Positions 1-64,000 of a DNA stretch of 64,000 nt are shown here, piece by piece. Origin of the DNA: an uncultured Alphaproteobacteria bacterium (GTDB lineage Bacteria > Pseudomonadota > Alphaproteobacteria > HIMB59); contig CACMUL010000002.1 of assembly GCA_902616855.1 (NCBI GenBank), forward strand, positions 62,001 through 126,000, written 5' to 3'. Every line of letters starts with the position of its first letter. Positions within the stretch are counted from its first letter, which is position 1. Below the pieces are notes generated by a model. That model worked only from the letters and a program-made list of their open reading frames with translations. It was not told the origin of the DNA and did no database searches. The position numbers and the translations under genes are program-made.

Positions 1-1291
1 CAACAATTTTTCTTACTAGAGAACTATTACTTGCGCCACCAGTTAATCTAAGAAGTTCGAGCTCAGCTCCAAACTCCGAATAACAATCTTTGCACGCATA
101 AGCTAATGACTCATACAAAGCCCTTACTAAGTCATAAACTTTTGTAGTTGTATTAAGACCTAAAAATTGCGCTCTAGCCTTAACATTTACAAATGGCCCT
201 CTTTCTCCATTAGGGGAAATAAATGGATGATAAAATATTTTTGCAGGATCAGCTAAAGATGCATTTTTTTCAAATAACTCAAGAATATTTTTTTTTTCAA
301 GATCACTTCCATTAATATCTTTAAAAAAAGAATTAAAAATTTCTATCAGCCAATCGGTGTTTAATGATGCAACCATATTTGACACCATTTTTGCGTTTGC
401 AGGAGAGCCTGCTAAAGAACAAGTGTATCCAAGTTGTTTCTTGAAATTAGGTTTCTTATTTTCAAAATCTGTAAAAATATGAATTCCAGCTGTACCTAGA
501 ATTGTACAACCTATTTTTTTTTTCTTATCAACGAAACCACTTCCTATACCTGAGCATACAACATCTACAGGTGCCAGCACTATTGGCAATCCTTCATTTA
601 AAGATATTATTTTTGCTGATTGACTAGAAAGTTTTCCAACATAATCGGTGCTATCAACAGGTTCAGGTAATTTTTCTTTCATTTGCTTAAAATTGAAAAT
701 TTCAAATACTTCATTCTTGTATTTTCTTTCAATTGGTGACCCCCATGTCATAAAAGACTCACTAATATCTGTAACTAGTTCACCAGTAAGCTTATAAAAT
801 ATCCAATCTTTACATCTGATAACTTTGTCAATTTTTTTAAATCTCTCAGGTTCGTTTTTAAAGATATGAAACATTTGACCACTTTGCATGGAGGGATTCA
901 GGCCCGTATGAGTGATTTCAGTAATTTTAGGGCCTATTTCAGAGTTTCTCCAGTTATCAATAATATCACCCGATCTACCATCTAGCCAAAGTGCTGCGTC
1001 TCCGACAGGAGCGCCTTCTTTATCTATTGGCCAGGATCCATCACCTTGACCAGTTATACAGATAGCTTCTAATTTTTCAGACAAACGATCAATCTTGTTA
1101 TTCAACAATTTAAATGCTTCAATGACTTTATTCCAAGTTTCTTCAAGATTTTGCTCTGCCTTACCACCTTCTCTATAATAAACCTTATTTTCGACTGATG
1201 CGGAGTCGATGTACTTTCCATATTTATCAAAAGCTACAAATTTAATTAATGATGTGCCCGCGTCTAATCCTACAATTATTTCTTTGGACAT
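1..1291 (-). CDS. FGGY-family carbohydrate kinase (polyol/pentulose kinase-like), partial, C-terminus off the window
   Basis: Minus-strand translation starts MSKEIIVGLDAGTSLIKFVAFDKYGKY...ITGQGDGSWPIDKEGAPVGDAALWLDGRSGDII...; FGGY N-terminal phosphate-binding (GLDAGTS) and GxGDG..W motifs; start overlaps the stop of the upstream ATPase (TAATG). Confidence 0.85.
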   Translation of the reverse strand, partial: MSKEIIVGLDAGTSLIKFVAFDKYGKYIDSASVENKVYYREGGKAEQNLEETWNKVIEAFKLLNNKIDRLSEKLEAICITGQGDGSWPIDKEGAPVGDAALWLDGRSGDIIDNWRNSEIGPKITEITHTGLNPSMQSGQMFHIFKNEPERFKKIDKVIRCKDWIFYKLTGELVTDISESFMTWGSPIERKYKNEVFEIFNFKQMKEKLPEPVDSTDYVGKLSSQSAKIISLNEGLPIVLAPVDVVCSGIGSGFVDKKKKIGCTILGTAGIHIFTDFENKKPNFKKQLGYTCSLAGSPANAKMVSNMVASLNTDWLIEIFNSFFKDINGSDLEKKNILELFEKNASLADPAKIFYHPFISPNGERGPFVNVKARAQFLGLNTTTKVYDLVRALYESLAYACKDCYSEFGAELELLRLTGGASNSSLVRKIV

Positions 1292-2424
1292 TATAATCCG
1301 TTAAGAATTACTTCCTCAGTTTCAAGATTAAAAATATTTATGGACTCTAGAGGAAAATTTAATTTTACATCAGAGCTTGGTTCAAAATTCCTGTCTGCAA
1401 CTCCAATGATAGAAGAGCCATTAATTTCAATACCAATATGGACTTGGTCACCTAACCAATGATATGAGGAACTGCTTGCCTTACCATCAAAGTTAGAATC
1501 TTTTTGATTGAAGAAAATTTTATGAGGTCTAATGCCTAATGTAATTAATTGATCGTTTGCTAATTTGTTTAAATTTTCTTTTTGTATACTTTCATTACTA
1601 AAATTAATTGAGAATGTTTTTTCATTTTTTTCATTTAATATTTCAAATTTTAATGTGTTATTAGATTTATTAATTTTTGCTCTTAAAATATTCATTGGTG
1701 GTTCTCCAATAAAAGAAGCTACAAATACATTTGATGGTTTTGCACTTATTTCATATGGTGATGCTAATTGTTTTAAATCGCCATTTTCCATGACTGCAAT
1801 TTTATCAGCTAAAGCAACAGCTTCGGTTTGATCATGTGTAACAAAAATAACTGTCTTGTTATTATGTTGAATATAGTCTTTTACTCTAGCTCTTAGAACA
1901 GCTCTTAGTTGTGGCTCAAGTTGAGACATTGGCTCATCTAGTAATAATGCGTCAGAGTCTCTGACAAGTGCCCTAGCTAGACTGACTCTTTGTTGTTGAC
2001 CTCCAGAGATAGATGGCGGATATCTTTCCAAAATATCAGTGATTTCAAGCAATTCTGCTACTTCCATTACTTTTGAGTCAACTTTATCTTTTGATATCTT
2101 TTCTCTCATTAAGCTAAAAGCGATATTATCCTTAACAGTTAATGGGGGGTAAAGAGCATATCCCTCAAATGCCATAGCCACATTTCTATCAGCAGGTTTT
2201 AAGTCATTTACAATTCTTTCACCTATTTTGATCTGACCAGAAGTTGCAGTTTCAAATCCAGCTATCATTCTTAATGTTGTTGTTTTTCCACAGCCTGATG
2301 ATCCAAGTAGAGCTAGAATTTCTCCATCCTCTAATAATAAATTAAAGTCATTTACGGCTTTGACATCTTTTCCAATTTTTGAAACAAAAATTTTATTTAA
2401 ATTTTCTAATGTTACTTTTGCCAA
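1291..2424 (-). CDS. ABC transporter ATP-binding protein (MalK/UgpC/GlpS-T-like)
   Basis: Walker A GSSGCGKTT, signature ISGGQQQR, Walker B LLLDEP, switch VTHD; C-terminal TOBE-like region. Confidence 0.9.
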   Translation of the reverse strand: MAKVTLENLNKIFVSKIGKDVKAVNDFNLLLEDGEILALLGSSGCGKTTTLRMIAGFETATSGQIKIGERIVNDLKPADRNVAMAFEGYALYPPLTVKDNIAFSLMREKISKDKVDSKVMEVAELLEITDILERYPPSISGGQQQRVSLARALVRDSDALLLDEPMSQLEPQLRAVLRARVKDYIQHNNKTVIFVTHDQTEAVALADKIAVMENGDLKQLASPYEISAKPSNVFVASFIGEPPMNILRAKINKSNNTLKFEILNEKNEKTFSINFSNESIQKENLNKLANDQLITLGIRPHKIFFNQKDSNFDGKASSSSYHWLGDQVHIGIEINGSSIIGVADRNFEPSSDVKLNFPLESINIFNLETEEVILNGL

Positions 2425-3513
2425 CTACTCTAAATTCCTTTTTGTTTCTATGTCAAAAAAATGTGATTTTTCCTCTATAAAAGAAATATACATTTTTTTG
2501 TTTTCATCAATTAAATGTGACTCCTCTTCTGTCGTTGAACATAAAAGCTCCAAGCCATTTTTCAATCTGACTAAAAATACTATCCTCAAATTTAAAGGGG
2601 TCTTTGTTCTGAACTCCACTTCTATAGAATTTTCTGAGTGATCGTTCGATAAGACTATATCTTCTGGACGTATGCCAACAATACATTTGCCATCTTGGAT
2701 TTTAGTATTTTTCTTTAAATTAAAAATTTCACCATTTACATCGACTTCGACGAAACCATCTTGCTTTTTAATAGTAGCATCAAAATTGTTAATTGTAGGG
2801 TCTCCAAAAAGCTTTGCGGTAGTTAATGAAGAAGGGTTTTGATATATATTTTTTGGAGAGTCAATATCATTAAATTTACCGTCATATAAAACTGCTATTC
2901 TATCCCCCAAAGCCATAGCTTCTCTGAAGTCTTGAGTAATGTAAATTACAGTCGTATTAAATTCTTTTAAAACCTTAGGTAGTTCAAGTCTCATTTCAAA
3001 TCTAATTTTAGCATCAACATTCCTTAGCGGATCGTCTAACAAAACTACAGATGGCTTATCCACCAAACTTCTTGCAAGTGATGTTCTCTGTTTTTGACCA
3101 TTAGATAATTCTTTTGGAAATTGATTAAGGACATGCCCTATTTTTAAAAGATTGGCGATTTCATTGACTTTTTCATGAATTTCATTTTCTGGCATATTTT
3201 TGTTTTTTGCCCTTAGTGGACTAGCAATATTTTCGAATGCCTTCATATGGGGGTATAAAGCAAAATTTTGAAATGCCATGGATACATCTCTTTCTTCAGG
3301 GTGAAGTTCATTAATGATTTGATTATCCATTTTTATTTCACCACTGTCTGACATCATAATTCCAGATAAAAGTCTCAATAAGACAGTTTTGCCTGATCCA
3401 GACGGGCCAAAAACTACAAAAAATTCTCCTTTTTCAATCTTGGCATTTAAATTAGAAATTATTTTATCATCTTTAAAACTTTTGGATAAATTATCTAAAT
3501 CTAAATAAGACAT
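2425..3513 (-). CDS. ABC transporter ATP-binding protein, degenerate catalytic site (GlpS/T-like partner)
   Basis: Walker A GPSGSGKT, signature LSNGQ, Walker B LLDDP, switch position TQD. Confidence 0.9.
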   Translation of the reverse strand: MSYLDLDNLSKSFKDDKIISNLNAKIEKGEFFVVFGPSGSGKTVLLRLLSGIMMSDSGEIKMDNQIINELHPEERDVSMAFQNFALYPHMKAFENIASPLRAKNKNMPENEIHEKVNEIANLLKIGHVLNQFPKELSNGQKQRTSLARSLVDKPSVVLLDDPLRNVDAKIRFEMRLELPKVLKEFNTTVIYITQDFREAMALGDRIAVLYDGKFNDIDSPKNIYQNPSSLTTAKLFGDPTINNFDATIKKQDGFVEVDVNGEIFNLKKNTKIQDGKCIVGIRPEDIVLSNDHSENSIEVEFRTKTPLNLRIVFLVRLKNGLELLCSTTEEESHLIDENKKMYISFIEEKSHFFDIETKRNLE

Positions 3514-3515
3514 CC

Positions 3516-4370
3516 TTATCCTTTAATGGCGCCTAGACTTAATCCTTGTACAAGATATTTTTGAATAAATAATGCTAAAATTAAAGTCGGTAAAACTGAA
3601 ACAACAATACCACACGCAATTAAACCATAAGGTATCGCGCTGGCAGTAATAAATGCTAACGCACCAACAGTGACCGGTTGAATCTGACTTGAGCCAAGTA
3701 TAAGCGCAAATACAAAATTATTCCAAGCATATATGAAACATAATAAGGATGCGGCTGCTATTCCAGGTTTAGCTAATGGTATTGAAATTTTCCAAAAAGA
3801 TTGAAACCAAGAGTGACCGTCTAATCTATAAGCATATTCTATATCTGGGCTTATGTCCTCAAAGTAACCTCTAACTATCCATAATAAAAGAGGGAGTGTT
3901 ATTAATTGATATACCCATATTAAAGCAAAGTAGCTGTCGTATAATCCTATTTCTGAAAAATATAGATTTAGTGGAAGAATAATTAGTAACGCTGGAGCAA
4001 ATCTAAAACTTAGAAGTGTGAAAGCTATGTCCTCGCCTCCCTTAAACTTATATCTAGCAAAAGCATATGCAGCCGGAACCCCTAGAAGTAATGTTACTGA
4101 AACCGAACCAACTGAGAGTATTGCACTATTAATTAAATTTTGTTTGAAATAAACATACATTGTGGCAAACCCCTCAATTGCAATTTCTCCCTCCCATAGA
4201 CCTATATAATTTTTAAAAGTGGGTTCATAAAATAAAACTGGCACTTTTCTTAAAATTTCATCATTAGTCATAAAAGACATGTTAAAAATCCAGGCTATTG
4301 GGAATAAAAAAAACATAATTATAGCCACGTAAGCAAAAAATTTAAGAATGCTCCATACATTAATACTCAT
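3516..4370 (-). CDS. ABC transporter permease, MalG-type
   Basis: Multi-TM protein with EAA-like loop (EYAYRLDGHSWFQSFWKISIPLAKPGIAAA). Confidence 0.9.
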   Translation of the reverse strand: MSINVWSILKFFAYVAIIMFFLFPIAWIFNMSFMTNDEILRKVPVLFYEPTFKNYIGLWEGEIAIEGFATMYVYFKQNLINSAILSVGSVSVTLLLGVPAAYAFARYKFKGGEDIAFTLLSFRFAPALLIILPLNLYFSEIGLYDSYFALIWVYQLITLPLLLWIVRGYFEDISPDIEYAYRLDGHSWFQSFWKISIPLAKPGIAAASLLCFIYAWNNFVFALILGSSQIQPVTVGALAFITASAIPYGLIACGIVVSVLPTLILALFIQKYLVQGLSLGAIKG

Positions 4371-5257
4371 TGAAGCAGCTCCCCTTTAGTTTTAATTTTT
4401 AGCTTATGCCATTGTTGTACAAAAACATGACATAAGAAATAACAAATTGCCCATAAAACAACCATCATCGCAGCAGCTTTTCCAATATTAGTGTATTGGA
4501 AAGTTTGAAGGTATGCCGAAACTTGAAAAACCATACTACTCTCACCTGGCCCACCTTGAGAAAGAGCATAAATAATGTCAAATTGTTGTATGCTCTCTAA
4601 TAATCTAAATAGTGAGGCAGTAAGGATAAAGGGGAACAACATCGGAAGGGTAATCCTGAAAAATTTATAATACTCGGGTACACCGTCTAGTTCGGCAGCT
4701 TCAAAAGGTTGCCTTGGAAGTGATCTTAAACCCGCTAAAAGTAAAATCATTATAAATGGTGTAAACACCCATACATCTACCATGATCAAAGTAAATAAAA
4801 CTGTATCTGGGTGACTAGCCCAGGTGAAATCCTCTAATCCCAAAAACGATAAAATATAATTAACAACACCAAAATTAGGATTAATTAAAAGTCTCCAAAT
4901 TAAAGAGGCAAGAGCTGGTGCTATCATTAGTGGTAGAACTAATAAAACACCCAAAACATTATTAAGCCAAGTACGTTTAGCTAAAAGTAAAGCTATTCCA
5001 AGTCCAAGTAAAAGTTCAATAATTATTGTAAAAAATGTATAGGTGAGTGAGACTCTTATTGTGTTCCAAAAAGAAGGATCCGTAAATATATTTACATAAT
5101 TATCAAACCAAATAAAACCCTTCATGTGAGGCATTTTCAAATTGTATCTTTGAAGCGAATAGTAAACTGCGGTAAAAAAAGGAATTAATATACCAACACA
5201 TACAAGCAAAGCAGGTAACGTAAGTACATATGGAAAAAGTTTACGGTTAATTTTCAT
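4367..5257 (-). CDS. ABC transporter permease, MalF-type
   Basis: EAA loop FEAAELDGVPEYYKFFRITLPMLFPFI; the ORF track starts at a GTG at 5272 but MKINRKLFPYVL (5257) is the more likely start; overlaps the next permease by 4 nt. Confidence 0.88.
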   Translation of the reverse strand: MKINRKLFPYVLTLPALLVCVGILIPFFTAVYYSLQRYNLKMPHMKGFIWFDNYVNIFTDPSFWNTIRVSLTYTFFTIIIELLLGLGIALLLAKRTWLNNVLGVLLVLPLMIAPALASLIWRLLINPNFGVVNYILSFLGLEDFTWASHPDTVLFTLIMVDVWVFTPFIMILLLAGLRSLPRQPFEAAELDGVPEYYKFFRITLPMLFPFILTASLFRLLESIQQFDIIYALSQGGPGESSMVFQVSAYLQTFQYTNIGKAAAMMVVLWAICYFLCHVFVQQWHKLKIKTKGELLQ

Positions 5258-5268
5258 CTTAAAGATCC

Positions 5269-5296
5269 ACACCGCTTTATCGAGATAAAACGGTGT
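5269..5296 (-). promoter_or_regulatory. Intercistronic hairpin between binding-protein gene and permease gene
   Basis: ACACCGctttat-cgag-ataaaaCGGTGT inverted repeat. Confidence 0.6.
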
Positions 5297-5312
5297 AGAA
5301 ACAAGGAGGTTG

Positions 5313-6767
5313 TTAAGCTAGACCAACATCTTTCATCATTCTGTCAATCTTAGATGCTAATTTATCAAGTGTTTCATCAACATTTGATCCTGTTTGCATC
5401 TCTTGAAGTGCTGCAGCCCATTCTGTTGTTGTTTCAAAGAATAAAGGCTGAGCTGTGAAGTGGATTTTTGATCCATCTATTGAGCTGTTATATTGCTCCA
5501 TGTAACCAGGAGATGTTCCACGAATTTTATCGTCAAAATCACCTGAGGCCCAAACAGACTCTCTCACAGGGTTCACTTGGTTATGTTTAACACCACCAGC
5601 CATTGCATTTTCTGGTCCATTACACCATTGCATCCAGTACCAAGCAGCATCCTTCTTTTTAGAGAAGTTGCTCATAGCTAGAGACCAGATCCAAACGTTA
5701 GGTGTTGGAGCACTTGCACTTGGATTAGGTGTGAAACCATGGAAACCAAAGTTTCCAGCTTCTTTATTTTCTGGATTTCCGTTGAAGAAGTAGCCTAAAA
5801 TATCAGCATCGAAAATCATAGCTGAAGCTCCAGCTCCAATATCATTTCCTACTTCATACCATGTGTAACCAGACCAGTTTGCAGGTCCAGATGATGATAT
5901 CATTTTTACCCATTGTTTATGGAAGTCTTTAGACGCTTGAGAGTTCATAGCAGCTTTTAATTTTCCACCATTATTCTCAAAATCTACAAGTCCATAGTTA
6001 GCATATGCTGACATAAACCCTGGGTGGATTGTTGCCCAACTTCTACTTCCTCTGGTTCCGATACCATAAGACCATTCATTTGATCCAGCATTTTTTGTGA
6101 AATATTCTGCTTGATCTGTCATTTCAACAAGATCTCCTGGAGGCTTCATGCCCGCCTTTTCAAAATATCTCATGTTATAAGTAACACTGTTTAACTCAAA
6201 ACCCCAAGGCATACACCACTGTTTGGATCCTGCTGCACCTGGTACATCACCAGCCACACCACTCCAAGAGCAAGCATCTCTTAAATTACCTACTACATCA
6301 TTCCAGTTGTAACTTGGATTTGTTTTATTTGAGTCCTGAATAAAGTCATTTAAATCTGCACACCATCCTGCAGGACCATAAGTCCAAGTCATGTAAGCAC
6401 CTGTCATAAATGCATCGTACTCTGATGACTTAGATGATAAAGCAGCCGTTACTTTGTCAAAATAAACATCTTCTGCGAAAATGTCATATTCAACATTCAT
6501 GCCTGTTAGGGCTTTGAAGTTGTCAAGTTCCGCAATCATGGAATCCATGTATGGATGTTTATTCATTAAAAGTTTGATTGTAGTGCCACTGTGTTTCTTC
6601 CAATCAAAGTCTTGGGCAGCTAGGGCACTTGTTACTTGCATTCCCATTAACTTGGTTAATGCAGCAAATCCAATACCATATTTTCCAGCTTTGATTAGGA
6701 GATCACGTCTAGACATTTTTCCCTTAAGGAAAGTGTCAATAGCACTCTTCATCTTCGAATGAGACAT
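5313..6767 (-). CDS. ABC transporter substrate-binding protein, Tat-type signal (GlpV-like)
   Basis: N-terminal SRRDLLIKAGKYGIGFAAL Tat-like signal; extracellular solute-binding protein family 1 features; first gene of the importer operon. Confidence 0.85.
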   Translation of the reverse strand: MSHSKMKSAIDTFLKGKMSRRDLLIKAGKYGIGFAALTKLMGMQVTSALAAQDFDWKKHSGTTIKLLMNKHPYMDSMIAELDNFKALTGMNVEYDIFAEDVYFDKVTAALSSKSSEYDAFMTGAYMTWTYGPAGWCADLNDFIQDSNKTNPSYNWNDVVGNLRDACSWSGVAGDVPGAAGSKQWCMPWGFELNSVTYNMRYFEKAGMKPPGDLVEMTDQAEYFTKNAGSNEWSYGIGTRGSRSWATIHPGFMSAYANYGLVDFENNGGKLKAAMNSQASKDFHKQWVKMISSSGPANWSGYTWYEVGNDIGAGASAMIFDADILGYFFNGNPENKEAGNFGFHGFTPNPSASAPTPNVWIWSLAMSNFSKKKDAAWYWMQWCNGPENAMAGGVKHNQVNPVRESVWASGDFDDKIRGTSPGYMEQYNSSIDGSKIHFTAQPLFFETTTEWAAALQEMQTGSNVDETLDKLASKIDRMMKDVGLA

Positions 6768-6872
6768 ATCTTATTCCTCCTATTATTTATAAGATTAGCA
6801 TTAAACATATTAAAGACAACGTGATTTATGTTATTTTAATAAAGATGTTTAATAAAAAGATCACAATTTTCA

Positions 6873-8183
6873 GTGTTAATGAGTAAGTATTTAGGAGTTA
6901 TCAACAATCTTCTTTCAGGAAGTTATATCAGCCCTTTTTCCAAAAAAAGTGTATCTCTCCCTATTGATGAGATAGTCATAGAGAGATCTATTGAAAATAT
7001 AAAATTTAAATTTACCAAAAACTTATTAAATAAAAAAAACTTAGTGATATCTGGAGAAAACTCGTTCAAAGCTATTGGCGAAAAAGTATTAAAATCTTTA
7101 AGGAATAACAATTTAGACTTTGACATTAACATATTAAAAAAATATGAGTCTAGCCAAACATTTGCCACTAATTTATCTCTATCTTCAAAAGAATATGAAA
7201 ATATTATTGTAATCGGATCTGGATCATTAATTGATTTATGTAAATTTGTTTCTTTTAAAAATAACCAAAACTTAATCGTGTTTTGTAGCTCCCTTACTGC
7301 TGCAGCAACTACAAGTACTGTTTCTCTAACTAATGATGGTGTTAAAGAAACAATAAAATCTAAAATTGCTCAATCAATTATAATTGACTTAGACAATCTT
7401 AGAATGGCGCCATTACGTCTTTTAAGAAGTGCATTGGGTGACGTTCTTTGCCGTAGCACTTGTCAAATTGATTGGCTTACCTCTCATTTATTTTTAAGCA
7501 CGGAGTATGACGAAACACCATTCGCACTGCAATATGAAGATGAGAGATTGCTTTTGGATAATTCATATAAAATTTTAGAAGGCGACTATGATACACTTGC
7601 GGCACTATCTAGAATGACTTTACTGAATGGCATTGCGGCTATCATAATTGGTTCAACTCATGCTGGAAGTATGGGAGAACATTTAATTAGTCATTATATA
7701 GATATGTTTATGGGTGAAAAACATCCTGGAACACTTCATGGAGAGCAAGTTGCTGTAACAACACTTTTATTATCAAAAATTCAAAATCAGATTATTAATT
7801 TTTCAGATACGTTGGTATTTAAAAAATTAAATATAACTGATAATAATTTCCGAGAATTATTTGGAGATAAAATTTTTAATCAAATGTATGAGCAATTTAA
7901 AAAAAAATATTTTGATGGTGAGAAATTAGATAATCTAAATAATTTGCTAGAAAAAAAGTGGCCAGAACAAAAAGCAATTCTTAAAAAACACCTTTTACCA
8001 ACAGAAAGCATTGAAAAAGCTTTGAAAAATTGTGGTGCGCCTACAAACAATGTTGAGTTAAGAATACCAAATAATTTTTACAATCTTGCAATAAAGAATT
8101 CTTTTCTTTTAAGAGATAGGTTTTCATATTTAGATGTTGCTCATTATACAAATACCTTAAGTAACTACTTTATAAAAGACTGA
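6873..8183 (+). CDS. sn-glycerol-1-phosphate dehydrogenase-like protein (AraM/EgsA family, iron-ADH superfamily)
   Basis: Motifs VIGSGSLIDLCKF, SSLTAAATTSTVSLTNDGVKETIKSKIAQSIIIDLDNLRMAP, SALGDVLCR, GEHLISHY, TLHGEQVA match the NAD-binding and metal-binding regions of AraM/EgsA. Confidence 0.8.
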   Translation: MLMSKYLGVINNLLSGSYISPFSKKSVSLPIDEIVIERSIENIKFKFTKNLLNKKNLVISGENSFKAIGEKVLKSLRNNNLDFDINILKKYESSQTFATNLSLSSKEYENIIVIGSGSLIDLCKFVSFKNNQNLIVFCSSLTAAATTSTVSLTNDGVKETIKSKIAQSIIIDLDNLRMAPLRLLRSALGDVLCRSTCQIDWLTSHLFLSTEYDETPFALQYEDERLLLDNSYKILEGDYDTLAALSRMTLLNGIAAIIIGSTHAGSMGEHLISHYIDMFMGEKHPGTLHGEQVAVTTLLLSKIQNQIINFSDTLVFKKLNITDNNFRELFGDKIFNQMYEQFKKKYFDGEKLDNLNNLLEKKWPEQKAILKKHLLPTESIEKALKNCGAPTNNVELRIPNNFYNLAIKNSFLLRDRFSYLDVAHYTNTLSNYFIKD

Positions 8184-8291
8184 AATATTGATCGATTTGT
8201 CAATAAATTTTTCAACTATTTTGATTAAAATGAACAAAAAAAAATAAAAAAATTTAAAAGATTATTTTTTTTCCTTTAAGGTTAAGACGCT

Positions 8292-9722
8292 TTGCAAGAT
8301 TTATTAATTATTGGTGGTGGAATTAATGGAGTAGGAATCGCAAGAGATGCGTCCGGAAGGGGTTTAAAAGTTACATTAATTGAAAAAGGAGATTTGGCTT
8401 CAAAAACTTCATCTTGGTCCACAAAATTAATACATGGTGGAATAAGATACCTAGAAAATTACGAATTTAGATTAGTACGAGAGTCTTTAAAAGAGCGTGA
8501 GGTGATTAGAAAAATAGCACCCCATATTACCAAACCGATAAGATTTGTTTTACCCCATGTGCCAAGTTTACGCCCTACATGGTTGATACGTTTAGGACTA
8601 ATACTATACGATTGGATGGGAGGTTTTATATCCTTTCCAAAATCAAAGGTGGTAAACTTAGGTACTGATTATAATGAAAACCCTATTAAATCTAATTTCA
8701 TAACTGGCTATGAATACTCAGACTTATTTGTTGATGATGCTAGGTTGGTTCTCTTAAATGCTCAAGATGCCATAAGCAGAGGTGCTAAAATTTGCACTAA
8801 TTCAAAAGTCCAAAAAGTTGTTAGAAAAAAAAATTATTGGGAAGTTTTTTTAAGTAATGGCGAGGTGTTGCAATCAAAAGTTATTATAAATGCTTCAGGT
8901 CCCTATGTTTTAGATGTGCTAAAAAATATTATTGGAATTGAATCTAAAAAGAAAATACGCCATGTGCAAGGGAGTCATATTATAACCGAGAAGCTATATG
9001 TTGGTGAACAGGCTTATATACTACAGTTAAGTGATAAACGAATAATATTTTTAATACCCTATTTGGATAAATTTACATTAATTGGAACAACAGATCATGA
9101 AGTTAAAACTTACGACAATCCTGAGATAACTGATATTGAAAAAAATTATCTTATTAAATCAGTTAATAAATTTATTAAAAAAGAAATTACTGAAGATGAT
9201 ATTATTTGGACTTATTCAGGTGTTAGGCCCTTGGTTGAAGACTTAAACGAAAATGCTTCTAAGATTACAAGAGACTATACATTTGAGATAGATGATAACG
9301 GTGCTCCGATACTTACAATTTTTGGTGGGAAACTTACTACTTACAGAAAATTATCAGAACATGCGTTAAAGAAAATTTCAAAATATATTAAAATTACTAA
9401 TAAATCTTGGACTGGAAATGAGATTTTACCCGGCGCAAAAGAGATTATAGATAAAAATTTTTTAATTCCTGAAAAACTCTTAAAAAGGTTGAAAAAAACA
9501 TATGGAGATAAAATAATTAATTTAAACCAATATTATCAGAGTTTTATGGATGGTGGAGAACATATTTTTGAGGATCTTTATGAGTTCGAAATTAAATATC
9601 TCGTTCAAGAGGAAATGGCTAAAACTCCAGAAGATATACTCTTTAGGAGGACTAAATTAGGGATAAAATTTCCAGAGGAAAAATTAGCAATTTTAAAAAA
9701 TATTTTAAAAAAATATATATAG
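8292..9722 (+). CDS. glpD: Glycerol-3-phosphate dehydrogenase (FAD-dependent)
   Basis: LLIIGGGINGVGIARDASGRGL, SSWSTKLIHGGIRYLE, TDHEV, GGKLTTYR motifs; TTG start. Confidence 0.95.
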   Translation: MQDLLIIGGGINGVGIARDASGRGLKVTLIEKGDLASKTSSWSTKLIHGGIRYLENYEFRLVRESLKEREVIRKIAPHITKPIRFVLPHVPSLRPTWLIRLGLILYDWMGGFISFPKSKVVNLGTDYNENPIKSNFITGYEYSDLFVDDARLVLLNAQDAISRGAKICTNSKVQKVVRKKNYWEVFLSNGEVLQSKVIINASGPYVLDVLKNIIGIESKKKIRHVQGSHIITEKLYVGEQAYILQLSDKRIIFLIPYLDKFTLIGTTDHEVKTYDNPEITDIEKNYLIKSVNKFIKKEITEDDIIWTYSGVRPLVEDLNENASKITRDYTFEIDDNGAPILTIFGGKLTTYRKLSEHALKKISKYIKITNKSWTGNEILPGAKEIIDKNFLIPEKLLKRLKKTYGDKIINLNQYYQSFMDGGEHIFEDLYEFEIKYLVQEEMAKTPEDILFRRTKLGIKFPEEKLAILKNILKKYI

Positions 9723-9749
9723 TATCTTTATGTATAGTACTTCAATTAA

Positions 9750-11240
9750 ATGAGTAAATACATTCTTTCAATTGATCAGGGGACTACCTCGACTAGGTCT
9801 ATAGTTTTCAATAATAAATTTGAAATAGTTTCCTTTGATCAGATAGAGTTAAAACAGTATTTTCCTAAAGATGGCTGCGTTGAACATGACCCTAAAGAGA
9901 TTTATGAAACAATCTTAAAAACATCTAAAAATGCTATAAAAAAATCCAACATCAAACTAACAGATATATCTGCAATTGGTATAACAAATCAGAGAGAGAC
10001 GACAGTGCTTTGGGACAAAGAGACAGGAGAACCTGTTTACAAAGCAATAGTATGGCAAGATCGAAGAACAGTAAATTACTGTAAAGAATTACAAAAAAAA
10101 GGTTATACAAAAAAAATTCAAAAAATTACTGGATTAGTGATTGACTCATATTTTTCAGCAACCAAAATAAAATGGATTATTGACAATATAGAATCCTCAA
10201 AAAAACTTTTAAAAGAAAATAGGCTTTTATTTGGGACAATTGATACTTGGATTCTTTGGAAGTTAACTGAAGGCAGGTCACACTATACTGAGGCTACTAA
10301 TGCATCTAGAACAATGCTGTATGATATAACTAAAAATTCATGGTCTAAAAGCTTATTAAAAATATTTAATATACCGGCATCGATTTTACCCGTGGTTAAA
10401 GATAGCGTAGATGAGTTTGGCTACACTAAGATTTTTGGCTCAAAAATTAAAATTGGAGGGATTGCTGGAGATCAACAAGCAGCAACTATAGGACAGGCAT
10501 GCTTTGAGCCAGGCTCTATAAAGTCAACATATGGTACTGGCTGTTTTATGATTATGAATATAGGAAAAAATATAAAGATATCTAAGAATAATTTGTTAAC
10601 AACAATTGCCTACCGTATCGAAGGAAAAACTACATACGCTCTTGAGGGTTCAATTTTTATTGCGGGTGCAGCGATACAATGGCTTCGAGATTCATTAAAA
10701 GTGATTAGTAGTGCAGAAGAAACCGAGGATTTATATAAAAGTAATGACAAATCTCAACAAATTTACTTTGTGCCTGCATTTGTAGGTTTAGGTGCGCCTT
10801 ATTGGGACGGCGAGGCTAGGGGAGCAATTTTTGGAATGACAAGAAATACTGGTGTTTCAGAACTTGTAAAATCAGCAATAGATAGTGTTGCTTATCAAAC
10901 AAAAGACTTGATTATTTCTATGGAAAAAGACAGTGGAATAAAAATCAATAAAATCAAGGTTGATGGTGGAATGGTAAAAAATGAACAGTTTCTTCAATTT
11001 CTCTCAAATATCTTATTATCAGAGTGTGATCGTCCTAAGATTACAGAAACCACTTCATTAGGAGCAGCGTATTTAGCTGGACTATCTAGTGGGATGCTTG
11101 GAAGCACGAAAGAAATTTCCAAAAAATGGCAAAGTCAAAAATTATTCAAACCAAAGTTACACAAAAAAGAAGTAAAATATCTTTACCAAGGTTGGTTAAA
11201 GGCAGTTAATAAAATAATTGTAAAAAAGAATAGAAAATAA
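9750..11240 (+). CDS. glpK: Glycerol kinase
   Basis: ILSIDQGTTSTRSIVF, TNQRETTVLWDKETGEPVYKAIVWQDRRT, GGIAGDQQAA motifs. Confidence 0.97.
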   Translation: MSKYILSIDQGTTSTRSIVFNNKFEIVSFDQIELKQYFPKDGCVEHDPKEIYETILKTSKNAIKKSNIKLTDISAIGITNQRETTVLWDKETGEPVYKAIVWQDRRTVNYCKELQKKGYTKKIQKITGLVIDSYFSATKIKWIIDNIESSKKLLKENRLLFGTIDTWILWKLTEGRSHYTEATNASRTMLYDITKNSWSKSLLKIFNIPASILPVVKDSVDEFGYTKIFGSKIKIGGIAGDQQAATIGQACFEPGSIKSTYGTGCFMIMNIGKNIKISKNNLLTTIAYRIEGKTTYALEGSIFIAGAAIQWLRDSLKVISSAEETEDLYKSNDKSQQIYFVPAFVGLGAPYWDGEARGAIFGMTRNTGVSELVKSAIDSVAYQTKDLIISMEKDSGIKINKIKVDGGMVKNEQFLQFLSNILLSECDRPKITETTSLGAAYLAGLSSGMLGSTKEISKKWQSQKLFKPKLHKKEVKYLYQGWLKAVNKIIVKKNRK

Positions 11241-11264
11241 AAAAAATTTTGATATTTATGTTGT

Positions 11265-12155
11265 ATGCGCATAAATATTGAGATTGGTGATATAGAAGCA
11301 TTTATAGAATTAACCGAAACCAATTCATTTGCCAAAGCTGCAAATAATTTGAATTTGTCTCAACCTGCTCTTTCAAGAAGAATTCAAAAATTAGAACATG
11401 AATTAGGCACTACTTTATTTGATAGAACTACAAGAAAAGTTCAATTGTCATATTCTGGTAGAAACTTCTATGACCGTGCCAGAGGAATTATAGAAGCTGT
11501 AAAAACAGCAACAAAAACCCTTAACGAAAAATACAGTTTCCCCTCAATTATTAAAATTGGAGTAGTTCACTCAGCTCTAAGAAATATATTATTTTCGTCT
11601 TTAAAAAAATTCAAAGAAATTGAACCAAGATGCAAGGTTCAAATTATTGAAAGGTCGTCCAATAATGTCGTTGATAGTGTTTTAGGGGGCGAGTGTGATT
11701 TTGGTATTAATTTTACTGGCAAACAAGAACCTGGAATAAATTTTGAGAATTTATTTGTAGAAGATTACGTGGTTGTCTTTCCTAAAGGAGATAAATTAGA
11801 AAAAAAGAGAAAAATAAAAATATCTGAAATAAAAGGTAGAAACTTTATTTCAATTTGGAAGGGCTCTGGAAGTAGAATTTACATTGAAAATGCGCTTGCC
11901 CTGCAAGATGAAGATATAGATTGGGCCTACGAAGTGAGACATATACCAACAGCGTTGAATATGGTTGAACAAGGACTTGGCATAACTTTAGCCCCTAAGT
12001 TGGCTATTTCTAAAGATTATTCTTCTTTATCTTACAGACCTTTAATTGATCCATCTGTGACAAGAACAATAGGTTTGATAAAAAGATCTGGTAGAGATCT
12101 TAGTTATGACTCGCAAAAGTTATATGATCTTTTAAAAGAAAGATTTAAAAGATAA
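11265..12155 (+). CDS. LysR-family transcriptional regulator
   Basis: N-terminal HTH IEAFIELTETNSFAKAANNLNLSQPALSRRIQKLEHELGTTLFDR. Confidence 0.95.
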   Translation: MRINIEIGDIEAFIELTETNSFAKAANNLNLSQPALSRRIQKLEHELGTTLFDRTTRKVQLSYSGRNFYDRARGIIEAVKTATKTLNEKYSFPSIIKIGVVHSALRNILFSSLKKFKEIEPRCKVQIIERSSNNVVDSVLGGECDFGINFTGKQEPGINFENLFVEDYVVVFPKGDKLEKKRKIKISEIKGRNFISIWKGSGSRIYIENALALQDEDIDWAYEVRHIPTALNMVEQGLGITLAPKLAISKDYSSLSYRPLIDPSVTRTIGLIKRSGRDLSYDSQKLYDLLKERFKR

Positions 12156-12208
12156 TTAATTAGCATAATGCATAAATAAATTTACTAATTAATGTTAATA
12201 ATAAAACT

Positions 12209-14842
12209 ATGTTGTCAGTAGATAGTTTTAATACACTAGATCAATTCTCAAATAATGGGAAACAATACAATTTCTATAATTTATCAAAGTTAGAAGATAG
12301 TTTTCCCAAAATAAAAAATCTACCTAAGTCCAAAAAAATACTTATTGAAAACTTGTTGAGATTAGAAGATGGAAAAGACGTTAATAAAGATCTTATTGAA
12401 AATGTATTAGAAAATCCTGAAAAAAAACACGAAATATTTTTTCTTCCATCAAGAGTATTAATGCAAGACTTCACTGGTGTTCCTGCGGTTGCAGATTTAG
12501 CAGCTATGCGAGATGCTGTTTCAAAAAATGGAGGAGATCCATCAAAAGTTAATCCTATGTCGCAAGTTGATTTAGTTATAGATCATTCTGTAATGGTTGA
12601 TTATTTTGCAAGTCCAAATGCTTTCCAAAAAAATGTAGATATGGAATTTGGAAGAAATGCTGAGAGGTATGAATTTCTGAAATGGGGACAACAAGCTTTT
12701 GAAAATTTTAGAGTTATTCCTCCCGGCACGGGAATATGTCATCAAGTTAATTTAGAATATTTGGCACAAGTGGTGTGGAGCAAAAAAATTAATGAAAATT
12801 ATTTCTTATACCCTGACACTTTAGTTGGAACTGATAGCCATACAACAATGGTAAATGCTCTAGGAGTTCTAGGTTGGGGAGTAGGAGGGATTGAAGCTGA
12901 AGCTGCTATGCTTGGTCAATCTGTTTCTATGCTGCTTCCTGAGGTTATTGGTTTTGAAGTATTAGGAAAAATGAAAGAAGGTGTTACAGCAACAGATTTA
13001 GTTTTAACAATTGTTCAAATGCTACGAGAAAAAGGAGTTGTTGGAAAATTTGTAGAATTTTATGGTGATGGCTTAAAAAATTTATCACTCGCTGACAGAG
13101 CAACTATTGCCAATATGGCTCCAGAATATGGAGCAACTTGTGGTTTTTTTGCAGTTGATGAAGAGACTATCAAGTACTTGAAGTTGACATCTAGAGACTC
13201 CGGTCTGATAAATACTGTTGAAAAATATAATAGAATTCAAGGTTTGTGGGCCGATGACACATGTAATTATAATGATACCGTTCATTTACAATTAGAAAAT
13301 GTTCAAGCATCATTAGCAGGGCCAAAAAGACCCCAAGATAGAATTAATTTAGAAAAAGTGAATTTAAACTTTATAGAATTTTCAAAAAACAAACCCGTTG
13401 AAAGAGAAATTAAAAATCACAATTATAAAATGCAAGATGGTAACGTTGTAATAGCTGCTATAACTTCATGTACTAATACCTCTAATCCAGATGTTTTAGT
13501 TGCGGCAGGCTTAGTCGCAAAAAAGGCTTGTGAATTAGGTTTACAAGCAAAACCTTGGGTTAAGACTTCTTTAGCACCTGGTTCAAAAGTTGTTACTGAT
13601 TATTTGGATAAATCGGGTTTGAATAAATATTTAGACCAACTTGGTTTTCATCTAGTTGGTTATGGATGCACTACGTGTATAGGAAACTCAGGGCCACTTG
13701 ATAAAGATATTGCCGAGTGTATCTCAAAAAATGATTTAACAGTTGCTTCAGTACTTTCAGGTAATAGAAATTTTGAAGGCAGAGTTAATCCACACGTAAA
13801 AGCTAATTATCTTGCCTCACCACCTTTAGTTGTAGCATATGCTTTAGCAGGGTCTGTACTTATTAATTTAACAAGTGATCCCATTGGTATTGACACAAAT
13901 GGTAATGAAGTATTTTTAAAAGACATTTGGCCAAGCAATAGCGAAATCCGAAATGCTGTTGAAAAAAATGTATCGCCTGAAATGTTTAAAAAACAATACT
14001 CTAATGCTTTATATGGGCCAAAAGAATGGCAAAAAATTAATACTTCTACGGGAGACCTGTATAATTGGAATTCTTCATCAACTTACGTACAGAAACCTCC
14101 GTTTTTTGATAATCAATCAAATGATGATAAAGAGATTAAGCCAATTGAGAATGCAAGACCTTTATTACTTCTAGGCAATAGTGTTACTACAGATCACATT
14201 TCACCTGCAGGGGCTATTAAAGTTGATAGTCCTGCTGGCAACTACTTCATGGAACGGCAAATACGTCAAAATGATTTTAATTCATATGGTGCTAGAAGGG
14301 GCAATCATGAAGTAATGGTAAGGGGTACTTTTGCCAATATAAGAATTAAAAACCAACTGCTATCAAACGTTGAGGGCGGATACTCAATTTTAGAACCTGA
14401 TAAGAAAAAAATGAGTGTTTATGATGTTGCTATGGAGTATGCAAAAAGGTCTGAAAATGTTGTAGTTTTTGCAGGAGAAGAATACGGAACTGGATCATCG
14501 CGTGATTGGGCTGCAAAAGGTACGAAGTTATTAGGCATTAAGGCAGTTATTGCTGAAAGTTTTGAAAGAATACACCGATCAAATTTGGTTGGAATGGGAG
14601 TTCTGCCTGTACAACTTAAAAGTCACACAATAAATGATTTAAATATTCAATCGTCTGATTTAATAAATATAAAACTTACTGAAGACCTGAAGCCTTTACA
14701 AGAATTAGAAGTCATTATTCAAAGCAATGTGAGAAATATAAAAATAGATTGTATTTTAAGAATTGATACTATCAATGAGCTACAATATTATAAAGCAGAC
14801 GGCATATTAAATTTTGTTTTAAAAAATATTCTAAAAAATTAA
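12209..14842 (+). CDS. acnA: Aconitate hydratase A
   Basis: [43 protein letters not shown] motifs. Confidence 0.97.
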
Positions 14843-15924
14843 ATAATTTTTGGATTTTCTAACAGTTCTTTTATTCTAACTAAAAAAGTTACTGCTTGCT
14901 TACCATCTATTAATCTGTGGTCATAACTTAATGCAATATACATCATTGGTTTTATAACAATCTTCTTTTTTACGGCGATAGGTCTATCAATTATTGAATG
15001 CATACCTAATATAGCACTTTGAGGTGGGTTGATAATTGGGGTGCTCATCATAGAACCATATATTCCTCCATTTGTAATTGAGAATGTCCCTCCTGATAAA
15101 TCGCTCATGGAAAGTTTATTTGAATTTGCTTTCTCAGATAATTCAATAATATACTTTTCAATTTCTGCATTTGATAAATCTCCAGCATTTCTAATTATTG
15201 GAACAACAAGCCCCTTTTCAGATCCAATTGCAATACCTATATCAAAGTAGTTTTTATAAATTATTTTATCTTCGTGAATTTCTGAATTAATCTCTGGTAT
15301 TTCTTTTAAAACTTCTGTGCAGGCTTTAACAAAAAAAGACATAATGCCAAGTTTCACACCATGTTTTTTTTGAAAACTTGTTTGTTCTTTTTTTCTAAGA
15401 GACATAATTGCTGACATATCGACTTCGTTAAATGTTGTGAGAATGGCAGCTGTATTTTGAGCTTCTTTTAACCTTCTGGCAATTGTTTGTCTTAATTTTG
15501 ACATTGGGATAGTTTTTTCATCTAACGTAGAGTCATCTTTGTCGAAGTTTGGGAGATCAACTACCTTAGCTGGAGTTTTTGTTTGATTTTCGCTAACTTT
15601 AGAGACATTAGATGGGTCAATTGTTTGTTTTTCTTCATTTATTTCTTCGATTTGACTTGTCTCTGGTTTGGGCTTTTGCTCAGTAGTCGTATTTTCTGAT
15701 ATTTCAGCAATAGATTGACCAACATTCACAGTAGATCCCTCTGGGGTTATTATCTTTGTTAATTTTCCAGAGGTTTGAGCAGGAATTTCAATTGTTATTT
15801 TCTCTGTTTCAATTTCAGCTAAATTATCGCCAGACTCAAAGCTATCTCCCTCTTTGATCAACCAAGATGTAAGCGTGCCTTCAATAATCGACTCTCCAAG
15901 CTCAGGTACTGTTATGTTTTTCAT
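14839..15924 (-). CDS. sucB: Dihydrolipoyllysine-residue succinyltransferase (2-oxoglutarate dehydrogenase E2)
   Basis: Lipoyl domain ([13 protein letters not shown]), catalytic SYDHRLIDG. Confidence 0.95.
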
Positions 15925-18773
15925 TACTCTTTCGGTAAGTTTTTAAATTTCATAAAACTGACACCACTTCTTTCTTTTATAACACGTTTTAGTGATGATT
16001 TAAGAGCTAATTCTTTTATTAGTTGCTGATTAGTACTATGTCTTTTTGATATGCCTGTAGCAGGAGCTGCTGCAGGGCGTCTTCCAACATAATGAACTTT
16101 TTTGGTTAAATTATTTTTTACTAAAACATGTCTAATACGACTTTTAACAAAACTCCATGCTCCCATATTTTTTGGCTCCTCTTGAACCCATAAAATCTCA
16201 CTTTCTTTATGTTTTAATATAACATCTCCTATGGCATCAAATGGAAATGGATAAATTTGCTCAATACGAACTATTTTTACATCTTTAATATTATTCTTTG
16301 TTCTAAAATCATCTAATTCATAAAATATTTTTCCAGAGCAGAAAATTATCCTTTTTGGGTTTTTGATTTCATCTTCAATAAGGCGATGAAAAGATGAGCG
16401 TCCAGTAAATTCACTAATAGATGATACATTATTTGGGTGGCGCAGTGTGGATTTAGGGGTAAATACTATTAGTGGTTTTCTAAAATTTCTATGTATTTGC
16501 CTTCTCAAAGCATGAAAGTAGCTCGCAGGGGTGGTGCAGTTTACAATCTGAACGTTATCTTCTGCTGCCATTTGAAGAAATCTTTCTATTCTTGCACTGG
16601 AGTGTTCAGGACCCATGCCCTCATGACCATGAGGTAATAACATGACTAATCCACTCATTTGCATCCATTTTCTCTCACTTGAAGCAATAAACTGGTCAAT
16701 AATAATTTGGGCACCGTTGGCAAAATCTCCAAATTGGGCCTCCCATAAAACCAAAGTATTCGGGTCTGCTAATGAGTACCCATATTCAAAACCTAGTACA
16801 CCTAATTCAGAGAGAAAACTATCAATTACTTCAAACTGTTTTTGATTTTTAGCAATGTGATTGAGTGGAATATATCTCTCTTCTGATTTTTGATCATAAA
16901 AAACTGAGTGTCTCTGACTGAAAGTTCCCCTTCCAGAATCTTGACCTGCAAGTCTCACTCTATATCCTTCCTTTAACAATGCTCCAAATGCTAAAGCCTC
17001 AGCAAAAGACCAGTCAATATTCTTACCTGATTTTATTGAAGTTAATCGAGATTTATTAAATTTTTCTAATTTCGGATGAAGATTAAATCCTTTAGGTATT
17101 TGTGAAATTTTTGTGCCAATTTCCTTTAAAGATTTTTCTGACTCAGCTGTTCTACCTCTTCTAAGTGGATCTTTTGGTGCAAGACTTAATCCACTCCATT
17201 GTCCACCCATCCAAGATTTTGTTTTTAATTTATAGTTTTTTGCTTTTTCAAATTTCTTCTCGAGATCAGACCATATTCTGTCTTTGATGAAGTCTACCTG
17301 TTTTGTATTTACTACTTCTTGGCTTATAAGTTTATCTGCATAAATACTGGCAACTGTTTTTTTCTTTTTTATAGTTTGATACATCAATGGTTGAGTGAAA
17401 GAGGGTTCATCACCCTCGTTATGTCCATGTTTTCTGTAACAAAACATATCAACAAGTGTATCTTTTTTGAATGTGTTTCTAAATTCTGTTGCAGCTCTTG
17501 AGGCTAAAACAACAGCCTCTGGGTCATCTCCATTTACATGAAATATTGGGGATTGAACAATTTTTCCTATCTCTGAAGAGTAAGGCGCAGATCGGCTATA
17601 TTGAGGACTAGTTGTAAATCCAATTTGATTATTAATAATAAAGTGAATTAGTCCGCCAATTCTGTAGCCGTTTAATTGTGACATAGTAAAGGTTTCAGCA
17701 ACAATACCTTGTCCAGCAATTGCTGCGTCTCCATGAATTAGTAGACCTGAAACTTTCGTATTATTTTTGTCTTGAATGATTGTTTGTTTAGCTCTTATTT
17801 TGCCGGCTACAACTGGATTTACCGCTTCTAAGTGAGAGGGATTAGCTGCCATACTCACATGAATAATCTTACCTCCAAAACTTCTATCAGAGCTTGCACC
17901 TAAATGATATTTAACATCACCAGAGCCCTGATCACTGAGGGCATTCTCGCCTCCATGGATAAATTCTCCAAAAATTTGAACATGAGGTTTTTTTACTATG
18001 TTAGCTAGTATATTTAGTCTTCCTCTGTGGGCGCATGCAAAGGAAAAATCTTCTACACCATATTCTGAGGATCTTTTTAAAATCTGTTCAAGCGCTGGTA
18101 TTGTAGACTCAGCTCCTTCAAGTCCAAATCTTTTGGTACCTCTGTACTTTGTATCTAGAAACTTTTCAAAATATTCTGCTGTAATTAATCTCTCCAAGAT
18201 TGTCCTTTTACCCTTAGGGGTTAATTGCATATCTTTTTTTTCCTCTATTCTATCCTTTAGCCATTTGTATTCTTCGGCGGACTGAATATGTTTGTATTCA
18301 ATTGCCAAGGTGCCAGAATAGATACTCTGAAGTTTTTCGAAAACTTCACGTACAGTAGCTTTCTGAAATCCTAAATAGCCAAATAAAAAAATTTTTCGAT
18401 CATAATCTTTTTTTTGAAAACCGTAATACTCGGGATCTAAACCTGATGGATTATTCTTTGCCATTAAACCTAAAGGGTCAAGATCAGCTATAAGGTGCCC
18501 TATCTCTCTGTAAGCTCTTATCATCATTACAAGTCGAAGAGAGTCAGTAATTGCCTGATCAAGGGAAATCTGATTAAAATCAATGTCTCTTGAGGTCTCT
18601 GACCAATTTATTTTTTGATAGTCAGCTAGAATAGAGATTTCCTCAGGAGCGAGAGCTTTAAAGAATTCATGCCAGCTCTTATCAACAAGACTTGGGTCTT
18701 TTATATAATCTCTATATATCGCTATTACTTGAGAGGCATTATTAGTTGTGAGAAATGAATTATAAGATCTCAT
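15924..18773 (-). CDS. sucA: 2-oxoglutarate dehydrogenase E1
   Basis: Thiamine-dependent E1 motifs ([42 protein letters not shown]); [15 protein letters not shown]-terminus. Confidence 0.97.
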
Positions 18774-18824
18774 TAATAGGTTTATGTATACGCCTATCTA
18801 ATAAAGATGTCATTTGATTTTTGA

Positions 18825-19769
18825 TCATAAAAGCTTATCAACAGCAGATACTAAACCCTGCACAGATTTGACAGATTTTTTTAACATTAATTTCTCTTTG
18901 GCTGTAAGTTTTACCTCAATAATTTTTTCAATTCCTTTATTTCCAATAATTGTAGGCACTCCCATATACATATTTTTAAGGCCATATTGGCCATTGATAT
19001 AAGCAGCACAAGGTAAAAGTTTTTTTTGATTTAATAAAAAAGCCTCTGCCATCTGAATTGCCGAACTAGCAGGTGCGTAGAAAGCTGATCCATTTTTTAA
19101 TAACTTCACGATTTCACCACCGCCCATTCTTGTTCGATCGACTATTTTTTCAATTTTTGAATAAGGGAATTTTTTAAGCTTTATAAAATCGATTAAAGGG
19201 ACACCTCCTATTGTTGTGTAATTAATTAGAGGCACCATGTCATCTCCATGGCCTCCTAATACAAATGTTTCAACATCATTCACGGATACCTTCAAAGCAT
19301 CTGATAAGAAATATTTCATTCGGGAGGAGTCCAATACTCCTGCCATGCCCACACACATGTTTTTGGGTAGTTTGGAGTATTTCTGGAGAACGTACACCAT
19401 CGCATCTAGTGGGTTTGTAATACAAATAACAAATGCTTTAGGAGCATATTTTTTTATATCTAGTGCAATTTTTTTTATTATTTTTCCATTGATCTCAAGT
19501 AAATCATCTCTACTCATTCCAGGTTTACGGGGTAAGCCAGCAGTTATGATGATAACGTCAGATCCCTTCATTTTTGAAAAATCATTGGTACCTTCTATTG
19601 ACCCTGTGAAACCCTCGACAGCTGATGATTGACTAAGGTCTAAAGCTTTTCCTTGAGGCATCCCAGAAACAACATCAATAAGTGTTATGTTACCGAGTTT
19701 TTTTAAAGCTAATAAATGTGCAAGTGTACCTCCAATATTTCCAGCACCAATTAATGATATTTTATTCAC
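18825..19769 (-). CDS. mdh: Malate dehydrogenase (LDH-like type)
   Basis: [48 protein letters not shown] motifs. Confidence 0.96.
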
Positions 19770-20569
19770 TTATTATCCATTTTGGATATTTCATGTTTTA
19801 TTTCAGCTATCGCTTTAGCTGGATTTAATCCTTTCGGACAAGAGTTCGTGCAATTCATAATCGAATGACATCTGTATAGTTTAAAACTATCATCTAATTC
19901 ATTCAACCTTTCTTTTTTTTCTTCATCTCTACTATCTTGTATCCAGCGATTTGCTTGAAGCAATACAGCTGGTCCTAAATATTTATCCTCGTTCCACCAA
20001 TAACTAGGACAAGAAGTGCTACATGAGAAACACATAACACATTCCCATTTACCATCTAACTTATCTCTGTCTTCGACTGACTGTAAGTTTTCACGTTTAT
20101 TATTTGGCGACTTTTTATTTAACCATGGTTTTATAGATTTAAATTGTTCAAATGCTTTTTTTAAATCAACCACTAGATCTTTTAAAACCGTCATATGGGG
20201 AAGAGGATAAATATTTATTTCGTCCGAACACTCTTCTATATGTTTTTGACATGCAAGTGTATTTACTCCATCTATGTTCATTGCACATGATCCACATACA
20301 CCTTCTCTACAAGATTTTCTAAAAGTTAAACTTGGATCAACTTCAGCTTTAATTTTATTTAATATATCTAGAACCATTGTTCCTGCTTTAGCTACATCAA
20401 TTTCAAATCGATCAATTTGAGGAGGGGTATTTTCATCACCGGACCACCTATAAACATTTATAATTCGGATATCATGATTTTGTTGAGATTGCTCGTCAAT
20501 GAGATCGACATTGGAATAAGATTTTCCTTTAACTGGAACTGAGTTTTTTGGAAGAGTAAGTTGTACCAT
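19766..20569 (-). CDS. sdhB: Succinate dehydrogenase iron-sulfur subunit
   Basis: [15 protein letters not shown] and [16 protein letters not shown] cysteine clusters. Confidence 0.97.
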
Positions 20570-22348
20570 CTAATAAACCCTTACTTGTGGTTGGATAACA
20601 GAGATTTGATTACTCAGTGTGGTCATTCTCACTGGTCTATGAGTGACTTTATAATCAGTGACATCACCCCAAAAAAGAGTGTGTTTTAACCAATTTTCAT
20701 CATCTCTGTCTGGAAAGTCCTCTCTAGCGTGAGCACCTCTACTTTCAGTTCTTTGCTCAGCAGAAACACCAACACTTCCAGCAACTTGCATTAAATTATG
20801 TAGTTCTAAAGCTTCAACTAAATCTGTATTAAAAACATCTGACTGATCTTTGACTTTAATATATTTTAAATCTTGTGACATTGAGGCTAATTCATCATTG
20901 CCTAATTTCAAAGTTTCACTTTCTCTGTAAACGCCAAATCTTTTTTGAACAGTCTTTTGCATCCTCTCTCTTAGCTCACCGACTGAAACATCACCTTTAT
21001 TACTTTTAATGGATTCTAATCTCTCTATGATAGAATTTGTTTGCGACAGAGATGGGGTTCTCAATGACTCTTTGGTATCAATAACTTGGCCAGCCTGAAT
21101 TGCTGCGCCCCTTCCAAAAACTACGAGCTCAGCTAAAGCATTTGTTCCAAGTCGATTAGCTCCATGAACTGAAGCGCATGCAGCTTCTCCGATAGCCATT
21201 AGTCCCTCACAGACTTCTTCTGTATTAGAATCATTTGGTTTCAAAACCTCTGCTTTAAAGTTTGTAGGAATACCACCCATACAATAATGGACAGTTGGAA
21301 TTACTGGGATTGGCTCTTTTGAAATATCTCTTCCACAAAAGGCTTTAACTGACTCAGAAATACCAGGTAATCTTTTTGCAAGCATATCAGCATCAAGATG
21401 TTCCAAATGGAGATTTATATAATCTTTGTTAGGTCCGCATCCTCTACCTGCGCTTATCTCTTTACTTATGAATCTTGATATAACATCTCTAGCAGCAAGA
21501 TCTTTTGCATTCGGGGCATACTCTAACATAAACCTTGTGCCTTCGTTGTTCTTAAGAATACCTCCTTCACCTCTAGCTGCTTCTGAAATTAAAACACCTA
21601 CACCATAGATTCCTGTTGGATGGAATTGAATAAACTCCATATCAGATAGAGGAAGACCGGCTCTCAGCGCTATGCCTGCTCCATCACCAGTGCAAATATG
21701 GGCACTTGTTGAGGATTGAAAAATTCTTCCATAACCCCCAGTTGCGAGAATTGTCATTTTTGCAATAAAACGATGCAATGATCCGTCCTCGATACTGATT
21801 GCTAAAAGACCACAAATTGTATCATTGTCATCTTTTAATAAGTCTATAGCGAAATATTCGTTATAAAAATCAACGTTATTTTTGAGGCTTTGTTGATACA
21901 GAGTATGGAGTAATGCATGGCCGGTCCTGTCAGCTGCAGCGCAAGCTCGGCTTGCTGGCTCTCCTTTACCATTTTTTGTCATATGGCCACCAAAAGGTCT
22001 TTGATAAATCTTACCATCATCTGTTCTTGAAAATGGCATACCATAATGTTCAAGCTCAACAATTGAGTCGACTGCATTTGAACATAAATATTCAATGCTG
22101 TCTTGATCACCCAGCCAGTCTGAGCCTTTTACAGTGTCAAACATATGCCACTGCCAGCTATCCTCACCCATATTAGCTAAGGCAGCTCCAATTCCACCTT
22201 GGGCCGCAACAGTATGACTTCTTGTAGGGTAAACTTTTGAGACACATGCAGTTTTAAGGCCTTGTTCAGAGCACCCTAAAGCCGCTCTCAAGCCCGCTCC
22301 ACCAGCACCTAAAACAACTACATCTAATTTATGATCTGTATAATTCAT
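20570..22348 (-). CDS. sdhA: Succinate dehydrogenase flavoprotein subunit
   Basis: [38 protein letters not shown] motifs; [14 protein letters not shown] (22348) preferred over the ORF-track start, which overlaps sdhD. Confidence 0.95.
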
Positions 22349-22349
22349 A

Positions 22350-22676
22350 TTAAATAAATAACACCGGTAAAAAGAAGAGAAAGGAAATACCAATAATTCC
22401 GTCTGTTATTAAAGAATAAAGTTTCATTTTATTTAATTGAAAATAATCCTCATAAACTTTGCCCAGTTGAATTCTAATATGAAGCATTGATATGATAAAA
22501 AAAATTAATAATAAAATCTTATTAGTGTAAGTAGATAATGAGATATTGAGAGAATTTGCATCAGAGTAAGAACTTAAAAAAAATAAAATAAACCAATAAC
22601 TAATAGGAATTAACGCTAGATATAAAATTCTTTCTATTTTCCATTTTTGAGAAGCTTTCATTAAAATATCATCCAA
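22350..22676 (-). CDS. sdhD: Succinate dehydrogenase membrane anchor subunit
   Basis: Three predicted TM segments, [13 protein letters not shown] haem-ligand-like region, position in sdhCDAB operon. Confidence 0.8.
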
Positions 22677-23026
22677 GTAAAAATCAAAGTCATTATAATA
22701 TTCGCTACTAGAATAAGATATGTCACTAAGTAGACATTTTTAAGATCCATTCCAATTGAAAATGACCATAAGAAATATTTAAAACCGTTTAACAAATGAT
22801 GATTAAAGATAAAAAACCAAAAGACAAATATTAGCTTTATAGGTAGCAAGTTTATCAACAATGTTAATACTTGATTAAGTTGAGGGAGAAAATTTAAGCT
22901 TCCTAACCAAATTGCAAAAAAAGGTAAAGAAAATGCAAATGCAATTACTCCTATCCTGCTGGAGATAGAAAATACCATTGTCAAAAAAGGCCTATATATT
23001 TGCAAATGGGGTGATATCGGAGCCAT
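22661..23026 (-). CDS. sdhC: Succinate dehydrogenase cytochrome b556 subunit
   Basis: SPHLQIYRPFLTMVFSISSRIGV motif. Confidence 0.9.
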   Translation of the reverse strand: MAPISPHLQIYRPFLTMVFSISSRIGVIAFAFSLPFFAIWLGSLNFLPQLNQVLTLLINLLPIKLIFVFWFFIFNHHLLNGFKYFLWSFSIGMDLKNVYLVTYLILVANIIMTLIFTWMIF

Positions 23027-23187
23027 AGAAAGGCAATATATTTAAAAATGTCTTATAGTAAAAAACTATTATTTTATTAATTCATGCGTTACATGAATAA
23101 ATAAGGCTGTGGAAAAAATGTTAATCAAATTGCCCATTCATTAAAATAAAGGTTCTGAAAAAGCCCTATATTCAATTAAAATTCAAT

Positions 23188-23273
23188 TAGGTCGTGAACA
23201 TTTTTGTTTAAATGTGCCGAATCTCACCCCGCATGAGAAAGCTTTATTCATATAAAGTTGGCACCACGACCTA
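23188..23273 (+). ncRNA. Candidate structured leader RNA upstream of TRAP dctQM
   Basis: 9-bp perfect closing stem TAGGTCGTG (23188-23196)/CACGACCTA (23265-23273), stacked GTGCC (23214-23218)/GGCAC (23260-23264), internal hairpins TCTCA/TGAGA and CTTTAT/ATAAAG. Confidence 0.6.
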
Positions 23274-23322
23274 TCAATATACTCTCTTTAATATGTTTAT
23301 TGTCTATATATAATCTGCTGCT

Positions 23323-23850
23323 ATGTCTGCTTTGGCACAATTATCCAAATTTATTGATCGATTTAATACAATCATAGGATATCTATGTGCTTTTTTTGTT
23401 TTCTCTATGGTCATAGTTGTATTCACTGTTGTCGTCTTAAGATATGGGTTCAATATTGGATTTATATGGATGCAAGAAGTTTATGTTTGGCTTCATAGTT
23501 TTGTTTTTATGTTGGGTGCTGGTTTTACTTATTTAGCTAATGAACATGTCAGAATAGATGTCTTTTACCGAGAGGCATCAAAAAAATATAAAGCCACTGT
23601 TGATCTATTTGGAAATATTTTTTTACTTTTACCTTTTTTATATATTATTTGGAATTACAGCTATCCCTTTGTATATAGATCTTTTTTAATGGGGGAGGTT
23701 TCTAGAGAAGCGGGCGGTATGCCTGCTTTATATATTTTAAAAAGTGCAATACTATGGTTTTGTTTAGTTTTATTTCTTCAATTAGTCTCTAATGTAATTA
23801 AATCAATACTAACACTTTCAAACTATCATTTGTCTGATAATAAATCATGA
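23323..23850 (+). CDS. dctQ: TRAP transporter small permease subunit (DctQ)
   Basis: Four-TM DctQ-like protein with FIWMQEVYVWLHSFVFMLGAGFTYLANEHVRIDVFY; followed by DctM. Confidence 0.92.
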   Translation: MSALAQLSKFIDRFNTIIGYLCAFFVFSMVIVVFTVVVLRYGFNIGFIWMQEVYVWLHSFVFMLGAGFTYLANEHVRIDVFYREASKKYKATVDLFGNIFLLLPFLYIIWNYSYPFVYRSFLMGEVSREAGGMPALYILKSAILWFCLVLFLQLVSNVIKSILTLSNYHLSDNKS

Positions 23851-25223
23851 TTAGTCCTGAAATTTTAGCAATTGTAATGTTTGTAACAACATTGGGGTTA
23901 TTACTTTTCGGTTTTCCCGTTGCTTTTACACTCGCTGGAACAGCTCTTCTGTTTGGATTTTTAGGAGATGCTCTGGAAATATTTAATTTCAGAATGCTAG
24001 GATTTTTTCCTCAACGCATTTTTGGAACAATGATTAATGAGCCCCTTGTGGCTGTGCCCCTATTCATTTTTATGGGAATAATGTTAGAAAAAACAAAAAT
24101 TGCAGCCGGACTATTACATTCAATTGGTGAACTTTTTGGGACCACAAAAGGAGGTCTTGGAATAGGTGTTGTAATAGTGGGTATGTTGTTAGCTGCATCA
24201 ACAGGCATTGTTGGTGCAACAGTTGTTACAATGGGAATGTTATCTTTACCCTCAATGATGAAAGCTGGCTATGATCAAAAAATAGCCACAGGCACAATTT
24301 GTGCCGCTGGTACATTAGGACAAATAATACCCCCCTCAATTGTTTTGGTTTTACTTGCAACAATTTTACAGGGCGCAAATGAAGAAGCAGCGATGTTAGT
24401 TGGTAATTTAGCTCCAGATCCGGTTACAGCAATTGATTTATTTGCTGGTGCTATTCTACCTGGATTGATGTTAGTAGTCTTATTTATAATTTTTATTTTC
24501 ATATACGCTAGAATAAACCCATTAAGTTGTCCACCTGTTGAAACTACCAAGTCAAGAACTGAGATATACATTGAAGCTGCTAAATCAGTTGTGCCTCCCA
24601 TAACTCTTATTGTGCTAGTTTTAGGCTCAATTTTATTTGGAATAGCTACCCCCACAGAGTCTGCATCAGTAGGGGCTGTTGGAGCTGCGATAATTGCACT
24701 GTTAAAGGGTGAATTAAATTTCAAGAACATTAAAGAGACAGCTTTAGGAACTGTAAAACTTAGTTCATTTGTATTTGTAATTTTAATTGGTGCCTCAATG
24801 TTTTCTCTTGTGTTTCGTGGTTTTGGTGGTGATGAAATGATAGAGCATTTTCTTGGAACTCTACCTGGTGGGCTTTACGCAGCACTAATTTTAGTAATGA
24901 TAGTAATTTTTCTATTAGGTTTTTTCCTAGACTATATCGAAATAATTTTTGTCATCGTTCCATTAGTTGGTCCAATATTAATTGCAAACGGAGCAGACCC
25001 CTTATGGTTAGGTATTCTTATTTCACTGAATTTACAGACTAGTTTTTTAACACCTCCTTTTGGATTTTCTTTATTTTTTTTAAGAGGAGTGGCCCCAAGT
25101 AGTATTAAAACTAGAAACATGTACAGAGGCGTAATTCCCTTCATAGGAATTCAGGTATTAGCTATATTAATTGTTGGTTTTTATCCTGAAATAGCAACCT
25201 GGTTGCCAAATAAAATGTTCTGA
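23847..25223 (+). CDS. dctM: TRAP transporter large permease subunit (DctM)
   Basis: Typical DctM TM pattern, GTLGQIIPPSIVLVLL, TPTESASVGAVGA, TSFLTPPFGFSLFFLRG motifs. Confidence 0.95.
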   Translation: MISPEILAIVMFVTTLGLLLFGFPVAFTLAGTALLFGFLGDALEIFNFRMLGFFPQRIFGTMINEPLVAVPLFIFMGIMLEKTKIAAGLLHSIGELFGTTKGGLGIGVVIVGMLLAASTGIVGATVVTMGMLSLPSMMKAGYDQKIATGTICAAGTLGQIIPPSIVLVLLATILQGANEEAAMLVGNLAPDPVTAIDLFAGAILPGLMLVVLFIIFIFIYARINPLSCPPVETTKSRTEIYIEAAKSVVPPITLIVLVLGSILFGIATPTESASVGAVGAAIIALLKGELNFKNIKETALGTVKLSSFVFVILIGASMFSLVFRGFGGDEMIEHFLGTLPGGLYAALILVMIVIFLLGFFLDYIEIIFVIVPLVGPILIANGADPLWLGILISLNLQTSFLTPPFGFSLFFLRGVAPSSIKTRNMYRGVIPFIGIQVLAILIVGFYPEIATWLPNKMF

Positions 25224-25230
25224 TATATAG

Positions 25231-25260
25231 ATCATCCCCGAATAGGTATCGGGGATGATT
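25231..25260. terminator. Bidirectional intrinsic terminator between dctM and dctP
   Basis: ATCATCCCCGA-ataggta-TCGGGGATGAT hairpin between convergent genes. Confidence 0.85.
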
Positions 25261-25272
25261 TTAATTTTATAT

Positions 25273-26400
25273 TTATGCTGATGGATAAGTAAATGGGAGA
25301 CTTCTTACTCTCATGTACTCTTTTTCAGATGTATTTGTCCATCTCAGAATTGATGATCTAAATTCAACAATATGTGAGAAAAGAGCCTGAGAAATAGGGT
25401 CTTCCGCTGCTATTGAGCTACAAACCTCTCCTGCTCTTTGACCCAATGCATTCATAACTGGATCTGGTAATTGTCTCATTTGAACACCATGCTCATTAAT
25501 AAGTTTTTGATACGAACTATCGTTTGCAGCTTGGAACATAGATAGAACTTCCATGTTAACTGCCTTAGTTGCGATTGTGACTAGCTCTTTAGTTGCGTCA
25601 TCAAGTTTTTCCCACTCAAACATATCTATTGAACAATCTAAGATAGTTGCTGGCTCATGCCATCCTGGGTTATAGTAATACTTAGCTGCTTGGTGTAATC
25701 CTTTACCTAAGTCAGCAGCAGGACCAATCCATTCTGTTGCATCAATCGCACCTGAGGCAAGTGATGGAAGCACATCCGCTCCAGCCAAAAGAACTGTATT
25801 AGCGCCAAAAGATTTTAATACCTCTCCACCAAGACCAGGCATTCTGATTTTTAGACCTTCAAAGTCTGCAAGTGAATTAATTTCTTTATTAAACCAACCA
25901 CCCATCTGGTTTCCAGTATTACCCATTGGAAGAAATTTTACACCGATAGCATTATAAGCTTTGTCTGCTGCTTCAATTCCTCCACCATAGTAACACCATG
26001 CATTTTGTTCTTGAGCCGTTAAACCAAAAGGTAAAGCTGCAGAAAAAGATGGAGCCATACTAATGTTTGTCCAATAATAACCTGCACCATAAGCCATTTG
26101 AGCGGCTCCAGATCTTACTGCGTCCAATGACTCAAGTGCTGGTACTAATTCGCCACCATGATAAACAGTAATTTTTAGTTTATCAGAAGCATTGTTAACG
26201 TAACTTGCAAATCTATCTATTGCTTGACCAAGACCTCCTGCTTTACCAAAAGCAGAACATGCAATCCATTCCATGTGTCCACCTGATATTGCTGGTGCTG
26301 GAAATGAAGAAACTGCTGCGGCGCCCAGTGCTGCAGCACCTGCACCTTTAAGGAAATTTCTTCTTTTCATGGTCTTATTATTAGTCCTCTTTTTTGCCAT
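25273..26400 (-). CDS. dctP: TRAP transporter substrate-binding protein, TakP-like (2-oxoacid type)
   Basis: Tat-like signal MKRRNFLKGAGAAALGAAAV; DATEWIGPAADLGKGLHQAAKYYYNPGWHEP motif typical of the TakP family. Confidence 0.9.
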   Translation of the reverse strand: MAKKRTNNKTMKRRNFLKGAGAAALGAAAVSSFPAPAISGGHMEWIACSAFGKAGGLGQAIDRFASYVNNASDKLKITVYHGGELVPALESLDAVRSGAAQMAYGAGYYWTNISMAPSFSAALPFGLTAQEQNAWCYYGGGIEAADKAYNAIGVKFLPMGNTGNQMGGWFNKEINSLADFEGLKIRMPGLGGEVLKSFGANTVLLAGADVLPSLASGAIDATEWIGPAADLGKGLHQAAKYYYNPGWHEPATILDCSIDMFEWEKLDDATKELVTIATKAVNMEVLSMFQAANDSSYQKLINEHGVQMRQLPDPVMNALGQRAGEVCSSIAAEDPISQALFSHIVEFRSSILRWTNTSEKEYMRVRSLPFTYPSA

Positions 26401-26432
26401 AAATATTCCCCTCCTATATTAGAAATAATTAA

Positions 26433-27323
26433 TTATTTTTTATTTGCTATCATTATACCAACAATCACAGATAAAATTCCAGCGTAATGATAACTCTGTA
26501 ATGTTTCTTGGAAGACTAAATATGCAAGAATTCCACCAAAAATAGGCATTAAATGGAGAAAAGGGCCTGATTTATTTGGGCCAATCAAAGCTACACCAGT
26601 ATTCCAGCAAATATATGACAAGATGCTAGGAAAAGTTCCGGTATAGCCAATTACTAATAAGGTTTTGTGGTCAAATACTATGAAATTGTTTTGAATTATA
26701 ACGTCATATAAATAAACAGGTAAGAGTAAGATTACTGTAAATACAAATGATAAATATAAAAAACTAAATCCTGAAACACCTGTTTCATTTTTTTTTAGAA
26801 ATATTGAATACAATGCCCAAGATATAACAGCAAGTAGAATGAATAAATCTCCAGAGTAAAATTTTGAATCAAATATATTTTGATAGTTACCTTTTGTTAT
26901 AACATAGCTAACACCAATAAGAGATAAAATGACACCTAACATTTGAAACAAGTTTGTTTGGTTTTTATAAATCAATTTGTTTAAAAGGATTATCAACATG
27001 GGGGTTGTCGAAATAACTAATAAAGAATTAATAACAGTTGTCGCTGTTAGACCAATATAAGTTAATGTGTTAAAAAGTGTTGGACCAGTTAAAATGATCA
27101 AAAAAACCATTCCTGGTTGTTTTTTTAAAAGGGTAAAGTCAACTAAAGCATTTTTTAAACAAAAGGGGGTTAAAATAATTAAAGCTATTACCCACCTATA
27201 AAAAGATAACGATAAGGGTGATACTAAATCCTCAACTGAAGATAATCTTCCTACTATAAAATTGCCTGACCAAAATAAGGAGGCAAAACATAAAAAGATC
27301 GCTGCTTTAAGAGAAACACTCAC
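26433..27323 (-). CDS. EamA/DMT-family transporter
   Basis: Ten-TM repeat architecture, FWSGNFIVGRL N-terminal motif, C-terminal EamA repeat. Confidence 0.85.
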   Translation of the reverse strand: MSVSLKAAIFLCFASLFWSGNFIVGRLSSVEDLVSPLSLSFYRWVIALIILTPFCLKNALVDFTLLKKQPGMVFLIILTGPTLFNTLTYIGLTATTVINSLLVISTTPMLIILLNKLIYKNQTNLFQMLGVILSLIGVSYVITKGNYQNIFDSKFYSGDLFILLAVISWALYSIFLKKNETGVSGFSFLYLSFVFTVILLLPVYLYDVIIQNNFIVFDHKTLLVIGYTGTFPSILSYICWNTGVALIGPNKSGPFLHLMPIFGGILAYLVFQETLQSYHYAGILSVIVGIMIANKK

Positions 27324-27332
27324 TTAGATTTT

Positions 27333-28484
27333 TTATTTTAAATTTTCAATAGCAATTGCTAGACCTTGACCACCGCCAATACACATACTTGCAACACCAA
27401 ACTTTTGTTTTGTTCTTCTAAGTTGATGAGACAAAGTTGTAATAATTCTTGCACCTGAACAGCCAATGGGGTGTCCTAATGCAATAGCACCCCCAGCAAT
27501 ATTTAATTTACTTGGATCAATCTTTAAAGATCTTTGGACAGCAACTGAAGTTGCAGCAAACGCCTCATTGACCTCAACCAAATTAAAATAGTTAATATTT
27601 ACACTCATTTTCTTCATTAATTTCTGTATAGCTGTAATTGGCGTAACACCCATATAATCGGGATTACCAGCTGAGGACGCCCAAGATAGTACTTTTGCTA
27701 TTGGTTTAATTTTGTTAGAAGTTACATATTTTTCAGAAGCTAAAGCTAAAAAACTAGCACCATCATTTAATGAAGAAGCATTTCCAGCAGTAACTGTTCC
27801 AGATTTTTTAAAAACAGCTTTTAATTGGCTTAATTTTGGCAAAGTCGTGTCTTTTCGAACTTCATCTTTAAGGGGTGTTTTTGTCAATTCGTTTTTGAAG
27901 TAATTGTTTTTAATAGCCTTATAAGTTTTTAGATAAGACTGATAAGCAAATTGATCTTGGTCTTGTCTTGTAACATTATATTTTCTTGAAACGTTTTCAG
28001 CTGTTATGCCCATATGTTCTTTTGAAAATGCATCTGTTAGGCCATCGTTAACTAAAGTGTCTATAAAGATATTGTTTCCTAATTTTTTTTCTCCAGTTCT
28101 ACTCAGATACGCATGGCGTGCCCTTGACATACTTTCTTGACCACCAACAATTAATAAATTTGACTCTCTGGAATAAATTTTAGATGAACCATCTATTGTA
28201 GCTCTCATACCACTTCCACAAACTTGATTTACTACATAAGCAAAGGATGTCTGTTGCATTCCGGAACCTAGTGCAACTTGCCTTGCTGTATTCATTCCTA
28301 GTCCACTTGTTAATACTTGTCCTAAAATTAATCCTTCAACTTCTTTTGTATTGATTGTTTTGTTTCTATCAAATAATTCTTTGAGACAAGAGGTTCCTAA
28401 TTCTACTGATTCAGTTTTTTTGTAATTACCTAAATAAGCTCCTATTGGTGTTCTAACTGCATCGATTATAAAAACATCACTCAT
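27333..28484 (-). CDS. Acetyl-CoA acetyltransferase (thiolase)
   Basis: VVNQVCGSGMRA, NVNYFNLVEVNEAFAA-like, GGAIALGHPIGCSGARI, MCIGGGQGLA motifs. Confidence 0.95.
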   Translation of the reverse strand: MSDVFIIDAVRTPIGAYLGNYKKTESVELGTSCLKELFDRNKTINTKEVEGLILGQVLTSGLGMNTARQVALGSGMQQTSFAYVVNQVCGSGMRATIDGSSKIYSRESNLLIVGGQESMSRARHAYLSRTGEKKLGNNIFIDTLVNDGLTDAFSKEHMGITAENVSRKYNVTRQDQDQFAYQSYLKTYKAIKNNYFKNELTKTPLKDEVRKDTTLPKLSQLKAVFKKSGTVTAGNASSLNDGASFLALASEKYVTSNKIKPIAKVLSWASSAGNPDYMGVTPITAIQKLMKKMSVNINYFNLVEVNEAFAATSVAVQRSLKIDPSKLNIAGGAIALGHPIGCSGARIITTLSHQLRRTKQKFGVASMCIGGGQGLAIAIENLK

Positions 28485-30393
28485 TAATATTTATCTTTCT
28501 GTATTCAATTACTGACTCAGGATTTGCCAACGATCCCAAGTTCTGCACTTTATCATTATTGATAATTTTTTTGACAAGTATTTCAGAGTTTTTACCACTT
28601 TTTGTTCTTGGAATATCTTTGACAATAAATATTTTCCAAGGAACATGCCTTGGACTAAGCGATGTCTTGAGGTGTTTTTTCAATATTGTATTAAAATCAA
28701 CATTAATTTTTGTGTTTAACAATTTCAAAAAAAGGACAATTTTTTCATCATTTTTAGTCAAATAACCTGTTGCCAAACAGTCCTCGATCCAATGAAATTT
28801 TTGTAAGCAACTATATATTTCACCTGTTCCTATTCTGACACCACCTGGATTTAAAGTAGCATCTGATCTTCCAAAGATTAGATAACCTCCATTTTTGGTT
28901 TTTTTCACATAATCTCCATGAGACCATATGTTTCGAAATTTTTTAAAATATGCGGATTTATACTTATCATGCAATCTGTCATTCCAAAAGTAGATAGGCT
29001 TAGAGGGGAAAGGGGTCTTGCAAACTAGCTCTCCTGTCTTTTTGGTTGGCTTGCCGTGATCATTGAAAACATCAATATCCATGCCCAAGCCCGGTCCTTG
29101 AATTTCACCTGAATAGACAGGTAAAGTTGGTATTCCTAACATAAAACACGAAACTATGTCTGTACCGCCACTCACTGAGTGTATAAAAGATTTTGAATTT
29201 AAACTTTTATTAATAAAATTAAAAGTGTCTGGGCTTAAAGGAGAGCCAGTTGATATAAAACAATTAATTTTTTTTAAAATATCTTTTTTATTTGATTTAT
29301 AATTATTCTGGATAGTTTCATAAACTTTTGCTCCCGCACCTAGCATTGTTGAATTAGTATCTTTTGTAATATTTATAACTCGATTTATATTTGGATAAAA
29401 TGGGGAGCCATCATAAAGAACGATTGAGGAACCTAGTAGTAAGTTTGAAACTGTCCAGTTCCACATCATCCACCCGCAAGTAGTTAAGAAAAGCATCTTA
29501 TCTTCAGATTTAACATTTGTGTGTAATGCTAGTTCTTTTAAATGTTGAAGGAGTGAGCCTCCGTGGCCGTGCGTAATACACTTGGGGAGCCCTGTCGTTC
29601 CACTAGAAAATAAAACATATAGGGGATGATTAAAGCTCAATGATATATTTTTATTAAGTTTTGAATATTTTTTTTGATTGTAAATTTTTTTTAATTCAGA
29701 AGTGTTATTTTTTGAAGGATAGCTAGTTTTTAAAATTAGTGGATTATTTAAATTTGCTTTTAATGTTCTTAAGTTTTTTGAATATTGAAATTTCTTGCCG
29801 TTATAAAAATAATAGTCAGCAACAATTAAAAGCTTAGGCTTAAGCTGGGAAAATCTGTCAATCACTGCTTGTGTTCCAAAGTCAGCAGAGCAAGAAGACC
29901 AAACTGCACCAATTTTTGCTGCAGAAAGGAAGCTTATTACTGTATCAGGTATATTTGGCAAATATCCAACAATTACGTCACCTTTTTTAATGCCTTTATC
30001 TCTAAAAAAATTGCTTAATGCATTAATTCTTTTATTTAAATCACTATAAATAATTTTTTCGCTGAATTTGTTTTCTCCAATAAATTCAATGGCCAAATCT
30101 GATGAATTATTTTTTGAAATTAAATCGTAATAATTAAGATTACTGTTATCAAAAAAAATTGAATTCCAAAAAGATTTTTTTTTGTAAGCTTTAAAAAATC
30201 TTTTCCTCTCAAGGTCGATATTAAAATACTCAACTATAGACTCCCAAAACTCACCAGGGTTCTTATTAGTCCATGACCAAAGCTTGTTATAATTTAAAAA
30301 TTTTTTAGAGAGTTTTTGCTCTAAATAGGTCTGAAATTTATAAAGGTTTGTAGATTTAATAAATTTTCTACTTGGCTCAAATAACTTATCCAT
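28477..30393 (-). CDS. Acetoacetate--CoA ligase
   Basis: AMP-binding motif LFSSGTTGLPKCITHGHGGSLLQHLKE, SGGTDIVSCFMLG, GGVRIGTGEIY. Confidence 0.92.
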   Translation of the reverse strand: MDKLFEPSRKFIKSTNLYKFQTYLEQKLSKKFLNYNKLWSWTNKNPGEFWESIVEYFNIDLERKRFFKAYKKKSFWNSIFFDNSNLNYYDLISKNNSSDLAIEFIGENKFSEKIIYSDLNKRINALSNFFRDKGIKKGDVIVGYLPNIPDTVISFLSAAKIGAVWSSCSADFGTQAVIDRFSQLKPKLLIVADYYFYNGKKFQYSKNLRTLKANLNNPLILKTSYPSKNNTSELKKIYNQKKYSKLNKNISLSFNHPLYVLFSSGTTGLPKCITHGHGGSLLQHLKELALHTNVKSEDKMLFLTTCGWMMWNWTVSNLLLGSSIVLYDGSPFYPNINRVINITKDTNSTMLGAGAKVYETIQNNYKSNKKDILKKINCFISTGSPLSPDTFNFINKSLNSKSFIHSVSGGTDIVSCFMLGIPTLPVYSGEIQGPGLGMDIDVFNDHGKPTKKTGELVCKTPFPSKPIYFWNDRLHDKYKSAYFKKFRNIWSHGDYVKKTKNGGYLIFGRSDATLNPGGVRIGTGEIYSCLQKFHWIEDCLATGYLTKNDEKIVLFLKLLNTKINVDFNTILKKHLKTSLSPRHVPWKIFIVKDIPRTKSGKNSEILVKKIINNDKVQNLGSLANPESVIEYRKININE

Positions 30394-30784
30394 CTTTATT
30401 TTTCATTAATCTTTGAAGGTCATCTGGTATTTTACTTGGAGCTCCTTGAGAATTGACGCAAACCATCAAAATCTTTGATTTAAAAATAATATTATTTTGT
30501 TTGTAAATATTTTGTTCGAGCTCAAATGATGCATTTTTAAGAGACAAAATATTGCTTCTAACAGTTAATTGATCCTCTAGTTTGCATGACTCAATATAAT
30601 CACATTCAATCTTTTTTACTAAAAAAAGTCGATCGTGATCTTTCAATAAAGAATTCAGTGTGAATCCCAATTCATTGATGATTTCAGTACGGGCTCTTTC
30701 AATAAATTTTAAATAATTTGCGTAATATACAACTCCACCAGAGTCTGTGTCTTCATAATATATTTTGAAGTTGTATTGGAACAT
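30386..30784 (-). CDS. Acyl-CoA thioesterase, YbgC/4-hydroxybenzoyl-CoA thioesterase family
   Basis: YYEDTDSGGVVYYANYLKFIERARTE hot-dog motif. Confidence 0.92.
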   Translation of the reverse strand: MFQYNFKIYYEDTDSGGVVYYANYLKFIERARTEIINELGFTLNSLLKDHDRLFLVKKIECDYIESCKLEDQLTVRSNILSLKNASFELEQNIYKQNNIIFKSKILMVCVNSQGAPSKIPDDLQRLMKNKDG

Positions 30785-30864
30785 TAAGTAGTCAGACCTA
30801 AATACAATATATAAGTTATAATAATTATAACTATTCCAAATATTAAATATCTATATTCATTCAT
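30784..30864 (-). CDS. Putative 26-aa membrane microprotein (MNEYRYLIFGIVIIIITYILYLGLTT)
   Basis: Hand-translated; stop TAA overlaps the thioesterase ATG (TAATG); single hydrophobic helix; too short for the ORF track. Confidence 0.5.
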   Translation of the reverse strand: MNEYRYLIFGIVIIIITYILYLGLTT

Positions 30865-30891
30865 TAAATTAAATACCTATTATAGAAATAC

Positions 30892-31107
30892 TTAGGATAT
30901 TTTTTCTCTCTTAAAATAATAAATCATTTTGTGTTTTGAAGGGATATCAGATTTATCTTTAATTACATTGACCAACTCCCAACCTTCTTTTCCACCTTTG
31001 TTAAGCCAGTCATTTTCCGACTTTAATTCTTCATCATCTAAATATTGGGTATAAATTCTATACTCCCACTTTGAATGTTCTTTTTTATCGAAAGTTGGGT
31101 TAATCAT
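30892..31107 (-). CDS. Hypothetical protein, DUF4177-like
   Basis: WEYRIYTQYLDDEELKSENDWLNKGGKEGWELVNV...MIYYFKR; start at MINPTFDKK preferred so as not to overlap the next ORF. Confidence 0.6.
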   Translation of the reverse strand: MINPTFDKKEHSKWEYRIYTQYLDDEELKSENDWLNKGGKEGWELVNVIKDKSDIPSKHKMIYYFKREKIS

Positions 31108-31118
31108 TTCTTTATAAC

Positions 31119-31355
31119 TTACGCATTTAAATTGTAGAAAAACCATACTGCAGATAAACACCAAAGTGTTAAAAAAATCTTACCTAGTTTATCTGCCTTT
31201 TTAAAATGTGATTTCATTTCATTAAGCTGAGCTAGATTTTGCCCATCTTGTTTTTGAGAGTCCTTTAATTTTTTTTGGTAAAAGAATTTGTATATATTTA
31301 TTGCACAAGTCCATCCTGTTAGTATGTAAAAAATAGAGCTAGATAAAGTTGTCAT
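31119..31355 (-). CDS. Hypothetical small membrane protein
   Basis: Complete ORF, two hydrophobic segments flanking a charged middle; same strand spacing as neighbours. Confidence 0.6.
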   Translation of the reverse strand: MTTLSSSIFYILTGWTCAINIYKFFYQKKLKDSQKQDGQNLAQLNEMKSHFKKADKLGKIFLTLWCLSAVWFFYNLNA

Positions 31356-31396
31356 CTTTCTAATATAAACCTACTCCATGGTTCTTGCTAGTTTTA

Positions 31397-32329
31397 TCAA
31401 TCTTGATATTGGATAAAAGTAGGTTTTATAACCTGGTTATCTTTGTCCCCCAAAGAGTCACATGAGTATCCTAAGTCAGATAACATTTCAGAGAAAATTT
31501 TGTTTGTGCATTTTTTTGCTCTAGCAATTCCATCATACCAAGCTGTGATTTTACCGTTAAAATCTTTAGGAGCATTATTTTGATATATACCATATCGAAA
31601 AGAGGGTCCGTAAGATTTTCCATTGTAAGAATAAATATTAGTTATAAAGCCCTCTTCAGCATATTTTAAATCTCCATTGATATAAAGTTTTAGAAATCCA
31701 TCATTGCCCCAACTTGCATGAATAATTACATCATGCCATTGGTTAAATAAAATATTTTCTGGAATTACCGTTGCAGTCTCATCAGTCTCTACAACAGTTT
31801 TTTTTGTACAGTGCGTTCTATTAATGGCTAACCCTTTAAATTTTTTTTTATATTGAAATATAAAAACATTTTCTGAACCATTTTCTCTACAGTGAGGAAA
31901 AACTTTATTTTCATATGATAATTTCATTTGTCCAAATTGAATTAAATGATTGTCAATTTCTTTATGAGAAGTTGACGAATAAGTAAGCTCAGAATTGTCT
32001 ATAAAAAATGACCATGCATACCAATTTTCTCCTCTCTCTTTTGTATTTATAAAAGTCTCAGTTCTTCCAAAAGAACCCTTAAATTTTCCCCTTTCACAAT
32101 CAAAGTCTTTACAATCAAGTGCTCTAAACTCAAATTTGTGTGATGATTCACCAAGTCTTGAAAATTCAGTGTCGACGCTTTGACTCCAATCTTTACCAGC
32201 ATCTAATCCATGTTTTTCAATAGTTGGCCAACCAATACCCTTGTAACTTCCAACTTGTTCTCCATTTTTAAATGTTAAGCCCAAACAGAAACTGGGGATT
32301 AATAACAATAGAGCTAAGAGAGTTTTCAT
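31397..32329 (-). CDS. Secreted polysaccharide lyase-like protein (heparin/glucuronan lyase fold)
   Basis: Signal peptide MKTLLALLLLIPSFCLG; WYAWSFFIDNS, HQ-type LIQFGQMKL, NQWHDVIIHASWGNDGFLKLYINGD, YGIYQNN motifs resemble the Polysacc_lyase (PF14099-type) family. Confidence 0.7.
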   Translation of the reverse strand: MKTLLALLLLIPSFCLGLTFKNGEQVGSYKGIGWPTIEKHGLDAGKDWSQSVDTEFSRLGESSHKFEFRALDCKDFDCERGKFKGSFGRTETFINTKERGENWYAWSFFIDNSELTYSSTSHKEIDNHLIQFGQMKLSYENKVFPHCRENGSENVFIFQYKKKFKGLAINRTHCTKKTVVETDETATVIPENILFNQWHDVIIHASWGNDGFLKLYINGDLKYAEEGFITNIYSYNGKSYGPSFRYGIYQNNAPKDFNGKITAWYDGIARAKKCTNKIFSEMLSDLGYSCDSLGDKDNQVIKPTFIQYQD

Positions 32330-32464
32330 AACCCTAAAATATCAAATTTGTCATTTAAATTAAGACCTAATAGAATCCTTTTCAGTCCGCATTGGCGGAT
32401 AAGTGGCGGACAAATTATTTATTTAAGATAGAAAGATGATAGGTTTGTTAATAATAGGACATTC

Positions 32465-32539
32465 GGTTCCGTGGTGTAACGGATAGCACAAATGACTTCG
32501 GATCATTTAGTCAGGGTTCGAATCCTTGCGGAACCGCCA
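32465..32539 (+). tRNA. tRNA-Arg (anticodon UCG)
   Basis: Full cloverleaf: acceptor GGTTCCG/CGGAACC, D-arm GTGT/GCAC, anticodon arm AATGA-CTTCGGA-TCATT, T-arm CAGGG-TTCGAAT-CCTTG, encoded CCA. Confidence 0.95.
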
Positions 32540-32546
32540 ATCTAAT

Positions 32547-33425
32547 TTATAAAAAACTCCCTAAACCTTGAAGCTTATTAATGAAATCTCTAATTTGCTC
32601 GTTAATTTTTTGATTATCAATTTCTATTTGATCATTTTCATCAAAATCTAAGTCAAATAAACCCTCTCTGTCTTGAAGTATTTCTTCTAGTGTAAGATCT
32701 GCACTGTTGTCAAAATCAAAATTATTTAAAACAACTTTAGTGAGCAAAGGGGTGATAGCGTAACTAGAAATTATTCCAAACATTCCTGCCTCATCAAATT
32801 CTTGCCCATTTATTGTGCTAAAAAAAACTAAAAGTTTAGAAGCTCTATTAATCTCAGCATTTGAAAGTGCTTTATTACCAGAGACATCTAAAAAACTAAA
32901 AACATCTTCAAAGCACTCTCCCTTATTCTTGGAGAAATTTGAACAGGATAAAGATGCTTTTGAATTCATATATGATAGTACCTCTCCAAATACTAAGATT
33001 AGACTAGCTGGGGTGTTATCGCACTTTGCGTATGTAAAAGTATTATTCGTATTATTTAAAAAATCATAGGACTCATCGGGATTATCTTGCTCTTCAAATA
33101 CAACCTCTAAAATATCGTCATTCAGTTTCATAAAAACATTTTTAAATTCAAATATTTCACCGTTTAGATAAATCCAATCTTTATATGTCTTTGAGTCAGA
33201 AAACTGAAGATAGAAATACGCATAATCGTCTATTTCGTCCTGGCTTTCATAAAGATTGAAGTAGCCACTTTGAGTAATAATAAAAACATCTTCTTCTTTG
33301 GAACAGTCATTACTCCATGTTCCATGAAATTTTTCTGGTATCAAATCTGCGGCGAATAAAAAGAATGGACTTAATAAAGAAACTAAAAAAAAGCTAAAAA
33401 AATTTTTCACGATATAAAATATCAT
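32547..33425 (-). CDS. Secreted EF-hand-containing hypothetical protein
   Basis: Signal peptide; EF loops DVSGNKALSNAE and DFDNSADLTLEE plus a degenerate third DFDENDQIEIDN. Confidence 0.7.
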   Translation of the reverse strand: MIFYIVKNFFSFFLVSLLSPFFLFAADLIPEKFHGTWSNDCSKEEDVFIITQSGYFNLYESQDEIDDYAYFYLQFSDSKTYKDWIYLNGEIFEFKNVFMKLNDDILEVVFEEQDNPDESYDFLNNTNNTFTYAKCDNTPASLILVFGEVLSYMNSKASLSCSNFSKNKGECFEDVFSFLDVSGNKALSNAEINRASKLLVFFSTINGQEFDEAGMFGIISSYAITPLLTKVVLNNFDFDNSADLTLEEILQDREGLFDLDFDENDQIEIDNQKINEQIRDFINKLQGLGSFL

Positions 33426-33457
33426 AAAAATCTATATATATAAAATTATATGTATTT

Positions 33458-34894
33458 TTAATTAGAATTTTTCTTAGTCAGCCAAGAAGGTTTTTTTAAT
33501 TGATTTAAATTAAGATCCTCTGGAAAATTTTTAAAGATATCATTGAGACCCTTAATTATTACATATGTGATTATAAAACTCATAATCGTATCACTCAAAA
33601 AATGATCACCCTCCATAATTCTTAATAACGAGATTAAAAGAATTGAAGCATATGCAAATGTGTTCCATGAAGTTTTATTGAAAATTATTAGTAAAGCCAA
33701 AGATAACGTAAAAAAAGAAACGTCACCTGAAACGAAACTACAATTGGTACTGCAATAATCAACATTTAACCATGGAATGGTAAATGGCTCTTCTCCTCCA
33801 AATTGAATGGTGTCATTAGGCCTTACACGACCCCACAAATTTTTAAAAATAGAGTTTACAACAATACCTGTTCCGATAATAAGACAAGAAAATAAGTAAA
33901 CCCATTCTCTAACAGCAACATTTAAAATTTTTTCTTTATAATAAATTTGTTTGAAAACAGCAGCTATGGGGACAAAGAAAACTAATAAAGCCATAAGTGG
34001 TAGCAACATCTTACGAACAAAATAGATAAACCAGTCAGACTCTGAAGCAATAAATTTACCGTCCTGTCCAAAAAATAGGCCACTAACAGTTATGTCTAAT
34101 GAGGGAAATATGAAAAATACTATAGAGAGTAGGAGGGTTATGGTTAGGGTTTTAAAGTAAAAATTAAAATTCAAGTAAAGAGAAAAAATGTTTGTATAAA
34201 AATTGGAAATATTACTTGAAATTATTTCAACGTTATTGTTTGGGATTAATTTGTCATTCTCTGATGTAAATAACTTTTTTTTATCTGCTAGTTTTTTTGA
34301 AATAAATATTGTTGAAAGATATGCAACAAGCGTGCCACCAAAGATATCACTAATAAAGTGGGCACCGACTATGACTCTCGTGGATGCAATAATAATTGCA
34401 ATGGTTATCAATGCATTTTTAATTTTCGGAAAGAGAAATATCATACAAAAGATAAAAGCAAAAATAGTTGCAGTATGACCTGATGGGAATGAATGCCATT
34501 TGGAGTCAAATTGTATTATATCTAACGATTTTAATTCAAAACCATTATATAAGACTGGCCGTGGTCTTCCAAAGATATGTTTTAATATTTGTGTAACTAT
34601 GCCACTTAATAAGATATTTAAAAAAATAAATAGACTAATGTCACTTACAGTTTCCATAATCTGATTTTTACTTTTTATAATTTTTGTTAAGCCCCAGATT
34701 AAAATAGTAGGTACAAAAAAATATAAAGAGTCACCAAAGTGAGTGAGTGTTCCAAAAAGAGACTTTGTTTGATGATTAATACTGTCAAAAAAAGAAGCTA
34801 CTGAATAATCAAATAATAAGAAAAAAAAAGCTCCAATTAACAGATAAATACTTATTCTTTTTTCTTGCGAGTTTAACTGATTGAAGAAAGTCAT
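33458..34894 (-). CDS. Tandem PAP2-family phosphatase (two fused PAP2 domains)
   Basis: Domain 1: KHIFGRPRP, SFPSGHT, TRVIVGAHFISD. Domain 2: KNLWGRVRP, CSFVSGDVSF, LRIMEGDHFLSD. Confidence 0.85.
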   Translation of the reverse strand: MTFFNQLNSQEKRISIYLLIGAFFFLLFDYSVASFFDSINHQTKSLFGTLTHFGDSLYFFVPTILIWGLTKIIKSKNQIMETVSDISLFIFLNILLSGIVTQILKHIFGRPRPVLYNGFELKSLDIIQFDSKWHSFPSGHTATIFAFIFCMIFLFPKIKNALITIAIIIASTRVIVGAHFISDIFGGTLVAYLSTIFISKKLADKKKLFTSENDKLIPNNNVEIISSNISNFYTNIFSLYLNFNFYFKTLTITLLLSIVFFIFPSLDITVSGLFFGQDGKFIASESDWFIYFVRKMLLPLMALLVFFVPIAAVFKQIYYKEKILNVAVREWVYLFSCLIIGTGIVVNSIFKNLWGRVRPNDTIQFGGEEPFTIPWLNVDYCSTNCSFVSGDVSFFTLSLALLIIFNKTSWNTFAYASILLISLLRIMEGDHFLSDTIMSFIITYVIIKGLNDIFKNFPEDLNLNQLKKPSWLTKKNSN

Positions 34895-36381
34895 AATTTA
34901 TTAAAGTTGATATTTATGAATGATTTTGTTGTCATATCGAGTATGGTTTTATTTATTGAGTCACTATCTTCTATTGGCATTGTATCAAGGGAACTAAATT
35001 TGAATTCTATTTGGCAATCTGAAAAATAGTCTGGTTTCACTTTGTCACTAAAAAACAACATTAAATCTAGTGGATAATTTTCTTCCAATATAAATTCGGA
35101 TTTTTTTATATCACAATTTAAATCATTTTTTAAAGTATCATAGATAACGAGACTCAATGTTTTATTCTTATATTGTGAATAAAAAAAGACTGAAGTAAAA
35201 AATACAACTAAAATCAAAGAAAATGAGATAGTTTTATATACTGTAGTTAAGGATTTTTCTTGGAGAGAAAAAACTGGATTAATTAATGATACTAAAATTA
35301 TCATTAAATAAAAAATATAATTTATCTGAGGTATCTCTGAAGTGCCGTGATAAAGGGAGGTATCAAAATAAATTATGCCTGCTGGTATAAAAAAAAGGGT
35401 AACTAAAACTATTTTCGACCATTTTAATTCAACAAATTCTAGTGTTCTAAAAATATAAATAGACATTATTGGTAATAAAAAGACTAAAATCGATATATTT
35501 AATTTATTAGAAAAAATAAACATAAACCAACAAAGAATTATTGAAAAAAGGAATATAATCAATTCCTTATTCCAGTTAATTCTTTTTATGCCATTATAAA
35601 AAATAGAAATAATTAGCAAACTTAATAAAGGTAGTAAAAAAATAACACTCTTTGAAAGTTTCTTTAATAAAATATTTGGATCGAAATTAAGTATGGAATA
35701 GTAATCCGTTTTATTAATACCCTGAATAATCAGAATAACTAAAAAAGATATATAAATAAAACTTAGATAAGAAATTAAGTTAAGACGTTTTTTTTTCTCT
35801 AGCTTTAAATTAAATAATTTTATGAATATCAAAAATGTTATTAATATAACAAAATAGAAATTATTGAGAATTAATGCAATTAAACTAAATAATATAAAAA
35901 AAAATACATTATAAAAATTTTCATCATCGAAAATTTTTAATAAATAATAGAATATTAATAAAGTCACCAAGCCTGAAATAAGGGAGCCATCAATGGTTAT
36001 CATTGAAATTAAAATTGTGCCACTTAACATCACTGCTGTAAGAGGCATTAAATAATTGAGGTCATAAAATTTTAATTTAATAATTTTATATGAGACAAAA
36101 ATTAATAATCCTAAGTATATAAAATTCGGTAGTCTAAATAGAAAGTAATTGTTAAAACCAAAAAAATTCGTGAGCTTTGATGTGATATTTAAAAATATCA
36201 AATGTGGATTGAAAAACTCTGAAAAATTTGAAACTAATTCATTATCTTTAATTGTGATAAGAATTTTTATGTCTTCAATAGAAATATATGGTGCGCCTAA
36301 AGTTATTGCACCGAGTAATCCAATCCAAATAATTGTGAAAAAAACAGTCGGAATATTATCTAGGAATCTAAAGATGCTCAT
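34891..36381 (-). CDS. Polytopic membrane protein, GT-C/PMT (ArnT-like) glycosyltransferase fold suspected
   Basis: About 10 hydrophobic segments with a short soluble C-terminus; 4-nt overlap with the PAP2 gene. Confidence 0.55.
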   Translation of the reverse strand: MSIFRFLDNIPTVFFTIIWIGLLGAITLGAPYISIEDIKILITIKDNELVSNFSEFFNPHLIFLNITSKLTNFFGFNNYFLFRLPNFIYLGLLIFVSYKIIKLKFYDLNYLMPLTAVMLSGTILISMITIDGSLISGLVTLLIFYYLLKIFDDENFYNVFFFILFSLIALILNNFYFVILITFLIFIKLFNLKLEKKKRLNLISYLSFIYISFLVILIIQGINKTDYYSILNFDPNILLKKLSKSVIFLLPLLSLLIISIFYNGIKRINWNKELIIFLFSIILCWFMFIFSNKLNISILVFLLPIMSIYIFRTLEFVELKWSKIVLVTLFFIPAGIIYFDTSLYHGTSEIPQINYIFYLMIILVSLINPVFSLQEKSLTTVYKTISFSLILVVFFTSVFFYSQYKNKTLSLVIYDTLKNDLNCDIKKSEFILEENYPLDLMLFFSDKVKPDYFSDCQIEFKFSSLDTMPIEDSDSINKTILDMTTKSFININFNKL

Positions 36382-36488
36382 TTTCTGATTTAACTAAGTT
36401 TAGTAGCATATAGATCTAATTTATTCTATATATTGTGGTTATTTCTATTTTCTTGATGTTATTTTTACCCGTAATTATAATCAAAAAT

Positions 36489-36590
36489 AAGAGATTAATC
36501 TCTTTTTACAGCCTTATAGAAGCGGCTTTTTTCTTAGTGGGCCACTTCTTTCTTAAAGGGTTAGGACAAATTGTTCTAACCCTTTTTTGA
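36489..36590 (+). terminator. Cluster of U-tract hairpins (tandem terminators or small RNA 3' end)
   Basis: AAGAGATTAATCTCTT+T-run (36489-36507); AGCC...GGCTTTTTT; AAAGGGTTAGgACAA-a-TTGTtCTAACCCTTT+T-run (36555-36588). Confidence 0.55.
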
Positions 36591-36614
36591 TTTCTATATT
36601 ATCCTTTTTTAAAG

Positions 36615-36740
36615 ATGTTGAAGTTAATTTTCATGATACTCTTCTTTTTTATTGGATATTTTCTTGCTGATACAGAATTAGTGGATATTCCATTTAGAAA
36701 TATTCCAATTTTAGAAAGTTTATATGAGGTTGTAGATTAA
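36615..36740 (+). CDS. Putative 41-aa membrane microprotein (MLKLIFMILFFFIGYFLADTELVDIPFRNIPILESLYEVVD)
   Basis: Hand-translated; stop codon directly abuts the ATG of the class III aminotransferase (TAA|ATG); N-terminal TM segment and organism-like codon usage. Confidence 0.6.
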   Translation: MLKLIFMILFFFIGYFLADTELVDIPFRNIPILESLYEVVD

Positions 36741-38090
36741 ATGATTAATACAGATAAAGTTTTACATGGTTTTACCGATCTTAAAAATTTAAATGTACTT
36801 GGTCCTATTGTTTTAAACCAAGCGAAAGGAATATATGTTTACGATCAAGATGGAAAAAAATATTTAGATGCCAATTCAGGATTATGGAATTCTGTGGTTG
36901 GTTTCGATCATCCCAGAATGGTTGAAACAGCAAAAAAACAATATGAAAAATTTTCTGGTTACCACGCCTTTTTTGGAAGAATATCTGAACCAGCTGTAGA
37001 ACTTGCAGATAAATTAATTGAAATATCTCCTTTCACGGATGGTAAAGTTTTTTTTACAAACTCAGGATCTGAAGCTAATGACACTACTGTAAAATTATTA
37101 TGGTTTATTAATAAAAGAAAAGGGCATCCCAATCGAAGGAAAATAATTACTCGAATAAATTCATATCATGGTGTAACGGCTGTTTCTGCTTCGATGACAG
37201 GAAAACCATACAATAGTGAATTTGGATTACCCTTAGATGGTTTTTTACATTCAGCTTGTCCTCATTATTGGAAATATGGCTTAGAAAAAGAGAGTGAGGA
37301 AATGTTTACCAAAAGAATGGGTGAAGATTTAGAAAATTTAATTTTAAGAGAGGGACCTGATACCATTGCAGGTTTTTTTGCAGAACCTGTTATGGGGGCA
37401 GGTGGTGTGATACCTCCTTCAAAAGGATATTTTGAGATAGTTCAAAAAATTTTAAAAAAATACAATATTCCATTTATTGCTGATGAGGTAATTTGTGGTT
37501 TTGGTAGAACTGGTAACTTATGGGGATCTCAAACATACAATATTGATCCCGATATTATTATTGCCTCTAAATGTATAACATCAGGTTTTTTTCCACTTGG
37601 TGCAGTTATTTTGGGAGAAAAAATGACAAAAGAAATGATGGAGGCTTCTTATGAGGCAGAGGAATTTTTTCATGGCTTCACAGCCGGTGGACACCCTGTA
37701 GGTTGTGCCCTAGCGCTAGAAGCAATTGATATTATAATTAATGAGAAAATGATTGAAAATGTAAGATACCTTGAGCCAATTTTTATGGGTGGTTTAAAGA
37801 ACTTTGAAGATTTAGAGTTTATAGGTGAGTCTCGCGGCATTGGACTTATGGGTGCTTTAGAGATGGTTCAAGATAAAAAAAATAAACTACCCTTCGATGG
37901 TTCGATATCCATTGGCGAGCGTGTTGCTAATAAGTGTATTGAAAATGGTTTGATATGTAGACCTCTTGGACCATCAATTGTGTTATGTCCCCCTTTTATT
38001 ACATCGGAGGAGGAGATGGGTATAATATTTGATACTCTAGAGAAAACTCTTAAAGAAGTATTTAGTGAAGTTAAATCTTTAGGACAATAG
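36741..38090 (+). CDS. Class III PLP-dependent aminotransferase (omega-aminotransferase family)
   Basis: VFFTNSGSEANDTTVKL, FIADEVICGFGRTG, ASKCITSGFFPLGAV. Confidence 0.93.
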   Translation: MINTDKVLHGFTDLKNLNVLGPIVLNQAKGIYVYDQDGKKYLDANSGLWNSVVGFDHPRMVETAKKQYEKFSGYHAFFGRISEPAVELADKLIEISPFTDGKVFFTNSGSEANDTTVKLLWFINKRKGHPNRRKIITRINSYHGVTAVSASMTGKPYNSEFGLPLDGFLHSACPHYWKYGLEKESEEMFTKRMGEDLENLILREGPDTIAGFFAEPVMGAGGVIPPSKGYFEIVQKILKKYNIPFIADEVICGFGRTGNLWGSQTYNIDPDIIIASKCITSGFFPLGAVILGEKMTKEMMEASYEAEEFFHGFTAGGHPVGCALALEAIDIIINEKMIENVRYLEPIFMGGLKNFEDLEFIGESRGIGLMGALEMVQDKKNKLPFDGSISIGERVANKCIENGLICRPLGPSIVLCPPFITSEEEMGIIFDTLEKTLKEVFSEVKSLGQ

Positions 38091-39042
38091 ATCCCGAAGT
38101 CTTTCTATTTTCCATATCTGTGTGAGCGTCAGCAACATTATCAAGATCATATTTTGTAATTTTATCCAATTTAATTTTATCTTTAACAATCATCTCAAAT
38201 AATTTATGGCTTGCAATTTCAAGCCACTCTCTATTAGCGTAAAAATGGAATAGTGTAGGTCGAGTTAAATAAAAAGAACCAAATGCTAGATCTGTCATTT
38301 GAATGTCTTTATATGGTCCAGATGATTGACCAAAGCTAACTAACATCCCATGTTTTTTTAAACATTTAAATGATTGAAACATTGTATCTTTACCAACACT
38401 GTCATAAACCACGTCAAGGCCTTTGTTATTTGTGATTTTTAATACTTCATCTAAAAAATTTTTTTCAGTGTAGTTAATAACCTCGTCAAAGCCTCTTTGT
38501 TTTGCTAACTCACATTTATCTGGATTACCAGCTGTACCTATTAATTTTGCACCAATGTCTTTTATCCATTGGCCTGCGATCAATCCTACGCCTCCAGCCG
38601 CAGCATGAAATAATACCTCATGATAACTTTGTAAGTTATAACTGTCACAAACAAGATACTTTACTGTTAGTCCTTTAAGAATTGATGCAGCTGCTTGATC
38701 GAAAGATATGCTATCTGGGATAGAAACTACGAGATCCTCTGATATCATTCTATGTGTTGCGTATGCATTATTAGGTTGCGCATATGCTACGCGATCCCCT
38801 ATTTTAAACTTTGTAACATTAGGGCCTATAGCTTCAACCTCGCCTGCACCTTCGGAGCCTAAAACAAGATCTTTGTCAACAGGCCAAGGATATAATCCTG
38901 CTCTAAAATAAATATCGATGAAATTTACTCCAATTGCTCTATTTTTAATCAAAATTTCATTCGATTTAAGTTCAGTGAGTTCAATACTTTTTCTTTGAAG
39001 AACGCTTGTATCACCGGGCTTATTTGCAATAATTGAATACAT
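38071..39042 (-). CDS. Quinone oxidoreductase (zeta-crystallin type NADPH oxidoreductase)
   Basis: GSEGAGEVEAIG, VLFHAAAGGVGLIAGQWIKDIGAKLIGTAG motifs. Confidence 0.93.
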   Translation of the reverse strand: MYSIIANKPGDTSVLQRKSIELTELKSNEILIKNRAIGVNFIDIYFRAGLYPWPVDKDLVLGSEGAGEVEAIGPNVTKFKIGDRVAYAQPNNAYATHRMISEDLVVSIPDSISFDQAAASILKGLTVKYLVCDSYNLQSYHEVLFHAAAGGVGLIAGQWIKDIGAKLIGTAGNPDKCELAKQRGFDEVINYTEKNFLDEVLKITNNKGLDVVYDSVGKDTMFQSFKCLKKHGMLVSFGQSSGPYKDIQMTDLAFGSFYLTRPTLFHFYANREWLEIASHKLFEMIVKDKIKLDKITKYDLDNVADAHTDMENRKTSGSIVLKI

Positions 39043-39063
39043 TAAAGGAGCCTATCATCTAAA

Positions 39064-39208
39064 AAAATGATCCAACAGTCAATTTGAAAGTCTTGAAATT
39101 CAAAATTGAAATCCCAAATTAAAAGTAAGAGAAATTGCCATTTGGAATTTCTTTATTAACGCAGGTTTGAAAACTGCAATTTACAATTAACGCTTAAGGA
39201 GGTTAATT
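39064..39208 (+). promoter_or_regulatory. Multi-hairpin hsp20 5' leader, candidate ROSE-like RNA thermometer
   Basis: Successive hairpins: CAATTTGAA...TTCAAAATTG; AGAAATT...AATTTCT; GCAG...CTGC; terminal ATTAACGC-ttaag-GAGGTTAAT pairing across the Shine-Dalgarno. Confidence 0.5.
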
Positions 39209-39658
39209 ATGACTACATTTGACTTATCTCCTCTATGGAGATCATCAGTTGGTTTCGATGAGTTTGATAAACTTTTTGATACCGTCTTTTCTACGAACAA
39301 TAAAGGTGCTTCTTATCCACCTTATAATATCGTCAAACATGATAAAAATATTTACCAAATTACCATGGCTATCGCCGGTTTTGGTGAGGACCAAATAGAT
39401 ATATCCCAAGAGGGTAATCTTTTGACTGTTAAAGGTGAAATGGGTGATGATAAAACTATGAATAAATCAGAATATCTTTATCGAGGAATTGCCAACAGAA
39501 ATTTTGAGAGAAAGTTTGAGTTAGCTGATACTGTAAAAGTTATAGAGGCTGATTTAAATAATGGTCTGTTAAGTATAAATCTTGAAAGAGAAATACCTGA
39601 ACACCAAAAACCTAGAAAAATAAAAGTTAATACGAATTCTAAACTTTTATCAGCTTAA
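39209..39658 (+). CDS. Small heat shock protein Hsp20/IbpA family
   Basis: MTTFDLSPLWRSSVGFDEFDKLFD N-terminus, alpha-crystallin domain (YQITMAIAGFGEDQIDISQEGNLLTVKGE). Confidence 0.95.
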   Translation: MTTFDLSPLWRSSVGFDEFDKLFDTVFSTNNKGASYPPYNIVKHDKNIYQITMAIAGFGEDQIDISQEGNLLTVKGEMGDDKTMNKSEYLYRGIANRNFERKFELADTVKVIEADLNNGLLSINLEREIPEHQKPRKIKVNTNSKLLSA

Positions 39659-39668
39659 ATAAAAAAAT

Positions 39669-39694
39669 AGGGCTGCTTTTTTATAAGCAGCCCT
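39669..39694. terminator. Bidirectional terminator between hsp20 and sodB
   Basis: Perfect 10-bp stem AGGGCTGCTT-ttttat-AAGCAGCCCT between convergent genes, A/T-rich flanks. Confidence 0.9.
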
Positions 39695-39699
39695 AATAT

Positions 39700-40293
39700 T
39701 TAATCTAATTGAGAAGCAACAAATTCCCAGTTGACTAAACTATCTAAAAAAGCTTTTAAATAATCAGGTCGTTTGTTTCTATAATCTATATAATAAGAGT
39801 GTTCCCATACGTCACATCCCAGTATTGGCTTCATTCCATCAACTAGAGGATTAGAAGCATTAGGTGACTTTGTGACCACTAATTTACCATTATCGATGGC
39901 AAGCCAAGCCCATCCAGAACCAAATTGGGTTGTTCCTGCCTGAATAAAAGCTTCTTTGAATTGATCAATCCCTCCTAGGTCTGATGTAATTCTACTCTCC
40001 AATTCGGACGGCATAGAGCCTCCCCCATTGGGTTTCATACATTGCCAAAATAAAATATGGTTCCAATGTTGACCTGCATTATTAAAAATTCCTGCCATCG
40101 ATGAGTCTTTACTTGATTTTACAACTATTTCCTCAAGAGAAGAGTCTTTCATATCAGTGTCTTTAACAAGATTATTTAAATTTGTTACATATGTTTGATG
40201 ATGTTTGCCATGATGGAAATCAAGAGTTTCTGATGACATATATGGAGCTAAAGCATCATTTGCATAGGGTAAGCTTGGTAATTCAAAAGTCAT
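39700..40293 (-). CDS. sodB: Superoxide dismutase (Fe/Mn)
   Basis: FHHGKHHQTYVTNLN, GAGSGWAWLA-like FGSGWAWLA, DVWEHSYYIDYRNKRPDYLK. Confidence 0.96.
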   Translation of the reverse strand: MTFELPSLPYANDALAPYMSSETLDFHHGKHHQTYVTNLNNLVKDTDMKDSSLEEIVVKSSKDSSMAGIFNNAGQHWNHILFWQCMKPNGGGSMPSELESRITSDLGGIDQFKEAFIQAGTTQFGSGWAWLAIDNGKLVVTKSPNASNPLVDGMKPILGCDVWEHSYYIDYRNKRPDYLKAFLDSLVNWEFVASQLD

Positions 40294-40382
40294 ATTTATT
40301 TCCTTTAATTAAAATTCTTAATGCGTATTTTTTATATTATTGTGGAAACAATGACAACCTTTGAAGAAATAGATACAAAAAT

Positions 40383-41183
40383 ATGAGGAATATAGTTAGT
40401 ATTCAGTCTACTGTCTTAAATGATAAAGTAGGAAATCATGCCGCTCGATCAATCTTAAGTGACAAAGGTTATAACATTTATGAGATACCGACTGTAATTT
40501 TAACATCTCATAAAGCTGTAAAGGGCACACTTCAAATCAGTAACAACAGTTTAAATCCATGGGTAATTTTTAATAAAGTCAGGAAAACATATAAATTTAG
40601 CTTAAATGATTTAACAATTATTGGCTACACACCCAACTCAAAGATTTCAAAATCGATTGGTAAAATTATTAATGTGCAAAATAGAATTGTTTTAGACCCT
40701 GTAATGGGAGATATAGGAATAGGTCTATATGTAGAAAAAGACGTTGCAAATTTTTTTAAAAAAGTAATAACAAAAGTTAAATATATATCAGCAAATTTTT
40801 TTGAGTGGTCATACTTAAATAATAAAGATGTAAAGAACTATAGTATTAGCGAGATCATAACTGACCTCAAAACGTTTACGAGGAAGTTTAATAGTCAAGT
40901 ATTAATACGAAGCATTCCAAAAAATAAAAAAATATTAAATATTATTTGTAATAAAAGAGAAATTTTTGTCATAGAAACACCTTACATCAATTTCAAAGAA
41001 AGATTTCATGGAGCTGGCGACCAATCTACAGCTTTATATGCTCACTATATCTATAAAAAAAATACAACAAGAGAAATACTAGAAAATGTTACGAATGATA
41101 TTTATGATATTTTGCTAAAAAATAAAACACGTTCTAAAAAAAGAAAAAAAAGATTTAAAGCTAAGAGCTTAAATAATCTTTGA
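40383..41183 (+). CDS. pdxY: Pyridoxal/pyridoxine kinase family protein
   Basis: SIQSTVLNDKVGNHAARSIL N-terminus, VLDPVMGD, FHGAGDQSTALYAHYI; basic C-terminal tail. Confidence 0.85.
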   Translation: MRNIVSIQSTVLNDKVGNHAARSILSDKGYNIYEIPTVILTSHKAVKGTLQISNNSLNPWVIFNKVRKTYKFSLNDLTIIGYTPNSKISKSIGKIINVQNRIVLDPVMGDIGIGLYVEKDVANFFKKVITKVKYISANFFEWSYLNNKDVKNYSISEIITDLKTFTRKFNSQVLIRSIPKNKKILNIICNKREIFVIETPYINFKERFHGAGDQSTALYAHYIYKKNTTREILENVTNDIYDILLKNKTRSKKRKKRFKAKSLNNL

Positions 41184-42192
41184 TCAAAATTTCTGCTATT
41201 TGTACAGTGTTTAAAGCAGCTCCCTTTCTTAAATTGTCAGACACGCACCAGAAATTAAGACCATTTGGAATAGTGGGGTCTCTTCTAATTCTGCTAACGT
41301 AGACAGGGTCTAAACCTGCAGATTCAATCGGAGTTACGTACCCCTCATCAGCACGGTAATCAATCATTTTTAGACCAGGGGATTTCTTAAAAATTTCTCT
41401 TATTTGGTCCTCTTCATAAGGCTTTTCAAACTCGATGTTTACAGCTAGTGAATGAGATATAAATACTGGTACTCGAACACAAGTTGCGGTTAATTCTATG
41501 TTTTGATCAAGAATTTTTTTTGTTTCATTGTACATTTTCCACTCTTCTTTGGTTTGACCGTCCTCTAAGAAAACATCTATATGCGGGATAACATTAAAAG
41601 CAATTTGTTTAGTAAATTTTTCCTTCACTACTGCTTCATTTGCATAGATTGATTTAGTTTGATTAAATAATTCATCTGCAGCTTCTTTACCTGCACCAGA
41701 TACTGATTGATAAGTTGAAACAACAATTCTTTTAACTTTGAAATGGTCATGCAAAGGTTTAACCGCAACTAGCATTCCCATAGTTGAACAATTAGGATTA
41801 GAAATGATATTTTTTTTTCTAAAATCTTTTAGCGCCTCAGGATTAACCTCAGCGACTACTAATGGGACATCTGGATCTGTTCGAAAATGGGAGGTATTGT
41901 CAATTACTATACACCCTTGCTTGGCTGCTTTAGGAGCAAACTCACTTGAAACTTTCGCACCAGGTGAAAAAATAGCTATGTCAGTATCAGAAAAATCATA
42001 TTCAGCTAAATCTGCTACTACAACAGACTTGTTTTCTCCGTAATCAATTGTACTTCCTTTAGAACGAGAAGAAGCTAAAGCGATTAAATCAGAATATTGA
42101 ATTTCTTTTTCATCAATAATATCTAAAACCTCTCTACCGACATTTCCAGTTGCTCCGACAACAGCAATTTTAGGTTTTTTAGAAGAAGCCAA
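41161..42192 (-). CDS. asd: Aspartate-semialdehyde dehydrogenase
   Basis: VVGATGNVGREVLDI, NPNCSTMGMLVAVKPLHDH. Confidence 0.97.
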   Translation of the reverse strand: MASSKKPKIAVVGATGNVGREVLDIIDEKEIQYSDLIALASSRSKGSTIDYGENKSVVVADLAEYDFSDTDIAIFSPGAKVSSEFAPKAAKQGCIVIDNTSHFRTDPDVPLVVAEVNPEALKDFRKKNIISNPNCSTMGMLVAVKPLHDHFKVKRIVVSTYQSVSGAGKEAADELFNQTKSIYANEAVVKEKFTKQIAFNVIPHIDVFLEDGQTKEEWKMYNETKKILDQNIELTATCVRVPVFISHSLAVNIEFEKPYEEDQIREIFKKSPGLKMIDYRADEGYVTPIESAGLDPVYVSRIRRDPTIPNGLNFWCVSDNLRKGAALNTVQIAEILIKDYLSS

Positions 42193-42193
42193 C

Positions 42194-43276
42194 TTAAATT
42201 CTCTCGATTATTAAATCGCCCATTTTAGAACAGGAGACAAGAGTTTGGTCTTCATTTGTGTAAATATCTCCAGTTCTATAACCCTCAGAAAGAATTTTTT
42301 GGACAGCACTTTCTACTTTGTTAGATAACTCTGGTTTATTGAGATTATATTTTAACATCATAGACAAACTTAAAATGGTAGCAATTGGATTTGCTTTATC
42401 TTGACCTGCAATATCAGGAGCGCTTCCATGAACAGGCTCAAAAAGTCCATGTCTTTTACCATTTTTTTCTTCCCCCAATGATGCCGATGGTAACATTCCA
42501 AGCGAACCAGTCAGCATAGCAGCACAATCACTCAGCAAATCTCCAAAAAGATTATCTGTAACTATTACATCAAATTGTTTTGGGTTTCTAACAAGTTGCA
42601 TAGCACAATTATCTGCTAACATATTTTCTAGTGTAATATCTGAAAAATCTTTATGAGTTTCTTTCACAATCTCTCTCCAGAGTACACCTGTTTCCATAAC
42701 GTTAGCTTTCTCAACAGATGTTACTTTATTATTTCTTTTTTTGGCTAAATCAAAAGCAACTCTAGCAATCCTATCGATTTCGTAATCGTGATAAATTTGT
42801 GTGTCAATCGCTTTCTTACCATTTGGCGTGTTTTCTATTCCTCGAGGTTGACCAAAATATACACCACCAGTCAATTCTCTTACAATCATAATATCTAAAT
42901 TGTTTACCACTTCATTTTTTAATGTTGAAGCAGAAACAAGAGCATCAAAAACTAAAGCAGGTCTCAGATTTGCAAAAAGTTCTAATTCTTTCCTCAACCC
43001 TAAAAGTCCAGCTTCTGGTCTTTTTGATCTTTCTACGTCATCCCACTTTGATCCACCAACTGCTCCCAATAATACAGCATCTGAATTTTTTGCTTTCTCT
43101 AAAACAGAGTTAGTCAAAGGTTCGCCATTAACATCATATGAAGCGCCTCCAACTAAATCTTTTTCATAACTTGCATTAAGACCTTGCTCATTTAATTTTT
43201 CAATTACTCTTATGGCTTGATCTGCAACTTCCACACCAATGCCATCTCCTGGCAAAACTAAAATTTTAGAACTCAT
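42194..43276 (-). CDS. leuB: 3-isopropylmalate dehydrogenase
   Basis: LPGDGIGVEV, DNLFGDLLSDCAAMLTGSLGMLPSASLG, FEPVHGSAPDIAG. Confidence 0.97.
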   Translation of the reverse strand: MSSKILVLPGDGIGVEVADQAIRVIEKLNEQGLNASYEKDLVGGASYDVNGEPLTNSVLEKAKNSDAVLLGAVGGSKWDDVERSKRPEAGLLGLRKELELFANLRPALVFDALVSASTLKNEVVNNLDIMIVRELTGGVYFGQPRGIENTPNGKKAIDTQIYHDYEIDRIARVAFDLAKKRNNKVTSVEKANVMETGVLWREIVKETHKDFSDITLENMLADNCAMQLVRNPKQFDVIVTDNLFGDLLSDCAAMLTGSLGMLPSASLGEEKNGKRHGLFEPVHGSAPDIAGQDKANPIATILSLSMMLKYNLNKPELSNKVESAVQKILSEGYRTGDIYTNEDQTLVSCSKMGDLIIERI

Positions 43277-43885
43277 TTAATTATTTTTAAATAACCAAGG
43301 TTTTTTATTTTTTTTATCCTCTTCGTAAGCATTAATTTTGTCTTTGTAACCAAGGGTAATGCCAATATCGTCTAATCCCTGCAAAAGTCTTTCTTTTCTG
43401 AATTCTTCAATTTCAAATTTGATTAAATGGTTTCCGGCTTTGATGACTTGCTCCGGAAGGTCAATAGTGAACTCAATTTGGTTTTTAGCTGCTGTCATTA
43501 ACTGATCAAGGTTTTCAGGGTTGACAACAATCGGTAAAATTCCATTTTGAAAGCAATTATTATAGAAAATATCAGCAAAACTTGTTGAAATTACGCTTCT
43601 TATTCCAAAATCTTTAAGAGACCAAGGGGCGTGCTCTCTACTTGAACCACAACCAAAATTGTCACCGGCAACCAAAATTTTTGACTGATCATAAGGAGAT
43701 GTATTCAAAACAAAATCTTTGATGAGGTTTCCATCGTTATCATATCTCATCTCATAAAACAAACTTACACCAAGACCAGTCCTTTTAATTGTTTTGAGAA
43801 ATTGCTTTGGGATGATCATATCAGTATCGATATTAACAATTGGCAAAGGAGCTGCGATACCTTTTAAAGAATGAAACTTATCCAT
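43277..43885 (-). CDS. leuD: 3-isopropylmalate dehydratase small subunit
   Basis: [29 protein letters not shown]. Confidence 0.97.
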
Positions 43886-43886
43886 T

Positions 43887-45296
43887 TTATGTAAAATCTC
43901 TTATGTCTGAAATGTTTCCCGTAATAGCAGATGCTGCAGCAAGCTCAGGACTCATTAAATGAGTTCTACCACCTCGGCCTTGTCTACCTTCAAAATTTCT
44001 ATTAGAAGTTGATGCGCACCTTTCACCAGGTTTTAATTGATCAGGATTCATACCAAGGCACATTGAACATCCAGCCTCTCTCCATTCAAAACCAGCATCT
44101 TTTAAAATTTTATCAATTCCTTCTTCTTCAGCTTGTTTTTTAACTAAGCCTGATCCTGGTACTATCATTGCCTGAACGTGTGAAGCAATCTTTTTGTCCT
44201 TAACAATAGATGCAACTTTTCTTAAATCCTCAATTCGACCATTTGTACAAGAGCCAATAAATATTTTATCTAACTTTATGTCTGTGATTTTTGTTCCAGG
44301 CTTAAGGCCCATATACTCAAGTGATCTCTCTATACTTTTCTTTTTATTTTCTGTTTTAGCACTTCTCGGATTTGGTACTGTGCCTTTCACTGACACAACA
44401 TCCTCAGGGCTAGTTCCCCATGTCACCATTGGGTCAATTTCTGAACTATCTATAACTATTTCATGATCGTAATTTGCATCATTATCTGAGGGAAGGGATG
44501 ACCAGTATTCTACTGCTTGATCCCAGTGTTCAGTTCCAGGAGCGTAAGGTCTGCCTTTTATATAATTAAAAGTTGTTTGATCTGGGCTAATTAAACCGGC
44601 GCGAGCTCCAGCTTCAATGCTCATATTACAAATAGTCATTCTGCCTTCCATTGAAAGGCCCATAATAGATGAACCAGAATACTCAATTACATGACCAGTT
44701 CCTCCAGCTGTTCCAATTTTTCCAATTATGTACAAGATTAAATCTTTAGAATTTACACCAAAAGGAAGTTCACCATTGACCGAAATTCTCATATTTTTTG
44801 CTGGATTTTGAACAATTGTTTGCGTAGCCAGAACATGCTCAACTTCACTTGTTCCGATACCAAAAGCGAGAGCTCCGAAAGCTCCATGGGTAGAGGTGTG
44901 ACTGTCTCCACAGACAATTGTCATGCCCGGTTGGGTAATTCCCTGCTCAGGACCAATGATATGAACAATACCTTGTCTTTGGTCCATTAAATCAAAATAT
45001 TGAATTCCATGCTCTTTAGTGTTTTTTGCTAGAGTTTCGACCTGAATTTTACTTTGTGGGTCCTCAATATTTTGTCTATTTATAGTAGGAACATTATGGT
45101 CTGCGACAGCTATCGTAGCCTCTGGTCGATGAACAGGACGATTGGAAATTTTTAATCCTTCGAATGCTTGAGGGCTAGTTACTTCATGAACTAAATGACG
45201 ATCAATATATAAAAGATTAGTCCCATCTTCTCTTTGACCGACAAGATGCTCAGACCAGATTTTATCAAAAAGTGTTTTTGGGCCTTGGTTGCTCAA
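43887..45296 (-). CDS. leuC: 3-isopropylmalate dehydratase large subunit
   Basis: [44 protein letters not shown]. Confidence 0.97.
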
Positions 45297-45306
45297 GATA
45301 ATACTT

Positions 45307-45990
45307 TTAGCTTTTAGTTTCTGCCTCTTCTATTTTTTTCTCTACAGGCTTTTCCTCTTTTGGCTCATCTTCAACTTTGGGTTCTTCTTGTGGTGATGAT
45401 TCCTCTGATTTAGTTTCTTTAATTTCTTCTTTAGAGTTGTCTTCAGACTTAGGGGCTTCTTGAGATGAAGTTTCCTCTGTTTTGGTCTCTTTAGCTTCTT
45501 CCTTTGGTGTTTCGTCAGTTACAGGTGTATCTGATTTATTTTCTTCAGTACTAACCTCTGAAATTTCTTCAGCATCTTCGATTGTGGATACAAATTGGTT
45601 ATCATCATATGATCTACCGTCAGTTCTTTCAGCAATTCTTGCTTTTTTACCAGACAAACCTCTTAAATAATATAATTTAGCTCTTCTTACATCCCCAACT
45701 TTTACACGTTCGATTGAGTCGATAACATTACTATATAGTGGAAAAACCCTTTCAACGCCTTCACCACTAGAAATTTTTCTAACAGTAAATGAAGAGTTAA
45801 GACCGTTATTTTTTTTACCAATACAGACACCTTGAAATGCTTGCACTCTCTCTTTATTTCCCTCTTTGATCTTTACGTTAACTTTGACAGTGTCACCTGG
45901 CGCGAAGTCTGAAACCTTAGAACTTTTTAAAATCTGTTGAATTTGTGATTGTTCGTAATTTTTAATAATTTCATTCATTGTGTGCTCCAT
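45307..45990 (-). CDS. rplS: Ribosomal protein L19 with long acidic repeat C-terminal extension
   Basis: [47 protein letters not shown], followed by about 90 Glu-rich residues. Confidence 0.95.
45364..45507 (-). repeat. Two tandem 24-aa (72-nt) repeats in the L19 acidic tail
   Basis: [24 protein letters not shown] / [24 protein letters not shown]. Confidence 0.8.
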
Positions 45991-46028
45991 CCAATATTAA
46001 TATGTGGGTGGTATCAGAGCGGCATATT

Positions 46029-46754
46029 CTACTCATTTTTGTTTTTTTTTAAATAGTTTTTAAATAAATCTGGTCTATTTTTTTCAGTATTTTCCAAAGA
46101 ATTTTGGTGTTTCCAAAGATCTATATCAGCATGTTTACCACTCACGAGTATGGAAGGTACTTCTATTTCTGAATGATCAGGGGCTATCCATGGGTTTGGT
46201 CTAGTGAATTGATCATGTTCAACTAGTCCATTTTGAAATGACTCAATAGTGTGGGTATCATTATTTCCAAGAACATCAGGTTGAAGTCTCATCAACGCCT
46301 CAATAAATAATAATGATGCTATCTCTCCTCCGTTTAATATGACATCGCTCACAGAAATCTCTTGAAATTTATAATAATCAATTACTCTTTGGTCAATGCC
46401 CTCATATCTACCATTTAGTAAGATAAAATCTTGATTGAAATTATAATTAGTTAATTTTTTTTGAGTGAGTTTTTTACCTTTGGCAGAAAAACATATTTTA
46501 ATACAGCTATCTAATTCATTTTTATTAAAGTTTGCTTCGATAGATTTTGAAATTATATCAGGTCTTAATACCATACCGGCGCCACCACTAAATGGTTTAT
46601 CATCAACAGAGTTCGCAGATAAATCACTGTAATCTCTTATATTAATCGTATTGATTTCGAAATGATTTTTTGACAGAGCTTTGCCTAACAAGCCATGTTG
46701 TAAAATTCCAGGAAAAACCTCCGGAAATATAGTAAGGATATTAAATTTTAACAT
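46029..46754 (-). CDS. trmD: tRNA (guanine-N1-)-methyltransferase
   Basis: FNILTIFPEVFPG, DKPFSGGAGMVL, GRYEGIDQRVI. Confidence 0.96.
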   Translation of the reverse strand: MLKFNILTIFPEVFPGILQHGLLGKALSKNHFEINTINIRDYSDLSANSVDDKPFSGGAGMVLRPDIISKSIEANFNKNELDSCIKICFSAKGKKLTQKKLTNYNFNQDFILLNGRYEGIDQRVIDYYKFQEISVSDVILNGGEIASLLFIEALMRLQPDVLGNNDTHTIESFQNGLVEHDQFTRPNPWIAPDHSEIEVPSILVSGKHADIDLWKHQNSLENTEKNRPDLFKNYLKKNKNE

Positions 46755-47251
46755 TAATTTTTAATTATTATTTTTTTTTTTTTAATATTTACAAATGGAA
46801 AGTTTTGTTCAGTAAATCTGAAAAATTCCTTTTTTTTACTTTTAATAAAATATATTTCCAATAAATCCCCTGCACCAAAATTTACAACTGAAGCAACTTC
46901 TCCAACTCTCTGGTCTTTATTATCAAATACCTCAAGTCCCTCTAGATCGTGGAAATAATATTCATTTCCTTTTACTGGTGATAGTTGTTCCTTTTTTAAA
47001 AAAATTTTTTTATTAACAAACTTTTCAATGTCTGTTCTATTATTTATTTCATCGATTGTTATAAGTGGGCTTTTTTTATCAAAAGATATTAGTTTTAAGT
47101 TAACAGTTTTTTCATTATCTAAATAAAATTTTTTAAATTGATTTACATCACGATCATCATTTAAATAACTGTGAAACCTTAGCAGACCCTTAGTTCCTTT
47201 AGGTCTGCCAATTACACCAACTTGTATGAACTGCTTCTCAAAGGGAGTCAC
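46754..47251 (-). CDS. rimM: Ribosome maturation factor RimM
   Basis: GVIGRPKGTKGLLRFHSY; PRC-barrel-like C-terminus; position between rpsP and trmD. Confidence 0.92.
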   Translation of the reverse strand: MTPFEKQFIQVGVIGRPKGTKGLLRFHSYLNDDRDVNQFKKFYLDNEKTVNLKLISFDKKSPLITIDEINNRTDIEKFVNKKIFLKKEQLSPVKGNEYYFHDLEGLEVFDNKDQRVGEVASVVNFGAGDLLEIYFIKSKKKEFFRFTEQNFPFVNIKKKKIIIKN

Positions 47252-47257
47252 AAGTAA

Positions 47258-47851
47258 TTACTCTTTAGTTTCGGGTTTATCCTCTGAAACCTCAGTTGAA
47301 CCCTCTTCCTCTTTAGGCTCTTCTTTTGCAAGAGCTTCTTCTTTCTTTTCCTCCAGCTCAGAAGTATCTTCTGTCTTTACCTCTTCAGCTGGTTTTTCAG
47401 CTGCTGCTTCTTCAACAGGCGGTTGCTCCTCTGTGGTAGTTACCTCCTCAGTGGGTTTTTCATCCTCTGCTTGAGCTGCTTCTTCAGTAGCTTTTGCATC
47501 TTCTGCAGCTTTTGATGCTGCTTCTTCTTTTGCTTTAACTCTTTCTTGAGCCTTTGCCTTTGGTAAATGCTTTTTTGTTTTCTCAGTTATTTTTGGAGCT
47601 TCCATCATTCCTAATTCAGAGAGAATTTTTTGAACTCTTTCTGTTGGCAAGGCTCCAACCTTAAGCCAATGTTCAGTTCTTTCTTTGCTAAGCATTACTC
47701 TTTCCTTGTGATCCTTGGGAACCATTGGATTGAAGTTGCCTATTTTTTCAATGAAGTTACCGTCTCTTGGTGCTCTCTCATCTGCAACCACAATTCTATA
47801 GAAAGGTCTTTTTTTTGAACCTCCTCTTGCTAGTCTTATTTTTGTCGCCAT
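47258..47851 (-). CDS. rpsP: Ribosomal protein S16 with long acidic C-terminal extension
   Basis: [38 protein letters not shown]; about 90-100 extra Glu/Ala/Lys/Pro-rich residues. Confidence 0.95.
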
Positions 47852-47869
47852 GATTTCTCCCTTCTGTAT

Positions 47870-49222
47870 TTATTCAATCGTTGGCATTTGGTTTCCGCCT
47901 AATAAACTTTTTATTTTATTTGCAAAACCTGGTTTTTGAGCTTGTTTCATAAGTTTTTTAGTTTGCTCAAATTGTTTTAAAAGCCTGTTGACCTCGTGTA
48001 CCTGTCTACCAGACCCTGTTGCTATTCTTCTTTTTCTTGAAGCTTTTAGTAAATCAGGATCAACTCTTTCTTCTCTTGTCATTGAGCAAATAATTGCAAT
48101 TTGATGATCAATAACTTTTTCATCAAAATCTCCACTCTCCATCATATTTTTAATTTTGCTGACACCTGGCATGTGTGACATTAGTCCAGACATTCCTCCC
48201 ATTTTTTTCATTTGAGTAAACTGTTTTAAAAGATCATTCATATTGAATTTCCCACTCATCATCTGAGATTGGAGATTTTCCATTTCTTTTTGATCAAAAT
48301 CTTTTTGTGCTTTTTCAACTAATGAAACAACATCTCCCATACCAAGAATTCTAGAAGCTATTCTCTCTGGGTGAAAAACTTCAAAATCTTCAATATTTTC
48401 TCCTGATCCAAAGAAACGAATTGGCAAACCTGTTTGATATTTTGCTGAAAGTGCAACTCCTCCTCTTGGGTCTGCGTCTAATCTTGTTAATATAAATCCA
48501 GTAAGTGGTGCTGTGGAGTTAAAAGACTCTACAACGCTTAGGGCTTGTTGACCCATCATTGAGTCTAAAACAAGTAAATTCTCTTGTGGTTTTGCCAGAT
48601 CATGAATTGTTTTCAGTTCTAAAAGTAACTCCTCATCTGTACTAATTCGACCTGAGGTATCTATAATTAAAACATCCGATAAAAGTTTTTTACTTTGTTC
48701 AAGAGCATTATTGACAATATCTTTTATATTTTCATTTATTGGCTCAATAAACTGAATATTATTTTTTTGAGATAAAATACGAAGTTGGTCTATAGCGGCT
48801 GGTCTTCTTAAATCTGTTGACACAAGTGCTACAGATTTATTAAGAGAATTTTGACAGTAATGGGCAAGTTTTGCAATTGATGTTGTTTTACCTGCACCCT
48901 GCAGACCACACATTAAAAAAGTTGAGGGTTTATTTTTAAAGTTTAACTCGCTACTTTGAACACCAAGTATTTCTGTTAGTTCATCACTTACTATTTTAAT
49001 TATTTGTTGTCCCGGCTGGACGTTTTCAATTACTTTTTGGCCAAGTGCTTTTTCTTGGATTTTTTTAATAAGATCTTTAGATACTTTAAGAGAGACATCT
49101 GCCTCTAACAGAGCAACTCTAACCTCTCGCAGGGTTGTCTCTAAATCTTTTTCAGTGATAGCGCCTTTATTTGAGAGACCTTGAAAAATTCCAGTTATCT
49201 TATTTGTTATATTTTCTAACAT
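47870..49222 (-). CDS. ffh: Signal recognition particle protein
   Basis: GLQGAGKTTSIAKLA, DTSGR, TRLDADPRGG, methionine-rich M domain. Confidence 0.97.
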   Translation of the reverse strand: MLENITNKITGIFQGLSNKGAITEKDLETTLREVRVALLEADVSLKVSKDLIKKIQEKALGQKVIENVQPGQQIIKIVSDELTEILGVQSSELNFKNKPSTFLMCGLQGAGKTTSIAKLAHYCQNSLNKSVALVSTDLRRPAAIDQLRILSQKNNIQFIEPINENIKDIVNNALEQSKKLLSDVLIIDTSGRISTDEELLLELKTIHDLAKPQENLLVLDSMMGQQALSVVESFNSTAPLTGFILTRLDADPRGGVALSAKYQTGLPIRFFGSGENIEDFEVFHPERIASRILGMGDVVSLVEKAQKDFDQKEMENLQSQMMSGKFNMNDLLKQFTQMKKMGGMSGLMSHMPGVSKIKNMMESGDFDEKVIDHQIAIICSMTREERVDPDLLKASRKRRIATGSGRQVHEVNRLLKQFEQTKKLMKQAQKPGFANKIKSLLGGNQMPTIE

Positions 49223-49224
49223 TT

Positions 49225-49264
49225 AAAAAATAAAAAAAATCGGCGAATGATACTCATCGGCCGA
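49225..49264 (-). terminator. Intrinsic-terminator-like hairpin plus U-tract immediately upstream of the ffh start codon
   Basis: Minus strand: TCGGCcgATGAgtaTCATtcGCCGA followed by TTTTTTTTATTTTTTAA-ATG. Confidence 0.65.
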
Positions 49265-49313
49265 CTAATTTTTCCTTTATTTAGTGAGGAATTTATATCA
49301 CTATAGCTGGTCT

Positions 49314-50126
49314 ATGAAAATACCTTTTATGAAAGCTCAAGGAGCAGGAAATGACTTTATTATTGTGGATAAAAACGTTGATTTCATTAGAAAGTCAAAA
49401 AAGGTTATTAAAAGACTTTGCGACAGGCGTTTTGGGGTAGGTTGCGATCAATTAATTCTATTAAAAAAAAATAGTTCATATTATCAAGTTACATTTTATA
49501 ACTCAGATGGCTCACTTGGGAAAAATTGTGGGAATGGGTTGCGATGTGCCTACAAATATTTAGTTGAAGTAAAAAAAGTTAAAAAGGCAGTCATTAAAAC
49601 TCATAAATTTTTACATTTTGGTAAGAAAACTCAAAAGGAATACAAAATCAATGTTGGGGAAGTAACTTTAGATTGGAAAAAAATTCCTTTATCAAAAAAA
49701 ATTGACTCTCAAAGTATTCAAATTAAAGGAATAAAGATACCTGGGTTAATAAAAATAATGGGGGCAAATATTGGAAACCCTCATTGCGTAGTGTTAGTAA
49801 AGAATTTAAAGCTAATTAAATTAAATATATTAGGGTCTTTACTTGTAAAAAATAAATTATTTCCTGATCAAGCTAATATTACTTTTGTAGAGGTATTAAA
49901 AAAATCAAAAGTAAAAGTATTATTTTGGGAGCGAGGTGGCGGACATACACTAGCATGTGGTTCAGGAACTTGTGCTACTGCTTTTGTTTTAAATCATAAT
50001 GGCTTTGTGTCCTCTAAAATCGAAGTAGTTACTGAACGATCAGTATTAAAAACAGAAATCAAGGACAAGATGGTTTTCCTTCAAGGCCCTGCAGAGTTAG
50101 TTTATCAATCATCGATTAATATTTAA
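49314..50126 (+). CDS. dapF: Diaminopimelate epimerase
   Basis: KAQGAGNDFIIVD, GNGLRCAYKYL, ACGSGTCATAFV; MKIPFMKAQG (49314) is a likelier start than 49284. Confidence 0.95.
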   Translation: MKIPFMKAQGAGNDFIIVDKNVDFIRKSKKVIKRLCDRRFGVGCDQLILLKKNSSYYQVTFYNSDGSLGKNCGNGLRCAYKYLVEVKKVKKAVIKTHKFLHFGKKTQKEYKINVGEVTLDWKKIPLSKKIDSQSIQIKGIKIPGLIKIMGANIGNPHCVVLVKNLKLIKLNILGSLLVKNKLFPDQANITFVEVLKKSKVKVLFWERGGGHTLACGSGTCATAFVLNHNGFVSSKIEVVTERSVLKTEIKDKMVFLQGPAELVYQSSINI

Positions 50127-51332
50127 ATGTCTAAAGTTGTTAATTTTGGATGTCGACTAAATAACTTTGAAGGAAAAAAAATTGAGGAATTATTAGCAAA
50201 TAATAATGAAAATATGGTTGTTATAAACTCTTGTGCTGTCACAAATGAGACTGAGAGGCAGGTAAGACAAACTATTAGAAAAATTAAAAAAGAATATCCC
50301 GATAAAAAAATTGTAATGACAGGTTGTGCTGCACAAATATCTCCAGATAAGTATTCTTCAATGACTGAGGTCGACAAAGTTATTGATAATATAAGTAAAC
50401 TGAAATCAGAAACTTGGACATCTTATCTTGATGAAGAACTCGAAGTAGATTTTAAAGAAGACATATTTGACTCTCCTCAAGATATCCGCCCATCTTTAGA
50501 TAATAAAAACCTTAACATCAGAGAAAGCCTCGTAATTCAGCAAGGATGCAATCATAGGTGCACATTTTGTATTATTCCTTTTGGTAGAGGTAATAATAGG
50601 AGTTTTGATCCTTTTTACTTAATTGATGAGGTGGAAAGAGTTGTAGAAAATGGTGTTAAAGAAATTGTTTTAACAGGTGTTGATATATCAGATTATGGGA
50701 GCGATTTTGATCACAAATATAACATGAGTAATTTAATTTTAGATATTTTAGATAAAACTAAATTACAACGTCTTCGACTCTCCTCAATAGACTGTGTTGA
50801 AGTTGATGAAAATTTTAATGAAGTGCTAAAGGATCAAAGAGTAATGCCGCATCTTCACCTTAGTATACAGTCTGGTGATGACATGATACTTAAGAGAATG
50901 AAAAGAAGACATAATTCGAAAGATGTATTTCAATTTATTGATCATTGTAAAAAAATTAGAAAAGATATTTCATTTGGTGCAGATATTATTGCAGGATTTC
51001 CTACAGAAACGGATACGATGTTTGAAAATACATACAAACTATTAAGAGAAAATGAAATTTCTCACCTCCATATATTTCCTTTTTCTCCAAAAAACAATAC
51101 TCCTGCTTCAAGGATGCCTCAGGTTTCTAAATTAATTATTAAAAAGAGAGCAAAAATTTTAAGAGATCTTGGTGAATTAATTTTTAAAAAAGTAAAATCC
51201 AAACTTACCCTACCAAGGGAGATCCTTATTGAAGAGTTAAATTCAGGATTAGCTATTGGATATGATCAAAATTATATCAAACATAAAGTGCCTTTAGTAG
51301 GAGTGCCTATTGGAGAAGTTATCAGGGTTTAA
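50127..51332 (+). CDS. mtaB: tRNA (N6-threonylcarbamoyladenosine37-C2)-methylthiotransferase MtaB-like
   Basis: Radical-SAM CNHRCTFCIIPFGRG, MiaB/MtaB N-terminal NSCAVTNETERQVRQTIRK. Confidence 0.93.
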   Translation: MSKVVNFGCRLNNFEGKKIEELLANNNENMVVINSCAVTNETERQVRQTIRKIKKEYPDKKIVMTGCAAQISPDKYSSMTEVDKVIDNISKLKSETWTSYLDEELEVDFKEDIFDSPQDIRPSLDNKNLNIRESLVIQQGCNHRCTFCIIPFGRGNNRSFDPFYLIDEVERVVENGVKEIVLTGVDISDYGSDFDHKYNMSNLILDILDKTKLQRLRLSSIDCVEVDENFNEVLKDQRVMPHLHLSIQSGDDMILKRMKRRHNSKDVFQFIDHCKKIRKDISFGADIIAGFPTETDTMFENTYKLLRENEISHLHIFPFSPKNNTPASRMPQVSKLIIKKRAKILRDLGELIFKKVKSKLTLPREILIEELNSGLAIGYDQNYIKHKVPLVGVPIGEVIRV

Positions 51333-52150
51333 TGTTTTTTTTAAAAAAAATCTTTCAAAAGAATTTAAACATAGATGAGATAGAGGATCTTTTGTTTGAT
51401 AATGGTGTAGAACCAAAGTTTGCTGATTTAATTATTTCAAAAATAAAAGAGAATAAATCACAAGAAGAGGATATTAAAAAAGTTATTAAAGATGAACTGC
51501 TTAAAAAATTCAAAGAAAAAAAATTTGGTGGTTTTTCTGCTCAAAATAAAAGCTTATATATTATTGCTGGAAATAACGGCTCGGGAAAAACAACATTCAT
51601 AGGTAAATTTATAAATCTAATTCAAAAAAATGGCTTAAAACCTGCTGTAATTGCAGCAGATACATTTAGAGCTGCCGCAATCGATCAACTTGAACATTTC
51701 ACAAATCAATTTGAAGTGCCCATTCATAAGGGTAATAATATGGAAGATCCATCTGCTGTTATTTTTCAAGGTATTGATAATCTGAATGAGAGTGATGTTA
51801 TTATTGTTGATACATCTGGGAGACAGCATAACAACAAAAACTTAATGGCTGAGCTAAAAAAAATCTCAAATATAGTTTCAAAAAAATCTGATCAATTTAA
51901 TTTAATAAGGGCTTTTTTGACGTTAGATGCTAACACTGGGCTTGCATCAAAACATATAATAGAAGGTTTTCAAGAATATATCACTTTAGATGGTATTATT
52001 TTAAATAAGGTAGATTCTAATGCTAAGTATGGAGCTCTTCTAACAATAATAAATGATTTTGATATTCCTGTAGTATTTGAAGGATATGGCGAAGGCATGA
52101 ATGACTTAAGAGAGTTTCAATTTGAAGGATATTTAGATAGACTATTATAA
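51332..52150 (+). CDS. ftsY: Signal recognition particle receptor FtsY (NG domain only)
   Basis: GNNGSGKTTFIGK, AADTFRAAAIDQLEHF, DTSGRQHNNKNLMAEL. Confidence 0.95.
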   Translation: MFFLKKIFQKNLNIDEIEDLLFDNGVEPKFADLIISKIKENKSQEEDIKKVIKDELLKKFKEKKFGGFSAQNKSLYIIAGNNGSGKTTFIGKFINLIQKNGLKPAVIAADTFRAAAIDQLEHFTNQFEVPIHKGNNMEDPSAVIFQGIDNLNESDVIIVDTSGRQHNNKNLMAELKKISNIVSKKSDQFNLIRAFLTLDANTGLASKHIIEGFQEYITLDGIILNKVDSNAKYGALLTIINDFDIPVVFEGYGEGMNDLREFQFEGYLDRLL

Positions 52151-52151
52151 C

Positions 52152-52688
52152 ATGAAACAACTCTTTGAATTTTTTCCCTTAATTGTTTTTTTCGCAGTCT
52201 ATTATAAATCAGATAAAGATCTCTATTTAAGTATTGCTGCTGTAATAGTTGCAACATTTATTTCCCTTATAGCCATCTATTTCAAAGAAAGAAAAATTTC
52301 AACAATGATGTTAGTAAGTACAATTATCTTAGTTGTTTTTGGTGGTTTAAGTATTTTTCTAAAAAATGAGATATTTTTTAAAATGAAACCAACAATTATA
52401 AATGCTCTTTTTGCTGCAGTTTTGATTGGAAGTACGTTAATAAATAAACCTGTTTTAAAGTTATTATTAAACTCATCATTAAAATTGACTGATGAGGGTT
52501 GGGGATTAATGAATAAAATGTGGTCAAGCTTTTTTATTCTTTTAGCTGTTTTAAATGAAATAGTTTGGCGGACTCAAACAACTGATGTTTGGGTAAATTT
52601 TAAAGTATTTGGTATAATGGGAATTACTATTGTGTTTACAATAATTCAAATTCCATTGCTAAAAAAACATTTTATTAATCAGCCATAA
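52152..52688 (+). CDS. yciB: YciB/IspZ-family inner membrane septation protein
   Basis: FFPLIVFFAVYY, LNEIVWR motifs; downstream of ftsY. Confidence 0.92.
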   Translation: MKQLFEFFPLIVFFAVYYKSDKDLYLSIAAVIVATFISLIAIYFKERKISTMMLVSTIILVVFGGLSIFLKNEIFFKMKPTIINALFAAVLIGSTLINKPVLKLLLNSSLKLTDEGWGLMNKMWSSFFILLAVLNEIVWRTQTTDVWVNFKVFGIMGITIVFTIIQIPLLKKHFINQP

Positions 52689-53841
52689 GGGCTTGAATTC
52701 CAGGAAGATCTTTATTCTCGAGCGCCTCAAGAAAAGCACCGCCAGCTGTTGAAACAAAATGAAAATTTTCAAATTTTTCCTCAGCCATGTTGATTGCTAA
52801 AATTGTGTCTCCACCACCTATGACAACATCTGCTTGAGATTTTGCAAGGAGATGTGCTAAATTTACTGATCCCTTTGAAAATTTATTATCTTCGATCATT
52901 CCCATTGGTCCATTCCACAAAACGATTTCACTGTTTTCTATCAGCTTTTCTAAAGCTGCATGTGATGAAACTGATATGTCTAGGATTTTAAAATCAGAGC
53001 TTGTTGAAAGTTCATCTACTAATTTATTTTCATTTGAGTCAAGTAATACATCTGATGGGAGGTGAATTTTACAATCTGTTGATTTTGCTGAATTGTATAT
53101 CTTTTCAATCAAATTTTCTGTTCCCTGCTCAATTAAAGAATTGCTAACATTTATATTATTGTATTTAAAAAAGTTATTAGCCATTGCCCCTCCGATAAAA
53201 ATATCTGAGCAAGAGGATGTTAAAGATAAAAGTGTTTTAATTTTAGTTGAAATTTTTGAACCACCAATAATTGCTAATTTTTTCTTTGACGATTTTTTTA
53301 TACTATCTATTGCCGAAATTTCTCTTTCAAAATTAAATCCAGGTGCAGATAAAATATTTTTAACCATTTGGTTAACTGATGAGTGAAATCGGTGAGAGGC
53401 GGAAAAAGCCTCATTTACATATAAATCTAATTTATCTGTAATAGACTTACTAAAATATAAATCATTTTTTGTTTCTCCCTCAAAAAATCTTATATTCTCT
53501 AAAAGGCTTATAGTTGGTTTATCAAAATCTAATTCATTAAGACCACTATCTAAAAAACTATCATAACTTATAAAATTTAATTTTAACTCCAATATATCCT
53601 CAAACTGATCAATTAATTTTGAGAAAGAGTACTTCTCATCAAAATTTTCTTTTGGTCTTCCAAAATGTGAAACAAGCAAAATATTGCACTGTCTGTTCAT
53701 AATAAAATCGATCGTCTCTTTAGATCTTTCTAATCTTGTTTTGTCTGTAATTCTAAAATTTTTATCAATAGGGACATTGAAATCGACTCTAACGCCTACA
53801 TTTCGGATTTTTTCAAAGTTCACATTTTTAAGAGATTTCAT
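52675..53841 (-). CDS. pgk: Phosphoglycerate kinase
   Basis: GVRVDFNVPID, LLVSHFGRPKE, GGDTILAI, STAGGAFLEALE. Confidence 0.96.
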   Translation of the reverse strand: MKSLKNVNFEKIRNVGVRVDFNVPIDKNFRITDKTRLERSKETIDFIMNRQCNILLVSHFGRPKENFDEKYSFSKLIDQFEDILELKLNFISYDSFLDSGLNELDFDKPTISLLENIRFFEGETKNDLYFSKSITDKLDLYVNEAFSASHRFHSSVNQMVKNILSAPGFNFEREISAIDSIKKSSKKKLAIIGGSKISTKIKTLLSLTSSCSDIFIGGAMANNFFKYNNINVSNSLIEQGTENLIEKIYNSAKSTDCKIHLPSDVLLDSNENKLVDELSTSSDFKILDISVSSHAALEKLIENSEIVLWNGPMGMIEDNKFSKGSVNLAHLLAKSQADVVIGGGDTILAINMAEEKFENFHFVSTAGGAFLEALENKDLPGIQALMAD

Positions 53842-53942
53842 ATTTACTCACAATTTTTTAATCATTTTAGGCTAGATTACTACTACTATATGTAGTATAA
53901 AACTACCCATATTAGGAACTAAATAGAGTAGGTACATTAAAA

Positions 53943-54413
53943 ATGTCTTGGAATAACCAAAAAGTAGAAGATCTTAAAAAACTTTGGAATGAAGGAGTTG
54001 CTACAAGCCAGATTGGCGTGCAGCTTGGATTTACTAAGAATGCCGTTATTGGTAAGGCTTTTAGACTGGGCCTTGAGAGACGTCAGAACTCCAGAAAAAA
54101 ATCAACTCAAAATCAACAATATTCTTCTGTAACAATTTACAGAGAAACTAGTAATTCAGCTTCACAAAATACTGTGAGAAAAGAACCCACTCGAAGAAGA
54201 GAGAAGTTTAGTTTCAAAAAAAGTATCGTTGGTACTGGAAACTTTAAATCATGTCAATGGCCAATTGGAGACCCACTAAAGGAAGGGTTTCACTATTGTG
54301 GTGGTCAAAATATTCCAACAAAACCATATTGCATCGAGCACTATAAAAAAGCTTATAATGTGGATGAAAAATATTTAGAAAGACTTTTAGATTTTTTACA
54401 CGAAAAAAACTAA
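53943..54413 (+). CDS. gcrA: GcrA-family cell cycle regulator
   Basis: MSWNNQKVEDLKKLWNEGVATSQIGVQLGFTKNAVIGKAFRLGLERR; C-terminal CQWPIGDP...FHYCG. Confidence 0.95.
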   Translation: MSWNNQKVEDLKKLWNEGVATSQIGVQLGFTKNAVIGKAFRLGLERRQNSRKKSTQNQQYSSVTIYRETSNSASQNTVRKEPTRRREKFSFKKSIVGTGNFKSCQWPIGDPLKEGFHYCGGQNIPTKPYCIEHYKKAYNVDEKYLERLLDFLHEKN

Positions 54414-55372
54414 TTATTTATATAAATAGTTTCACCAGAGCCGTTTATCCAATTCCAAATCAATTGCTGCAATGTTAAACCGTCAAAATCTTTAAAATAT
54501 AGATCTGTAGCGGTCATCACATGTCCCCACTCTATGTTACCTTTTAATTTTTTCTCCTCAGCATTAATTGAAAAACCAGCATTATAAAAAGTTGCGTCTT
54601 CATTTATAGATTGTCTCACTTTATCTAAATTGCCTTTCATGTAAGGATCGCCTATGTTCCAAATAAAAAAAATATTATTTAAATTATTTCTTTTGAATAA
54701 TGATCTCGAAGGAAAACAATTTGCCCAATGAGAATTTTTACAATGCTCCACTCTATCATTGTATAAGAATTTTACAATTTTCGGCCATGGTCCATCATTC
54801 CATCCCAGGCGAACATTTAAAGACTCTGAGTCTAACCAGAAACTATCAGCAATTATATATGGATTTTCATATCTTTTGATTAAATCAACGTTTAAACCTA
54901 AAGCTAAGGATCCAGCACTATAGCCTGCAAAAATTAATTTATCTGCTTTTTTAAACTTTTCATCATACTGGTTAAAAATGTCTTCAATAATATAACGACC
55001 GTGGAAATAAACCTTTTTTCCATCAATATTGTTTACGTGCGTGCCTTGATGTATGTCGTTGCTGCAATAAGGAATGTAAATGACGTTATAATTGTTGTTA
55101 ATAAAGTCCTCTACCATAAAAGATTTACCTCTTTCATTTGAAACTGCAGGAGATTTCAATCCGTCATTTCTTGATCTATATTGGTCTTCGTTTGCAGCTA
55201 CACCCCCTCCTTGAATATACATTAACCAATTATTTGTATTACCCTCAAAAAAGGTAAATGTTGCTTGTTCACCGTTGGAGCATAAAGCTTTTGGGTCTTT
55301 TGTTTTTATTAGCTGGGCATTTGAGAAAGATGCGAAAAGTAAAAGATTTAATAATAAAAAAATTTTAACCAT
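54410..55372 (-). CDS. Secreted pectinacetylesterase/Notum-like hydrolase
   Basis: Signal peptide; NWLMYIQGGGVAANEDQY, FAGYSAGSLALGLN (GxSxG), YIPYCSNDIHQG. Confidence 0.8.
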   Translation of the reverse strand: MVKIFLLLNLLLFASFSNAQLIKTKDPKALCSNGEQATFTFFEGNTNNWLMYIQGGGVAANEDQYRSRNDGLKSPAVSNERGKSFMVEDFINNNYNVIYIPYCSNDIHQGTHVNNIDGKKVYFHGRYIIEDIFNQYDEKFKKADKLIFAGYSAGSLALGLNVDLIKRYENPYIIADSFWLDSESLNVRLGWNDGPWPKIVKFLYNDRVEHCKNSHWANCFPSRSLFKRNNLNNIFFIWNIGDPYMKGNLDKVRQSINEDATFYNAGFSINAEEKKLKGNIEWGHVMTATDLYFKDFDGLTLQQLIWNWINGSGETIYINN

Positions 55373-55412
55373 AAGTAATTTATAAAAATTTTTTTTGATA
55401 TGTCAAAGTTAT

Positions 55413-55489
55413 TGGCGCGCTTGGCAGGAATCGAACCTGCGACCCCCAGATTAGGAATCTGGTGCTCTATCCTACTGAGCTACAAGCGC
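55413..55489 (-). tRNA. tRNA-Arg (anticodon CCU)
   Basis: Cloverleaf GCGCTTG...GCTC-AGTAGGATA-GAGC...CCAGA-TTCCTAA-TCTGG...GCAGG-TTCGATT-CCTGC-CAAGCGC-G-CCA. Confidence 0.97.
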
Positions 55490-55533
55490 CTTTGTTTGTA
55501 TACTTCATAATAATAATTCATAAAATATAAACT

Positions 55534-56022
55534 ATGAAAAAAAAAGCTGATGAATACCTATATAATGAAGCACTAAAATACTTGGGTAAATATCCAGCAA
55601 CTAAAAAAAAAATTTCTGAAATTCTAGAAAAAAGACTCAAAAATAAAAAAACTTATCAGAAAGTCATTTTCCCAGAAAATATCTCTAAACAAGAACTTAT
55701 TGATAATATCTTACAAAAATTAGATGATTTAAAGATCATAGATGAAAAGCAATTTATTGAAACTGTATTTCATTATTATGAACAATCACTGTTTTCCATA
55801 AAAAAAATTAAAAATAAGCTTTATCAAAAAGGTTTTGAACAAAGCTTAATTGAGGAATATATCTCTAAAAAGGTATCTGAAAATCCAGATTTAGAGCTAG
55901 ATATTTTAAAACGATTTATTTTAAAAAAGAAACTATCGAAGTTAGAAACTAGTGAACTTAAAAAAAAGCTCTATCAGCAAAGCTTTTCAGAAAATTCAAT
56001 ATATAAGGTAATTAGAGATTAA
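55534..56022 (+). CDS. recX: Regulatory protein RecX family
   Basis: Three-helix repeats: ALKYLGKYPATKKKISEILEKRL, LIDNILQKLDDLKIIDEKQF, SLFSIKKIKNKLYQKGF. Confidence 0.75.
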   Translation: MKKKADEYLYNEALKYLGKYPATKKKISEILEKRLKNKKTYQKVIFPENISKQELIDNILQKLDDLKIIDEKQFIETVFHYYEQSLFSIKKIKNKLYQKGFEQSLIEEYISKKVSENPDLELDILKRFILKKKLSKLETSELKKKLYQQSFSENSIYKVIRD

Positions 56023-56286
56023 TTACTTTGAAGCAGCTGGTGCTTCAATAGTTTTAGTTGTTTCGTCAGTATTTACAGGTGCTTGGCCCTCGGCATCTTT
56101 ATCTTTTTTAGTTTTTTTAATAATTATCTGCTTACCTCTGTACATACCAGTACTGAGATCAATATGATGGGGTCTTCTCAATTCACCTGATTTTTTGTCT
56201 TCTGCGAATAGTTGAGTGCCCGCTCTATGATGAGAGCGCCTCATATTCCTTTTTGAAGGTGTGGTTTTTCTTTTTGGAACTGCCAT
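56023..56286 (-). CDS. rpmF: Ribosomal protein L32
   Basis: [21 protein letters not shown]; the ORF-track start is upstream of the true start. Confidence 0.95.
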
Positions 56287-56350
56287 ATTAGAGCGATAAC
56301 ATAATAAAAATTTGTATAAATTACAATAATAATGTATAAATCTGCCCACA

Positions 56351-56674
56351 ATGCAGGAAGAGCAAATCGATTTAGGTCACAAGAGAACATGCCCATGCGG
56401 CAGCGTCAAATACTATGATTTTTATCAGGACGTAATTAACTGTCCAGAGTGTGGTAAATCTATTGAAGCTGTAAATATAGCAAAACCTAAAAGAGGAAGA
56501 AAAGCGGGAATTAGCGTTGCAACACCTACTAAGACTGCCAAAGAAAACGATGAATTAAAAGATCTAATTGAAGAAACAGAAGATACTGACACTCAATCAG
56601 AAGACACAGATAACTTAGTAGAAGATATCAGTATTGACATTCCAAGTGATAAAAATAACGAAGAAACTAATTAA
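56351..56674 (+). CDS. TIGR02300/FYDLN-acid family zinc-ribbon protein
   Basis: [31 protein letters not shown] followed by an acidic tail. Confidence 0.9.
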
Positions 56675-56675
56675 T

Positions 56676-57380
56676 TTATCTTTTATTTAAAATATCTAAA
56701 ACTTTTGTTGAAGCCTCTTCAAACTTTAAACCTGAAGATATTGCAAACTCTCTAGTATATCTCTCAAAAGCTACCTGAAACATCTGTCGCTCACTATAAG
56801 ATTGCTCTGTTTGATCATCTTTTCTAAACAAATCGCGAACAACTTCTGAAAGAAGTTTAATATCGCCAGAGTTTATCTTTTGATCGTACTCTTGTGCTCG
56901 TCTACTCCACATTGCTTTTTTAATTTTAGGTTTTTGTTTTAAAACAGAAAGTGTTCTAGTCATAGATGGTTTACTAGTAATGTTTCTTAAACCAATCAAT
57001 TTTGCTTTAGCAAATGGGACTCTAATTGTTAACTTGTCTTGAAAAAACTGAATAACATATAGTTGTTCTTCCACTAAATCATATTGGAACTTTTCAATTG
57101 TTAGAATTCTTCCTACACCGTGAGTGGGATAAACAATATTCTCCCCTGCTTTAAATTCTTGCGGGACAATTACCTTCTTAATCTTTGGGACCTTTGGTGT
57201 AGAAATTTTTTTTACAACTTTTTTTAAAGGTTTTTTAGATACTGTTTTCTTAGCAATTTTTTTTACAGATTGTTTTTTTTTTGGTATTGACTTTTTTTTT
57301 AGTATTTTTTTTGCAGTTTTAACTTTTTTAGTCTTTTTTTTTATATTTTTTTTTGATGAAACTTTCTTTTTTAATGGCAT
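56676..57380 (-). CDS. carD: CarD/CdnL-family RNA polymerase-binding regulator with Lys-rich N-terminal extension
   Basis: FKAGENIVYPTHGVGRILTIE CarD-type N-domain preceded by about 70 Lys-rich residues. Confidence 0.93.
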   Translation of the reverse strand: MPLKKKVSSKKNIKKKTKKVKTAKKILKKKSIPKKKQSVKKIAKKTVSKKPLKKVVKKISTPKVPKIKKVIVPQEFKAGENIVYPTHGVGRILTIEKFQYDLVEEQLYVIQFFQDKLTIRVPFAKAKLIGLRNITSKPSMTRTLSVLKQKPKIKKAMWSRRAQEYDQKINSGDIKLLSEVVRDLFRKDDQTEQSYSERQMFQVAFERYTREFAISSGLKFEEASTKVLDILNKR

Positions 57381-57712
57381 TAATCAGCTCCTTTTTCACT
57401 GAAATGATTTTCAAATTTATTTTCAACACCTTCCCACTTTTTTGCATCTGTGGGAGGTTCTTTTTTTGTTGTTATATTAGGCCAAACTTGAGAGTATTTT
57501 TCGTTTACGTCAAGCCACTTTTGACCGTCATCTAAGTCATCTGGAATTATAGCTTCAGCTGGGCATTCTGGTTCACAAACTCCGCAATCGATACATTCAT
57601 CTGGATTAATTACAAGCATATTTTCTCCTTCGTAAAAACAATCAACGGGACAGACCTCGACGCAGTCCATGTACTTACATTTGATGCACTTGTCATTAAC
57701 TAGATAAGTCAT
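57380..57712 (-). CDS. fdxA: Ferredoxin FdxA (7Fe type)
   Basis: [53 protein letters not shown]. Confidence 0.96.
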
Positions 57713-58146
57713 AGACTGTCTTTTACTCTATTTCGGATTAATATAAAATCTTTATCTTCAAGACCAAGTAAAGTAGATAATTTTCTTGCTGTAGAAACCT
57801 CCATCTTGTCCTCTTTACCATCAACCATTAACACTTGCCAACATATCAAAATTACATCCATCCGTTGTTCATAACTTAAAGATGTTTTTAGTCTAAATGA
57901 GAATTGAGATAAGTCGGAATTAAAGTGTTCTTGATCAGCAAGTTTATTTAATTGCTCTTTATTGCTTTGAGCTGGTATTTTAAAATAAAATTCCACTAAT
58001 TTTGAGGCTAAATTAATTTCCTGATCTGTAATTTCGTGGTCTGCCACAATAATTTCATAGATAATGTTGTATAAGTCTGACTCAAAAGAGTGATCATTAT
58101 TACTTTCTTTTTTTTTGTTAAAAGATTGGAAGAATTTACTTAACAT
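57709..58146 (-). CDS. TerB-like tellurite resistance-domain protein
   Basis: Acidic-helical TerB-like pattern ([46 protein letters not shown]). Confidence 0.75.
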
Positions 58147-60688
58147 TTATATTTTTCAATTGATCAAAAGGGTTATTAAATAGTTTTTTTTGTGGGGAAT
58201 TTTTTACTTTTTTTGGTGATTTTTTCAACAATTTTTTACTTTTGTTTTGTTTTAATTCCATTGTTTTATTTACTTTAATCTTTCTAGAAATGACTAAATC
58301 ATTTTCAGCTATCTCTTGTATATTGAATGACCTACTTTTTAGAATACTTATCAGTTTATCCTTTTTTATTCCTAAAAGATTAGATAAGTCCATTGGCAAT
58401 GAAAAAGGGCCTCTATTTTCTCTTTTGAAAAGTAATTTTTCAAATTCATTAAAAATATCTAACCTTATTAGTAACTCGTCTTTATAAATAAAGCCTAAAA
58501 AAGAAATAAGATCTTCATTCAACTTGCTTTGAACATTAAGTGTAGCGTTGCCATCTTTTGGAATATATTCATCAATATTCAAATTTTCATTGTAAAATAG
58601 ATTCCAAAGGTAAAACTTTAATTTCATATACTCTGGTCTGATTAATTCAGAGTTAAATATAACGTTCTTACCTAACCTGAAATTTAGAGAATGAATTTCT
58701 TTTCTTTGAGGTTCTTCAATAAGTTTAAATTCATCTAATATATTTAATTGGTATAAATTATAATTGTTTTCAATGATCTTGAAAATAAAACTTCTTTCCT
58801 CTGGTTTTGAGTTAAATTTCTCTAATTGATTTGATAAATCCAATTTAGACAAATAAGTTTCCTCAAACCATTTTTGAATCTTCTCTTCAATTTTTTTAAT
58901 ATGATCTGGGGATACTATTTGATCGTCGATAATGGGCTCTAATATAGGATGGGTGAGATCATTCCCTTTTTTAAATATTGCAACATTTGCATCGCCCCAC
59001 TGAAGAAATAAATTTTGAAAATTTCCATTTTCATCAATTTTTGAATTAATAAATAAACTGTCATTAGGTGCTGAAATAAAAGTATCTACGATAAAAGACA
59101 TATATGGAAAAATCTGTTCTTTAACTAATATTTGGTAATTGCTATTTAAAATATCCTTAAATTTTTCATCAAAAAAAATTTTAAAACCGGTTATAACTCC
59201 TATTTTTTCGTCTTTTATCTTAACATATCTATTATCAGTTAAAGAAATATTTTTTTTACTGATATTTAAATTTTGAATCATCTCACTTTTATTTTTATCA
59301 ACAAATTTTTGCATTAGACTTAAATGTATCTCCTCAGACAGTTTGTTTTCAATGTTTTTAACAGTTTCAACCCAAATAGAGTTACTTATCCAGTGTTTTT
59401 GGTTAGTAATGTATAACCAAGTTCTAGTTTCATTTAAATTATAGATAAGATCGTCTATACTACCGTTATAATTTCGTAAGTAAGAAATTTCTTTTTCTAA
59501 AAATTTATCGCTAAAAGTCCACTTATTTTTAATAAGTTCACTAAATAATTTTGTTAATAATTCAACATGCTTTTCATCTGAAATATTTTGATAATCTGGT
59601 ATCCGACATACATTCCATAGTTGTTTTAAAGTTTCTGGATTATCAAATTTAAAATTTGTATTGTTATCTTTTAGAAATCTTAATAAAAATTTTTGATCAT
59701 CTGCATCTTTTTTTTGAACTAGTCTATGATTGTCAGGTTTTTTTTTTAAAGAGTTAACTAATTCATACTCTGACTTAAATGATAAAAGATGGTTTCTCCA
59801 AAAAATTTTTTTAATGGGTTCAAATTTATGGGCTTGAATATTTTCTATTGACTCCAGATTTGTTAACTTCGCTCCAAGGGTAGTGCCAAAATAACCAGAT
59901 TTTGTATATCGACCTGCCCTTCCAGCAATTTGACCTATTTCCATATCATTTAAAGGTCGTACATATTTTCCATCAAACTTATCAAGACCTGAGAAATAGA
60001 CTTGGCTAATATCTAAATTTAATCCCATTCCGATAGCATCAGTGGCGACAATATAATCTACTTCTCCGTCCTCATACAATTTAACTTGGGAATTTCGTGT
60101 TTTGGGGCTAAGAGCGCCGGCAACAAGTGCTACACCTCCTTTTAAACTTCTTATCTGTTCAGCTATTTCATAAAGTCCGATTAAGTTAAAGGCAATGATT
60201 GCTGATCGGGGTTTTACGTTTTGAATCTTTTTATGACCAATAAAATTTAATTCTGAGAACCTATTTTTAAAAATTATTTTTGCTTCAGGAATTAATTCTC
60301 TAATGATCTCTTCCATGGTAAGAGAGCCAAGGAAAATAGTTTTTTGCTCTCCACGAGAATGAAAAAGTCTTTGAGTAAAAATATGTCCTCTCTCATAATC
60401 TGAAGCTAATTGAATCTCATCTACACAAACAAATTCAAAAAAATCATCAGGCATTGATTCGACAGTGCAAAAAAAATATTTTGCATTTGAAGGAATTATT
60501 TTTTCTTCTCCGGTTATTAATGCAATTTGATTAATTGGATAGAGTTTACATGCTTTATCATAATTTTCTCTTGCTAAAAGCCTTAAAGGGAAACCAAAAA
60601 CACCGTTTTTAAAGGAAAACATTTGTTCAAAAGCATAAAATGTTTTTCCAGTGTTAGTTGGACCTAGAATTACTTCAATTTGATTCAT
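58136..60688 (-). CDS. SUV3-like ATP-dependent RNA helicase
   Basis: GPTNTGKTFYAFEQM, DEIQLASDYERGHIFT, TDAIGMGLNLDI, QIAGRAGRY. Confidence 0.92.
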   Translation of the reverse strand: MNQIEVILGPTNTGKTFYAFEQMFSFKNGVFGFPLRLLARENYDKACKLYPINQIALITGEEKIIPSNAKYFFCTVESMPDDFFEFVCVDEIQLASDYERGHIFTQRLFHSRGEQKTIFLGSLTMEEIIRELIPEAKIIFKNRFSELNFIGHKKIQNVKPRSAIIAFNLIGLYEIAEQIRSLKGGVALVAGALSPKTRNSQVKLYEDGEVDYIVATDAIGMGLNLDISQVYFSGLDKFDGKYVRPLNDMEIGQIAGRAGRYTKSGYFGTTLGAKLTNLESIENIQAHKFEPIKKIFWRNHLLSFKSEYELVNSLKKKPDNHRLVQKKDADDQKFLLRFLKDNNTNFKFDNPETLKQLWNVCRIPDYQNISDEKHVELLTKLFSELIKNKWTFSDKFLEKEISYLRNYNGSIDDLIYNLNETRTWLYITNQKHWISNSIWVETVKNIENKLSEEIHLSLMQKFVDKNKSEMIQNLNISKKNISLTDNRYVKIKDEKIGVITGFKIFFDEKFKDILNSNYQILVKEQIFPYMSFIVDTFISAPNDSLFINSKIDENGNFQNLFLQWGDANVAIFKKGNDLTHPILEPIIDDQIVSPDHIKKIEEKIQKWFEETYLSKLDLSNQLEKFNSKPEERSFIFKIIENNYNLYQLNILDEFKLIEEPQRKEIHSLNFRLGKNVIFNSELIRPEYMKLKFYLWNLFYNENLNIDEYIPKDGNATLNVQSKLNEDLISFLGFIYKDELLIRLDIFNEFEKLLFKRENRGPFSLPMDLSNLLGIKKDKLISILKSRSFNIQEIAENDLVISRKIKVNKTMELKQNKSKKLLKKSPKKVKNSPQKKLFNNPFDQLKNINVK

Positions 60689-60821
60689 TCAATGAAATGA
60701 AGTTACCATAAATAAAATGTTGACTTAATTAAATACTTTCTTAAGTTTTTTTTAAGAAAATGAATATCATTAGATATTCGTTTTATACTTACTAGTAAGT
60801 GTAAAAAGTAAGGAGGCTATA

Positions 60822-61160
60822 ATGGCTAAAAAGAGAAAAGCTGCAAAGAAAAAGGCAGCTCCTAAGAAAAGAAAAGCTGCAAAAAAGGTAGCACCTAAAA
60901 AGAAAAAGGCTGCAAAAAAGAAAGCAGCTCCTAAAAGAAAAGCTGCAAAGAAAAAGGCAGCACCTAAAAAGAAAAAAGCCACTAAGAAAAAAGCTGTAAG
61001 AAGGAAAGCTGCAAAAAAGAAAGCAGCTCCTAAGAAGAAAAGGAAAGCTGCAAAAAAGAAAGCAGCTCCTAAAAAGAGGAAAGCAGCTCCTAAGAAGAGG
61101 AAAGCTGCAAAAAAGAAGGCAGCTCCTAAGAAGAGAAAAGCTTCTAGAAAAAGAAGATAA
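60822..61160 (+). CDS. Histone H1-like Lys/Ala repeat DNA-binding protein
   Basis: MAKKRKAAKKKAAPKKRKAAKKVAPKKKKAAKKKAAP... repeat; strong upstream SD-like AAGGAGG. Confidence 0.85.
   Translation: MAKKRKAAKKKAAPKKRKAAKKVAPKKKKAAKKKAAPKRKAAKKKAAPKKKKATKKKAVRRKAAKKKAAPKKKRKAAKKKAAPKKRKAAPKKRKAAKKKAAPKKRKASRKRR
60830..61150 (+). repeat. Degenerate tandem repeat encoding KAAKKKAAPKKR units
   Basis: Repeated aaagctgcaaa(g/a)aagaaagcagctcctaagaag blocks. Confidence 0.85.
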
Positions 61161-61190
61161 TTTTCTAAGTTTTAAATATTTAAAACGTCA

Positions 61191-61219
61191 AAAGCGGGTT
61201 ATAATCACCCGCTTTTTTT
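61191..61219 (+). terminator. Intrinsic terminator of the H1-like gene, abutting the ccmA start codon
   Basis: AAAGCGGGT-tataatc-ACCCGCTTT followed by a T-run; ATG of ccmA at 61221. Confidence 0.88.
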
Positions 61220-61220
61220 T

Positions 61221-61823
61221 ATGATAGAAGTTAACAACTTATCTTTTGCTAGAGGAAATACTCTTATCTACAAAAATGTTAATTTTAAAATACGTCCTGG
61301 TGAATTATTACTCATTCAGGGTGCAAATGGTGTGGGCAAAACAACTCTATTATCAAATATCGCCAATTTTATAGATCCACTAGAAGGGAGTATAACTTAC
61401 AATAACTTAGTCATTGATAATAATATTGCCTCTGAGTCTTTTTTATATATTGGTGAGAATAACTTTGCCCATGACTCTCTGACTTTAAATCAAAATATTG
61501 AATATTGGCTTTCAATACATAATGTAAAATTTAATAACTCTATAAAAAACAAAAGTGTAAATTATTTTTTTCAGAAATTAAATCTTGATAAAAAGTTTTA
61601 TCAGCTTTCATTTGGTCAAAAGAAAAAACTTCAATTGCTGCTACTTATGTTAGTTAATAAACCTGTTTGGATACTTGATGATCCGCTTAGTGGGCTTGAT
61701 GACAGAACAATAATAAATTTAAATACTTTGTTTGAAAAAAAGTTAGAAAATAAGGGAATAATTATCTTAACAAGTCATCAAAATATTACTTTAAATAATT
61801 ATAAAACTCTCAAATTAATATGA
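61221..61823 (+). CDS. ccmA: Haem exporter ATP-binding protein CcmA
   Basis: IEVNNLSFARGNTLIYKNVNFKI, GANGVGKTTLL, LSFGQKKKLQLLLLM; followed by ccmB/ccmC. Confidence 0.93.
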   Translation: MIEVNNLSFARGNTLIYKNVNFKIRPGELLLIQGANGVGKTTLLSNIANFIDPLEGSITYNNLVIDNNIASESFLYIGENNFAHDSLTLNQNIEYWLSIHNVKFNNSIKNKSVNYFFQKLNLDKKFYQLSFGQKKKLQLLLLMLVNKPVWILDDPLSGLDDRTIINLNTLFEKKLENKGIIILTSHQNITLNNYKTLKLI

Positions 61824-62479
61824 TAAAAAATTTTTTCAAATTAATCTCAATTGAATTTCAACTAATGCTTAAAGGAAGTGTCTTTAGTTTTGTGCTATAC
61901 TGCCTTTTAATTATATCATGTGCTATTTTCTCTTTATCATTAAAATATGAGTCAATTGGTATAAATGCTCCTTTATGTTTTCTATACGTGATGATTTTTT
62001 TTATTTCTTTATTTAAAGTTGAAAAAATTTATAGCTTAAATTTTGATGAAGCTAAAGTTCACCAGTACATACTTTCTCCTTTCTCTTTAGAGATAATTGT
62101 ATTCGTTAAAAATATGATGATCTATTTGAATATGATTATTTTTTTCTTTATTTTTTCACCACTAATTTTGATAATTTTAAATATCGATTTATCTTATTTG
62201 TTAAAGATAAATATTCTTTTAGCTCTCTCTCTTTTAAGTATTATTTTTATATCTTCAATGACGGCATCAATTACAATCTCTAAAAATAATAGACTCTCAC
62301 TTACAAGTATTTTAACATTGCCTCTTTTTGTCCCTATTCTTATATTTTCTATGGCAATAACTGATTTAATTGATTTTAATACAGGTAGGATGTATTTATT
62401 TTTTGTAGCTTATTTTTTATTAAATTTGGCCTTTTCACCTTTGCTAACTAGCTTTGCTCTGAAAAAGTTATCAGTCTAA
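61820..62479 (+). CDS. ccmB: Haem exporter permease CcmB
   Basis: Multi-TM, ccm operon position, 4-nt overlap with ccmA. Confidence 0.9.
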   Translation: MIKNFFKLISIEFQLMLKGSVFSFVLYCLLIISCAIFSLSLKYESIGINAPLCFLYVMIFFISLFKVEKIYSLNFDEAKVHQYILSPFSLEIIVFVKNMMIYLNMIIFFFIFSPLILIILNIDLSYLLKINILLALSLLSIIFISSMTASITISKNNRLSLTSILTLPLFVPILIFSMAITDLIDFNTGRMYLFFVAYFLLNLAFSPLLTSFALKKLSV

Positions 62480-63186
62480 TGTTCGCTATAACTCCAAATA
62501 TACTTTCTAATTTTATGATCTCACTATCTAGATATGTTATTTTATTATCACTTGTATTGATAAGTGTTTCTATTTTTCTGATTATTTTTTTAGAAAATGA
62601 TTATTATCAAGGTATATCATTCAAAATAATGTTTATCCATGTGCCCACTGCTTGGTTATCATTGGCAATTTTTCTAGTCATGGGAATTAGTAGTATCGTT
62701 GGCTTAATATTTAAATCTCCAACAGCATTTACAGTTTCAAGGTCTTTGTCTCCAATAGGGTTGATAATGAGCATTATTGTTTTAGTAACTGGCTCAATAT
62801 GGGGAAATTTGACTTGGGGAGCTTATTGGGTATGGGATGCGAGGTTAACTTCAATGTTAATTTTAGCTTTTATTTACTTAGGTCATATTCTTCTTTTGTA
62901 CTCATTTGAGCACTTTCAAAAAGCAGATTTTGCAGCCTCAATTTTGGCAATAATAGGGCTAGTGAATCTTCCTATTGTTAAATTTTCTGTTGATTGGTGG
63001 ACTACTCTTCATCAGGAAAGTAGTGTTTTAAGAATAGGCGGGCCTAGTATGACTAATGATTATCTAATTACATTACTTGTAAGTTTTTTTGGCATATTTA
63101 CGCTTGCAATATTTTGGTTTTCAAACATTTTTTATATAATTGTTGAAAAAAGGAAGATAGAGAGGTCTAAACTTCTAAATGACTAG
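62479..63186 (+). CDS. ccmC: Haem export protein CcmC
   Basis: WGxxWxWD-type motif WGNLTWGAYWVWDARLTSMLILAFIYLGHI. Confidence 0.95.
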   Translation: MFAITPNILSNFMISLSRYVILLSLVLISVSIFLIIFLENDYYQGISFKIMFIHVPTAWLSLAIFLVMGISSIVGLIFKSPTAFTVSRSLSPIGLIMSIIVLVTGSIWGNLTWGAYWVWDARLTSMLILAFIYLGHILLLYSFEHFQKADFAASILAIIGLVNLPIVKFSVDWWTTLHQESSVLRIGGPSMTNDYLITLLVSFFGIFTLAIFWFSNIFYIIVEKRKIERSKLLND

Positions 63187-63310
63187 TTTAGAATTTGTAT
63201 TAATTTGCTATGGATTTTTTGGTGTCGTTTGTGCTGTGACAACGATTATAATTATGCATCAGAAGAAAAAAGTCTTTAATATGATTAGTGCGCATAATCA
63301 AATTAAATAA
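63179..63310 (+). CDS. ccmD: CcmD-like haem exporter small protein (43 aa)
   Basis: Hand-translated MTSLEFVLICYGFFGVVCAVTTIIIMHQKKKVFNMISAHNQIK; single TM then basic residues; between ccmC and ccmE. Confidence 0.8.
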   Translation: MTSLEFVLICYGFFGVVCAVTTIIIMHQKKKVFNMISAHNQIK

Positions 63311-63737
63311 TCAGATAAAAAAGCGATTTATTTTTTTATTAATTATATTCGTTTGCTTTTCCGCATCTATATTTTTAATAAGCTATTCCTTAAAAGATCA
63401 AATTGCTTATTTTGTTGAACCGACAGATTTAAAAAGTATGGATGGGATAGAAAATAAGTATTTAAGAGTTGGGGGGCTTGTAAAAAAAGATAGTTTAAAA
63501 TTTTTAGATGGCAATTGGATTTTTGAAGTAATTGATCAAAATCAAAATTCTGTAAATGTTGTATTTTCTAAAACTCTTCCAAACTTAGTAGAGGAAAATA
63601 AAGGTATAATCGTTGAGGGAAAATTTATTGATAACATTTTTATTGCAGAAATAGTTTTGGCCAAACACGATGAAAACTATATGCCCCAAAGCGCTATAGA
63701 AAGGCTTAAAGAAGAAGGAAAATGGAGAGGAAATTAA
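63288..63737 (+). CDS. ccmE: Cytochrome c maturation protein CcmE (haem chaperone)
   Basis: LRVGGLVKKDSLKF, GIIVEGKFIDNIFIAEIVLAKHDENYMP (HxxxY haem-binding motif); GTG start. Confidence 0.95.
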   Translation: MRIIKLNNQIKKRFIFLLIIFVCFSASIFLISYSLKDQIAYFVEPTDLKSMDGIENKYLRVGGLVKKDSLKFLDGNWIFEVIDQNQNSVNVVFSKTLPNLVEENKGIIVEGKFIDNIFIAEIVLAKHDENYMPQSAIERLKEEGKWRGN

Positions 63738-64000
63738 TTGATATCTTATTTAGGTAATAGCATTATTTATATTTCGTTATTACTAACAATCTTATTTTAT
63801 ATAAATTTATTAAGAAAAATAATACCCTCAACTACTTTATCGCTAAAATTAATTTATTATATAAACCTTATTCCTTTTGGGCTTTTGGTATACGCATTTT
63901 CAATTTCAGATTTTACTTTATTAAACGTAGTTGAAAATTCTTATGTTGATGATCCTATTTTTTATAAAATGACATCTTCTTGGGGTAGTCATGAGGGATC
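63738..64000 (+). CDS. ccmF: Cytochrome c haem lyase CcmF, partial
   Basis: TTG start after the ccmE stop; translation ends ...FYKMTSSWGSHEGS, the conserved CcmF W-G-x-H-E-G-S motif; runs off the window. Confidence 0.88.
   Translation, partial: MISYLGNSIIYISLLLTILFYINLLRKIIPSTTLSLKLIYYINLIPFGLLVYAFSISDFTLLNVVENSYVDDPIFYKMTSSWGSHEG

Follow-up and report, generated by a model that had tools for sequence, protein, structure and literature searches.

The window, by which we mean the whole 64,000-nucleotide stretch of DNA that was analysed, was found to contain a structured element at positions 23189 to 23273 (+ strand), placed in a 296-nt gap between the divergent genes sdhC (22661 to 23026, - strand; PF01127) and dctQ (23323 to 23850, + strand; PF04290, E 4.9e-16). 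The dctQ gene encodes the small membrane subunit of a TRAP transporter and is followed by dctM (23847 to 25223, + strand; PF06808, E 3.6e-78), which encodes the large membrane subunit. DctQ, DctM, DctP and the SdhC cytochrome subunit were all confirmed by Pfam. The solute receptor encoded at 25273 to 26400 was found to match TakP-type keto-acid receptors (2hzk, 7ug8), which bears out the TakP-like transporter named near the element in the original prediction. The receptor gene is read from the other strand towards dctQM (convergent genes) and is thus outside the dctQM transcript. The distance of about 50 nt between the element and dctQ given in that prediction was also correct, the distance being 47 to 53 nt at all loci checked, with dctQ identity down to 63%. 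On the sdhC side, a -10-like TATAAG was present at 23057 to 23052, outside the element, and a block at 23040 to 23120 upstream of sdhC, containing the DnaA-box-like TTATAGTAAAAAACTATTATTTTATTAATTCATGC and TGTGGAAAAAATGTT, was strongly conserved throughout the genus. The cumulative GC-skew of G029:C1 (780 kb of HIMB59 read) was found to reach its minimum at about 294 kb, some 47 kb from the element (246.5 kb); this minimum is a broad, shallow valley, and a replication origin nearby is possible.

The original prediction had described a multi-stem structured RNA, and every pairing that it named was found in positions 23188 to 23273, namely TAGGTCGTG/CACGACCTA, GTGCC/GGCAC, TCTCA-CCCCGCA-TGAGA and CTTTAT/ATAAAG. 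The fold consists of the closing helix P1, followed by the hairpin P2 and by the helix P3, which surrounds the hairpins P4 and P5. Folding of the + strand of the element gave -28.8 kcal/mol, with a z-score of -5.85 relative to dinucleotide shuffles (none of 200 being as good), and of 1958 GC-matched folds of 86 nt taken from the 64-kb window, a single one matched its stability. Further unusually stable folds were present near window positions 25231, 36501 and 39661, and these are probably gene-end terminators or structured gaps. The prediction had also proposed two mutually exclusive folds. The competing ACATTT/AAATGT hairpin does exist in the window sequence (-27.5 against -28.8 kcal/mol) but was found only in the clade of the window and in close ones, more distant lineages lacking it. 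In the divergent clade of L032, L033 and L034, a second GGCAC past P4 was found to permit a local GTGCC/GGCAC hairpin competing with P3.

The 5′ strand of P1 contained GGTCG (23190 to 23194) paired with CGACC (23267 to 23271), replaced in L081 by GGTTA/TAACC, a double change. The P2 hairpin (23195 to 23210) was found to vary across lineages in sequence and length, its stem being of the AAACA..TGTTT type, with double changes in three pairs; its arm reached about 60 nt in G014, G023 and G012, the genomes of L032, L033 and L034. The 5′ strand of P3 contained GTGCC (23214 to 23218) paired with GGCAC (23260 to 23264), with U-A, U-G, C-G and G-C, A-U exchanges, and was present in relatives as GCGCC/GGCGC and GCACT/GGTGC. 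The P5 hairpin (23242 to 23257) carried double changes in four pairs. No double changes were found in the P4 hairpin (23222 to 23238), the stem of which was nearly invariant together with flanking GAA/AAA nucleotides. Its loop, CCCCGCA (23227 to 23233), was invariant in the structural alignments and was the sole long invariant unpaired stretch of the element; it is a candidate seed.

In the structural alignment of 24 distinct sequences, 90.1% of the pair cells were standard, compared with 38 to 47% in slid controls. Double changes were found in 12 of the 30 pairs, and 36 cells were double-changed where shuffles gave 11.9 (none of 500 reached 36), in an alignment that was fitted to a covariance model and is hence biased toward the structure. 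A first MAFFT alignment gave 7 double-changed pairs against 3.4, and essentially the same fold was recovered by RNAalifold when no structure was supplied. Covariation was seen in P1, P2, P3 and P5, so that the compensatory changes proposed as a check of the P1 and P3 helices in the original prediction were present in both. The alignments support selection on base pairing in P1, P2, P3 and P5, together with an invariant CCCCGCA loop in P4. G-U wobbles were found in 28 cells and A-C mismatches in 5, counted as cells and not as independent events, and the + strand is therefore probably the transcribed one.

Surface oceans harbour large numbers of HIMB59/AEGEAN-169 bacteria, which are highly streamlined. 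Homologues of the element were found by nucleotide search (E < 1e-6) in 30 of 37 genomes of this genus, and the covariance model detected it in 42 of 52, with exactly one copy in each, which rules out a repeat or paralogue. At every locus checked the element was located between sdhC and dctQ. Its absence from the other ten genomes looks like the result of assembly gaps, as neither a dctQ orthologue nor sdhC was assembled in eight of them and dctQ is at a contig edge in two (G006 and G007). A search of the sister family with the covariance model gave no credible copy, its four weak matches being coding sequence by eye. The dctQ orthologues of that family have no element beside them and are located elsewhere, a short gap after an upstream gene that looks like parC. 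When 85,462 species were scanned for the pattern, 68 loci came up, and the 39 strong model matches among them were compatible with the HIMB59 lineage; the matches in other phyla mostly misfitted the model, and the best of them (L113) lay inside an open frame. The viral contigs contained no match to the pattern, and the sample of 386 genomes of the class contained nothing beyond one weak match (L225), again inside an open frame. No Rfam family, known riboswitch models included, matched the element above threshold, and none matched seven divergent homologues at E up to 2, in keeping with the original prediction, which recognised in it none of the riboswitch classes known to it. No small RNA of HIMB59/AEGEAN-169 was found in the literature search. 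Judged from its sequence, the element is a previously undescribed folded RNA, restricted to the HIMB59/AEGEAN-169 genus in the searches made.

Upstream of P1, a predicted -10 box TAAAAT was found at 23177 to 23182 (+ strand), which places the predicted transcription start at 23189 to 23190. In an ungapped alignment, 14 of the 19 lineages carried a TA..AT box at positions -13 to -8 counted from the first base of P1, compared with at most 2 of 19 (mean 0.36) at other offsets, leaving a fixed 7 nt between the box and the first base of the RNA. The site was also picked up as CTGAAA-16-TAAAAT by a consensus scan; that scan found promoter-like sites no more often in the region than in shuffles, so the case for the promoter rests on conservation. 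The box at a fixed offset suggests that the RNA has its own promoter, with a predicted start coinciding with its 5′ end. That the structured RNA is genuine and is transcribed from a promoter of its own is very likely. A palindrome TTTTGA-N-TCAAAA was observed in the region of 23147 to 23159, about 31 to 43 nt upstream of the predicted start, in the HIMB59-side clades (clear in L025, L035 and L052); it overlaps the -35 region and is a possible transcription-factor site.

A second predicted promoter, CTTTAA-17-TATAAT (23286 to 23314, + strand), was found between the element and dctQ, 8 nt before the dctQ ATG. All of the 19 lineages had the box TATA[AC]T 32 to 36 nt past the element; in most it ended 8 to 10 nt before the ATG, and in most a TTTAA-like -35 was seen by eye roughly 17 nt from it. 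No recognisable Shine-Dalgarno sequence could be read before dctQ. Among HIMB59 genes, such boxes were somewhat enriched just before start codons (a count of 17 in a 5-nt bin, compared with about 8; for exact TATAAT, 5 compared with 1.7 expected), and a Shine-Dalgarno tetramer was present in only 15 to 19% of genes; together these features make a leaderless dctQ mRNA plausible. A scan for terminators downstream of the element found none, and a T-rich tract after P1 was present in about 10 of the 15 lineages listed and missing in the window's own clade.

The element had originally been proposed as a candidate riboswitch or cis-regulator in the leader of dctQM, with a 2-oxoacid-type signal as a conjecture. 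The conserved TATAAT box argues against the riboswitch, as it points to a dctQ transcript that starts downstream of 23273, the finding that the original prediction had itself named as speaking against it. Neither a switch fold nor an expression platform was seen to be conserved, the competing hairpin being missing in other lineages and the spacer between the element and dctQ keeping no conserved pairing or sequence except the promoter boxes. A broader form of the same idea, in which the element is a cis-regulatory leader (a riboswitch, a protein-binding leader or an attenuator) of a longer dctQM transcript from 23189 to 23190 and the TATAAT near dctQ is a second, constitutive promoter, is a reasonable possibility, short of likely. 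Strand and distance fit dctQ, since the element is on the same strand and always 47 to 53 nt upstream, and in several lineages T-rich sequence comes after the P1/P3 helix, so that the fold might serve as an attenuator in its own right. A leader role keeps this standing because no terminator shared by all lineages follows the element. The linkage to dctQ is, however, uninformative, as synteny extends over the whole region, and the sister-family dctQ manages without the element. The conserved promoter lies downstream of the element, nothing conserved joins the two, and dctQ offers no Shine-Dalgarno sequence to mask.

We favour, at slightly less than even confidence, the reading that the element is a stand-alone small RNA, specific to the genus and about 85 to 130 nt long; this is more likely than the dctQM riboswitch first proposed. 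Such an RNA would start from its own promoter on the + strand, with its 5′ end flush with helix P1 and paired in it. Regulation would act at that promoter, and the paired ends may make the RNA stable. Hfq (PF17209) was not found in the five genomes G000, G017, G023, G029 and G037, whereas the same search found it in control genomes, which suits a structured RNA acting through a loop. An Hfq-independent mode has been discussed for some small RNAs with C-rich motifs. The RNA may be pictured as presenting its C-rich P4 loop to G-rich ribosome-binding sites without Hfq.

Among such sites, the ribosome-binding site of ftsZ was found to contain GCGGGG in 23 of 23 genus genomes, as TGCGGGG in 20 and CGCGGGG in three, and the CCCCGCA loop is perfectly complementary to it over 6 to 7 bp, a match that is short and was chosen post hoc. 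In six genomes of the sister family, the family without the element, the site was GGCGGAG, that is GCGGAG; as GCGG is ancestral in the ftsZ site of the order, one A-to-G change would be enough for the match. In a scan of orthologue start regions of HIMB59 and G017, ftsZ gave the best genuine match, the one entry scoring above it being a spurious frame on rRNA by eye. It was the only conserved 7-mer match among 342 orthologue pairs, a screen that took in about half of HIMB59 and, as orthologue pairs, roughly one in four of its genes. Two of 42 loop permutations gave an equally good conserved match (roughly p = 0.05). The ftsZ site was also the only GCGGGG-ATG site common to all six genomes searched; genome-wide, GCGGGG..ATG was not clearly enriched over the reversed pattern. 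Exact targets of the 8-mer TGCGGGGT were no more frequent than in the control, and homologous sites were not found among them. The best candidate target of the small RNA is ftsZ, as a lead that is somewhat doubtful. Masking of the (T/C)GCGGGG site by the P4 loop would lower FtsZ synthesis. The full proposal, that a lineage-specific small RNA represses ftsZ translation independently of Hfq through its invariant loop and so ties carbon uptake to cell division, is unlikely on present sequence comparisons.

The same P4 hairpin could instead bind a protein, with the stand-alone RNA serving as a 6S-like decoy, a sequestering RNA or a scaffold and not acting by base pairing. The invariant loop, the nearly invariant stem with its GAA/AAA flanks and the compact, closed fold would suit this role, as would the absence of a genome-wide excess of loop complements; with no Rfam RNA of such a kind matching the element and no candidate protein identified, it is improbable. 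That the element has no RNA function and is a DNA inverted repeat, a cruciform or a short coding frame is highly improbable, since the wobble asymmetry favours one RNA strand and a promoter box stands at a fixed offset, although the - strand folds well too (z = -4.2). A short open reading frame was rejected by eye, single-base indels among the close relatives L001, L017 and L018 breaking the frames and the GTG/ATG start not being conserved.

For the favoured small RNA, a precedent is DicF of E. coli, which pairs with the ftsZ ribosome-binding site and represses ftsZ (PMC5069750), the same mode as is proposed here. By description, DicF is prophage-borne and 53 nt long, whereas the HIMB59 element is chromosomal, in the sdhC-dctQ gap, and larger; it occurs in a genus in which Hfq was not detected, and its pairing with ftsZ is a prediction. 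A cell-division small RNA of Klebsiella has been grouped with DicF for comparison (PMC10907235). Structured small RNAs with C-rich motifs, like the present element, are described in reports on sX13 of Xanthomonas and on the C-rich-loop RNAs of the Gram-positives S. aureus and Listeria (LhrC) (PMC3771888, PMC4132741, PMC9217828); no sequence relation to these was shown, and architecture, genomic neighbours and taxon differ. EcpR1 of Sinorhizobium meliloti is an alphaproteobacterial small RNA that modulates the cell cycle (PMC4414408); by description, its neighbourhood is another one and no homology was seen. Meyer et al. 2009 reported structured-RNA candidates of Pelagibacter, which had shown up as islands rich in G+C within the long intergenic regions of streamlined marine alphaproteobacteria, and the fourth of these motifs was judged a likely separately transcribed non-coding RNA (PMC2704228). 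The HIMB59 element is likewise a G+C-rich island in an intergenic region. By their descriptions, not by alignment, it is set apart from these motifs, none of which is described beside sdhC or dctQ, and it has no Rfam match.

A structured RNA that is retained in every assembled copy of the locus across the genus represents a new RNA family. If the link to ftsZ were true, this would be one of the rare cases in which a small RNA controls the division of a free-living oligotroph that has no Hfq, and an RNA transcribed next to the genes for succinate dehydrogenase and the keto-acid TRAP transporter would join carbon uptake to division in streamlined ocean bacteria.
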